This document shows positions 1-49,809 of a DNA stretch of 49,809 bases, piece by piece. Within the stretch, counting starts at the first letter, position 1. Every line of letters starts with the position of its first letter. The position numbers were made by a program, and so were the translations under genes. This stretch comes from an uncultured Gammaproteobacteria bacterium (GTDB lineage: Bacteria > Pseudomonadota > Gammaproteobacteria > GCA-002705445 > GCA-002716945): the NCBI GenBank assembly GCA_913048065.1, contig CAJWVG010000003.1:1-49809 (forward strand). Reading direction: 5' to 3'. Below the pieces are notes generated by a model. That model did not search any database. It saw nothing but the letters and a program-made list of their open reading frames with translations, and was not told the DNA's origin.

Positions 1-1600
1 CAACATTCTCAAGATCTTCCTCTAATATTCCTAGTAACTCTAATCCTCTTTTCAAGCCATTACCATTAGTCATATAGTTTGTACCAATACCACCAACATA
101 ATCATCCATTATCTTTTGTAGTCTTTGTAGACCTTGAATTGGAAGAATATAACTTGGAGAAACTGTACCAGCCGTAATTTCGTTACGACCAACTGTATAA
201 TTCTCAAGAGGTTTATAAATTATCTCTTTAAATTTTTCACATTGTTTTTCAGTCACAGATATACCATTGGCTTTTCCATCATTAATATATTGAACTGCTG
301 CTTTAGCACATAGTCTTCCTTCTGTGAATGATCCTGAAGAAAACGCATGTGCAGTTCCACCAGCTGCGTCTCCAGCTGCGAAAAGACCATCAATAGTCAT
401 CATTCTGTTATATCCCCAAAAGTATTCTGGAATACCTCCTGAGATATCTTCAGGACCACTGACCCATGCACCAGAGCATGTCGCATGTGAACCCATTACA
501 TACGGTTCAGATGTGGTTAATTCAGGGTTTTGGTATTTTGGATCAATATCTTGAGAAGCCCAAACAACTGCTTGTCCAACAGTCATACCTAAGAAATTTT
601 CCCATCCAATTACTTCAAGATGAGGGTCTTGAAATGCTTCCATTGTAACCATATGGATAGGTCCTCTTCCAGCTGCTGTTTCTTGTATGAATGCATGATT
701 TCGTAAACATGTTGGTGTTGGTATATGATCTATATATTCACCAACCATTTCTTTAGTTTGGTCATACCATGTTTTTTCATAGTTATCCCCATTTGCGTTT
801 TGTGTATATGTTTTAAGATGTAAGAAATAAGCCCCTACTGGTCCATAACCATCTTTAAATCTTGTTAAAACGATACGGTTTTCCATTTGCGTCATTTTGG
901 CGCCAACGGCTATTGGTAATGCATAGGCAGAACCGTTGCTCCACGGAGCGTACCAAGTACGTCCCATGCCTTCACCGACTGCACGTGGCTTAAATATATG
1001 TGATGCTCCACCAGCTGCACAAATTACAGCTTTTGCTCGAAAGACATAGTGGTCACCTGTACGCATGTTAAAGCCTGTAGCACCTCCAACACGGTTATCG
1101 TTTGTTTCATCCATTAACAAATGAGTTATCATAACCCTATTGTAAATTTTATCTGCAGATTTTTTTGCTGCTTCAGCAACAATTGGTTTGTAGCTTTCAC
1201 CGTGTATCATAATCTGCCACTTTCCTTCTCTCTGATACTGTCCCGTTTTTTCATTACGCATTAATGGTAATCCCCATTCTTCGAACATATGTACACATGA
1301 ATCTACATGGCGAGCCATATCATAAGCCAAATCCTCACGGACCATTCCCATTAAGTCATTTCTTGCATACCTTACATGGTCTTCGGGTTGATTCTCATCC
1401 CATTGCATACCCATATAACAGTTGATTGCATATAAACCTTGAGCAACTGCACCACTCCGATCTATATTTGCTTTTTCTGCACAAATGATTTTCATGTCAC
1501 GGCCCCAATACCTTGCTTCAAAAGTGGCACCAGTTCCAGCCATACCACCACCAACGACTAAGATGTCGCAATCTTCATAATGTGTTTTGTAATTAGCCAT
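1..1600 (-). CDS. aprA: Adenylylsulfate (APS) reductase alpha subunit, partial (runs off the window start)
   Basis: Reverse-strand frame open from the ATG at 1600 to base 1. Reads MANYKTHYEDCDILVVGGGMAGTGATFEARYWGRDMKII... (FAD-binding), then ...GRGPIHMVTMEAFQDPHLEVIGWENFLGMTVGQAVVWASQDIDP... and ...GLFAAGDAAGG.... Lies directly downstream of aprB (TAATG overlap). Confidence 0.95.
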   Translation of the reverse strand, partial: MANYKTHYEDCDILVVGGGMAGTGATFEARYWGRDMKIICAEKANIDRSGAVAQGLYAINCYMGMQWDENQPEDHVRYARNDLMGMVREDLAYDMARHVDSCVHMFEEWGLPLMRNEKTGQYQREGKWQIMIHGESYKPIVAEAAKKSADKIYNRVMITHLLMDETNDNRVGGATGFNMRTGDHYVFRAKAVICAAGGASHIFKPRAVGEGMGRTWYAPWSNGSAYALPIAVGAKMTQMENRIVLTRFKDGYGPVGAYFLHLKTYTQNANGDNYEKTWYDQTKEMVGEYIDHIPTPTCLRNHAFIQETAAGRGPIHMVTMEAFQDPHLEVIGWENFLGMTVGQAVVWASQDIDPKYQNPELTTSEPYVMGSHATCSGAWVSGPEDISGGIPEYFWGYNRMMTIDGLFAAGDAAGGTAHAFSSGSFTEGRLCAKAAVQYINDGKANGISVTEKQCEKFKEIIYKPLENYTVGRNEITAGTVSPSYILPIQGLQRLQKIMDDYVGGIGTNYMTNGNGLKRGLELLGILEEDLENV

Positions 1601-2091
1601 TAGTAGTATACTCCTTGTTTAAGTTTCCCAACTTTTTCCATTACAGGAAGACCTGTGTTTGATACTGGAACTTTGCCAGTTTTTAAATATGTTGGCTCGC
1701 CATATAATGTATTGTTTGCATGTGCTTCTTTGTTTGGGACATCTTTCTCTGCTAAATGAGGTATATGTTTGCCCCATGGCTTAGTTGTAATTGGTGATAC
1801 GAAGCTTTTCATATGACCATTTCTAAATTTAATTTTCCAACTTATAACACCTTTTTCTTCTTCTCTAAGAACACGTACTTTGTGTCCCATTGGTGCAAAA
1901 TCAGCATACCCGCGAACATCAATAGCATTTTGTGGGCAAGCTTTAACGCACGAATAGCATTCCCAACAAAAATTTGGCTCTATATTCACTGCGCGTCGAA
2001 TGAGTTTATCGATATGCATAATATCTGATGGACAGATATCGACACAGTGTCCGCATCCATCGCATCTGGTCATATATACAAAAGTTGACAT
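1600..2091 (-). CDS. aprB: APS reductase beta subunit, two [4Fe-4S] ferredoxin
   Basis: MSTFVYMTRCDGCGHCVDICPSDIMHID...CWECYSCVKACPQNAIDVRGYADFAPMG; adjacent to aprA. Confidence 0.96.
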   Translation of the reverse strand: MSTFVYMTRCDGCGHCVDICPSDIMHIDKLIRRAVNIEPNFCWECYSCVKACPQNAIDVRGYADFAPMGHKVRVLREEEKGVISWKIKFRNGHMKSFVSPITTKPWGKHIPHLAEKDVPNKEAHANNTLYGEPTYLKTGKVPVSNTGLPVMEKVGKLKQGVYY

Positions 2092-2122
2092 AATTATTTC
2101 TCCGTTAATCTACTTAAATTCA

Positions 2123-2905
2123 TTAATAGTTTTGTGGCTCAGAACGTTTAATACCCAGACCATATTGTTTTGGTAAATCTGCTGGTTCAGGTAGGTCATC
2201 TCTTGATCCGTCTTCTTCAGCCAAGTGTTTTTGAATTGCAGCTCCTGGTTTATAAAACATATGGGCAAATTTAGACCAGTATACTCCACCGAATAGGACT
2301 ACATTAGAGATAACAAACAAGACGAAAAATAGAGTTGCTAAACCAATAGAATTTGATGCTTGAAAGAAAGACCATAATAAACCAAAAGTTGAAGTTGCCA
2401 CCAATGAAAGGACGAATAAGTCAGCAAAAACAATTCTGCTCCAACCATTTCCTTCCGCTCTTACGTCTACTCTTTGTACAAACCAAAACCAGTAACCACC
2501 TACACATGTCATTATTGCACCAACATGCCATAACAAAGGATAAAAAGTTGATGTAGATGCTGTGTTGAAAATCATCACTGCAGATGCTATCCAAAAAAAG
2601 ATGGTTCCATACATCCCTAATAAATGTGTAATTCTTCTTGTTACACCACAGAATTCTGCTGAAGTTGCAACATCATGAGCTAGTGTTTTTACTATGATTG
2701 AAACTTTTTTACCGGTTGCTACAGATTTGGTAGCTGACAGTTTAGCTTTTTTTGCATTCTCAAAAAAAAACTTAACATTCTTCTTATGCATCATATCCAG
2801 AAGAACGCCACCGATGGTAAATATAACCATGAGGATTAAGAATCCTTGTAATGCATAAGATGGTATATTCAGGACGTTTTCAGCAAATGGGTTAGTTGTT
2901 AACAT
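2123..2905 (-). CDS. aprM: Membrane protein associated with APS reductase (AprM-like)
   Basis: Polytopic membrane protein of 260 aa immediately upstream of aprBA, with the SD-like GGAGAAATTATG. Position and topology match AprM. Confidence 0.82.
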   Translation of the reverse strand: MLTTNPFAENVLNIPSYALQGFLILMVIFTIGGVLLDMMHKKNVKFFFENAKKAKLSATKSVATGKKVSIIVKTLAHDVATSAEFCGVTRRITHLLGMYGTIFFWIASAVMIFNTASTSTFYPLLWHVGAIMTCVGGYWFWFVQRVDVRAEGNGWSRIVFADLFVLSLVATSTFGLLWSFFQASNSIGLATLFFVLFVISNVVLFGGVYWSKFAHMFYKPGAAIQKHLAEEDGSRDDLPEPADLPKQYGLGIKRSEPQNY

Positions 2906-2923
2906 AATTTCTCCGGATTTAAT

Positions 2924-3076
2924 TTATGCCTGCAGTTTTTGGCTCCTTTTAGATGACTTTACAGGGCCTTCAGTTATTTTTAAAAATTTTGGTAGAGATA
3001 TTTTGTCGTTCGTAAATGATGTAATGCCCTTACTTGTGACTGAGTTTCCTGTTACAGTTTTTTCTAACAATGGCAT
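2924..3076 (-). CDS. Small protein of 50 aa between sat and aprM, unknown function
   Basis: Manual reverse translation: MPLLEKTVTGNSVTSKGITSFTNDKISLPKFLKITEGPVKSSKRSQKLQA*. Preceded by ATAGGAGAGATTTATG, a strong SD like those of aprM and aprB. Fills an otherwise empty 276-nt gap. Below the ORF-track cutoff. Confidence 0.6.
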   Translation of the reverse strand: MPLLEKTVTGNSVTSKGITSFTNDKISLPKFLKITEGPVKSSKRSQKLQA

Positions 3077-3181
3077 AAATCTCTCCTATTTAAATTCGTG
3101 CTTGTGAAGGATTATAATATATTATTTATGTGTTTGGAATGACTTATTAGAAAATAAGTATATTCTTTTTAACCACATAAT

Positions 3182-4375
3182 CTAAAGGGATTGATAGTAC
3201 TTCATTAGTATTTCTGCGACTTCTTTTCTGGCAAATTCTGGAGGTAGCTCTTCTCCATTTGACAGCATTTCTCTAACTTTTGTTCCTGACAGTAATACAA
3301 AATCATCTTTGCTATGATCATCCACATCTCGCATCATGACAACTTCTTTTAATTTCTTTGAATATGCAGTGTGATCAGCAGAAAATATTTTTATTTTTAG
3401 TGAATTCTTGACTATATCTTGATTAAACATTTCTTGTGCCTCAAATGGGCCATAGTAATCCCCTACACCAGCATGATCTCGTCCAACTATGAGGTGAGAA
3501 CATCCGCAATTCTGACGAAATACAGCATGCAAGAGGGCTTCTCTTGGTCCTGCATAAAGCATATCAAACCCAAAACCTGAAATTATAACTGTATTTTCAG
3601 GAAAATAGAGCTCAACCATTTTTTCTATTGCTTCATTCCTAACATCACCAGGTATGTCACCATCTTTAAGTTTACCCAGAGTCATGTGTATTAGAACTCC
3701 ATCTGCTTTTAATCTTTCCAAAGCCATTTTACATAGTTCTTCATGGGCTCTATGCATAGGATTTCTGGTTTGAAATGCAACAGTAGTAGACCATCCTGCT
3801 TTATTAAGCATTTCCCTAATTTCGGGAGCAGTGGCAAAAGTTCCAGGAAAGTCTTTTGGAAAATAACTATAGTTTAAAACTTTAATTGGCCCAGAAACAA
3901 GTATATTACCTAGATTTAAAAAATTTGAAACGCCAGGATGCTTATTGTCTGTAGTACCAAAAATTTTCTCTGCTAAATTCAACATTTCACTATCAGTTAG
4001 GACTTCAATTGACTCTATAACTTGAGTGGCCATAACTGGTGTACCATCAACATTTGGGTCCAATAATGCTATTTCATCACTCTCTTTAATAGACCCTATA
4101 TCCGTAGTTAAGTTAATTATTGGTACCGGCCAAAATAATCCGTCAGTTGTAACCATATTGTTAGCAACACTAATTGCGTCTTTTTTATTCATGAAACCAT
4201 TTAGTGGTGTGAAATAACCAGCCCCTAACATAACAGTATTTGCTGCAGCTGCAGAATTAAGCAATAGTTGTGACAAGCTTGTAGACTGCTCCAAAATGGC
4301 ATCTCTTTCAGAAGAATCGTTGATAAATAAGGGTTTTAGGGTTTCAGATGCGTGTGGGGCTATCAAATTTTTCAT
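3182..4375 (-). CDS. sat: Sulfate adenylyltransferase (dissimilatory ATP sulfurylase)
   Basis: Motifs QTRNPMHRAHEELCK and VGRDHAGVGDYYGPFEAQ; 397 aa; next to aprMBA. Confidence 0.96.
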   Translation of the reverse strand: MKNLIAPHASETLKPLFINDSSERDAILEQSTSLSQLLLNSAAAANTVMLGAGYFTPLNGFMNKKDAISVANNMVTTDGLFWPVPIINLTTDIGSIKESDEIALLDPNVDGTPVMATQVIESIEVLTDSEMLNLAEKIFGTTDNKHPGVSNFLNLGNILVSGPIKVLNYSYFPKDFPGTFATAPEIREMLNKAGWSTTVAFQTRNPMHRAHEELCKMALERLKADGVLIHMTLGKLKDGDIPGDVRNEAIEKMVELYFPENTVIISGFGFDMLYAGPREALLHAVFRQNCGCSHLIVGRDHAGVGDYYGPFEAQEMFNQDIVKNSLKIKIFSADHTAYSKKLKEVVMMRDVDDHSKDDFVLLSGTKVREMLSNGEELPPEFARKEVAEILMKYYQSL

Positions 4376-4407
4376 AAAATATCCATAAATATATAATTAA
4401 ATTCTCA

Positions 4408-4436
4408 TTGATGAACGACAAGACTAATACTATAAT
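4408..4436 (+). promoter_or_regulatory. Putative sigma-70 promoter for the 4536 CDS (TTGATG-N17-TATAAT)
   Basis: TTGATG at 4408-4413, 17-nt spacer, TATAAT at 4431-4436, in the 160-bp divergent intergenic region between sat and the 4536 CDS. Confidence 0.5.
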
Positions 4437-4535
4437 CAACGTTGCTTAAAAAATCAAAGGACTTTTAAGTTAAACATATTGGAAATGCAGCATTAGATTT
4501 GCGCAGATAAACTAAGAAAGAGGAATATGTAAATT

Positions 4536-6443
4536 ATGGAAAAAATACTAGAAGTAAGAGATGGGTGTACAACCCCATTACAACTACTAAAAAGTAAGGC
4601 TTTTGCACAATACTTGGATATTTACAAAAAGCAGTTCATTAAAGAATTAAAAAATCGTGAGAATACTGATCTTAAAGATGATGTTCTCCATAAAATTGAG
4701 TACATAGAGGGTATAGATGCAAACACCTATATTTCAATTATAGAGGGTGAAACTCCTTTCTCTGGAGATGAACTTAGAGATCATCGTGATTCAGTTAAAT
4801 TTATTGATGGAGCATTTCATCATTACAGAACAAAATCATATACTAGATTAGTAAGATTACATAATGAAGTTCTTGAAGAAGGCACAGATGCTGAAATGAT
4901 AAAAGATAAAGTGTCTCTTAAAGCTGATAAACTTTCTGAGCTCATCGTAGAAACAAGAAGAATTCTGCTTATCAGAGCTGGTCTTGGTGATGGAGTAAGA
5001 AGAACAAAAGGATTAGAATGTCATCCAAACGTTGCGGTTGGTGAAATATCGGGTCATTTTGTAAATCTACCTGGTGACTATTCAAATTTAAATCAGGTTC
5101 CAATGACAACGGCTGCAGATATGAGGACCGGAGTCTACTATACAACTCATGCAAATAAGAGGGCTTTTCCTTTTTTTGCTTTAGATCACAACCCGGTTAA
5201 AAATGACAAATTTATTCCAGAAGACTATGTCGCAATACCTTTTGAAATTGGTAAATGGAATATACTTTGCTATATTCATAAAACTAGGGGGTACATAGAA
5301 CTTGAACCCGGTCTGTTGAACTTATTCCCATTCTCTAAAGTAGAGAATATTACGAAAAAACAACCCGATGGTATTTTTGTTTTAGGTTGTCCAAATTCTA
5401 ATATGGATGATTTAGGTTACTTTCATGACAAGGAAAATAATATACTCGTTGGATTGATACCAGGTCTGGATGAATGTCAATACTTTGGGTATGGAAAAAA
5501 ACCAATGCTAACACTGCATAATGTTTTGTGTATTCTTAATGGAGATTTACCTCTTCATTGTGGTGCAACAAGATATGTTGTCAGATTTGATGAAAAAACA
5601 AATGAGCCATATATTTTTGACTCATTCATCAAAGCAGATGATATGGGTAGAGCTACATTGGAAAATGAAGTTCCAATGTTTTATGGGACAGAAACAGGCG
5701 CTTTTGCATGTTTGGATGGATTCAGTGAACACGCTAAAATGCAAATGGAAGGTCGTGAAATCGGCTATAACAAGCATTCTGGAACTAATGCAAGACAAAT
5801 TGTACCAGTTACTGAATACTCTGAGATATCTACAGGGTCTGAACTTGATATACTCCTATATCTGAATAATTATGAGTTAATGAAGCCAGGCGTTTCATGT
5901 ATGAAAACAGATATTACTCCAGATGAGGCGTTGGAAAGCTTTAGGAGTGGTGCAAGAGTTGCTGCAGGAAGTACACAAACACACCGTGGAGATGTGGAAA
6001 TTAGTTACTGGGCAAACCCATTTCCTTTACTAAAAGATAAAGAATGGAAAGTATTGCCTCAGCATGCTGACATATGTGAAACATTTGAAAAAATCGAAGA
6101 GAGATTCTGGAATAATTTCAAAGCACGCGCACAAAAAGGTAAAATGAAAATAGGACTAGCTCATAGCATGTTAATGGCTGGTGTCTACAAGGAAAGTAGT
6201 GATGATTTACTAAAGGAATGTGGTTTTGAAGACAGGGTTATGGTTGAGCATGAAGGACCAGAACGCGCAGCTCATGATATGATTGAGTTAATCAAAAATA
6301 CTGCAGTAGAAAAACGTAAAGCCATTGGCGATAAGAGCCTGAAAGAAGTTGATGTCACTGTTGCAACTATTGGTGATAGCCGAACTGGTAAATCAGAAAT
6401 GGCAGAGAAAATGGAAGGTGTATTAAATATGAGTCTTATATAA
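4536..6443 (+). CDS. PEP carboxykinase / HPr-kinase-fold-like protein of unknown function with a C-terminal Walker A motif
   Basis: 635 aa; SD-like GAGGAA upstream. PLHCGATRYVV, FIKADDMGRATL, GTETGAFACLDGF, NARQIVPVTEYSEI...DILLYLNNYE, FRSGARVAAGSTQTHRGDVEISYWANPFPL match PEPCK segments in order. GDSRTGKSE lies at residues 613-621 of 635. Confidence 0.7.
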   Translation: MEKILEVRDGCTTPLQLLKSKAFAQYLDIYKKQFIKELKNRENTDLKDDVLHKIEYIEGIDANTYISIIEGETPFSGDELRDHRDSVKFIDGAFHHYRTKSYTRLVRLHNEVLEEGTDAEMIKDKVSLKADKLSELIVETRRILLIRAGLGDGVRRTKGLECHPNVAVGEISGHFVNLPGDYSNLNQVPMTTAADMRTGVYYTTHANKRAFPFFALDHNPVKNDKFIPEDYVAIPFEIGKWNILCYIHKTRGYIELEPGLLNLFPFSKVENITKKQPDGIFVLGCPNSNMDDLGYFHDKENNILVGLIPGLDECQYFGYGKKPMLTLHNVLCILNGDLPLHCGATRYVVRFDEKTNEPYIFDSFIKADDMGRATLENEVPMFYGTETGAFACLDGFSEHAKMQMEGREIGYNKHSGTNARQIVPVTEYSEISTGSELDILLYLNNYELMKPGVSCMKTDITPDEALESFRSGARVAAGSTQTHRGDVEISYWANPFPLLKDKEWKVLPQHADICETFEKIEERFWNNFKARAQKGKMKIGLAHSMLMAGVYKESSDDLLKECGFEDRVMVEHEGPERAAHDMIELIKNTAVEKRKAIGDKSLKEVDVTVATIGDSRTGKSEMAEKMEGVLNMSLI

Positions 6444-6452
6444 GACTCATAT
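6427..6452. terminator. 26-bp perfect palindrome between convergent genes, possible bidirectional terminator
   Basis: ATATGAGTCTTAT/ATAAGACTCATAT. Contains the stop codon of the + gene (6441-6443) and ends 2 nt before the stop of the minus gene at 6455. No U-tract. Confidence 0.4.
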
Positions 6453-6454
6453 CA

Positions 6455-6934
6455 CTAGCTATTGATAAGATTAAGTTTATCTTGCTCTCTATCATAGGGC
6501 GTAGATTCTCTAACGTCGAGAATCTTAATCTTATATAAAAGTGTTTTTCCAGAAAGATAATGATTACCATCTAGAGTGATTTCTTGATTGTTAATCTCAA
6601 TGACTCTAAAATCTTTTTTATTTCCTGACTCATTGACAAAAGCAATGGTCTCATCAACTTTTCTAAATTGTTTAGGTACATTTGATATCTTATCTTTGAT
6701 AATCAGTGATTCATCATATTCGCCAAAACCATCTTCTGGTCCGATCTTTATTTCAATATGGTCTCCTATAATTTTACCTTCAAGAGACTTTTCAATTTTA
6801 GGTAGCAATTTTTTTCCTTTTCCATGAATACATGATATGGGGCTATCAACCTTTTCAATAACTTTTGAGTGCTCATCATAAATTTCATACGTTAGGACCA
6901 CAAACATGTCTTTAGTAATTTTTTTTGAATTCAT
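6455..6934 (-). CDS. FKBP-type peptidyl-prolyl isomerase, SlyD-like
   Basis: GKIIGDHIEIKIGPEDGFGEYDE ... ITLDGNHYLSGKTLLYKIKILDVRE is typical of SlyD/FKBP with an inserted flap. Confidence 0.9.
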   Translation of the reverse strand: MNSKKITKDMFVVLTYEIYDEHSKVIEKVDSPISCIHGKGKKLLPKIEKSLEGKIIGDHIEIKIGPEDGFGEYDESLIIKDKISNVPKQFRKVDETIAFVNESGNKKDFRVIEINNQEITLDGNHYLSGKTLLYKIKILDVRESTPYDREQDKLNLINS

Positions 6935-7004
6935 ACTTTTCCTTAAATAGTTTGTACTATATTAATATTCTATAATAGAATTAACAATAATTCTTATAGA
7001 TACA

Positions 7005-7955
7005 ATGATGATGCAAAAATTAGGGAAAGTAACAATTTTAGGCGGTACAGGCTTCATAGGCTCTCAATTAGCTATCAAACTTTCCAAGCTATCGAGTAAT
7101 ATAGATGTTTTAACAAGAAATGCTGAGTCAAATCAGAGCTTAAAGATGATACCTAATCTTGAGATAAGGCAAATAGATGTTACGGATGAGAGGAATTTGA
7201 ATCTATGTTTTAAAGATTCTGATTTAGTGATTAATACTATAGGTATTTTGAATGAATTAGATGAAGATAATACATTTGATAATATACATCATGAACTTGC
7301 CAAAAAATTAACTAAAGCTTTAAACGCTAATAACATAAAAAGGTATCTCCATATGAGTTCTTTAAATGCTAATCCTAATGCACCAAGTAAATATCTGCAA
7401 TCAAAAGGACTTGCAGAAAATTATATTGAAGATAACTTAAGAGAGTTCTGTAATTACACAATTTTTCGACCTTCAATTGTATTTGGAGAAAAAGATTCCT
7501 TTTTTAATAAGTTTTCTACGTTATTAAAGATACTACCAATATTTCCACTAGCCTGCCCAGAATCGAAGTTTATGCCAATTTATGTTAATGATCTAACAGA
7601 ATTTATGATTGATTGTATTTTAAACCGTGAAACATTTAATAAGAAAATTGATGCCACAGGACCAAGAGAATATACGTTTCGTCAATTAATAGATTTAACA
7701 CTCAAATCATTACAAATAAAAAGATTGATAATACCGCTAAATTACACTCTCTCAAAATTACAAGCACAAGTGTTCCAAATATTGCCAGGAAAGTTATTTA
7801 CGGTCGATAATTTTAAATCATTGCAAATTGATAGTGTAAGCTCCACAGGTTTCAAAGGAAGTTCTTTGGTGGAAAATATTGTTCCAAGATATTTAAATGC
7901 ATCATATTCGCAACGACATTTTGAAAAATTAAGAAAAAAGTCAGGTAGAAAATAA
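7005..7955 (+). CDS. NAD(P)-dependent atypical SDR, complex I NDUFA9-like
   Basis: [32 protein letters not shown]... NmrA/NDUFA9-like Rossmann fold. Confidence 0.82.
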
Positions 7956-9061
7956 TGAAAGTTTATCTTGTTGGTGGGGCGGTGAGAGATGAATTGCTTG
8001 GGCGACAAGTTAATGAGAAAGACTGGGTGGTAGTTGGTTCAACACCCAATGAAATGCGCAAGAAAAACTTTAAACAAGTAGGCAAAGATTTTCCAGTCTT
8101 CATTCACCCAGAAACTGGAGAAGAATATGCTCTGGCCCGCACTGAGAGAAAAACTGGGCATGGCTATACCGGATTTGATTTCGATACTAATTCAAATGTT
8201 ACTCTTGAAGAAGATTTAGCTAGAAGAGATTTGACTATCAATGCAATAGCTAAAGATGAAGATGGTACCTTAATAGATCCTTATAATGGACAAAAAGATA
8301 TTCAAGACAAAAGATTAAGGCATGTATCAGATGCTTTTTCAGAAGATCCTTTAAGAGTACTGAGAATTGCGAGATTCCATGCTACTTTAGGAAATTTTAC
8401 TGTCGCACCAGAAACTATGGATAAAATTAAAGAAATCGTAAAAAGTGGCGAACTTGAGTATTTAACACCAGAACGTATATGGCTTGAAGTATATAAAACA
8501 GAGGAAGAATTATTTCTCTTCTTTAAATTTTTAGATAAATGCAAAACTTTAGATCTGTTGTTTCCAGAAATAACCCTCAATCGTTGGGAAGCTGGAAAAT
8601 GTTGGTGGCCAAATAATCCAACAAATATTGAAGTAATAGCGGTTCATATGTTTAATCTTATTAACAGGGAAGGAATAATTAATTTTGCTAAAAGATTGAA
8701 AATTCCAAATGAATATAAAGAATTAGCTTTATTGCTAGATGATTGTTTTGATGACTATATCACTTATTTACCTAAAAATATTGATGATTATGATACATTA
8801 CTAGCATTAGTCCAAAAACTTGACATCCGTAAAGAAGAGAGATTGAAATCATTTATGTCATGTGTATATGCCTCAGAAGTTATTCATGGATTTGAGGAAC
8901 ATAAGTTTTTTTTTGAAGATTTAATCTATAAAATAAAGAATTATAAACTAAGTTTGGAAGATCAAAAAAAACCTGGTAGTGAAATAAAAAAGATTATTAA
9001 TGACGCGCATCGTGAAATCACTAAAGATTGTATAAGAAATATTTTAAATAAAACCAATTAA
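7955..9061 (+). CDS. cca: CCA-adding tRNA nucleotidyltransferase
   Basis: [31 protein letters not shown]...[27 protein letters not shown]. Confidence 0.95.
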
Positions 9062-9814
9062 AGATATACCTAAAATTAACCTATAAATTATATATGGTGT
9101 AAAAGAAATTTTGTTTATTGTGGATATAAATAAATAAATAGTTATATATGAAAAAATAAAAGATAAAAAAGCCCCCCAAACATATTCATTTAATATTTCA
9201 ATACTACCTAGCTTGTACAATCCAAACGACTGATAGACAGTGGCCATAAAGATAGCTGGTATAGACAATAAAAATGCTATTTGAATTGAATCCTTCCTGC
9301 TAAATCCTGCTAATAGAGCAGCGGTAATTACAATTCCTGATCTTGATACACCTGGAATGATAGCTAATGTTTGCATGATACCTATGAATATGATTGTAAA
9401 TATACTCAAGGATTTTAAACTGCTAATAGCCACAGTTTTTTTCATATCAGCTATATACAAAAATATAGCAAAGATAATAGTCATGATAGCAATAGAAGTG
9501 ACATTTCTTAGATTCATTGAAACAATATCTATAAACATTAATCCTATTATCGGCAGGGGTATAGAGCCCAATATTATTAATTTTAAATACACATTGCCTT
9601 CATGAGAAAGTGTAAAAATTTTTTTAATTTCCCTTCTATAATAAATCAAAATCGCAACTAGGGATCCAAAATGAAGTGCAATATCAAAACCTACACCTTG
9701 GTCTGGTATCCCTAAAATAGATGAAGTTAGAATTAGATGTGACTGACTTGAAATAGGTAAGAATTCAGTAATACCTTGAATAGCTGATAAAATTAATAAG
9801 TGTATAAAATCCAT
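9044..9814 (-). CDS. uppP: Undecaprenyl-diphosphatase (BacA/UppP)
   Basis: [23 protein letters not shown] ... [36 protein letters not shown]. Confidence 0.95.
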
Positions 9815-9815
9815 A

Positions 9816-10943
9816 TTATAGTTTATGTAAGTGATTTAATTTTTTTGTCGATAGTAGTTGATTATCTAGATTTTTTTTCAAAACAAGAACCTTAAATATT
9901 TCACCCATTGTATTTGGCAAGAGTAGATTTTTCAATCTGTTTAGTTCAATGATTTTTTGTTCTTCTGAGTATTTTTTTTCTTCAAAGATATTAAGAATTC
10001 CTAAATTAATTAAAAAACTTGACTGACTAATGTAGCCATCAACTAAAAGATTTAGAGATTTGGCTATATTTGAGATATGCGTAAAATTAACAAAAGTCGA
10101 TATATCTTGTCTACCAATATTGATTAAAGGGTTAAAATTTGGTGTATGGTTATGCATACAAACTAAAGTTCCATCACATCTGTCCTTCAAAAAATATTCA
10201 CTGCTATGATAACCATAATCAATTATGAATATTACTCCACTGGTTAGTAAGCCCTCTAATAAAGATATCCATTTATTATAATTTAAATTTAGCTCGCTAA
10301 TATAGTTCTCATATTCCAATTTCTCGTGATTATTTTTAGCTATATCAAGCTCTCTATAAAATGAATTGTTACAGCTTTTCCAAAAATAACATAGCTTATT
10401 ATTTTCATATCCTATATATAAAGAGTCTATTTTTTTATTTTTAATCCTGAATCTTTCTGTTGGAAGCGCATCAAAAAATTCATTCGCTATAATTAAACCA
10501 TTGAGTTTCTGCTTATCTAACACATTAGTCCACTCAAATATGTCATATAGGTCAGGCAACTGGTTTTTTATTTTTTGTTTCTGAATTGTGATTAAGTATT
10601 CTGATATTTCTAGAATAATATAGTGCTTAGGTAGAATATCAAGCTTCTTTAATCTGGAAATTATAGATAAAGCTAAGCTACCATCACCTCCTCCCAATTC
10701 TAATATAGACAAATTTGGATTATCTTCCGAAAGGTTTATAAACTCATTAGAAATTGCCTCTCCAAATAGCGACGAGGAAATCGGTGCAGTGACAAAATCA
10801 CCTTTAGGGCCAAATATTTTTTTTGAATTAGTATAGTAACCAAAAGCGTTATTATATAGAACTATGTCCATATAATCAGAAAAAGATATGTGTCCTTCCC
10901 TGCGGATTTTCTCTGTTAAATATGACTCAAGATGTGTTTGCAT
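9816..10943 (-). CDS. SAM-dependent methyltransferase, MidA/NDUFAF7 (DUF185) family
   Basis: ISFSDYMDIVLYNNAFGYYTNSKKIFGPKGDFVTAPISSSLFGEA ... ILELGGGDGSLA ... IANEFFDALP. Confidence 0.88.
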   Translation of the reverse strand: MQTHLESYLTEKIRREGHISFSDYMDIVLYNNAFGYYTNSKKIFGPKGDFVTAPISSSLFGEAISNEFINLSEDNPNLSILELGGGDGSLALSIISRLKKLDILPKHYIILEISEYLITIQKQKIKNQLPDLYDIFEWTNVLDKQKLNGLIIANEFFDALPTERFRIKNKKIDSLYIGYENNKLCYFWKSCNNSFYRELDIAKNNHEKLEYENYISELNLNYNKWISLLEGLLTSGVIFIIDYGYHSSEYFLKDRCDGTLVCMHNHTPNFNPLINIGRQDISTFVNFTHISNIAKSLNLLVDGYISQSSFLINLGILNIFEEKKYSEEQKIIELNRLKNLLLPNTMGEIFKVLVLKKNLDNQLLSTKKLNHLHKL

Positions 10944-10998
10944 GATTTAATATTTTAATTATAGTGTACATTTTTTTAATTATCCTTAATATATATCT

Positions 10999-11739
10999 AT
11001 GACTATAAATAGAACAGTTTTTATTACTGGAGGTATAAGACGTATAGGGCTTATAACTTCTAAATATCTTCATAAAAACGGTTACAACATAGTTACAACT
11101 TATGATAAATCAGCCAAAGAGGCTAAAATATTACACAAAAATCTAAATTCAATAAGAAGTAATTCCTGTGAAATCATAAAAGTTAGTTTAAATTCAAAAA
11201 CAGACTACAACCTACTATATAAAAAAATAGTAAAAATTTTCGGAAGAGTAGATGTATTAATAAATAATGCCTCAAAATTCTATCCTACTAAAATCAATAT
11301 GGTTAATAATAAATCGTGGGAAGATATTATTGATACTAATCTTAGAGCCCCTTTATTCCTGTCTAAATATTTCTATCCTGAATTGAAAAAAAGAAAAGGA
11401 TCTATAGTAAATATAATTGATATTCATATTAACCCACCTCTCAAAGATCATATTATTTATAATTTAAGTAAAGCTGGCTTATTAGCTTTAACTAAAACAC
11501 TTGCAAAAGATTTGGCTCCTAGCGTTAGAGTAAACGGTGTGTCACCTGGAGCTATTATGTGGCCGGAATCTGACATGAATAATCAAAAAAAGAAAAAAGA
11601 GATTCTATCACGAATTGCTTTAAAAAGAATAGGTAATCCAGAAGACATTGCAAAAGCAGTATTATTTTTAATCAAAGATGCAGACTATGTTACTGGTCAG
11701 AATATCAATGTTGATGGTGGACGTAAACTAAATATGTAA
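10999..11739 (+). CDS. SDR oxidoreductase, pteridine reductase-like (FolM/PTR1)
   Basis: TVFITGGIRRIGLITSKYLHKNGYNIVTTY ... RVDVLINNASKFYPTKI ... VTGQNINVDGGRKLNM; beside folB/folK. Confidence 0.78.
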   Translation: MTINRTVFITGGIRRIGLITSKYLHKNGYNIVTTYDKSAKEAKILHKNLNSIRSNSCEIIKVSLNSKTDYNLLYKKIVKIFGRVDVLINNASKFYPTKINMVNNKSWEDIIDTNLRAPLFLSKYFYPELKKRKGSIVNIIDIHINPPLKDHIIYNLSKAGLLALTKTLAKDLAPSVRVNGVSPGAIMWPESDMNNQKKKKEILSRIALKRIGNPEDIAKAVLFLIKDADYVTGQNINVDGGRKLNM

Positions 11740-11747
11740 ATTGAAAT

Positions 11748-12182
11748 TTAGTTTGGCGTAATCACCAAAGGTATTAATAAAAATAAGCATAAAGAAAAAG
11801 TAACAGGTATACGTAAGTAGTATATTATAAATGAATTAGCTTTTTTTCTTAAATATATTAAATAATCAATACATAGTTGAATTAATAAAAATAATATTAG
11901 ATATGTAAACAGAATCATTTGATCAAATCCTAAGATACTAAATATTATAATTCCAAAAGAAATCAAGCTTGGAATAAAACCATATATTGTTAAAAAAATA
12001 GTCCCTTTACCAAAATCCCAATTAATCGCGCCTATGAAGGTAAATATTAATAATGTATTATACAGCATTATATTTAGTAGGATAATAGGGCTTAGATATT
12101 CCAAAAAATAAATATCTATTAAGCAATAAATATATGGTAATAATCCGATATAAGAAATAATGCATTGAATTAATATATTCAT
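11748..12182 (-). CDS. Small polytopic membrane protein, DUF3429/TMEM69-like
   Basis: Hydrophobic 144 aa with TFIGAINWDFGKGT resembling the DUF3429 motif. Confidence 0.55.
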   Translation of the reverse strand: MNILIQCIISYIGLLPYIYCLIDIYFLEYLSPIILLNIMLYNTLLIFTFIGAINWDFGKGTIFLTIYGFIPSLISFGIIIFSILGFDQMILFTYLILFLLIQLCIDYLIYLRKKANSFIIYYLRIPVTFSLCLFLLIPLVITPN

Positions 12183-12674
12183 TTATAAATCAAAATCTAT
12201 TTGAGATATAATTTGTTTCTTAATACTATGTTTGGCCATAATTTCAATATGAGATATATTCAAGGTGGGATGTATAAAATCAGCAGCAATATCTATCAAT
12301 GGTTTTAATACAAAATCATATTCAATAATTTCTTTTCTAGGTATATCAATTTTATCATTTGAAAGCACTAAATCATCGTAATATAAAATATCAATATCTA
12401 ATGTACGCGAGCTAAATTTAGTCTCATTAAAATTCCTTCCATGTTTATTCTCAATTTTTTTTAATTGCTCTTTAAGCGCATATATATCTTGTTCAGTATC
12501 AAATGAAGAAACCAGATTATAGAAATTTGGCCCATCAAAGCCCATAGATTGAGTTTCATAGACTGGCGAAACTACTATACTTTGATAATTTTTATGGAGT
12601 AATGCTATACATGATCGGATATTTTTCTCTTTTTCAAGATTACTACCGATTCCAATATAAACTTTATGTCCCAT
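12183..12674 (-). CDS. folK: 2-amino-4-hydroxy-6-hydroxymethyldihydropteridine diphosphokinase
   Basis: VYIGIGSNLEKEKNI ... SSRTLDIDILYYDDLVL ... IPRKEIIEYDFVLKPLIDIAADFIHP. Confidence 0.95.
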   Translation of the reverse strand: MGHKVYIGIGSNLEKEKNIRSCIALLHKNYQSIVVSPVYETQSMGFDGPNFYNLVSSFDTEQDIYALKEQLKKIENKHGRNFNETKFSSRTLDIDILYYDDLVLSNDKIDIPRKEIIEYDFVLKPLIDIAADFIHPTLNISHIEIMAKHSIKKQIISQIDFDL

Positions 12675-13023
12675 TATTAGTCCTTTCTATAATAACGCCC
12701 ACCTCTTTAGATCCTGTCACAGCGCCGGGTTTACTGAACCTACCCTTTACATAGCTAATATTAAATTCAGCGAAGATTAATTTAATAGTTTCTTCAGCTA
12801 AAGCCTCTATTAATAGAAATTCACTTTTCTGAATAAATGATTGCACGGTTTTTGCCACGGCCTTATAGTCAATTGTATCTTGAATATTATCAGAATCTGA
12901 TGCTTTTGATATTTCAGTGCCAAGTTCGAGATCAATACAAACAACTTGTTTAATTTTTCTTTCCCAATCATAGATTCCAATAATTGTTTCAATACATAGT
13001 TCCTTTATAAATACTATATCCAT
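12664..13023 (-). CDS. folB: Dihydroneopterin aldolase
   Basis: DIVFIKELCIETIIGIYDWERKIKQVVCIDLEL ... VKGRFSKPGAVTGSKEVGVIIER. Confidence 0.93.
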   Translation of the reverse strand: MDIVFIKELCIETIIGIYDWERKIKQVVCIDLELGTEISKASDSDNIQDTIDYKAVAKTVQSFIQKSEFLLIEALAEETIKLIFAEFNISYVKGRFSKPGAVTGSKEVGVIIERTNNGT

Positions 13024-13102
13024 TATATTTCCTGTTATTTTATATATATATATTGTATATGATTATGTTTCTGATATCATTATCTGAGTTTGGAGATATA
13101 AA

Positions 13103-13327
13103 GTGTCAAAAATATGTCAAATTACAAAAAAAGGAGTTATGTCGGGCAATAATGTCTCACATGCAAAAAATAGGACTCGAAGGAAGTTTGAACCAAATTT
13201 ACATAATCATAGATTATGGTCAGAAGTTCAAAAAAAATGGATCACTTTAAAATTATCTAATAAAGGCTTAAGAATTATTGATAAATATGGTTTGGATGCA
13301 GCCATAGAGAAATATAACATCAACTAA
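13103..13327 (+). CDS. rpmB: 50S ribosomal protein L28 (GTG start)
   Basis: [41 protein letters not shown]...; initiation codon is GTG at 13103. Confidence 0.96.
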
Positions 13328-13331
13328 TATT

Positions 13332-13487
13332 ATGAGAGAAAAAATCAGACTAAATTCATCAGCTGGCACAGGTCATTTTTATACTACAACTAAGAATAAA
13401 AAGACCATGCCTGACAAATTAGAAATTAAAAAATTTGATCCAACAATTAGAAAATATGTGATGTATAAAGAAGCTAAAATTAAGTAG
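13332..13487 (+). CDS. rpmG: 50S ribosomal protein L33 (51 aa)
   Basis: Read manually: [51 protein letters not shown], directly after rpmB; absent from the ORF track because of length. Confidence 0.96.
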
Positions 13488-13491
13488 CTTA

Positions 13492-14676
13492 TTATATTAC
13501 TTTGTAACCCTTAAGACTTTCAGAAAAATCATCTAAGCAATCAATGCCTTGACTCTTTGCCTCAATACACCATGCGTTAATTGTTTCTATAAAATTTTCA
13601 TGCTTTAAGTTTCTAGCATGTAAGATGTCAAATAACTTATTCTTTAACTGATATGCTATTTTTAAAGAGTTGCATTTATCAAATATTTTACCTAATCTAT
13701 TAGTTTCTTGATTAGATATTCGATGTGGCTCTCGTGTTAGAGTAGATTTTGACTTATTTAATAAATCTTTTATATCATCACTTGCATTTTTTGTTTCATT
13801 TTTCATTATTGGCTTAAGAACATTTTTTGTATAGTTCGTAATAACTGTGAGTTTTGATCTAAGCAATGCATACCCTATTTCTGAATCGAGTTTTTCATTT
13901 AGACTACTTCCCACTATAGTTTTTGGCGCGAGTCTTTTAACATTAACTTGGCCTAAAAATGAAAATACCTTTATATAAAACCATCCAATATCAAATTCCC
14001 ATGGTTTCAACGAAAACTTTGCTGCTGTTGGGAATGCATGGTGGTTATTATGAAGTTCTTCGCCACCAATAAGAATCCCTAACGGACCTAAGTTTGTCGA
14101 ATCATCACTGGTATCATAATTTCTATAACCCCAATAATGCCCGGCTCCGTTGATGCCTCCAGCAGCAAAAATAGGTGTCCAGGCCATTTGAATTGCCCAT
14201 ATTATTATCCCAACGACACCAAATAAAAATATATTAAAAAAGAATAAAATTAGTATACCTAGATTACTTCTTGGAGTATAAATATTATTCTCTATCCAAT
14301 CATTCGGACAGTTTTGAGAATATTTCTCTATAGTATCAGGGTTATTTTTTTCATCATGGTACAAATCTGCTCCCCTAAGTAATACGGTATTAATACCATA
14401 ATATGCTGGGCTATGAGGATCATCTATAGTTTCAACCTTAGCATGATGTTTACGGTGAATAGCGACCCAATCTGCTGTTCTCATGGACGTTGTTAGCCAT
14501 AACCAGAATCTAAAAAAGTGAGCCAAAATAGGCTTTATATGAATTGCTGAATGACAAATACCTCTATGAAGATAAAGCGTAATAGCCACAATTGTTATAT
14601 GGGTAACTGTTAGTGTATAGATAAGGTAGTCTATCCACGTAAAGTCCATTATCCCATTAATTAGTAAATCATTCAT
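13492..14676 (-). CDS. Delta-9 acyl (fatty acid) desaturase with C-terminal helical extension
   Basis: HRGICHSAIHI, HRKHHA and ELHNNHHAFPTAAKFS histidine boxes. Start trimmed from 14838 to the Met at 14676 to avoid overlapping divergent mutM. Confidence 0.88.
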   Translation of the reverse strand: MNDLLINGIMDFTWIDYLIYTLTVTHITIVAITLYLHRGICHSAIHIKPILAHFFRFWLWLTTSMRTADWVAIHRKHHAKVETIDDPHSPAYYGINTVLLRGADLYHDEKNNPDTIEKYSQNCPNDWIENNIYTPRSNLGILILFFFNIFLFGVVGIIIWAIQMAWTPIFAAGGINGAGHYWGYRNYDTSDDSTNLGPLGILIGGEELHNNHHAFPTAAKFSLKPWEFDIGWFYIKVFSFLGQVNVKRLAPKTIVGSSLNEKLDSEIGYALLRSKLTVITNYTKNVLKPIMKNETKNASDDIKDLLNKSKSTLTREPHRISNQETNRLGKIFDKCNSLKIAYQLKNKLFDILHARNLKHENFIETINAWCIEAKSQGIDCLDDFSESLKGYKVI

Positions 14677-14743
14677 GTTTGTATATTTAAGATTAATGTC
14701 ATCATATGATACATTAAAAACTATGTCCAATAAATAGATTATT

Positions 14744-15550
14744 ATGCCTGAATTACCAGAAGTAGAAACTGTCGTGAAAGCTATTAATAAAAGTATTAAA
14801 TCTCGACAAATAAATAAATTTAAAATAATAAACTCCAAACTCAGATGGACTATTAGCAGCTATATCCCATCTAAAACTAAAGATAATTATATTAAAACTA
14901 TTTATAGAAGAGGTAAGTACATAATTTTTAAATTGGATATAGGATATTTAATAATACATCTAGGAATGACTGGTATTATAAAATTTATTAATGATAAGGA
15001 TCTTCCTTACGAAAAGCATGATCATTTTGATATTGAATTTAAAGATGGATATATACTGAGATATAATGATGTTAGAAAGTTTGGTTCTGTTCATTATTGT
15101 AAAAATATAGATAATCAGTTTTTGGTAAAAAAATTAGGATGTGAACCTCTAGATGATACTTTTGATAAATTTTATCTTAAAAGAGTATGCCAAAAAAAGG
15201 AAATACCCATAAAAAACCTAATAATGAATCAGACAATAGTAACTGGGATAGGAAATATATATGCTTGCGAAGCATTATTTATCTCTGAGATTAAACCACA
15301 TAAGAAAAGTAAATCGCTAACTCTAGATAATTGTGAAAAATTAGTTAATGCTATCAAATTTGTATTAAAAAAATCTATAAGGGATGGAGGGACAACATTA
15401 AAAGACTTCAAAAGTTTAGATGGAAAGCCGGGATATTTCAAACAAAAACTTTTGGTTTATGGAAAACAGTTATGCGGGTGTGGTAACGAAATAAAAATTT
15501 TAAAGATTGGTGGACGTTCTTCTTTTTATTGTAATAAGTGTCAAAAATAA
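14744..15550 (+). CDS. mutM: Formamidopyrimidine-DNA glycosylase
   Basis: MPELPEVETVV N-terminus; ...TGIGNIYACEALF...; C-terminal zinc finger CGCGNEIKILKIGGRSSFYCNKCQK. Confidence 0.97.
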   Translation: MPELPEVETVVKAINKSIKSRQINKFKIINSKLRWTISSYIPSKTKDNYIKTIYRRGKYIIFKLDIGYLIIHLGMTGIIKFINDKDLPYEKHDHFDIEFKDGYILRYNDVRKFGSVHYCKNIDNQFLVKKLGCEPLDDTFDKFYLKRVCQKKEIPIKNLIMNQTIVTGIGNIYACEALFISEIKPHKKSKSLTLDNCEKLVNAIKFVLKKSIRDGGTTLKDFKSLDGKPGYFKQKLLVYGKQLCGCGNEIKILKIGGRSSFYCNKCQK

Positions 15551-16030
15551 TTAGTTAAACTTAGACTTTAAAGATTCTAGGACTTTTTTATGGACAAACT
15601 TATCTAATCTTCCACCATGTTTAGCAATATCTTTTATTATACTGGAAGATAAGAAACCAAATTCTTCAGCTGGACTCATAAACACGCTCTCAATGTTAGG
15701 CTCCATTGATCTATTCATGCCAGCCAGTTGAACCTCATATTCAAAGTCAGAAACTGCCCGCAGTCCTCTAAGGATAACTGTAGCAGCATGCTCATTTGCA
15801 AAATCTACCAAAAGTTTATTTAAAACAAAAACCTCCACTTTATGCTCATTTTCGTAAATTCCCTCAATGAAGCTTACCCTCTCTTCAGTGCTAAATAATG
15901 TATTTTTTTGAGGGTTTTCAGCAACAGCAACTATAATCTTATCAAAGATTTTACAACCTCTTTTGATAAGGTCAGAATGACCATTCGTAATTGGATCAAA
16001 TGTACCTGGATAAACTGCTACTAACGCCAT
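15551..16030 (-). CDS. coaD: Phosphopantetheine adenylyltransferase
   Basis: AVYPGTFDPITNGHSDLIKRGCKIFDKIIVAVAENPQK ... LRGLRAVSDFEYEVQLAGMNR. Confidence 0.97.
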   Translation of the reverse strand: MALVAVYPGTFDPITNGHSDLIKRGCKIFDKIIVAVAENPQKNTLFSTEERVSFIEGIYENEHKVEVFVLNKLLVDFANEHAATVILRGLRAVSDFEYEVQLAGMNRSMEPNIESVFMSPAEEFGFLSSSIIKDIAKHGGRLDKFVHKKVLESLKSKFN

Positions 16031-16031
16031 T

Positions 16032-16604
16032 TTATATATCTCTTTTTTGAGCGATTGTATAACTTACATCGCCTATACTCAAATCTTTTATTATATTATG
16101 TGTCTTAGAGATTATTGATACAAGCTTTTGATTATAATCTTTTCTATTTTGTTCAAAATATAAATAAGAATTTTTTTTAAAATAACCTAAATCATCTAAT
16201 ACTTGAATTGTTGATTGTAATAAGTTTCCTTGAAATGGAGCATCAATAAAAATGAGATCATAGTCTTTCGAGTCGGAACATTTTAAGTATTTTATGACAT
16301 CCATTTTATGTAATTCATAGTTTTGTATATCTAGTTTTTTGAATTGGTTTTGAAGTTGATTACATATATTTAAATTATTTTCTATAAGAATGGATTTTTT
16401 TACTCCTCTTGAAATTGCTTCTGCTGACAATATTCCACTGCCACAAAATAAATCTAAACAAATCATATTATTATCAATATTAATGACATTGAATAACGAT
16501 TGACGAATGTAAGATTTTGTTGGCTTGAGATTATCATCATTAAAGAATGTTAATAGTCTGGAGTTTAACGCCCCTCCTGTAATTTTCAGCTTATTATTAG
16601 GCAA
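16032..16604 (-). CDS. rsmD: 16S rRNA (guanine966-N2)-methyltransferase
   Basis: LKITGGALNSRLLTF ... KPTKSYIRQSLFNVI ... CLDLFCGSGILSAEAISRGVKKSILIENN. Confidence 0.9.
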   Translation of the reverse strand: MPNNKLKITGGALNSRLLTFFNDDNLKPTKSYIRQSLFNVINIDNNMICLDLFCGSGILSAEAISRGVKKSILIENNLNICNQLQNQFKKLDIQNYELHKMDVIKYLKCSDSKDYDLIFIDAPFQGNLLQSTIQVLDDLGYFKKNSYLYFEQNRKDYNQKLVSIISKTHNIIKDLSIGDVSYTIAQKRDI

Positions 16605-17900
16605 TCAATCTCTTCCTACAGTTGTAATCAATATATTTTCAAAATCTATATCTGACTGTAAAGATACTTTTATGCTTTCTTTTGTGACAGCTTTTATACC
16701 TTCAAAATATTTTTTAAAATATTCTTCAGACATATTTAACTCATTTATTGCAGCAAGTGTGTCTAATCTTTTTTTATTAGTATCAAACCTAAGTTCAAAG
16801 CTTTTTAAAATGCTATTTTTTGCAATTGAAACCTCAGACTCTTTAATATCAAATTTCTTTAACTTATGTATTTCATCTTTTAATATTCTCAAAGCTTTTG
16901 ATGTGTTGGATGTTTTTGTCTGCATACCTATCTTAAGAACTCCAATATCATTATATGGCATCAAATAACTATACACTGAATATGCCAGACCATTTTTTTC
17001 TCTAATTTCTTTCACTAGCATGGAGCCAAATCCACTTCCACCAAAAATATAATTAGCGACTAAAATATTATAAAAGTTTTTGTCAGTACGTTTAACTGCA
17101 GGAATATAGATGGAGATATGTGTTTGATTGCTATCATGAAGAATATTATAAGTATCTGATGATCCACTATAATTTAAATTTTTTGCTTTTGAACTATAAG
17201 AGCTATTAAATGGTATGTTATATAAAGTTCTAGATATAAAATTTGCTGCTTCAGCCTCGTTAATATCTCCCACGAAATTTATCTTAATATTTTCTTTATT
17301 TATAATTTTTGATAAATGCTTATTAACAATATCAGAATTTAATTTTTCTATATCTTTCTTGTACCCTTCGATTGGGTGAGCATATCCAGTTCCTTCAAAG
17401 AACCTTTCATTAGATTTATAAGAAATTATCCTAGATGGTTCTAGTTCTCTATTTTCAATAGAATTCAAAATAGATTCTTTGGTAAAATCATATGCCTCTT
17501 CTGAGATTACACTATATGAAGTTAACATTTTATTAATTTGACTAGATATAAACTGCTTATTTTGATAATTACTAACGAACCTTAACGTGATAGAACTAGA
17601 ATCACGAGTTACGTTAGAAGTATAAAGCGCTCCTATTTTTTGAAAAGAATCTATAATTTTTTCATTATCAACCTTCTGAAGATGTAAAAGTTTAATTGCA
17701 TAATTAGTGATTCCTTTCTTTGCAATGTCATCCTTGCTTCCTGTGCTAAATGTAATATTAACATCAACCATAGGTAGAGATGCCTCCTCTATAAGTAAAT
17801 AATTAGGGTTTTGTTTTATATGTTGTATGGCAGGGAAAGATAGTGCATTTACACTTATAAATAACAAGATTAGTGGAGCTAATTGATAAAATATTTTCAT
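16605..17900 (-). CDS. M16 peptidase-family protein, apparently non-catalytic partner (no HxxEH)
   Basis: M16 C-domain pattern SGFGSMLVKEIREKNGLAYSVYSYL; no HxxEH; starts in a 4-nt overlap with the upstream catalytic M16 gene. Confidence 0.85.
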   Translation of the reverse strand: MKIFYQLAPLILLFISVNALSFPAIQHIKQNPNYLLIEEASLPMVDVNITFSTGSKDDIAKKGITNYAIKLLHLQKVDNEKIIDSFQKIGALYTSNVTRDSSSITLRFVSNYQNKQFISSQINKMLTSYSVISEEAYDFTKESILNSIENRELEPSRIISYKSNERFFEGTGYAHPIEGYKKDIEKLNSDIVNKHLSKIINKENIKINFVGDINEAEAANFISRTLYNIPFNSSYSSKAKNLNYSGSSDTYNILHDSNQTHISIYIPAVKRTDKNFYNILVANYIFGGSGFGSMLVKEIREKNGLAYSVYSYLMPYNDIGVLKIGMQTKTSNTSKALRILKDEIHKLKKFDIKESEVSIAKNSILKSFELRFDTNKKRLDTLAAINELNMSEEYFKKYFEGIKAVTKESIKVSLQSDIDFENILITTVGRD

Positions 17901-19243
17901 AATTTTGGCTCTATTAGGGAATAAATATAATTATTATTGACTATTTTTTTAGCTACATTTACTAAATCACTTTCTGTTACATTATTAATGTCTTCTATAT
18001 ATTCATCTAATAACTTCCAATTAAAACCTTTTGTCTCTAACATACCGACCTGCATGGCTTGATAAAAAACTGAATCAAATTTATAAATATTACTAGCTAA
18101 CAACCTAGATTTAGTATTTGATAATTCATCATCTAATAAACCATTTTTGATAAAAGAATGAAACTCATCAAATATTGCTTTTTTTAGTGTATTTGGATTT
18201 ATGCCAGTTCTTGGCGATCCCCCTATAGTTATCAAGTTCTCCTCTCTTGAATAGCTATCAAATGATATGAAAGTATTTAATGCAATTTTTTTTGTGTCCA
18301 CTAAATTTTTAGTAAATCTAGAGGCTGAACTTCCATCCATTAACTCTAGGAGCAATTCCATAGCATAAACTTCTTTCTTATTTTTAAGATCAAATGATTT
18401 ATTTTTAAATGATAATAATATTAAAGGCTCAGATACTTTGTCTGAAACCTTTATATCATTATAGGAAAGCACATAGTCTTTTTTTGTAGCTAATTCCTTT
18501 ACATTTCTACTTGGTATCTTTCCATAATACTTTTGTATTAATTCTTTAGTATTATCTATATCAAAATCGCCAGCAATTATAAGCGTAGCATTATTTGGAA
18601 CATAGAAGTTAAAGTACCATTTTTTTAACTCATCTGTATTAATATTTTCTATATCTTTCATAGTGCCTATAATTGGTATCCCATAACCACTCATACCCAA
18701 AGCTTGTATTCCAATCTTTTCAAAAACTTTCGATATCGGTTGATCATCTGTTCTGAGTCGGCGTTCTTCCTTAACCACTTCCTTTTCACTCTTTAGTTCA
18801 TTTTCATTAAAAACTAAATTACTCATTCTGTCAGATTCAAGCTTGAGTGATAATTCGAGAAAATCTTTATGAATTTTTTGATAATAGCCTGTAAAGTCTC
18901 TACCAGTAAAAGCATTCTCAGACCCTCCTACTTCTTTTATTTTTTTAGAAAACTCTCCAGGCTGAGTATTACTTGTGCCTTTAAACATCATATGTTCTAG
19001 AACATGAGATATCCCTGTTATTCCTTCATATTCATAACTTGACCCAACCTTATACCATATACTTGAAACTACGGATGGACTTCTTGAGTCTTTAATAAGA
19101 ATTACTTTTAAATTATTGGAAAGCTTGTATTCTTCAATCCTATCCGAAAATTTAAGACTCGACTCCGCAGATGCTGGTATCATTAAGCCTAAAAAAAGGA
19201 TGTTAACTATAAGGTATTTGATGAGTTTAAATTTCACACTCAA
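17897..19243 (-). CDS. M16 zinc metallopeptidase, catalytic
   Basis: GISHVLEHMMFKGTSNTQPGEFSK contains HxxEH; N-terminal signal-like segment. Confidence 0.92.
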   Translation of the reverse strand: MSVKFKLIKYLIVNILFLGLMIPASAESSLKFSDRIEEYKLSNNLKVILIKDSRSPSVVSSIWYKVGSSYEYEGITGISHVLEHMMFKGTSNTQPGEFSKKIKEVGGSENAFTGRDFTGYYQKIHKDFLELSLKLESDRMSNLVFNENELKSEKEVVKEERRLRTDDQPISKVFEKIGIQALGMSGYGIPIIGTMKDIENINTDELKKWYFNFYVPNNATLIIAGDFDIDNTKELIQKYYGKIPSRNVKELATKKDYVLSYNDIKVSDKVSEPLILLSFKNKSFDLKNKKEVYAMELLLELMDGSSASRFTKNLVDTKKIALNTFISFDSYSREENLITIGGSPRTGINPNTLKKAIFDEFHSFIKNGLLDDELSNTKSRLLASNIYKFDSVFYQAMQVGMLETKGFNWKLLDEYIEDINNVTESDLVNVAKKIVNNNYIYSLIEPKL

Positions 19244-19314
19244 ATTATATCAAAGAAATAAATTATCAAAATAATCTTTTTCTCAGGGTTTTTATGATAA
19301 ATTTACCTATTTTT

Positions 19315-19323
19315 TGCTATAAT
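19315..19323 (+). promoter_or_regulatory. Putative extended -10 (TGcTATAAT) upstream of rpoH
   Basis: TGCTATAAT in the 154-bp divergent gap; no convincing -35. Confidence 0.4.
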
Positions 19324-19397
19324 ATTGATTATTATAGAGAAAAAATCGTTTTAGTTGCTTGAATACCTTAAAATTGCCATTATAATTACCTGTAGGA

Positions 19398-20264
19398 ATG
19401 AAGCTTATGAATAATCAGATTATTGAAAATTTACCGGTAGAATCAACTTTAGACTTAAGTTCTACAGATTCAATAGAAATATATCTTAATCAATTAAGAC
19501 AGACACCTTTATTGTCAAAAGAAGAAGAAATATCATTATTTAAAAAACTAAACACATCTGATGATCTTGATGCTGCTAGAAAATTAGTCTTGGCACACTT
19601 AAGATTTGTCGTTCATGTTGCTAAAACATATAAGGGATATGGCTTACCACTTTTAGACTTAATCCAAGAAGGAAATATTGGATTAATGAAAGCAGTAAAA
19701 AAGTTTGATCCTAGTAAAAATGTACGGCTATTATCTTTTGCAATATATTGGATAAGAGCAGAAATCCATGAATTTGTTATAAAAAATTGGAGAATTGTTA
19801 AAGTTGCTACAACTAAGGCACAAAGAAAATTGTTTTTTAAACTTAGAAGCAAGAAGAAAGACATTTCTTGGTTAACAGAGAGTGAAAGAAAAAATATTGC
19901 TCAAGAGCTTAATGTCAAATCAGAAACAGTTACACTCATGGAGTCTAGATTAAGTGGTAATGATGTATCCTATGATCCTTCAGATGAAGACGAGATATCT
20001 CCGTCTACTTATTTAACAGATAATATTGATCCGTTAACCAAACTTCAATATGAAAATGATAATTCTGTTAATTTAAATAATCTTGAATCTGCTATGTCTC
20101 GACTAGATGACAGAAGCAAAGATATCATAAAACAACGTTACCTACTTGAAGATAAAGTCACACTTGATGAATTATCAAAAAAATATAAAATTTCTAAAGA
20201 AAGAGTGAGACAAATTGAGAATCAGTCTCTTGATTTGTTAAAAAACAATATGCTAATTGCTTAG
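19398..20264 (+). CDS. rpoH: RNA polymerase sigma factor, heat-shock sigma-32
   Basis: Contains the RpoH box QRKLFFKLR; region 2 DLIQEGNIGLMKAVKKFDPSKNVRLLSFAIYWIRAEI; region 4 VRQIENQSLD. Confidence 0.95.
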   Translation: MKLMNNQIIENLPVESTLDLSSTDSIEIYLNQLRQTPLLSKEEEISLFKKLNTSDDLDAARKLVLAHLRFVVHVAKTYKGYGLPLLDLIQEGNIGLMKAVKKFDPSKNVRLLSFAIYWIRAEIHEFVIKNWRIVKVATTKAQRKLFFKLRSKKKDISWLTESERKNIAQELNVKSETVTLMESRLSGNDVSYDPSDEDEISPSTYLTDNIDPLTKLQYENDNSVNLNNLESAMSRLDDRSKDIIKQRYLLEDKVTLDELSKKYKISKERVRQIENQSLDLLKNNMLIA

Positions 20265-21169
20265 CTTATAGATAAATACCAATAATGATCTATTAGTAGT
20301 GCCGCAAATAAAATTGCTAAATACGTAATTGAGTATTTAAACAATCTAATAGCTCGCCTATCAGACTTAGTAATCATTAGATCATATGCATCAATTACAA
20401 ATTTAAGTCCAATAATAGTTGCACCTGTCAAGTATATGAAACCAGATAAGCCTAAAATAAAAGGAAATAAAGTGATACAAAAAAGTAAAATAGAATACAA
20501 AAATATATGTAGTCTGGCAAAATCTTTTCCATGTGTAACAGGCAACATTGGAATTTCGGCTTTTTTATAATCTTCATATTTATATACTGCTAATGCCCAA
20601 AAATGTGGTGGTGTCCATAAAAAAATAATTAGAAATAGAACTAACGGAAATGGTTCTATCTGATTGGTAATCGAAGTCCAGCCTAACAATGGAGGCATAG
20701 CCCCAGCGATTCCTCCTATTACAATATTTTGCGAAGTTAGATTTTTTAAATATACAGAATAAATAAATGAGTAGATAATGATTGATAATAGTGTAAGCAA
20801 GGCAGTTAAAGTATTTACAAGAATATAAAGCAAAGAAATCGATGAGAAAGACAAAAACAAAGCAAAGTAGATAGCATGTAAAGGCTTTATTGAACCGTTC
20901 ACCAAAGGTCTAGATTTTGTTCTATCCATAATAGAGTCTATTCTTTGATCTACCACATGATTAATGATTGCTGCTGCAGAGGCGGCGAGACCGATTCCTA
21001 TACTTGCAAAAAAAATTAATTCATAGTTAAGAGTGCTTTGGTGTGCTAGCAGCATACCCACAATTGCAGTAAACATTATTAATAAATTTACCCTTGGTTT
21101 AGTAAGGATGATAAATTCACGAACTATATTTATAGCATTATTTGTAGAATGTAACGAAGGATTTTCCAT
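20261..21169 (-). CDS. cyoE: Protoheme IX farnesyltransferase (heme O synthase)
   Basis: LTKPRVNLLIMFTAIVGM ... NHVVDQRIDSIMDRTKSRPLVNGSI ... WTPPHFWALA. Confidence 0.96.
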   Translation of the reverse strand: MENPSLHSTNNAINIVREFIILTKPRVNLLIMFTAIVGMLLAHQSTLNYELIFFASIGIGLAASAAAIINHVVDQRIDSIMDRTKSRPLVNGSIKPLHAIYFALFLSFSSISLLYILVNTLTALLTLLSIIIYSFIYSVYLKNLTSQNIVIGGIAGAMPPLLGWTSITNQIEPFPLVLFLIIFLWTPPHFWALAVYKYEDYKKAEIPMLPVTHGKDFARLHIFLYSILLFCITLFPFILGLSGFIYLTGATIIGLKFVIDAYDLMITKSDRRAIRLFKYSITYLAILFAALLIDHYWYLSIS

Positions 21170-21181
21170 GTCTAGATTTTA

Positions 21182-22180
21182 TCACTTTTGTATGCAATAT
21201 GTCGAATAATATAACAAAGTTATCATGCTCATCAGTAAAATAGATGCATTCACTGTGTGTAGTACAGCTATTGAAATAGGTAAACTATATACAACATTAA
21301 ATACCCCCAAAGTGACCTGTAAAACAAAAAATATCAACACAATATATCCGATTTTTTTTATTTGTTGATTAGATTGTATGAAAAATAAATATATGAATAA
21401 CAGAGAAAATAATATTGTGAGAATTAGCGCTCCAAATCTATGAGTGAAATGTATCGCTAACTTTGCATTATATGCCAAAGGAGCTAATTCATAGTTTATA
21501 TCAGGCAAATTTATGATAGTAAATGCATCCGAATAATTCATATTGGAAGGCCACCACTCATCACTACATTTAGGGAAATCAGTACAGGCTAATGATGCAT
21601 AATTTGTACTAGTCCATCCTCCTAAAATTATCTGTACAATTAATGCAAATGTGCAGAGTATAATTAATTTAGTTAATTTTTTATCTACCCGAACATCTAT
21701 CGTAAAGTTATATATTTTAAAGCTATTCCATAGTAATAATGTTGCCGTAGTTATGCCTAAAACTAGATGTATTGTGACTATTGTAGGTTTTACAAGTTCT
21801 GTAACAGTCAACATGCCCATTAGAGATTGAACAATTATTAACACTATTAGTGATATTGGTAATAATTTAGGGACATGTTTAGCATACTTGAGAGTGAGGT
21901 AAGAAACATAAAAAATAAAAATACCCAGGGTACCTGCAAGATATCTATGCAACATTTCTCGCCAAGCCTTACCAGTATCTATTACTGCATCAGGGTATAA
22001 TTTTTTTGCTTCAGCTAGCTCTATGTCACTAGTTGGTGTGCCTAGGATACCATAACAGCCAGGCCAGTCAGGACAACCTAAACCAGCATGAGTTAACCTG
22101 ACCCATGCACCGACAGAAATTACGACTAGCGTAAACAAAGATGCTAACAAACTTATATTCCTGACAGTGTATGAAGTCAT
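21182..22180 (-). CDS. ctaA: Heme A synthase, COX15/CtaA
   Basis: GAWVRLTHAGLGCPDWPGCYG ... EMLHRYLAGTLG ... IHFTHRFGALIL. Confidence 0.95.
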   Translation of the reverse strand: MTSYTVRNISLLASLFTLVVISVGAWVRLTHAGLGCPDWPGCYGILGTPTSDIELAEAKKLYPDAVIDTGKAWREMLHRYLAGTLGIFIFYVSYLTLKYAKHVPKLLPISLIVLIIVQSLMGMLTVTELVKPTIVTIHLVLGITTATLLLWNSFKIYNFTIDVRVDKKLTKLIILCTFALIVQIILGGWTSTNYASLACTDFPKCSDEWWPSNMNYSDAFTIINLPDINYELAPLAYNAKLAIHFTHRFGALILTILFSLLFIYLFFIQSNQQIKKIGYIVLIFFVLQVTLGVFNVVYSLPISIAVLHTVNASILLMSMITLLYYSTYCIQK

Positions 22181-22182
22181 AT

Positions 22183-22746
22183 TTATCCAATTCGCGAAAG
22201 TTTAAAAAGTTTTTTGATGTCTTTAAGAAGTTTTTTTCCTTCAAATTTATTATCGTATCGTAGTATAACATTCCCTAGAGGATCGACCAGCAAAATAGAT
22301 GTTTTTGAAGAGATATTATTTAGAAGACCCGATAATTTATCTGGTTTATTTTTAATAATAGTTAAACCTGGATAAGATTTCGAAATATCTATCTCGGATT
22401 CTGAATTAGATATTAATACTCTTTGTAATCTATTCATATCTTTGCCAAGAGCCGTATGTATTTGTCTTAATAAGTATATATTTTTTAAACAATCATCTAG
22501 GCAGTTATTTTTTAGATGATAGATGAGAGTCCATCTGCCATTGAATACATTAGAATTAAGCTTCTCGCCTAAAGAATTCTCTATATTAATATTATTTATT
22601 GTTATTATAGGGTCAACAAATGAACCATAATTTGTCGTAGACCATTCTTTTTCAGCAGAATAATCATCCATCAGAAAATATGAGATTATAAATGGAATCA
22701 TAAATATTAAAATAATCACTAAAAACTTAATTCGATTCACACTCAT
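22183..22746 (-). CDS. Membrane-anchored SCO/thioredoxin-like protein of the oxidase cluster
   Basis: One N-terminal TM, then WTLIYHLKNNCLDDCLKNIYLLRQIHTALGKDMNRLQRVLI (CxxxC) and LLVDPLGNVILRYDNKFEGKKLLKDIKKL; lies between ctaA and SURF1. Confidence 0.72.
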   Translation of the reverse strand: MSVNRIKFLVIILIFMIPFIISYFLMDDYSAEKEWSTTNYGSFVDPIITINNINIENSLGEKLNSNVFNGRWTLIYHLKNNCLDDCLKNIYLLRQIHTALGKDMNRLQRVLISNSESEIDISKSYPGLTIIKNKPDKLSGLLNNISSKTSILLVDPLGNVILRYDNKFEGKKLLKDIKKLFKLSRIG

Positions 22747-23429
22747 CTTTTTAGGTCCTTACGTAATAAAATTATCATGAAAATAATACCGATAAATGCA
22801 AAGAGGAACCACTGTCCAGCATACATATAATGTTTAAGATCAGAATTCTTCTTATATATTGTTTGTATATTAAAAGAATTTTCTTGATCTTCGCTCATTA
22901 TCAAAACATAAGGAAAAACCTTATACTTAAACATTTGTTTAATTTTATCAATTTCAATATTTTGAATAATTAATGGCCAATCATTTTTGTAAAAATCTTC
23001 TGATAACTGATAAAAATCTTTATATTTATAGATATAACCAGTTGCTTGTGAATCAACATTTCGTATATCTATATTAGGCAAAGATTGTCTATTATTATTA
23101 CTAACCCAACCTCTATTAATTAATACAATTTGATCATCAAATAACATCGGACTAATGACTTCATACCCTGCTTTCTTATTAAATATTTTATTATCAAGAA
23201 GGAACTGTTTATTAGAGATATAAGTACCAGTAATTATAATTTTAGTAAAATCTACTGGGTTCGATTTAATAACTTCAAATTGTATAGGGTTTTTAGAAAT
23301 TCTTTCATTGAAGGCATGGTATAAATATGCTTTCTCATTGGCTCTGTCTATTTGCCATAAGCCTAGTATAATACATGTAATTATTACTATTATAAAAAAT
23401 AATACTTTGAAAGTTTTAATCATTAGCAT
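22743..23429 (-). CDS. SURF1 family cytochrome oxidase assembly protein
   Basis: ILGLWQIDRANEKAYL ... FLLDNKIFNKKAGYEVISPML ... VLINRGWVSNNNRQSLPNI ... YAGQWFLFA. Confidence 0.92.
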   Translation of the reverse strand: MLMIKTFKVLFFIIVIITCIILGLWQIDRANEKAYLYHAFNERISKNPIQFEVIKSNPVDFTKIIITGTYISNKQFLLDNKIFNKKAGYEVISPMLFDDQIVLINRGWVSNNNRQSLPNIDIRNVDSQATGYIYKYKDFYQLSEDFYKNDWPLIIQNIEIDKIKQMFKYKVFPYVLIMSEDQENSFNIQTIYKKNSDLKHYMYAGQWFLFAFIGIIFMIILLRKDLKR

Positions 23430-23467
23430 ATATATGTTAAGTTTAAATAAAATTAATTCTACCTAAA

Positions 23468-23665
23468 ATGAAATATATAATATTAACTTTATTAGCGCTA
23501 ATTATTTATAATCTTATGGCAGGTTTTTATTATATTATTACAGACAAAAAAAGCTCAAATAGAGGGTTTCACTCATTGAGAACAAGAATTATTTTGTCTT
23601 TACTATTATTTGCAACTCTAGTAGTCGGTTATTATCTAGATTTAATACAGCCTCATGGGATTTAA
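23468..23665 (+). CDS. DUF2909-like twin-transmembrane protein
   Basis: 65 aa MKYIILTLLALIIYNLMAGFYYIITDKKSSNRGFHSLRTRIILSLLLFATLVVGYYLDLIQPHGI, between SURF1 and coxC in opposite orientation. Confidence 0.75.
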   Translation: MKYIILTLLALIIYNLMAGFYYIITDKKSSNRGFHSLRTRIILSLLLFATLVVGYYLDLIQPHGI

Positions 23666-23666
23666 C

Positions 23667-24530
23667 TTATAGCCAATAAACAAAAACGAATAAACCTAAC
23701 CAAACAACATCCACAAAATGCCAATACCAAGCAACTGCTTCAAAACCAAAATGATTGTCTCCAGAAAAATGTCCTTTCATACATCTAAACATTATTACTG
23801 TGAGCATAATTGCTCCTAAGGTTACGTGAAAACCATGAAACCCTGTTAACATATAGAAAGTTGATCCGTATATCCCAGAAGTCATTTTTAAATTCAAGTC
23901 TGAATATGCATGCATATATTCATATGCTTGAAAACCAACAAAAATAAAACCTAATAAAACTGTAAGCAGAAGACCATAAATTAACTTATTTCTATTTTGC
24001 TCTTTGAGCCCATGATGAGCCCATGTGACAGTTAATCCGCTTGTAAGTAGCAACAATGTATTAATTGCAGGGATACCGCCTGCTTTCATTAGAATAAAGT
24101 CTCCACCTAAATTAGTGGGGCCATTTGATGGCCAAACATTCTCAAATTGTGGCCATAGAACAATATTTGTCGAAACTTTTGAACCCACTCCTCCAAGCCA
24201 TGGCAATGAAAGTTCACGAGCATAGTACAGTGCTCCAAAAAATGCAGCAAAAAACATTACTTCAGAAAATATAAACCAAACCATTCCCCATCTAAAAGAA
24301 ATATCTACCTGTGCATTATAGGTTCCTGCTTCACTTTCACTAACCACATCAGAAAACCAACCATATGTTATGATTAGAAGAAGGACTAGGCCGGTTGCCA
24401 TGATAGACATTCCAGAGTTATAACCATTTAAATAGTTAGCTAAACCAATAAATAATACAACAAGCGCTACAGTATTTAAAAAGGGCCATTTTGTTTCATG
24501 AGGCACATAATAACTATTTGAATCACTCAT
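23667..24530 (-). CDS. coxC: Cytochrome c oxidase subunit III
   Basis: FRWGMVWFIFSEVMFFAAFFGALYYARE ... TGFHGFHVTLGAIML ... AVAWYWHFVDVVWLGLFVFVYW. Confidence 0.97.
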   Translation of the reverse strand: MSDSNSYYVPHETKWPFLNTVALVVLFIGLANYLNGYNSGMSIMATGLVLLLIITYGWFSDVVSESEAGTYNAQVDISFRWGMVWFIFSEVMFFAAFFGALYYARELSLPWLGGVGSKVSTNIVLWPQFENVWPSNGPTNLGGDFILMKAGGIPAINTLLLLTSGLTVTWAHHGLKEQNRNKLIYGLLLTVLLGFIFVGFQAYEYMHAYSDLNLKMTSGIYGSTFYMLTGFHGFHVTLGAIMLTVIMFRCMKGHFSGDNHFGFEAVAWYWHFVDVVWLGLFVFVYWL

Positions 24531-24542
24531 TAATTAATCCTC

Positions 24543-25070
24543 TTATTTAGACCCAATCTGATCTGTGGTATTGAACATCGTGTAAGATAATATTAGTGTT
24601 TTAGTTTCCAAAGGTAGTTCGTTATCTACTATAAATTGTAGCGGTAGTTCTATAGTTTCTAGACCATTAATTTGTTGTTGGCTAAAACAAAAACACTCAA
24701 TTTTTTTAAAATACTCAGCATGCTCGCTTGGAACAACACTTGGGCTAGCAGTAGCATGTTTTAGTGTTGTTGAATTATTTGTTAATGTATAAAATGTATT
24801 ATTAATTTTTCCAACCTGAACAATCATTTCACGATCAATGGGTTCAAATTGAAATGGTGCAGAGTTAGCTATAGTAGAAGTAAATTTAACAGTAACAAAT
24901 CTTTCTGTTGGATTTTCATTCACAACCAAGAATTTTTCTTGATTAGTTTTACCATTTAATCCAGTAATTTCACAAAAAATATCATATAAAGGAACAAGCA
25001 TATATGAAAATGAAAACATGAATATAGTAATAAATGTTAAAGCAATATATGTTTTTTTAAGACTACTCAT
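24543..25070 (-). CDS. ctaG: Cytochrome c oxidase assembly protein CtaG/Cox11
   Basis: YMLVPLYDIFCEITGLNGKT ... FKKIECFCFSQQQ (copper-binding CFCF). Confidence 0.96.
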   Translation of the reverse strand: MSSLKKTYIALTFITIFMFSFSYMLVPLYDIFCEITGLNGKTNQEKFLVVNENPTERFVTVKFTSTIANSAPFQFEPIDREMIVQVGKINNTFYTLTNNSTTLKHATASPSVVPSEHAEYFKKIECFCFSQQQINGLETIELPLQFIVDNELPLETKTLILSYTMFNTTDQIGSK

Positions 25071-26647
25071 TATTCAACTTTAGGTGCTTTTTCAAAAGAA
25101 TGATATGGTGGCGGTGATGACAAGGTCCATTCAAGGCCTTCTGCTCCGTCCCAAACTTTATCTTCTGCTGAAACTTTTTGTTTTAATGTATCAAATAAGA
25201 TATAAACAAAAAGTAATTGTGATAAACCAAAACCAAATGCTCCTACTGATGCAATGGCGTTAAAGTCGGCAAACTGAACAGCATAGTCAGGTATTCTTCT
25301 TGGCATACCTGCAAGTCCAACAAAATGCATAGGGAAAAAGGTTAAATTAACAAAAATAGTAGTCAACCAAAAATGTAGCTTACCGAGGCTCTCATTATAC
25401 ATTTTACCAGTCCACTTAGGTAACCAATAATAAACAGCTGCGATAATCGCAAATACAGCACCAGGAACTAGGACATAATGAAAATGTGCTACAACAAAAT
25501 AAGTATCATGATATTGAAAATCTGCAGGCACCATAGCTAACATCAATCCTGAAAATCCACCAATTGTAAATAAAACAATAAATGCTATTGCAAATAACAT
25601 GGGGGTTTCAAATGTCATGGAACCACGCCACATTGTTGCTACCCAATTAAAAACTTTTACTCCTGTAGGAACAGCAATTAACATTGTAGTAAGCATAAAA
25701 AATATTTCACCAGCTAATGGCATACCTACTGTAAACATATGATGAGCCCAAACTATGAACGATAATAAAGCAATTGATGCTGTTGCATAAACCATAGAAT
25801 CATATCCAAATAATTTCTTTCTAGAAAAGGCAGGAATAATTGTCGAAACTATTCCAAAAGCAGGCAGTATTAATATATAGACTTCTGGATGACCAAAAAA
25901 CCAAAATATATGTTGAAATAACACTGGATCACCGCCACCCGAAGCCGTAAAAAAACTTGTTCCGAAAAATCTATCTGTTAAGAGCATAGTAATCGCGCCA
26001 GCAAGCACAGGCATAGCTGCAATTAATAAAAATGCGGTAATCAGCCATGTCCAAACAAAAATCGGCATTTTCATTAGTGTCATTCCAGGCGCTCTCATAT
26101 TCAATATTGTTGCGATAACATTAATTGCTCCCAAAATTGAAGATAGTCCTAGCATATGAATTGATAAAATCACAAATGGCATCGAATCTCCACCTTGTAA
26201 AGATAATGGAGGATATAATGTCCAACCTGCTGCCGGCCCACCACTCTCAAAAAACAAAGTGCTAATCATCATAGTAAAAGCAAAAGGCAGTATCCAAAAA
26301 CTCCAGTTGTTTAATCTTGGAAGAGCCATATCAGGAGCTCCAATCATAATAGGTATCTGCCAGTTTGCAAGTCCCACAAAAGCAGGCATTACTGCGCCAA
26401 AAATCATTATTAAAGCATGCATTGTTGTCATTTGGTTAAAGAATCCAGGTACTACGAGTTGTAAGCCAGGCTGAAATAATTCTGCTCTTATCACTAGAGC
26501 CATTAAACCTCCAATAAAAAACATTATTAAACTAAACCATAAATATAGCGTCCCTATATCTTTGTGATTAGTTGTTGTAATCCACCTCATTATTCCTGAA
26601 GGTGTGTGATGATGATCATCATGTAGTTTATCTATATTGGCACTCAT
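25070..26647 (-). CDS. coxA: Cytochrome c oxidase subunit I (aa3 type)
   Basis: [18 protein letters not shown] ... [23 protein letters not shown] ... [14 protein letters not shown]. Confidence 0.98.
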
Positions 26648-26659
26648 ATTATTTTCCTT

Positions 26660-27454
26660 TTATTTATTCTCAGCTACCTTGTTAGTTTTTTGGATAGATA
26701 CCCATTTATAATATTCTTGTTTTGGCACCGCTTTGACAACAATAGGCATAAATCCATGATCTTTGCCACATAGCTCAGCGCATTGTCCTCGATAAATTCC
26801 AGGCTCTTGGATATCGACCCATAATTCATTTACATATCCAGGTATAGCGTCTTTTTTGCCTCCTAGCTCTGGAACCCACCATGCATGTATCACATCACTT
26901 GCGGTTAGGAGAACTCTAACCTTTGTATCAGTTGGTAGTACTACATAGTTATCTACATCTCTTAAATAATTATCAACTTTTGTAACATCTACACCAGAAT
27001 TTAATCTTCTAGCAGTGTTGCTTTTAGTGTCAATCTTACTAAAAAAACTTATATTATCTTCCAGATATTCATATTGCCACATCCACTGATAACCTGTTAC
27101 CTTAAGGGTAATTTCAGAATCTCTTGTGTCTTCCATCATAATTAGAGCATTGGTTGCTGGTATTGCCATTCCAACTAAAATTAGAAATGGTATTACGGTC
27201 CAAATTATTTCCACTTTGGTGCTTTCATGGAATTTCGCAGGCTTATGTCCTACAGATTTACGGTGGTATATAATAGAGTACAACATAGCTCCAAAGACTA
27301 GAATCCCAATGACAACCGTAATATAAAAAATTAACATATGAATGTCATATGCTATCTCACTGGTCGGGGTGACGCCTCTAGGCATATTAGTTTCCCATGC
27401 AGCCGATGCAATTGCGGGAAATACTGATAATAATAAAACACTTAATTTTCTCAT
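26660..27454 (-). CDS. coxB: Cytochrome c oxidase subunit II (CuA)
   Basis: VIHAWWVPELGGKKDAIPGYVNELW ... YRGQCAELCGKDHGFMPIVV (CuA site). Confidence 0.97.
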   Translation of the reverse strand: MRKLSVLLLSVFPAIASAAWETNMPRGVTPTSEIAYDIHMLIFYITVVIGILVFGAMLYSIIYHRKSVGHKPAKFHESTKVEIIWTVIPFLILVGMAIPATNALIMMEDTRDSEITLKVTGYQWMWQYEYLEDNISFFSKIDTKSNTARRLNSGVDVTKVDNYLRDVDNYVVLPTDTKVRVLLTASDVIHAWWVPELGGKKDAIPGYVNELWVDIQEPGIYRGQCAELCGKDHGFMPIVVKAVPKQEYYKWVSIQKTNKVAENK

Positions 27455-27525
27455 TAATCTTCCTTATTTAATGAGCCCCATCATAACAAAATATTAGTAT
27501 TTATGGAATTTCTAATTTAATAAAA

Positions 27526-28353
27526 TTAAATTTTTTTAATGTTTATAACGTCAGTATTTTTATTAGGGTTATCTTTAATATTTTTCCAAGATACGCCATA
27601 TATCATCTCATATGTTACAGGGTATCTGCCATTATCTTCATTTTTTTCGTAAGAATTAGTGAGTTTCCTATAAGATTCTTTTGGCATATAAGAAGCTTTT
27701 CGACCTATAACGGTATTAGCACCAGTTTTTCTAAGTGATTTTAAAATATTAGCAAAGCTTGAATATTCTATTATTAGATTTTCCACATCCATAACAGGAT
27801 CATGAAAACCACATTTTAATAACGAGTCTCCATAAATATGCATATCTGTAAATGAATTTACATGTTGTTCGCCATCAATTTTTGCATAAGCCTTATTTAG
27901 CTCAATCAACGTGTTAGGACCAACCGTAGTAAACATAAAAACTCCCTTATTTTTTAAATATCTATGAATATCAGAAAAAATTTTTTCTATTTCTTCACAC
28001 CAATGCAGAGTAAAGCTAGATATAACTAAATCAAAAACTTCATTATCAAAAGGCATGTTTTCAGCATCAGCAACAACCAAGTTAAATTTAGTATTTTTTT
28101 TTCTACACTCTATTAACATATCAAGTGAAATATCTAAACAAGTTATTTTAGAAGCAGGAAATATTTGTTTTAAAATATTAGATAGATAACCTGTTCCACT
28201 TCCTAGGTCCAAAATAGTTTTGGGTTTGAACTTCATAAGCTTTAATCGTTCTATCATTCTTTTTGATACTTCATTTTGTACTAGAGAATATTCCTCATAA
28301 GTTGAAGACTTAGAATTAAATGATTTAGCTATTTTCTTTTTATAGTTTTCCAT
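27526..28353 (-). CDS. bioC: Malonyl-ACP O-methyltransferase
   Basis: KKIAKSFNSKSSTYEEYSLVQNEVSKRMIERL ... ILDLGSGTGYLSNIL ... LVISSFTLHWCEE; adjacent to a bioH-like gene. Confidence 0.9.
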   Translation of the reverse strand: MENYKKKIAKSFNSKSSTYEEYSLVQNEVSKRMIERLKLMKFKPKTILDLGSGTGYLSNILKQIFPASKITCLDISLDMLIECRKKNTKFNLVVADAENMPFDNEVFDLVISSFTLHWCEEIEKIFSDIHRYLKNKGVFMFTTVGPNTLIELNKAYAKIDGEQHVNSFTDMHIYGDSLLKCGFHDPVMDVENLIIEYSSFANILKSLRKTGANTVIGRKASYMPKESYRKLTNSYEKNEDNGRYPVTYEMIYGVSWKNIKDNPNKNTDVINIKKI

Positions 28354-28362
28354 ACTATTTAT

Positions 28363-29076
28363 CTAAATTGAATTTTCTATTAAAGAATATATTTCTTTAT
28401 TTCTAGAAATGAAAGGTAAATGCCCTACATCTTTAATTATTTTTTTTTGTATAAATTTATTATCTAATCCTTTAAGGTATTCCATATCATTGAAAATGTC
28501 ATTTTCGGAGTTAATAAGAATAATATCTCTTTGGATATTTTCTATATCATGTTTAAAATTTTCCATATATTCTAAATTTTTTATGAGCTCATTATTGCTA
28601 GGCCAATAAGAATCATAATAAATTTTATTGAGCATTATTAACTCTTGTTTCAGATATTTTGAATGTCTTAAAACTTCGTATGTGAATTTTTGAATTGTTT
28701 TTTCTCTGCGGAGCCTTAAATTACTTTTTAATTGAGCAATGTTCTCTGGATTCAGAATAGTTTTATTTTTCCCCATTATGTTTAAATTAGTATTTATAAG
28801 AAAGATTTTTTTTATGTTCGAGTTAATAGATGAATAGCTTTTTAATGCTAGTAATCCGCCATATGACCAGCCAACAACTATAGTGGGGTGATTGATATCT
28901 GAAAAAATCCGGTCACAAAATTTTTGATGATCAAGTTTTAATGTTTTATTTTTTCCATAACCAGGTAAATCATACATTTTAACTGAGTGTTTTGTGTGAA
29001 AATAATTTCTAATACCGCACCAAACTTTACTATCGAAAAGCCAACCATGTATAAAAATAATATTTAAATTTTGCAT
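28363..29076 (-). CDS. bioH: Pimeloyl-ACP methyl ester carboxylesterase (BioH-like alpha/beta hydrolase)
   Basis: IIFIHGWLFDSKVW ... YDLPGYGKN ... VVGWSYGGLLAL ... KDVGHLPFIS; next to bioC. Confidence 0.85.
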   Translation of the reverse strand: MQNLNIIFIHGWLFDSKVWCGIRNYFHTKHSVKMYDLPGYGKNKTLKLDHQKFCDRIFSDINHPTIVVGWSYGGLLALKSYSSINSNIKKIFLINTNLNIMGKNKTILNPENIAQLKSNLRLRREKTIQKFTYEVLRHSKYLKQELIMLNKIYYDSYWPSNNELIKNLEYMENFKHDIENIQRDIILINSENDIFNDMEYLKGLDNKFIQKKIIKDVGHLPFISRNKEIYSLIENSI

Positions 29077-29127
29077 ATTTTGAAAGGTAATCTATCATTA
29101 CTGTAATATTAATTATATATTAATCAG

Positions 29128-29721
29128 ATGTTAGAAAATATGTTGATTATAGATATGTTGGTAGTCTCTTTAATACTATACATTATTGGCTCAATTCCAT
29201 TTGCTGTTATTATATCAGCTTTATTTAGGCTGCCAGACCCAAGATCATTTGGATCAAATAACCCAGGGGCAACCAATGTTATGAGAAGTGGAAATAAATA
29301 TGCTGGGATTTTTACTTTAATAGGTGATGCTCTGAAAGGATATATCCCCGTATATGTTTTACTAACCATGGGTTTTGAAAATTATGAAACATATCTCTTG
29401 TCTTTCCTCATACTGATTGGACATACATTTCCAATATTTTTAAAATTTAAAGGTGGCAAAGGAGTTGCTACATCTCTTGGAATACTCCTATCACTAAATA
29501 TATTAATTGGTCTATTTTTTATAGTTATATGGTTATTTATGTATTACCTTTTCAAAATTTCTGGTGTATCAGCTTTAGTGGGCTTTCTATTTTTGCCATT
29601 ATATTTCTTTTTGCTAAATGAAAATAGTTATATGACTGCAATATCATTCTTAAATCTTGTTTTTATTTTTTTAACCCATAAAAGTAATATAATATGTTTT
29701 TTAACTAATAAACCTCGATGA
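29128..29721 (+). CDS. plsY: Acyl-phosphate glycerol-3-phosphate acyltransferase
   Basis: YIIGSIPFAVIISALFRLPDPRSFGSNNPGATNVMRSGNKYAGIFTLIGDALKGYIPV ... FKGGKGVATSLG. Confidence 0.96.
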   Translation: MLENMLIIDMLVVSLILYIIGSIPFAVIISALFRLPDPRSFGSNNPGATNVMRSGNKYAGIFTLIGDALKGYIPVYVLLTMGFENYETYLLSFLILIGHTFPIFLKFKGGKGVATSLGILLSLNILIGLFFIVIWLFMYYLFKISGVSALVGFLFLPLYFFLLNENSYMTAISFLNLVFIFLTHKSNIICFLTNKPR

Positions 29722-30696
29722 AGGATGGGGGGTGATTTCCAAAGAATTTGTTAAATCTACCTTTGATTTTAGCCAGCCCATATATGCAATCATAGCTCCA
29801 TTATCGGTACTAAATTCCAAATCTGGGAAATATACTATTGAATCACTTTTTTCCTTATCAAATCTTTCTCGAAGCTTTTTATTAGCGCTAACACCACCAG
29901 CGACTACTATATTTTTAATTTTTAGGTTTTTCGAGGCTTTTAAAGTTTTTGAGATTAAAACATCTATGATTGAATTTTCAAAATCAAATGCAATCTCTGA
30001 AATTATTTCACTATTTAATTCTGTTTTATTAATTACTTGTGTAACATGCGTTTTTAATCCACTAAAACTAAAATTATAGCATTTAGTATTAATCATTGGT
30101 CGTGGGAAGTTATATGATGATGATTTTGTTTTTTCAGACATTTTTGAAATTTCAGGTCCCCCGGGATAAGATAAACCCAAATGTCTAGCAACCTTATCGA
30201 AGACTTCTCCAGCAGAATCATCTAATGTTTTCCCAATAATTTCATGTTGTGTATTATTTTTAATTAGAGATAGCATTGTGTGTCCACCTGAAACTAATAA
30301 AGATATGAATGGTGGTTTGAGATTTTTTTCGGAAATCATAGCTGAAAATATATGAGCTTCTAAATGGTCTATTTCAATAGCTTTTATGTTGAGAGACCAT
30401 GCAAGTGACTTTGCAAATGATGCTCCTGTTAATAATGGACCTAATAAACCCGGGCCATTTGTAAAAGCAATTAAATCGATATTTTTCAATTGAATTTCTA
30501 CTTGATTCAATAACTCTTCCAATAAAGGCACTAATTTTAACACATGATCTCTTGATGCTAATTCTGGTACAACTCCTCCATATTTACCATGTATGTTATG
30601 CTGGGAGTTTACTATGTGTCCTAGAATTCCTCTTTCAGAATGGTATAAGGCTAGTCCTGTTTCATCACATGAAGATTCAATCCCAAGTATTATCAT
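29701..30696 (-). CDS. tsaD: tRNA N6-threonylcarbamoyladenosine synthase TsaD
   Basis: MIILGIESSCDETGLALY ... GGVVPELASRDHV ... IDHLEAHIFSA ... LLVSGGHTML ... VVAGGVSANKKLRERF. Confidence 0.98.
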   Translation of the reverse strand: MIILGIESSCDETGLALYHSERGILGHIVNSQHNIHGKYGGVVPELASRDHVLKLVPLLEELLNQVEIQLKNIDLIAFTNGPGLLGPLLTGASFAKSLAWSLNIKAIEIDHLEAHIFSAMISEKNLKPPFISLLVSGGHTMLSLIKNNTQHEIIGKTLDDSAGEVFDKVARHLGLSYPGGPEISKMSEKTKSSSYNFPRPMINTKCYNFSFSGLKTHVTQVINKTELNSEIISEIAFDFENSIIDVLISKTLKASKNLKIKNIVVAGGVSANKKLRERFDKEKSDSIVYFPDLEFSTDNGAMIAYMGWLKSKVDLTNSLEITPHPSSRFIS

Positions 30697-30780
30697 ATCT
30701 ATCTCAAATTGCTTAAATTCATTGCTTTATTAATATAATCAAGTAATATTACGCCATTATAAACTATTTTATGAGATTTT

Positions 30781-31005
30781 ATGCCAAGTGTACAAGTTAG
30801 AGAAAATGAGCCATTTGAAATAGCCCTGAGAAGGTTTAAAAGAGGTTGCGAGAAAGCTGGTATTCTCACAGAAACACGTAGACGTGAGTTTTATGAAAAA
30901 CCTACTGCAATGAGAAAAAGAAAAATTGCTGCTGCAACCAAAAGACATAAAAGAAAGGTAAGTATGTCTGCTATTAGAAAAAAACCTCCATATAAAAAAT
31001 TCTAG
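30781..31005 (+). CDS. rpsU: 30S ribosomal protein S21
   Basis: [48 protein letters not shown]. Confidence 0.98.
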
Positions 31006-31022
31006 TTCTTGATTAACTATCA

Positions 31023-31463
31023 ATGAAGTCAATAATTCAAAAAGATATAATTCAATTAATGAAGTCTGGTCAAAAAGATAAAGTTGAAAAACTAAGATTC
31101 ATATTATCGTTTATTACTCAGGAAGAGAAAGATAAAAATAAAGAATTATCAGATAGTGAAATAATACAGATACTTAAAAAGGCATTAAAAAGAAATCAAG
31201 ATTCATATGAACAATTTACAAAAGCTGGTAGAGAAGATTTAGCATCTAAAGAAAAAGAAGAAATTCTGATTATTCAAAATTATCTTCCTGAAGAAATGAC
31301 CGAAGAAGAGATTATTAAAATCATACAAGAAACAATTACTTCTATAGGTGCAACATCAATGAAAGACATGGGTAAAGTAATTGGTATGATTAAAAAAAAT
31401 CATGGTGATAATGCAGATATGTCATTAGTAAGTAAGCATGTCAAATCATTGCTCAATTCATAG
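31023..31463 (+). CDS. GatB/YqeY domain protein
   Basis: MKSGQKDKVEKLRFILSFITQEEKDK ... FTKAGREDLASKEKEEILIIQNYLPEEMTEEEI; downstream of rpsU. Confidence 0.92.
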   Translation: MKSIIQKDIIQLMKSGQKDKVEKLRFILSFITQEEKDKNKELSDSEIIQILKKALKRNQDSYEQFTKAGREDLASKEKEEILIIQNYLPEEMTEEEIIKIIQETITSIGATSMKDMGKVIGMIKKNHGDNADMSLVSKHVKSLLNS

Positions 31464-31485
31464 ATTAGAGTTTATTTTTTTCTAA

Positions 31486-32067
31486 TTATGATTGTTCTTC
31501 TGCATCAGTTCTTATATTTTGTAATGCATTAATCAATGTATTTCTTTCATTTATATTTTCTGGGTCAAAATATTGTTTTAAACTTGTCCACTTTAAAAAA
31601 TTGATATTATCTAGAGCCCTTGTTTTATTTTGATCTAGATTATTGTCAACATAATCCCTCCTCGTTTTTAAAACCCAGGTTACAAGTGGATCTTGTACCC
31701 CATAATTTGTTTGATTATAATCAGCTGGAACATAACAATGTCCACGTTCTTTTTTGTATTTCATTAACTTCTCTAGCATTTCTTCCCAATGTGTTTTTTC
31801 TTGTTTGTCATCCTCCGGTTGATCTGATACATCATATTGTTCAAGAAATAAAAATAGTTTTTTAGTTGGTCTAGGCCAATGATATATGCCTCTGTTAAGC
31901 CAGCTAGCTGTATGGAAAACATCTGTATTGTCCTTTAGATACATTGCAAATTCGTCTATAGGAACTCTATATCTTTTGGAATCTACAGAAAAACTAATGG
32001 CTGTATTAGTATTTAATAGTTCTCTATAGATGGTGAGTCTAGTTGTTTTTCTTATTTTATATGACAT
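31486..32067 (-). CDS. Stand-alone helicase-associated (HA) domain protein
   Basis: WEEMLEKLMKYKKERGHCYVPADY...DPLVTWVLKTRRDYVDNNLDQNKTRALDNINFLKW matches the HA-domain pattern (Pfam Helicase-associated); no helicase motor in the ORF. Confidence 0.72.
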   Translation of the reverse strand: MSYKIRKTTRLTIYRELLNTNTAISFSVDSKRYRVPIDEFAMYLKDNTDVFHTASWLNRGIYHWPRPTKKLFLFLEQYDVSDQPEDDKQEKTHWEEMLEKLMKYKKERGHCYVPADYNQTNYGVQDPLVTWVLKTRRDYVDNNLDQNKTRALDNINFLKWTSLKQYFDPENINERNTLINALQNIRTDAEEQS

Positions 32068-32170
32068 ATATTATCTTTTTTCATATATTATATATTATTT
32101 ATTTATCATTGTCGATATATCATATATTTATATTTATTAATATTAGCTATCCTCAATATCGGCATTGTAG

Positions 32171-34658
<2,488 letters not shown>

Positions 34659-34661
34659 TTT

Positions 34662-35171
34662 ATGAAAATAAATAATATATTAATAATTGGCCCAATGGGA
34701 TCTGGAAAGTCATCGATAGGCAAGATTCTTGCTAAAAGAACTTCTAAGAAGTTCTTAGATATAGACTTTCAGATTATAAAAAACCAGGGTATGAATATTT
34801 CAGAAATATTTGAGAAATATGGGGAAGAATATTTTAGGGATCTAGAAAAAAAAGAATTAGAGAAATTGGATAATATCGAAGACTATATTATATCCACCGG
34901 AGGTGGCATAATCTTAAAACAAGAAAATATTGATATGATGAAAAAGATTGGATTAATATTATTTCTAGATATTGATATCAATGCACAACTTGAGCGTGTA
35001 AAAAATAAAAAAAATAGACCATTAATAGATAATGATAATGTAGAATCAAGTTTACTTGCTTTAAAGAAATATAGAGACCCTATATATAATAGTATTTGCG
35101 ATTATATAATAGATGTATCTAATAAAGAAAAGAATGTAATTATAAAAGAAATAGAGAAGATAATACTATGA
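34662..35171 (+). CDS. aroK: Shikimate kinase
   Basis: NILIIGPMGSGKSSIGKILAKRTSKKFLDIDFQI ... STGGGIILK ... KNRPLI; adjacent to aroB. Confidence 0.96.
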   Translation: MKINNILIIGPMGSGKSSIGKILAKRTSKKFLDIDFQIIKNQGMNISEIFEKYGEEYFRDLEKKELEKLDNIEDYIISTGGGIILKQENIDMMKKIGLILFLDIDINAQLERVKNKKNRPLIDNDNVESSLLALKKYRDPIYNSICDYIIDVSNKEKNVIIKEIEKIIL

Positions 35172-36244
35172 AAAAAGTCATACTCAAAATTGATAAAAAG
35201 AATATTCCTATTTTTATCGGTGATCATATTATCACCAAAATAGACTTTTCAAAATATATAAAAGGAAATGATGTCGTAATAATAACCAATAAAGTATTAG
35301 CTAAATTACATCTTGATAAATTAAAAAAGTCTTTTAAAAAATTTAACTTAAATACCTTTGTACTGCCAGATGGTGAAAAGTACAAAGATATTAATTCGTT
35401 TACAAAAATACATGATTTCTTAATAAAAAATAAATATGGAAGAGATTTAACCATTATTGCTTTTGGTGGTGGTGTAATTGGGGATTTAGCAAGTTTTTCA
35501 GCTGATACATTTCTTAGGGGAGTTAATCTAATACATATTCCAACCACTCTACTAGCTCAAGTTGATTCTTCTGTTGGTGGTAAATCTGGTATTAATCATT
35601 CACTAGGTAAAAACTTAATTGGAAGCTTTAAACATCCAGAGGTCATTATTATGGATACTTCATATCACAAAACTCTTCCAAAGAAAGAATTTGTATCTGG
35701 TATAGCTGAAGTTATTAAATATGGAATTATAGGTAGTAAAACATTTTTAAAATGGCTCAATACCAATGCGGAATCTATATTAATGAAAAAGAAAGAATAT
35801 TTAGTTAAACTAATATATGCATCTGTAAAAGCTAAATCTCAGGTTGTTCAGAAAGATGAAAAAGAATCTGGTATAAGAGCATATTTAAACTATGGTCATA
35901 CATTAGGGCATGCCATTGAATCATCAAAAAAATATAAAGGCATATTACATGGTGAAGCTGTTAGTATTGGAATGACTTTTGCATCATTTATTTCTGCAGA
36001 GAAAAGTACACTGTCGATAGAAGAATTTAATTTAATTGAGAATACATTAATTAAATTTGGACTACCTGTGTCTATTCCACACAATATACCATGCGCAAAA
36101 ATTATTAAACATATAGATTTTGATAAAAAAAAGAAACAAGGTAAAAATAATTTTGTTTTATTAAACTCTATTGGTAAGTGCTATATAACTAATTCCTTAG
36201 ACATAAAGTATATTGAAAAATTAGTTAAATCATTTCAAAATTAA
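35168..36244 (+). CDS. aroB: 3-dehydroquinate synthase
   Basis: GGGVIGDLASFSADTFLRGVNLIHIPTTLLAQVDSSVGGKSGINHSLGKNLIGSF ... NYGHTLGHAIE. Confidence 0.98.
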   Translation: MKKVILKIDKKNIPIFIGDHIITKIDFSKYIKGNDVVIITNKVLAKLHLDKLKKSFKKFNLNTFVLPDGEKYKDINSFTKIHDFLIKNKYGRDLTIIAFGGGVIGDLASFSADTFLRGVNLIHIPTTLLAQVDSSVGGKSGINHSLGKNLIGSFKHPEVIIMDTSYHKTLPKKEFVSGIAEVIKYGIIGSKTFLKWLNTNAESILMKKKEYLVKLIYASVKAKSQVVQKDEKESGIRAYLNYGHTLGHAIESSKKYKGILHGEAVSIGMTFASFISAEKSTLSIEEFNLIENTLIKFGLPVSIPHNIPCAKIIKHIDFDKKKKQGKNNFVLLNSIGKCYITNSLDIKYIEKLVKSFQN

Positions 36245-36276
36245 AAAAAGTAATAATATGATATTATAATGCTAGT

Positions 36277-39200
36277 ATGAATAAAAAATTTAAACATAAA
36301 AATAAGGGTCTTTATAACGAACGTTTCGAAAAAGACAACTGTGGGTTTGGCCTAATAACTCAAATAGATGATAAGCCGTCTCACTGGGTTATAGAGACAA
36401 GCATAAAAGCTCTTCAACGACTCACACACAGAGGAGCTATATCTGATGATGGAAAGACAAGCGATGGTTGTGGCTTGTTAATAAAAAAACCAGATAGTTT
36501 TTTTAGAGAAGTTGCCTCAGAAATGAATATTAACCTGGGTAAAAATTATGCCTTTGGATGTGTTTTCTTAGATAAAAATAATCAAAAAAAAGCTAAAGAA
36601 ACCTTGCATTTCCAATTACGTAAACAAGGTTTGATTGTTGAGGGTTGGAGAGATGTCCCTATTAATAAAAAAGTTTGTGGTGAGGAGGCGTTAGAAACTA
36701 TTCCTATTATTAAACAAGTAATTGTTACAGCTTCAGAATCTACACTAGAATCAGAATTTGAAAAAAAGTTATATATTGCAAGAATACAAACAGAAAAAAT
36801 TTTATCAGATGATAGTAATTTTTATATACCTAGTTTGTCTTCCAGGGTAGTATCTTACAAAGGACTTATTATCTCAGAAAATATTCAAAAATTTTATACA
36901 GATTTAAATGATAAAAGATTGAAAACATCCCTATGTGTTTTTCATCAAAGATTTTCTACAAATACACTACCTCAATGGAAATTAGCTCAACCATTTCGTT
37001 ACCTAGCGCATAATGGTGAAATTAATACAATTCAAGGTAATAGGAATTGGTATTTAGCCAGAAGAAATAAATTGAACATAGAATTACTTCCAGAACTTAA
37101 TAACTTACATCCATTAATTTCTAGATCTGATTCAGATTCTTATACATTAGATAATATGTTAGAACTTTTATTAGCTGGGGATATGGGTATATTTAGAGCT
37201 ATGAGAACGCTTATGCCTCCAGCATGGCAAAATAATAAAAATATAGATGAAAAACTTAGGGCATGCTATGAGTATCATTCAATGCATATGGAGCCATGGG
37301 ATGGTCCTGCCGGAATTGTCCTAACGGACGGAAGATATGCTGCATGCGTACTAGATAGAAATGGATTAAGACCAGCAAGATATGTACTTACAAAAGACAG
37401 ACATGTTACTTTAGCCTCTGAAATTGGAGTGTATGACTACAAACAAGAAGATGTGATTGAAAAAGGCAGATTAGCCCCGGGAGAAATGTTTGCTGTAGAT
37501 ACAGAAAAAGGAGATATTTTACTTACAGATGAAATCGATGACATACTAAAAGAAAGACATCCATATCTAACTTGGTTAAAAAAATACTCTGTTAAAGCTA
37601 ATGACTATAATAGCGAGGAAGAATTACCTATTGGTTTCGAAAATGATTTATTACTAACCTATAAAAAGTCTTTTTCAATATCTTTTGAAGAGGAAAAAGA
37701 AATTATTGCTCCCTTAGCACAGATGTCCCAAGAAGCGACTGGGTCAATGGGGGATGATACTCCTATGCCAGTGATGTCAATGCATAACAGATCTATTTAT
37801 GATTATTTTAGACAACAATTTGCCCAAGTAACTAATCCTCCTATAGATCCTTTAAGAGAAGCAAGTGTAATGTCACTTGAGGTTTGTTTTGGAATAGAAA
37901 GAAATTTATTTGAAGAATCTTCAAAACATGCAGATAGATTAATACTGAAATCTCCAATATTAGACAGACAGACTTATATATCAATAATTGAATCTAAAGA
38001 TAAAAAATACCCCCATGACGTAATAAATTTAAATTTTGATAATACTTTAGACTTAGAAGAAGCAATAAATACAATTTGTGATAGAGCTATTAGAAGTGTT
38101 AAAAAAGGCAATGTAACTATAGTTCTCTCGGATAAAAAAATAAATGAAAATCAACTAATTATACCTGCCCCAATGGCTGTAGGAGCCGTACATCACAAAT
38201 TAATAGAAAATGGTCTAAGATGTGATACTAATATTATTGTAGAAACTGGTTCAGCTAGAAACCCACATCACTATGCTGTTCTCATTGGTTATGGGGCAAC
38301 TGCCATCTATCCATATTTAGCTTTTGAAGTATTAAATGAAATGGTAACTAAAGATAAAATTAATGTTAAAAATTATGGTACATGTTTAGCAAATTACATA
38401 GCAGGTATAAACAAAGGTCTACTTAAAATAATGTCTAAAATGGGGATTTCATGTATATCAAGCTATAGAGGTGCTCAATTGTTTGAAATTGTAGGATTAG
38501 ATAGCACTATCATTGACTTATGCTTCAAAGATACAGTTAGTAGAATATCTGGTTCAGATTTTTCAGATATAGAAGAAGATCTTGAGGAAAACAGAATATA
38601 TGCTTGGGATATTAACAAAGAAATAAAAACAGGCGGGCTATTGAAGTATGTTCATAATGAGGAATACCATGATTATAATCCAGACGTTGTAAAAATGCTG
38701 CATGCATGTGTTAGTAGTGGAGAATTCGAGGATTATATTAAGTATGCTGACCTTATTAACAATAGGGATCCTAGTTTCTTACGTGACTTACTATCATTTA
38801 AAAAACAAAATAAGAAAATACCTTTATCCAAAGTTGAATCAGTTGATAAAATTTTTAGGAGATTTGATACTGCAGGTATGTCCCTCGGTGCTTTATCACC
38901 TGAAGCACATGAAGCACTAGCAATCGCAATGAATACCATCGGAGGAAGATCAAATTCAGGCGAAGGGGGAGAAGATAAAAAGAGATATAAAACAAATAAA
39001 ACTTCAAAAATTAAACAAGTTGCATCTGGAAGGTTTGGTGTTACACCACATTATTTAGTTAATGCTGAAGTGATACAGATTAAGATAGCTCAAGGAGCAA
39101 AACCAGGAGAAGGTGGTCAGCTTCCAGGACATAAAGTTGATGATATGATAGCTGAACTTAGATTTTCCGTGCCTGGAGTAACACTAATTTCTCCACCTCC

Positions 39201-40731
39201 CCATCATGATATTTATTCAATTGAAGATTTAGCTCAACTAATTTTTGATTTGAAACAAGTAAATGACAAAGCTTTGATATCTGTGAAATTAGTATCACAA
39301 GCTGGTGTTGGAACAATTGCAGCAGGAGTAACTAAAGCTTATGCGGATTTGATAACAATATCAGGATATGATGGAGGAACAGGTGCTAGTCCACTTACTT
39401 CGGTTAAATATGCTGGAAGTCCATGGGAATTAGGAATAAGCGAAACACATCAGACACTTATGATGAACAATCTTAGACACAAAGTTCGTCTACAAACAGA
39501 TGGTGGTTTAAAAACTGGTTTAGATGTTATAAAAGGAGCTATGCTTGGAGCCGAAAGTTTTGGTTTTGGTACTTCTGTAATGGTTGCTTTGGGTTGTAAA
39601 TATTTAAGAATTTGTCACTTGAATAATTGTGCGACTGGTGTTGCTACACAAAATAAAATTTTAAGAATGAAACATTTTAGTGGTAGCCCAGAAAGAGTAG
39701 TAAATTATTTTAAATTTGTTGCTGAGGATGTAAGAAATATATTATCAAATTTAGGTTTTAAATCGCTGGATGATATTATAGGCCGTACAGATTTATTAAA
39801 ACAAATCAAAGGATCTACAAAAAAACATAGAAAATTAAATTTAAAAAAATTATTAGTAAATATTAAATCTAAAAATCCTAGTTCATGTACTACTAAATCT
39901 AATGATCCATTTGATAAAGCAACTCTAGCTAAGAAAATTTTAAGAAATGTTTATCCATCTATTAAAAATAAAAAGAAAGGGACATTTGACTTTGAAATAA
40001 AAAATTTCAATAGATCAATAGGTGCAAATATATCTGGAGAAATTGCTAGATTATATGGGAATTATGGATTAAAAAATAATCTAATTACTCTTAATCTTAC
40101 AGGTACAGCAGGGCAAAGTTTAGGAGTTTGGAATTGTGATGGCTTGAATATTAGAATTACAGGTGATTGTAATGATTATGTTGGGAAAGGTATGGCTGGA
40201 GGCAAAATAGTAGTTAAAGCACCAAAAAAGCTTAAAAGTAGGGCTAATAAGATGATAATTATGGGAAATACATGTTTATATGGTGCCACAGGCGGGGAAC
40301 TTTTTGCTGAGGGAATAGCTGGAGAAAGGTTTGGTGTAAGAAATTCTGGGTGTAAAGCCGTTATCGAGGGTAGTGGTGATCATGCGTGCGAATACATGAC
40401 AGGTGGTTCCGTTGTGGTATTAGGAAATACTGGTAATAATTTTGGTGCAGGTATGACTGGTGGACTTGCTTTTGTTTATGATAAAAATAGGCTCTTTAAA
40501 AATAAAATAAATATGCAATCAGTTGAAATACAAAGCCCTATTGACTCTCAATATAAAAAACATCAGAATTATTTATTGAGTCTTTTGAAATCTCATTATA
40601 AAGAGACTGGTAGTTTAGTTACAAAAGAAATTATTAAGAATTTTAAAGAAGAGATTGGTAATTTTATGATGGTCAAACCTAAAGATTCAGATTTTAAAGA
40701 CTTATTAATGATACTCACAAAAGCTGCATAA
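36277..40731 (+). CDS. gltB: Glutamate synthase large subunit
   Basis: 1484 aa: NCGFGLITQ N-terminal amidotransferase Cys, LRICHLNNCATGVATQ FeS region, C-terminal GXGXG domain. Confidence 0.98.
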   Translation: MNKKFKHKNKGLYNERFEKDNCGFGLITQIDDKPSHWVIETSIKALQRLTHRGAISDDGKTSDGCGLLIKKPDSFFREVASEMNINLGKNYAFGCVFLDKNNQKKAKETLHFQLRKQGLIVEGWRDVPINKKVCGEEALETIPIIKQVIVTASESTLESEFEKKLYIARIQTEKILSDDSNFYIPSLSSRVVSYKGLIISENIQKFYTDLNDKRLKTSLCVFHQRFSTNTLPQWKLAQPFRYLAHNGEINTIQGNRNWYLARRNKLNIELLPELNNLHPLISRSDSDSYTLDNMLELLLAGDMGIFRAMRTLMPPAWQNNKNIDEKLRACYEYHSMHMEPWDGPAGIVLTDGRYAACVLDRNGLRPARYVLTKDRHVTLASEIGVYDYKQEDVIEKGRLAPGEMFAVDTEKGDILLTDEIDDILKERHPYLTWLKKYSVKANDYNSEEELPIGFENDLLLTYKKSFSISFEEEKEIIAPLAQMSQEATGSMGDDTPMPVMSMHNRSIYDYFRQQFAQVTNPPIDPLREASVMSLEVCFGIERNLFEESSKHADRLILKSPILDRQTYISIIESKDKKYPHDVINLNFDNTLDLEEAINTICDRAIRSVKKGNVTIVLSDKKINENQLIIPAPMAVGAVHHKLIENGLRCDTNIIVETGSARNPHHYAVLIGYGATAIYPYLAFEVLNEMVTKDKINVKNYGTCLANYIAGINKGLLKIMSKMGISCISSYRGAQLFEIVGLDSTIIDLCFKDTVSRISGSDFSDIEEDLEENRIYAWDINKEIKTGGLLKYVHNEEYHDYNPDVVKMLHACVSSGEFEDYIKYADLINNRDPSFLRDLLSFKKQNKKIPLSKVESVDKIFRRFDTAGMSLGALSPEAHEALAIAMNTIGGRSNSGEGGEDKKRYKTNKTSKIKQVASGRFGVTPHYLVNAEVIQIKIAQGAKPGEGGQLPGHKVDDMIAELRFSVPGVTLISPPPHHDIYSIEDLAQLIFDLKQVNDKALISVKLVSQAGVGTIAAGVTKAYADLITISGYDGGTGASPLTSVKYAGSPWELGISETHQTLMMNNLRHKVRLQTDGGLKTGLDVIKGAMLGAESFGFGTSVMVALGCKYLRICHLNNCATGVATQNKILRMKHFSGSPERVVNYFKFVAEDVRNILSNLGFKSLDDIIGRTDLLKQIKGSTKKHRKLNLKKLLVNIKSKNPSSCTTKSNDPFDKATLAKKILRNVYPSIKNKKKGTFDFEIKNFNRSIGANISGEIARLYGNYGLKNNLITLNLTGTAGQSLGVWNCDGLNIRITGDCNDYVGKGMAGGKIVVKAPKKLKSRANKMIIMGNTCLYGATGGELFAEGIAGERFGVRNSGCKAVIEGSGDHACEYMTGGSVVVLGNTGNNFGAGMTGGLAFVYDKNRLFKNKINMQSVEIQSPIDSQYKKHQNYLLSLLKSHYKETGSLVTKEIIKNFKEEIGNFMMVKPKDSDFKDLLMILTKAA

Positions 40732-40734
40732 AAA

Positions 40735-42432
40735 ATGAAAAATCTTGATAGATCATTTATTGATGATTTATTATCGCGAATAGACATTGTTGAGGTAATA
40801 AGTCAATCAGTCGAACTTAAAAAACATGGTTCCGGCCATAAAGGCTTGTGTCCTTTCCATGCTGAAAATACGCCATCTTTTAATGTTTCAAGTTCTAAAC
40901 AATTTTATCATTGCTTTGGTTGTGGTGCATCAGGTGATGCAATTACATTTTTGAGGGAATATGAAGGTTTAACATTTATGGAAGCGATAGAAAAACTAGC
41001 AGCCATGGCAAATATAGAGATACCAAAGTCGAGTAATATAAAAATAGAAAATAATACGGGACTGATTGATGTAAATATTTTAACTCAAAATATCTTTGTT
41101 TCAAATTTAATGAGTGATGAAAATGCTATGAAATATCTAAATAATAGAAATATATCAGATGAAATGATAAAACACTTTGGGATTGGTTTTGCCAAAGATT
41201 CATGGGATCAAATTACTAATTTACTAAAAAGTAAAAATAAATTAGCTGAAGGATTAGAGTTAGGTTTATTAGTTAAAAATAATAATAAAGTTTATGATCG
41301 TTTTAGAAATAGAATTATGTTTCCTATAAAAAACACATCCGGAAAAATAATTGCATTTGGCGGTAGAGCTTTAAAAAAAGATGAGAAGGCAAAATATATA
41401 AATTCTCCGGAATCAAAATTATTTTTCAAAAGTGCTGAAGTTTATGGCATATCCGAAGCAAAGCAATATATTAATAAAGAAGATGAAATTATAATAGTAG
41501 AAGGTTACACAGATGTTATTGCTCTACATAAAAATAATTTTAAAAATGCTGTTGCAACTCTCGGTACTGCTTTCACAAAATTACATATAAATAAGCTAAT
41601 ACGATATAGCAAAAATATTATTTTTTGCTTTGATGGAGATATTGCTGGTAAAAAAGCTGCATGGAAAGCATTGACTAACTCTCTTTCAGAAATACGTGAT
41701 ACAGTAAATGTGGGGTTTAGCTTCATCGATAATGGTCAAGATCCAGACCAACTATGTAATGAAAATCCAAAAGAATTTAAAAAATTAATAAAAAAGAATA
41801 CTCCTTTATCTGAATTTATGTTCGAGAGTTTAAGTAAAAACATTGATTTAAATAAAGTAGAAGGAAAGACTAAGTTTGTAGGATTAATTCTTCCGTTGAT
41901 TGAACAACTTCCAAAAGGACTTTACAAGAAATTACTTTTAGAGAAATTATCTGATTTAACACATCTATCAAAAGATGAGTTTTTGGATAATAAAAGAAAT
42001 CATGTCAACAAAAATAGTGATGGAGTTAAAGATACAACTGAAATAAATTCCACTGACTCATTAATTTTATCTATTTTTTTAGAGCATCCTGGAATCTTTG
42101 CTGAGTTTGAAGATAAAATCGTAAATATAGTTACGAACAAAGAGATTAAAGAAATGTTGCAAATGATACCAACTATGAAAAATGGAAATAAATACTATAT
42201 TAATAGATTTTTAGATTCTGATGATAATAAAAAACAATTATTCTTACGTTATTCCTCTGAAAAAATAATTTATGAAGATGAGGAATCTGCTAAAAAGACT
42301 GTTCATTCAATATTCAATAACTTAGATGAGACAAATAAGGAATCACAATATCTAGAAATATTAGAAAAATACTCTAATGGCGAAATTTTAACGCCGCCAG
42401 AAAAAGAAATTCTTAAAAATTTTAAAAAATGA
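40735..42432 (+). CDS. dnaG: DNA primase
   Basis: GLCPFHAENTPSFNVSSSKQFYHCFGCGASGDAITFL zinc finger; TOPRIM IIVEGYTDVIALHKNNFKNAVATLGTAFT...FCFDGDIAGKKAA. Confidence 0.97.
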   Translation: MKNLDRSFIDDLLSRIDIVEVISQSVELKKHGSGHKGLCPFHAENTPSFNVSSSKQFYHCFGCGASGDAITFLREYEGLTFMEAIEKLAAMANIEIPKSSNIKIENNTGLIDVNILTQNIFVSNLMSDENAMKYLNNRNISDEMIKHFGIGFAKDSWDQITNLLKSKNKLAEGLELGLLVKNNNKVYDRFRNRIMFPIKNTSGKIIAFGGRALKKDEKAKYINSPESKLFFKSAEVYGISEAKQYINKEDEIIIVEGYTDVIALHKNNFKNAVATLGTAFTKLHINKLIRYSKNIIFCFDGDIAGKKAAWKALTNSLSEIRDTVNVGFSFIDNGQDPDQLCNENPKEFKKLIKKNTPLSEFMFESLSKNIDLNKVEGKTKFVGLILPLIEQLPKGLYKKLLLEKLSDLTHLSKDEFLDNKRNHVNKNSDGVKDTTEINSTDSLILSIFLEHPGIFAEFEDKIVNIVTNKEIKEMLQMIPTMKNGNKYYINRFLDSDDNKKQLFLRYSSEKIIYEDEESAKKTVHSIFNNLDETNKESQYLEILEKYSNGEILTPPEKEILKNFKK

Positions 42433-42487
42433 TAATATTGTTACAATATAATCAATTATGATGATATATTTATTGTACTAATTTATC

Positions 42488-43660
42488 ATGAAAAATAACT
42501 ATTTATTCACATCTGAAAGCGTTTCACCAGGTCATCCAGATAAATTAAGTGACCAATTATCTGATGCAGTATTAGACTATGTCTTTGAATCAGATAAAAA
42601 TGCACGTGTTGCTTGTGAAGTTTTAACGAAAGGTAAAAAAGATACTGCTGGCACGATTGTAGTTGCTGGAGAAATTACTTGTTCTTATCCTCTAGAATTT
42701 GATAGTAAACTCAGAACAGCTATTTGTGATATTGGTTATAATTCTAATGATTTAGGCTTTAATGGAACAGATTGCGAAATAGTTAAATTAATTAATCAAC
42801 AATCTGCTGACATTAAAATGGGTGTTGATAGAGATGATAAGAAAAAACAAGGCGCTGGGGATCAGGGCTTAATGTTTGGATATGCAACTAATGAGACTGA
42901 TGTATTAATGCCTGCTCCTATATACTACTCTCATAGATTAGTAGAAAAACAGGCAGAATTATTGAAAACAAAAAAAGTTGACTGGCTGAGACCAGATGCT
43001 AAAAGTCAGGTTACATTTATTTATGAAGATGATAAGCCAAAAGAAATTGATACTATTGTATTATCAACTCAACATAATAGTTCTGTAAATTTAGAACAAA
43101 TTAAAGATTTTGTAATTGAAGAGGTTATTAAAAAAACAATCCCTGAAAAATATCAAAATAAAAATACAAAGATTTTTGTTAACCCAACTGGCAACTTTAT
43201 CGATGGTGGCCCGATGGGAGACTGTGGTCTAACAGGAAGAAAAATTATCGTGGATACTTATGGAGGAATGGCAAGGCATGGCGGTGGAGCATTTTCGGGA
43301 AAAGATCCATCAAAAGTTGACAGGTCTGCGGCTTATATTTCAAGATATGTCGCTAAAAATATAGTAGCTGCAGGTTTAGCTGATAAGTGTGAAATTCAAT
43401 TATCTTATGCGATTGGTATTGCAAAACCAACATCCATCTCAACTAATACATTTGGAACTGGAAAAATTACTGATGAATCAATTTCAAAAATCATTAATGA
43501 GGTATTTGATTTAACTCCATATGGGATTACTGAAACTTTAGATTTACTAAATAGAAAATATCAACCCACTGCAGCATTTGGGCATTTTGGAAGAGAAGAG
43601 GCAAATTTTACTTGGGAACAAACTAATAAGGTTGATATACTTAAAGACATATCATCTTAA
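42488..43660 (+). CDS. metK: S-adenosylmethionine synthetase
   Basis: [26 protein letters not shown] ... [12 protein letters not shown] ... [19 protein letters not shown]. Confidence 0.98.
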
Positions 43661-43687
43661 CAATAGAATTTATTAAGGACAAATATT

Positions 43688-45001
43688 ATGAAAACTGATG
43701 AAATAGAAAAAATAGGAACAGACTATAAGGTAGCAGATATTTCGCTTGCAGAATTTGGTAAAAAGGAAATAAAAATAGCAGAAACTGAAATGCCAGGTCT
43801 AATGGCACTAAGAGAAGAATATAAAGGTAAATTCCCGCTAAAGGGTGCAAGAATAGTCGGTTGCCTTCATATGACAATACAAACAGCTGTCTTAATTGAA
43901 ACACTCGTGGATTTAGGTGCAGAGGTAAGATGGTCATCATGTAATATATTTTCTACTCAAGATCATGCAGCTGCAGCGATAGCCAGTCAAGACATTCCAG
44001 TGTTTGCCTGGAAAGGAGAAACTGAGGAAGAATATAGATGGTGTATTGATCAAACAGTCAGAGGCCCAAATGGTTGGAAACCAAATATGCTTCTAGATGA
44101 TGGTGGTGATTTAACTGGAATTATTCATGATGATCATAAAGAGCTTTTAGAGGGAATACTTGGTGTATCAGAAGAAACAACAACAGGAGTTCATCGTTTA
44201 TATGAAATGGAGAAAAATAATGAACTCATGATGCCTGCTATGAATGTTAATGATTCGGTTACTAAATCTAAATTTGATAATCTTTATGGTTGCAGAGAAT
44301 CGCTTGTTGATGGAATAAAACGAGCTACAGATACAATGATAGCTGGAAAGTTAGCTGTTGTTTGTGGGTATGGTGATGTTGGAAAAGGCTCGGCAGGATC
44401 CTTAAGAGGTCTTGGGGCAAATGTTTTGATTACAGAAATTGACCCTATTTGTGCACTACAAGCTTCAATGGAAGGTTATAAAGTAGTAGACATAAATGAT
44501 TATATAGATGAAATTGATATATTTGTTACAGCCACAGGTAATTTTAATGTAATTAACCATGACCAGATGGCAAAAATGAAAAATGGAGCCATTGTTTGCA
44601 ATATAGGGCATTTTGACAATGAAATTGACGTTGAAAGTTTAAAAAAATATCAATGGGAAAATATTAAACCACAAGTTGATCAAATAATTTTTCCTGATGG
44701 AAAAAGAATCATCTTGCTTGCAGAAGGTAGATTAATAAATCTAGGTTGTGCAACAGGACATCCCAGTTTTGTCATGTCATGTTCTTTTACAAATCAGGTA
44801 ATGGCTCAGATAGAGATATGGGAAAATCATAAAAAATATGAAAATAAAGTTTATGTATTGCCAAAAGATTTAGATGAGAAGGTGGCAAGACTTCACTTAG
44901 ATAAGCTAGGAGTAAAACTTACCAAATTGACAAAAGAGCAAGCTAATTATATTAGTGTAAATCAAATAGGTCCTTATAAAAAAGATACCTATAGATATTA
45001 A
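43688..45001 (+). CDS. ahcY: S-adenosylhomocysteine hydrolase
   Basis: [31 protein letters not shown] ... [30 protein letters not shown] ... DTYRY C-terminus. Confidence 0.98.
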
Positions 45002-45033
45002 ATTCAAATTTTAATATATCCTGATATTATTTA

Positions 45034-46398
45034 ATGCCTGAAAGTCATACTAAAATTACAACGAAAATTGTAAAAAGAGATCTTAAGGTAGTGTGGCATC
45101 CTTGCACTCAAATGAAAGATCATGAAAAAATACCGTTAATCCCGATAAAAGATGGTAAAGGTGTTTGGCTTAGAGATTTTGATGGTAATAAATATATCGA
45201 TGCTATAAGTTCATGGTGGGTCAATCTTTTTGGACATTCAAATCCATATATAAACAAAAAAATAACTCAACAAATTAATAAACTAGAACATGTATTACTA
45301 GCTGGATTTACACATATGCCCGCTATTACTCTTGCAGAAAGACTTATTAAATTATCACCAAAAAAAATAAAAAAATGTTTTTTCACTGACAATGGTTCAT
45401 CCGCTATTGATGCAGCTATGAAAATGAGTTATCACTACTGGAAAAATAATGGATATCATAAAAAAACTAAATTTATTTCTTTGACTAATAGCTATCATGG
45501 TGAAACATTAGGCTCATTATCTGTATCTAATATCGATTTATATAAGAAAACCTATAAAAACTTAATGAAGGATACAATAATTGTAGAATCACCAGACTGT
45601 TTCTTGAAAAATGAAAAATGTTCAGATAAAAAACATACAGAAATTATGTTTGATAAAATGTTAAGAAGTATTGAAAAGAATCATTCAAACACTTGCGCAG
45701 TTATACTAGAACCTTTAGTTCAATGTGCAGGCTATATGCGTATGTACCATCCTATATATTTAAAACTGCTAAGACAAGCTTGTGATAAATATAATATACA
45801 TTTAATAGCTGATGAAATTGCTGTTGGTTTTGGTAGAACAGGAACAATGTTTGCTTATGAACAAAGTAAAATTACACCAGATATTATATGTTTGTCAAAA
45901 GGCATAACTGGTGGATATATGACATTGTCAACTATTTTAACTACAGACAATATTTATAATGCATTTTATGATGAATACACCAAACTCAATGCATTTCTCC
46001 ACTCTCATAGTTACACCGCAAACCCAATAGCGTGTGCAACTGCAAATGCATCACTAGATTTATTTGAAAAAAATAATACTTTAAACAATAATAAAATATT
46101 GTCTAAATATATCTTAGAATCTTTATCTGATTTATGGAACCATCCAAATGTAGGTGATATTAGACAACATGGGATGATTACTGCAGTTGAAATGGTTAAA
46201 AATAAAACAAAGAAAATACCCTTTAATTGGAAAGAAAGAAGAGGTCTAAAAGCATATAACTTTGGTCTAAAACATAATGTCTTAATTAGGCCTTTGGGTA
46301 ATGTAATTTATTTTATGCCCCCATATATTATTAAAAAAAAGGAAATAGATTTAGTTACTAATACAATAAAAGGCGCTATAGATTTTGCAACAAAATAA
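45034..46398 (+). CDS. bioA: Adenosylmethionine-8-amino-7-oxononanoate aminotransferase
   Basis: VWHPCTQMKDHEKIPLIPIKDGKGVWLRDFDGNKYIDAISSWWVNLFGH ... FFTDNGSSAIDAAMKMSY ... SKGITGGYMTLS. Confidence 0.96.
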   Translation: MPESHTKITTKIVKRDLKVVWHPCTQMKDHEKIPLIPIKDGKGVWLRDFDGNKYIDAISSWWVNLFGHSNPYINKKITQQINKLEHVLLAGFTHMPAITLAERLIKLSPKKIKKCFFTDNGSSAIDAAMKMSYHYWKNNGYHKKTKFISLTNSYHGETLGSLSVSNIDLYKKTYKNLMKDTIIVESPDCFLKNEKCSDKKHTEIMFDKMLRSIEKNHSNTCAVILEPLVQCAGYMRMYHPIYLKLLRQACDKYNIHLIADEIAVGFGRTGTMFAYEQSKITPDIICLSKGITGGYMTLSTILTTDNIYNAFYDEYTKLNAFLHSHSYTANPIACATANASLDLFEKNNTLNNNKILSKYILESLSDLWNHPNVGDIRQHGMITAVEMVKNKTKKIPFNWKERRGLKAYNFGLKHNVLIRPLGNVIYFMPPYIIKKKEIDLVTNTIKGAIDFATK

Positions 46399-47092
46399 AT
46401 TACATCGAATATATATAAATAAAGATATTCAGATAGATGAAAAGATAGAAATAAACATAGAAAAAACTATACACCTTAAGAATGTCTTGCGTATTAAAAA
46501 CAATCAAAACATCATAGTATTTAATGGTGATGGGGTAGAATATCTTGCAGAAATAACATATTTAGAAAAGACCATTGTCCATATCAAAAAAGAAAATAGA
46601 AGAAAAACCTTGGATGCACATAATATAGTCTTGGCTCAATCTATATCAAGCTCAAAACATATGGATTTTTCAATACAAAAATCTGTTGAATTAGGAATAA
46701 ATCATATTGTCCCCATAGTTTCATCTAGAAGCCATCCAGGAAATTACGAAAATAAGATTAAACATTGGGAAAAAATTATTATTAATGCTGTAGAACAATC
46801 AAATGGTCTATATATTCCAAAACTAAGCCCTATAATAACATTTGATAAATACATCAAAGCTGATAACTTAGATCAATATTATAAAATTTGTTTCCATATT
46901 AATGGACGTAGCCTAAATGAAACAGATAAAAGTAAGAATTCTCATATCATGTTAATAGGCCCTGAAGGTGGTTTCTCAGATAGTGAAATTAGTTCTCTTG
47001 AAAAATTTCACTGGAATATAATTTCTCTTGGGGATAGGATATTTAGAACAGAAACTGCATCCATAGTTGCACAGACAATATTAAGGAATTAA
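46385..47092 (+). CDS. rsmE: 16S rRNA (uracil1498-N3)-methyltransferase
   Basis: HLKNVLRIKNNQNIIVFNGDG ... QKSVELGINHIVPIVSSRS ... LIGPEGGFSDSEI ... LGDRIFRTETASIVAQTIL. Confidence 0.95.
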   Translation: MQQNKLHRIYINKDIQIDEKIEINIEKTIHLKNVLRIKNNQNIIVFNGDGVEYLAEITYLEKTIVHIKKENRRKTLDAHNIVLAQSISSSKHMDFSIQKSVELGINHIVPIVSSRSHPGNYENKIKHWEKIIINAVEQSNGLYIPKLSPIITFDKYIKADNLDQYYKICFHINGRSLNETDKSKNSHIMLIGPEGGFSDSEISSLEKFHWNIISLGDRIFRTETASIVAQTILRN

Positions 47093-47096
47093 TTAT

Positions 47097-48350
47097 ATGC
47101 AAAATATTAAATCAATTGCAGAATATACTAAATCTTTCACTAATGAAGAATTACATTCTAGTATTATCAAAAACCATATGAAGATTGAAGCATGGTTTAG
47201 AAATCAATGGATTAAATATCCCGCTCCTTTTTATACATCTATAGATATAAGAAACTCTGGGTATAAAATAGCTCCTGTCGATACAAATTTGTTCCCCGCA
47301 GGATTTAATAACCTAGACAAGGATTTAGAGTTTTTATATATTTCCGCTTTGCAGCACGCTATGGAAAGAATCTCTCCTAAGATCACAAAAGTGCTAATAA
47401 TATCTGAAAACCATACAAGAAATAAATTTTATATATCAAGCATTGATTCTTTATCAAACCTAATCAAGAAAGCAGGTTATGAAGTTAAAGTAGCTCTTTT
47501 AATAGATGAAGATTCCCTTCAAATTAATCCAAAGTTTGAAAATAAAGATAATATACTTATATATGATCATTTTATTCCAGATGCTATTTTGTTAAATAAT
47601 GATCTCTCTAGTGGAGTGCCAGATATATTCAACAACATAATTCAACCAATTCTGCCAGATAAGAATCTAGGTTGGACTAATAGGTCAAAGACAATACACT
47701 TTGAGTATTTTAGTGATGTAGTTAATAATTTTTCTAACCTTTTAGATATAGATGCTTGGCTCCTGGAGCCATTGTTTAGAAATTGTGGTGAAATTGACTT
47801 TAAAACAAAACAAGGTGAGGATTGTTTAGTACGACATGCGACGAGATTATTTGCACTTATAGAAGAAAAATATAAATACTATGGAATAGACGAAGACCCT
47901 TATATTATGATTAAAGCCGATTCAGGTACATATGGTATGGGAATAATGAAAATTAAATCTGTTCAAGAACTATCAAAACTTAATAGAAAACAGCGCACGA
48001 AGATGCTTAAGACTAAGGGAGGGAATAAACTCGATAAAGTTATTCTACAAGAAGGTATATACTCAAACGAAAAATTGAAACCTATAAATCAAGTTGCTGA
48101 ACCTGTGATTTATTCTTTTGGAAGCAATCTGGTTGGAGGATTTTATCGTTCTCATGATATGAAAACTAATTCTGAAAATCTAAACTCTCCTGGAATGACC
48201 TTCCATCCTATTCCATTTAAAGATGCATGCATAAATCCAAATAATGAAGAATCTATATACTCAGATACAAATAAATTTTATATATATGGAGTAATAGCGC
48301 GATTAGCTATTTTAGCCGCTGCGAAGGAACTATATAATATTGAGGCATAA
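47097..48350 (+). CDS. gshA: Glutamate-cysteine ligase, ATP-grasp-like proteobacterial GshA type
   Basis: IRNSGYKIAPVDTNLFPAGFNNL ... MIKADSGTYGMGIM ... GFYRSHDMKTNSENLNSPGMTFHPI; immediately upstream of gshB. Confidence 0.86.
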   Translation: MQNIKSIAEYTKSFTNEELHSSIIKNHMKIEAWFRNQWIKYPAPFYTSIDIRNSGYKIAPVDTNLFPAGFNNLDKDLEFLYISALQHAMERISPKITKVLIISENHTRNKFYISSIDSLSNLIKKAGYEVKVALLIDEDSLQINPKFENKDNILIYDHFIPDAILLNNDLSSGVPDIFNNIIQPILPDKNLGWTNRSKTIHFEYFSDVVNNFSNLLDIDAWLLEPLFRNCGEIDFKTKQGEDCLVRHATRLFALIEEKYKYYGIDEDPYIMIKADSGTYGMGIMKIKSVQELSKLNRKQRTKMLKTKGGNKLDKVILQEGIYSNEKLKPINQVAEPVIYSFGSNLVGGFYRSHDMKTNSENLNSPGMTFHPIPFKDACINPNNEESIYSDTNKFYIYGVIARLAILAAAKELYNIEA

Positions 48351-48352
48351 AT

Positions 48353-49312
48353 ATGTATTCTTTTGGAATAATAATGGACTCAATAGAAAAAATTAATCCA
48401 GAAACAGATTCTACGATTTCTATTACTTCTGCACTCCAAGAAAAATGCAATATTGAATATATAAAACCTGGAACAATACATTTATATAAAAATAAAGTAT
48501 TTGCTAAATCTAGTAAATTAAAAATTTATAAGAATAAAAATAAGTTTTTTCAATTAAAAAGGTTTAGGCTACTAGATTTATCGAAATTAGATGCAATTTT
48601 TTTTAGGATTGACCCGCCTGTGAATGATTATTATATTCAATTAACTTATTTGCTGGATTATTTAGAAGAAAATGGGGTTATGGTGATTAACTCACCACAA
48701 TCAATTCGTGATTTTAATGAAAAATTATTAGGTAGTAAACTTACGCAGAATCAGGTGCCTACATTAATGACATCAAATAAATCATTAATTATGAATTTCA
48801 TTAAGACTCATAAGAAAGTTGTAATTAAACCTCTGAATATGATGGGCGGCAAAGATATATATCTAATTAATGAATTGGATAAAAATAAATCAGATATTAT
48901 TAAAAAATCTACTGCTAATTATAGCAAAAATATAATAGTTCAGAAATATTTAAAAGAGGTTAAAAATGGCGATACAAGAATCCTCATCTATAATGGAAAA
49001 GTATATAAAAAAGTATTAGTTAGATATCCTCCAAAGAATGATTTCAAAGCTAACTTAGTCTATGGGGGGAAATATATAGTCAAAAATATTAATAATAAAC
49101 ATCTATCTCATCTAAAAAATGTTGCTATCTTCCTTAAAAGCCAAAGAGTTTATTTTGCTGGAGTTGATATGATAGGGGATAATATTACCGAGATTAATAT
49201 CACATCTCCTACAGGAGTTAAACAGATAGAAAGTAAAAATATAGGACTTAGCAAGTTAATTGCTGATGAATTTATTATGTTACTAGAAAGATATTATAAT
49301 GATAAAGCATAA
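48353..49312 (+). CDS. gshB: Glutathione synthetase
   Basis: FGIIMDSIEKINPETDSTISI ... IFFRIDPPVNDYYIQLTYLLDYLEENGVMVINSPQSIRDFNEKL ... INITSPTGVKQIE. Confidence 0.96.
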   Translation: MYSFGIIMDSIEKINPETDSTISITSALQEKCNIEYIKPGTIHLYKNKVFAKSSKLKIYKNKNKFFQLKRFRLLDLSKLDAIFFRIDPPVNDYYIQLTYLLDYLEENGVMVINSPQSIRDFNEKLLGSKLTQNQVPTLMTSNKSLIMNFIKTHKKVVIKPLNMMGGKDIYLINELDKNKSDIIKKSTANYSKNIIVQKYLKEVKNGDTRILIYNGKVYKKVLVRYPPKNDFKANLVYGGKYIVKNINNKHLSHLKNVAIFLKSQRVYFAGVDMIGDNITEINITSPTGVKQIESKNIGLSKLIADEFIMLLERYYNDKA

Positions 49313-49751
49313 TTTATTGAATAAAGACTATCTATATATGTCTATTGACTTTGGTATTAAAAAAATTGGATTTGCTATAGGGCAATTAATAACTAAAAAA
49401 GCAACTCCACTAGGAATAATCTACAATCATAAAGAAAATATAAATTGGGCTGATATTGATAATTTAATAAAAAAATGGAAACCTAATATTATTATAATAG
49501 GTTATCCCTCTGCCGATAAAAAAAATAAATTTATTGAAAACCTCGATGCATTTATTACTGAGTTTAGCTCTAAGTACGATGGTTTGCTTAAAGTGGATAT
49601 ATTCTCCGAAGTTTTATCAACTGAAGAAAGTAAAGAAATTTATAAAGAAATGAGAAAAAGTCAATATAAAATCAGTAAAAAAGATGATTTAGATGATTAC
49701 TCTGCATCAATAATATTGCAAAGCTGGTTTAATGAAAATATGATAAACTGA
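49299..49751 (+). CDS. ruvX: Putative pre-16S rRNA nuclease RuvX/YqgF
   Basis: MSIDFGIKKIGFAIGQLITKKATPLGII ... IIIGYP ... DDLDDYSASIILQSWF. The true start may be the Met at 49338. Confidence 0.9.
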   Translation: MIKHNLLNKDYLYMSIDFGIKKIGFAIGQLITKKATPLGIIYNHKENINWADIDNLIKKWKPNIIIIGYPSADKKNKFIENLDAFITEFSSKYDGLLKVDIFSEVLSTEESKEIYKEMRKSQYKISKKDDLDDYSASIILQSWFNENMIN

Positions 49752-49755
49752 TAGT

Positions 49756-49809
49756 ATGAAAATAGATTATAAAATTCAATTTGATTCTAATCATAAATTA
49801 AAACATTTT
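49756..49809 (+). CDS. pyrB: Probable aspartate carbamoyltransferase N-terminus (truncated by window end)
   Basis: ATG at 49756 reads MKIDYKIQFDSNHKLKHF, resembling the PyrB N-terminus (QL..G.L.HF) after ruvX; only 18 codons visible. Confidence 0.5.
   Translation, partial: MKIDYKIQFDSNHKLKHF

Follow-up and report, generated by a model that had tools for sequence, protein, structure and literature searches.

The gene at positions 4536..6443 on the plus strand most probably encodes a divergent protein of the PEP carboxykinase (PEPCK) superfamily whose P-loop cassette, ~30 residues long, has been relocated to the C terminus. The gene, delimited from its open frame and its homologs, lies in the window, by which we mean the whole stretch of DNA analyzed: 49,809 nucleotides of contig CAJWVG010000003.1 (assembly GCA_913048065.1) from an uncultured gammaproteobacterium. 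Independent sequence comparisons give the relocation good support, and structure prediction is consistent with it. A moved strand/P-loop/helix, alongside a homolog in which the old order persists, would offer a direct and testable case of a catalytic subelement being relocated within an enzyme. The same reading offers a plausible identity for an unannotated but conserved gene, mostly of marine sulfur oxidizers, that stands beside sat-aprMBA, in organisms whose carbon and PPi economy is in question.

The reading frame is uninterrupted, opens with ATG, and specifies 635 aa. All of the motifs that a first-pass annotation had read from the DNA were present, in the order and at the positions given there. 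The kinase-2 motif FIKADDMGR (D368, D369; 5625..5651, plus strand), which aligned with the DDMG of the homolog P0002 described below, includes K366-A367-D368-D369-M370-G371, with A367 falling at 5634. The 635-aa frame has no Walker A ahead of ADDMG, as had been claimed. Its lone Walker A, GDSRTGKSE, occupies residues 613-621 (6372-6398) and starts 23 residues from the C terminus, which bears out the claim that the P-loop comes after kinase-2 (residues 367-371).

Around these motifs, the protein can be divided into several parts, all encoded on the plus strand. Residues 1-163 (4536..5024) form an N-terminal region that was helical in the full-length AlphaFold2 model; it aligned only weakly to P0002, and no close match to it was found. 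Residues 164-350 (5025..5585), delimited by PEPCK alignment and the core model, comprise a PEPCK N-domain-like part and the first half of the catalytic core, and they hold N207, R209, Y316, K321-K322, H341, and C342, which were invariant in 44 sequences. Next comes what insertion-site scans mark as a vacated site, residues 351-359 (FDEKTNEPY; 5586..5612), the place of the P-loop cassette in ordinary-order relatives. Residues 381-504 (5676..6047) make up the second half of the core, which aligned to P0002 and, from ~415, also to ATP-PEPCK; it contains, in order, GTETGAFACLDGFS, NARQIVPV (R420), FRSGARVAAGSTQTHRG, and SYWANPFPLL. The putative relocated cassette, residues 603-635 (6342..6440), was delimited by the invariant motif, the strand and helix of the model, and the restoration scans, and it is made up of the strand EVDVTVATI, the P-loop GDSRTGKSE, and the helix MAEKMEGVLNMSLI.

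The gene stands head-to-head with sat, aprM, aprB, and a truncated aprA, all on the minus strand. The divergently transcribed neighbor is sat (3182..4375), encoding ATP sulfurylase (NCBIfam TIGR00339, E=2e-114). It is accompanied by aprM (2123..2905), whose name is taken from its place in the cluster, by aprB (1600..2091; TIGR02060), and by aprA (1..1600; TIGR02061 at G000:C3:5-1567), which is cut off by the window edge. The sequence between sat and the gene spans 160 bp (4376..4535) and carried three sigma-70-like matches compared to 1.3 expected, a weak signal.

We examined the conservation of the terminal P-loop across homologs. GDSRTGKSE was identical in 44 distinct genes, the window gene and 43 distinct homologs with identity down to about 53%, a set that had been chosen on the presence of the motif. 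The first-pass annotation had staked its reading on the P-loop being kept among homologs, and no full-length homolog lacked it: the motif was carried by every one recovered from three genome searches, with one unread residue within it in L010. In all 43 homologs it was terminal, lying 23-32 residues from the stop, and exactly one Walker A was present in 42/43; in L018 the C-terminal tail contains another match, which is due to chance. The codons behind GDSRTGKSE vary freely at synonymous positions across the 44 genes while the peptide is invariant, indicating purifying selection on the protein sequence and not on the DNA. The terminal P-loop is thus confirmed as a real and conserved feature, far beyond chance. 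Recent decay is suggested in one sulfur-oxidizer genus, where G044 (L056) has the gene broken into two frames, the motif lying in the second piece, and G185 (L057/L039) retains only a remnant of 61 residues that includes a stop codon.

The native protein matched no named Pfam or NCBIfam family. Scans of PHROGs with the protein, and of PDB sequences with both the protein and a 24-row profile, returned nothing meaningful, and the gathering scores of PF01293 and PF00821 were not reached; the best native family member against Pfam PEPCK_ATP was L048, with an E value of 0.28. For the HPr kinase (HprK) family, there was no Pfam match with either the native or the rearranged sequence and no NCBIfam match with the native one, and the RsgA family gave neither a Pfam nor an NCBIfam match with the native protein. 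No account of a permuted PEPCK turned up in a search of the open-access literature.

A relative with the ordinary order was found by tblastn of plasmids. This protein, P0002 (AYP99509.1; L. fermentum plasmid CP033373), is 569 aa in length, is annotated as PEPCK, and showed 27.5-28% identity to the window protein over ~370 residues (tblastn E=1e-29). Its P-loop, GDSGAGKSE, has the usual location and falls precisely where the window protein shows a gap: RIKFTNGKDKTVVFFGDSGAGKSESLEALQEIADEQIVEMETIFDDMG in P0002 corresponds to VVRFDEKTNEPYIFDSFIKADDMG in the window protein, with the strand/P-loop/helix present in the former and missing from the latter. Between the terminal cassette and the internal P-loop of P0002, 11/30 positions were identical. 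The family profile aligned to P0002 over 466 columns (residues 13-504), with the region ahead of kinase-2 colinear in the two, and P0002 itself scored 2.1e-5 and 23.9 bits against Pfam PEPCK_ATP, across the P-loop and just under the cutoff of 26.5. The two proteins are homologous over most of the length of P0002 and share the GTETGAF, NAR, and ANPF motifs as well as a GDSxxGKSE-type P-loop; they differ in that P0002 has this loop in the ordinary place, is without the C-terminal cassette, and is the shorter of the two. A homolog with its P-loop before ADD had been named in the first-pass annotation as evidence that would tell against the reading. One exists, but it supports relocation, because its cassette fits the gap in the window protein. 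Plasmid scans gave P0002 alone, and no further canonical-order close relatives were found; since the two family profiles used for the genome searches described below score canonical-order P0002 at 138-171 bits, equally close relatives of this kind would have shown up in those genomes. The P0002 gene is located at L058:5602-7311, in a 252-kb plasmid record, and its product also has a weak DUF4914 match.

A displaced P-loop, if put back, should regain similarity at one place only, and we moved the cassette through the protein on this logic. Removing the cassette left the HMM score against P0002 almost unchanged (171.3 bits, compared to 171.5 for the native sequence), and placing it after residue 351 gave the maximum, 199.7 bits; insertion at the neighboring positions 344-366 gave 185-198 bits and insertion elsewhere 143-179 bits. 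In HHalign against 19 ATP-PEPCKs, the native order reached a probability of 11.6% and a score of 34.5; moving the cassette to follow residue 348 raised these to 96% and 77.3. Values were intermediate at 336-390, and insertion at ≤320 or ≥450 brought no gain. The cassette thus restored the PEPCK match only at about residue 336-390, and best at 344-354. In Pfam searches, PEPCK_ATP was the only hit for the rearranged window protein, P0001 (E=0.036, 13.2 bits; cutoff 26.5) and the only or best match for other rearranged sequences (L055, E=0.0056; consensus, E=0.19), all still below the gathering cutoff, and it was absent for native P0001, for the native consensus, and for a control consensus with the cassette mis-inserted at residue 250. 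As further controls, eight unrelated Walker A segments placed at the same site gave HHalign scores of 35-64 and shuffled cassettes scored at most 49.5; the genuine cassette, entered as one sequence, scored 72.6. Because unrelated P-loops also score up to 64, the gain is partly the generic effect of a P-loop filling an empty site and partly specific.

Structure prediction pointed in the same direction. The full-length AlphaFold2 model, built with 16 close sequences, was poor (mean pLDDT 58, pTM 0.54); its top three PDB matches were E. coli PEPCK. A crop of residues 164-635 reached pTM 0.75 and a mean pLDDT of 68, with 52-59 in the P-loop block, and in it a strand (604-612) and a helix (616-634) flank the terminal P-loop. 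The 25 best PDB matches of this moderate-confidence crop model, obtained by the structure prediction and search that the first-pass annotation had recommended, were all PEPCK (probability 0.77-1.00, unrelated matches at most 0.13); TM-scores to PEPCK were low, at 0.15-0.31. The PEPCK fold, first proposed from motifs, is supported by the model and agrees with the sequence profiles, the canonical-order homolog P0002, and the structure search alike.

Taken together, these data show the relation to PEPCK, the vacated site, and the displaced cassette, and they suggest the following rearrangement. In the ancestral state, the strand/P-loop/helix cassette would have been flanked by the metal-binding histidine on one side and the kinase-2 aspartates on the other, as in every ordinary relative seen. 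A segment of ~30 residues would then have been excised and would now form the extreme C terminus, folding back to supply the final strand of that central sheet. GDSRTGKSE would thereby face K322/H341/D368-D369 and yield a working kinase site from a rewired chain. We infer that GDSRTGKSE contacts ADDMG, and we consider it quite likely that the cassette closes the active site in cis. The terminal P-loop could instead complete the site of a neighboring subunit, which would make the protein an obligate oligomer with the same PEPCK-like activity. A terminal cassette is able to swap in this manner, and members of the HprK family are oligomeric; however, no result favors trans over cis, and we regard a domain swap as unlikely.

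We next consider the residues that such a site would use. Alignment with E. coli PckA placed Y316, K321/K322, H341, and R420 on Y207, K212/K213, H232, and R333. HHalign against the 19 ATP-PEPCKs left the kinase-2 motif unaligned, and D368/D369 were equated with PEPCK D268/D269 by eye, from LIGDDEHGW, and through P0002. We take the PEPCK metal ligands to be Lys213, His232, and Asp269 (E. coli numbering), and the substrate residues are presumably Arg65, Tyr207, and Arg333. The metal-ligand positions are all kept in the window protein, K322 and H341 by alignment and D369 by eye and via P0002. For the substrate residues, Y316 and R420 match their counterparts in the alignment and do not vary, and R209 was assigned as the Arg65 counterpart by eye only. 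K321, K322, H341, D368, R420, R209, and the whole P-loop were invariant in 44/44 sequences, and D369 was present in 43/44, with one unread (X). No alignment with the window protein was obtained for the part of PEPCK that comprises the last helix and the adenine pocket. The invariance of the metal and substrate positions argues for an active phosphotransferase, and we expect, with good though not full confidence, that the protein is one.

The opposite reading would make the protein a pseudoenzyme or regulator that lost its internal P-loop, the C-terminal one being an independent tail that senses nucleotides and has no relation to the former active site. That the P-loop is of the HprK type (GDSxxGKSE) and not the PEPCK type (GLSGTGKT) would suit this reading, but the GDSxxGKSE type also occurs internally in L. 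fermentum P0002. Likewise, the P-loop lies on a separate terminal segment where model confidence is low, and CBS-domain genes adjoin the gene in some lineages; yet unrelated P-loops fit the vacated site less well than the cassette does, and metal and substrate positions that are all invariant are unexpected for a dead core. We therefore think it rather improbable that the protein is a pseudoenzyme.

Returning to an active enzyme with a relocated cassette, the window protein resembles ATP-PEPCK (PF01293, E. coli PckA) in its fold, in the order YxGxxxKK...MHC...(kinase-2 DD)...NTR...HFxSGxxAxxAGT, and in keeping the catalytic Lys, His, Asp, and Arg positions. It differs in having its P-loop at the C terminus, whereas that of PckA lies between His232 and Asp268, in the P-loop itself (GDSRTGKSE versus GLSGTGKT), in an extra N-terminal helical region, and in falling below Pfam detection. 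The P-loop was ahead of kinase-2 in all PEPCKs examined, and we know of no exception in the whole PEPCK/HprK superfamily. The label PEPCK needs qualification, because the placement of the P-loop is one of the defining features and, when checked, differed from that of a PEPCK; the protein would nonetheless work like a PEPCK-fold kinase. HPr kinase/phosphorylase (PF07475) has a GDSxxGKSE-type P-loop and an ADD kinase-2 motif, as does the window protein, but it is about half as long, is without the PEPCK N-domain, and gave no Pfam match. The most likely function, at about even odds, is that the protein interconverts PEP and oxaloacetate or carries out a closely similar carboxylate/enol phosphoryl transfer, with ATP, GTP, and PPi as candidate donors. 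Its role is probably in central carbon metabolism and not in the Sat/Apr reaction itself.

The distribution of the gene bears on this role. A scan of 84,980 species genomes yielded 19 full-length homologs and one fragment. Among 369 gammaproteobacterial genomes, matches were found in 19, spanning 12 genera and including the split G044 and the remnant G185, while a Pseudomonadota-wide draw of 399 genomes held no carrier except the source genome, and IMG/VR and phage scans returned no relatives. aprA was present in 109/369 gammaproteobacterial genomes and in 18/19 gene carriers (Fisher p=1.5e-9); counted by genus, co-occurrence was 11/12 versus 68/259 (p=7e-6, not corrected for phylogeny). The lone carrier without aprA, G099, is 73% complete. 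Only 18/109 aprA genomes carry the gene.

The head-to-head sat-aprMBA arrangement holds throughout the close clade (L001-L015, L019). Outside it, the neighbors were valS-pepA-lptFG, bioA with an RND pump, CBS-domain genes, polymerase IV, or cas2. The gene was also found in 14/32 genomes of a Rickettsiales-labeled order (L016-L018, L089-L102), and in the tree, 13 Rickettsiales-labeled sequences form one clade nested in the close clade, sister to L014, a topology that suggests one horizontal transfer with retention of function. aprA and sat were absent from the three Rickettsiales-labeled carrier genomes tested, all drafts. The genome-neighborhood survey proposed in the first-pass annotation thus found sat/apr linkage throughout the close clade but different neighbors in other lineages, including these three genomes without either gene. 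The sulfur-oxidation role suggested there stands in part: the presence of aprA in nearly all gammaproteobacterial carriers speaks for it, and the confinement of sat-apr adjacency to the close clade speaks against it. With such confinement and three carriers devoid of aprA and sat, the sulfur link is partial. The gene is typical of sulfur oxidizers but apparently has no need for Sat or Apr. Plain membership in a sat-apr operon was rejected as a functional explanation, as the linkage is lost beyond the close clade. In two separate lineages, the gene is immediately followed by a small gene with a CBS domain (L016, L017, L018, L043, and L045), and a DASS-type anion symporter follows further downstream in L016 and L017; this arrangement is weakly in line with C4-dicarboxylate metabolism.

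We also weighed a PPi-linked PEP/oxaloacetate enzyme that would supply or balance pyrophosphate for ATP sulfurylase in sulfur oxidation. The head-to-head position with sat in the close clade and the aprA co-occurrence would accord with such a function, as would the consumption of PPi by Sat in the oxidative direction (PMC3779200). However, none of the other lineages examined showed the gene next to sat, the Rickettsiales-labeled carriers tested are without aprA and sat, most aprA genomes do without the gene, and the known PPi-PEPCKs (EC 4.1.1.38) are reported to be unrelated to ATP/GTP PEPCK (review, PMC8100219). We consider this function doubtful. A related and similarly speculative idea is that the transposed cassette might free the enzyme from the usual adenine-site geometry, so that it would run on pyrophosphate or another donor and couple PEP/oxaloacetate exchange to the PPi demand of Sat in sulfur oxidizers.

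Replacement of an ordinary PEPCK by the gene is possible. PF01293 or PF00821 was found in only 2/19 carriers. PF01293 occurred in 17/91 aprA genomes without the gene versus 1/18 with it (p=0.30), and it was absent from 32/32 genomes of the Rickettsiales-labeled order, whether the gene was present or not. Since PF01293 is nearly as rare in aprA noncarriers, mutual exclusion with PEPCK is unsupported.

Lastly, the RsgA/YjeQ permuted P-loop GTPases resemble the window protein in that the P-loop is displaced relative to another nucleotide-site motif, but they belong to another fold class, and whole motif blocks rotate there, whereas one short cassette appears to have moved here. The first-pass term "circularly permuted" had to be given up, as residues 1-351 keep their ancestral place before kinase-2 and only the ~30-residue cassette has moved, a pattern better described as segment relocation. 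A true circular permutation of the kinase domain would likewise put the P-loop after kinase-2, but it is contradicted by the colinear alignment of the upstream part with P0002 (residues 13-504) and with PEPCK (from 315) and is extremely unlikely. In the neighboring cluster, the product of aprM (2123-2905) gave a weak match to the QmoC model (3.3e-7), which may hint at a shared origin of the two electron-transfer partners of Apr.
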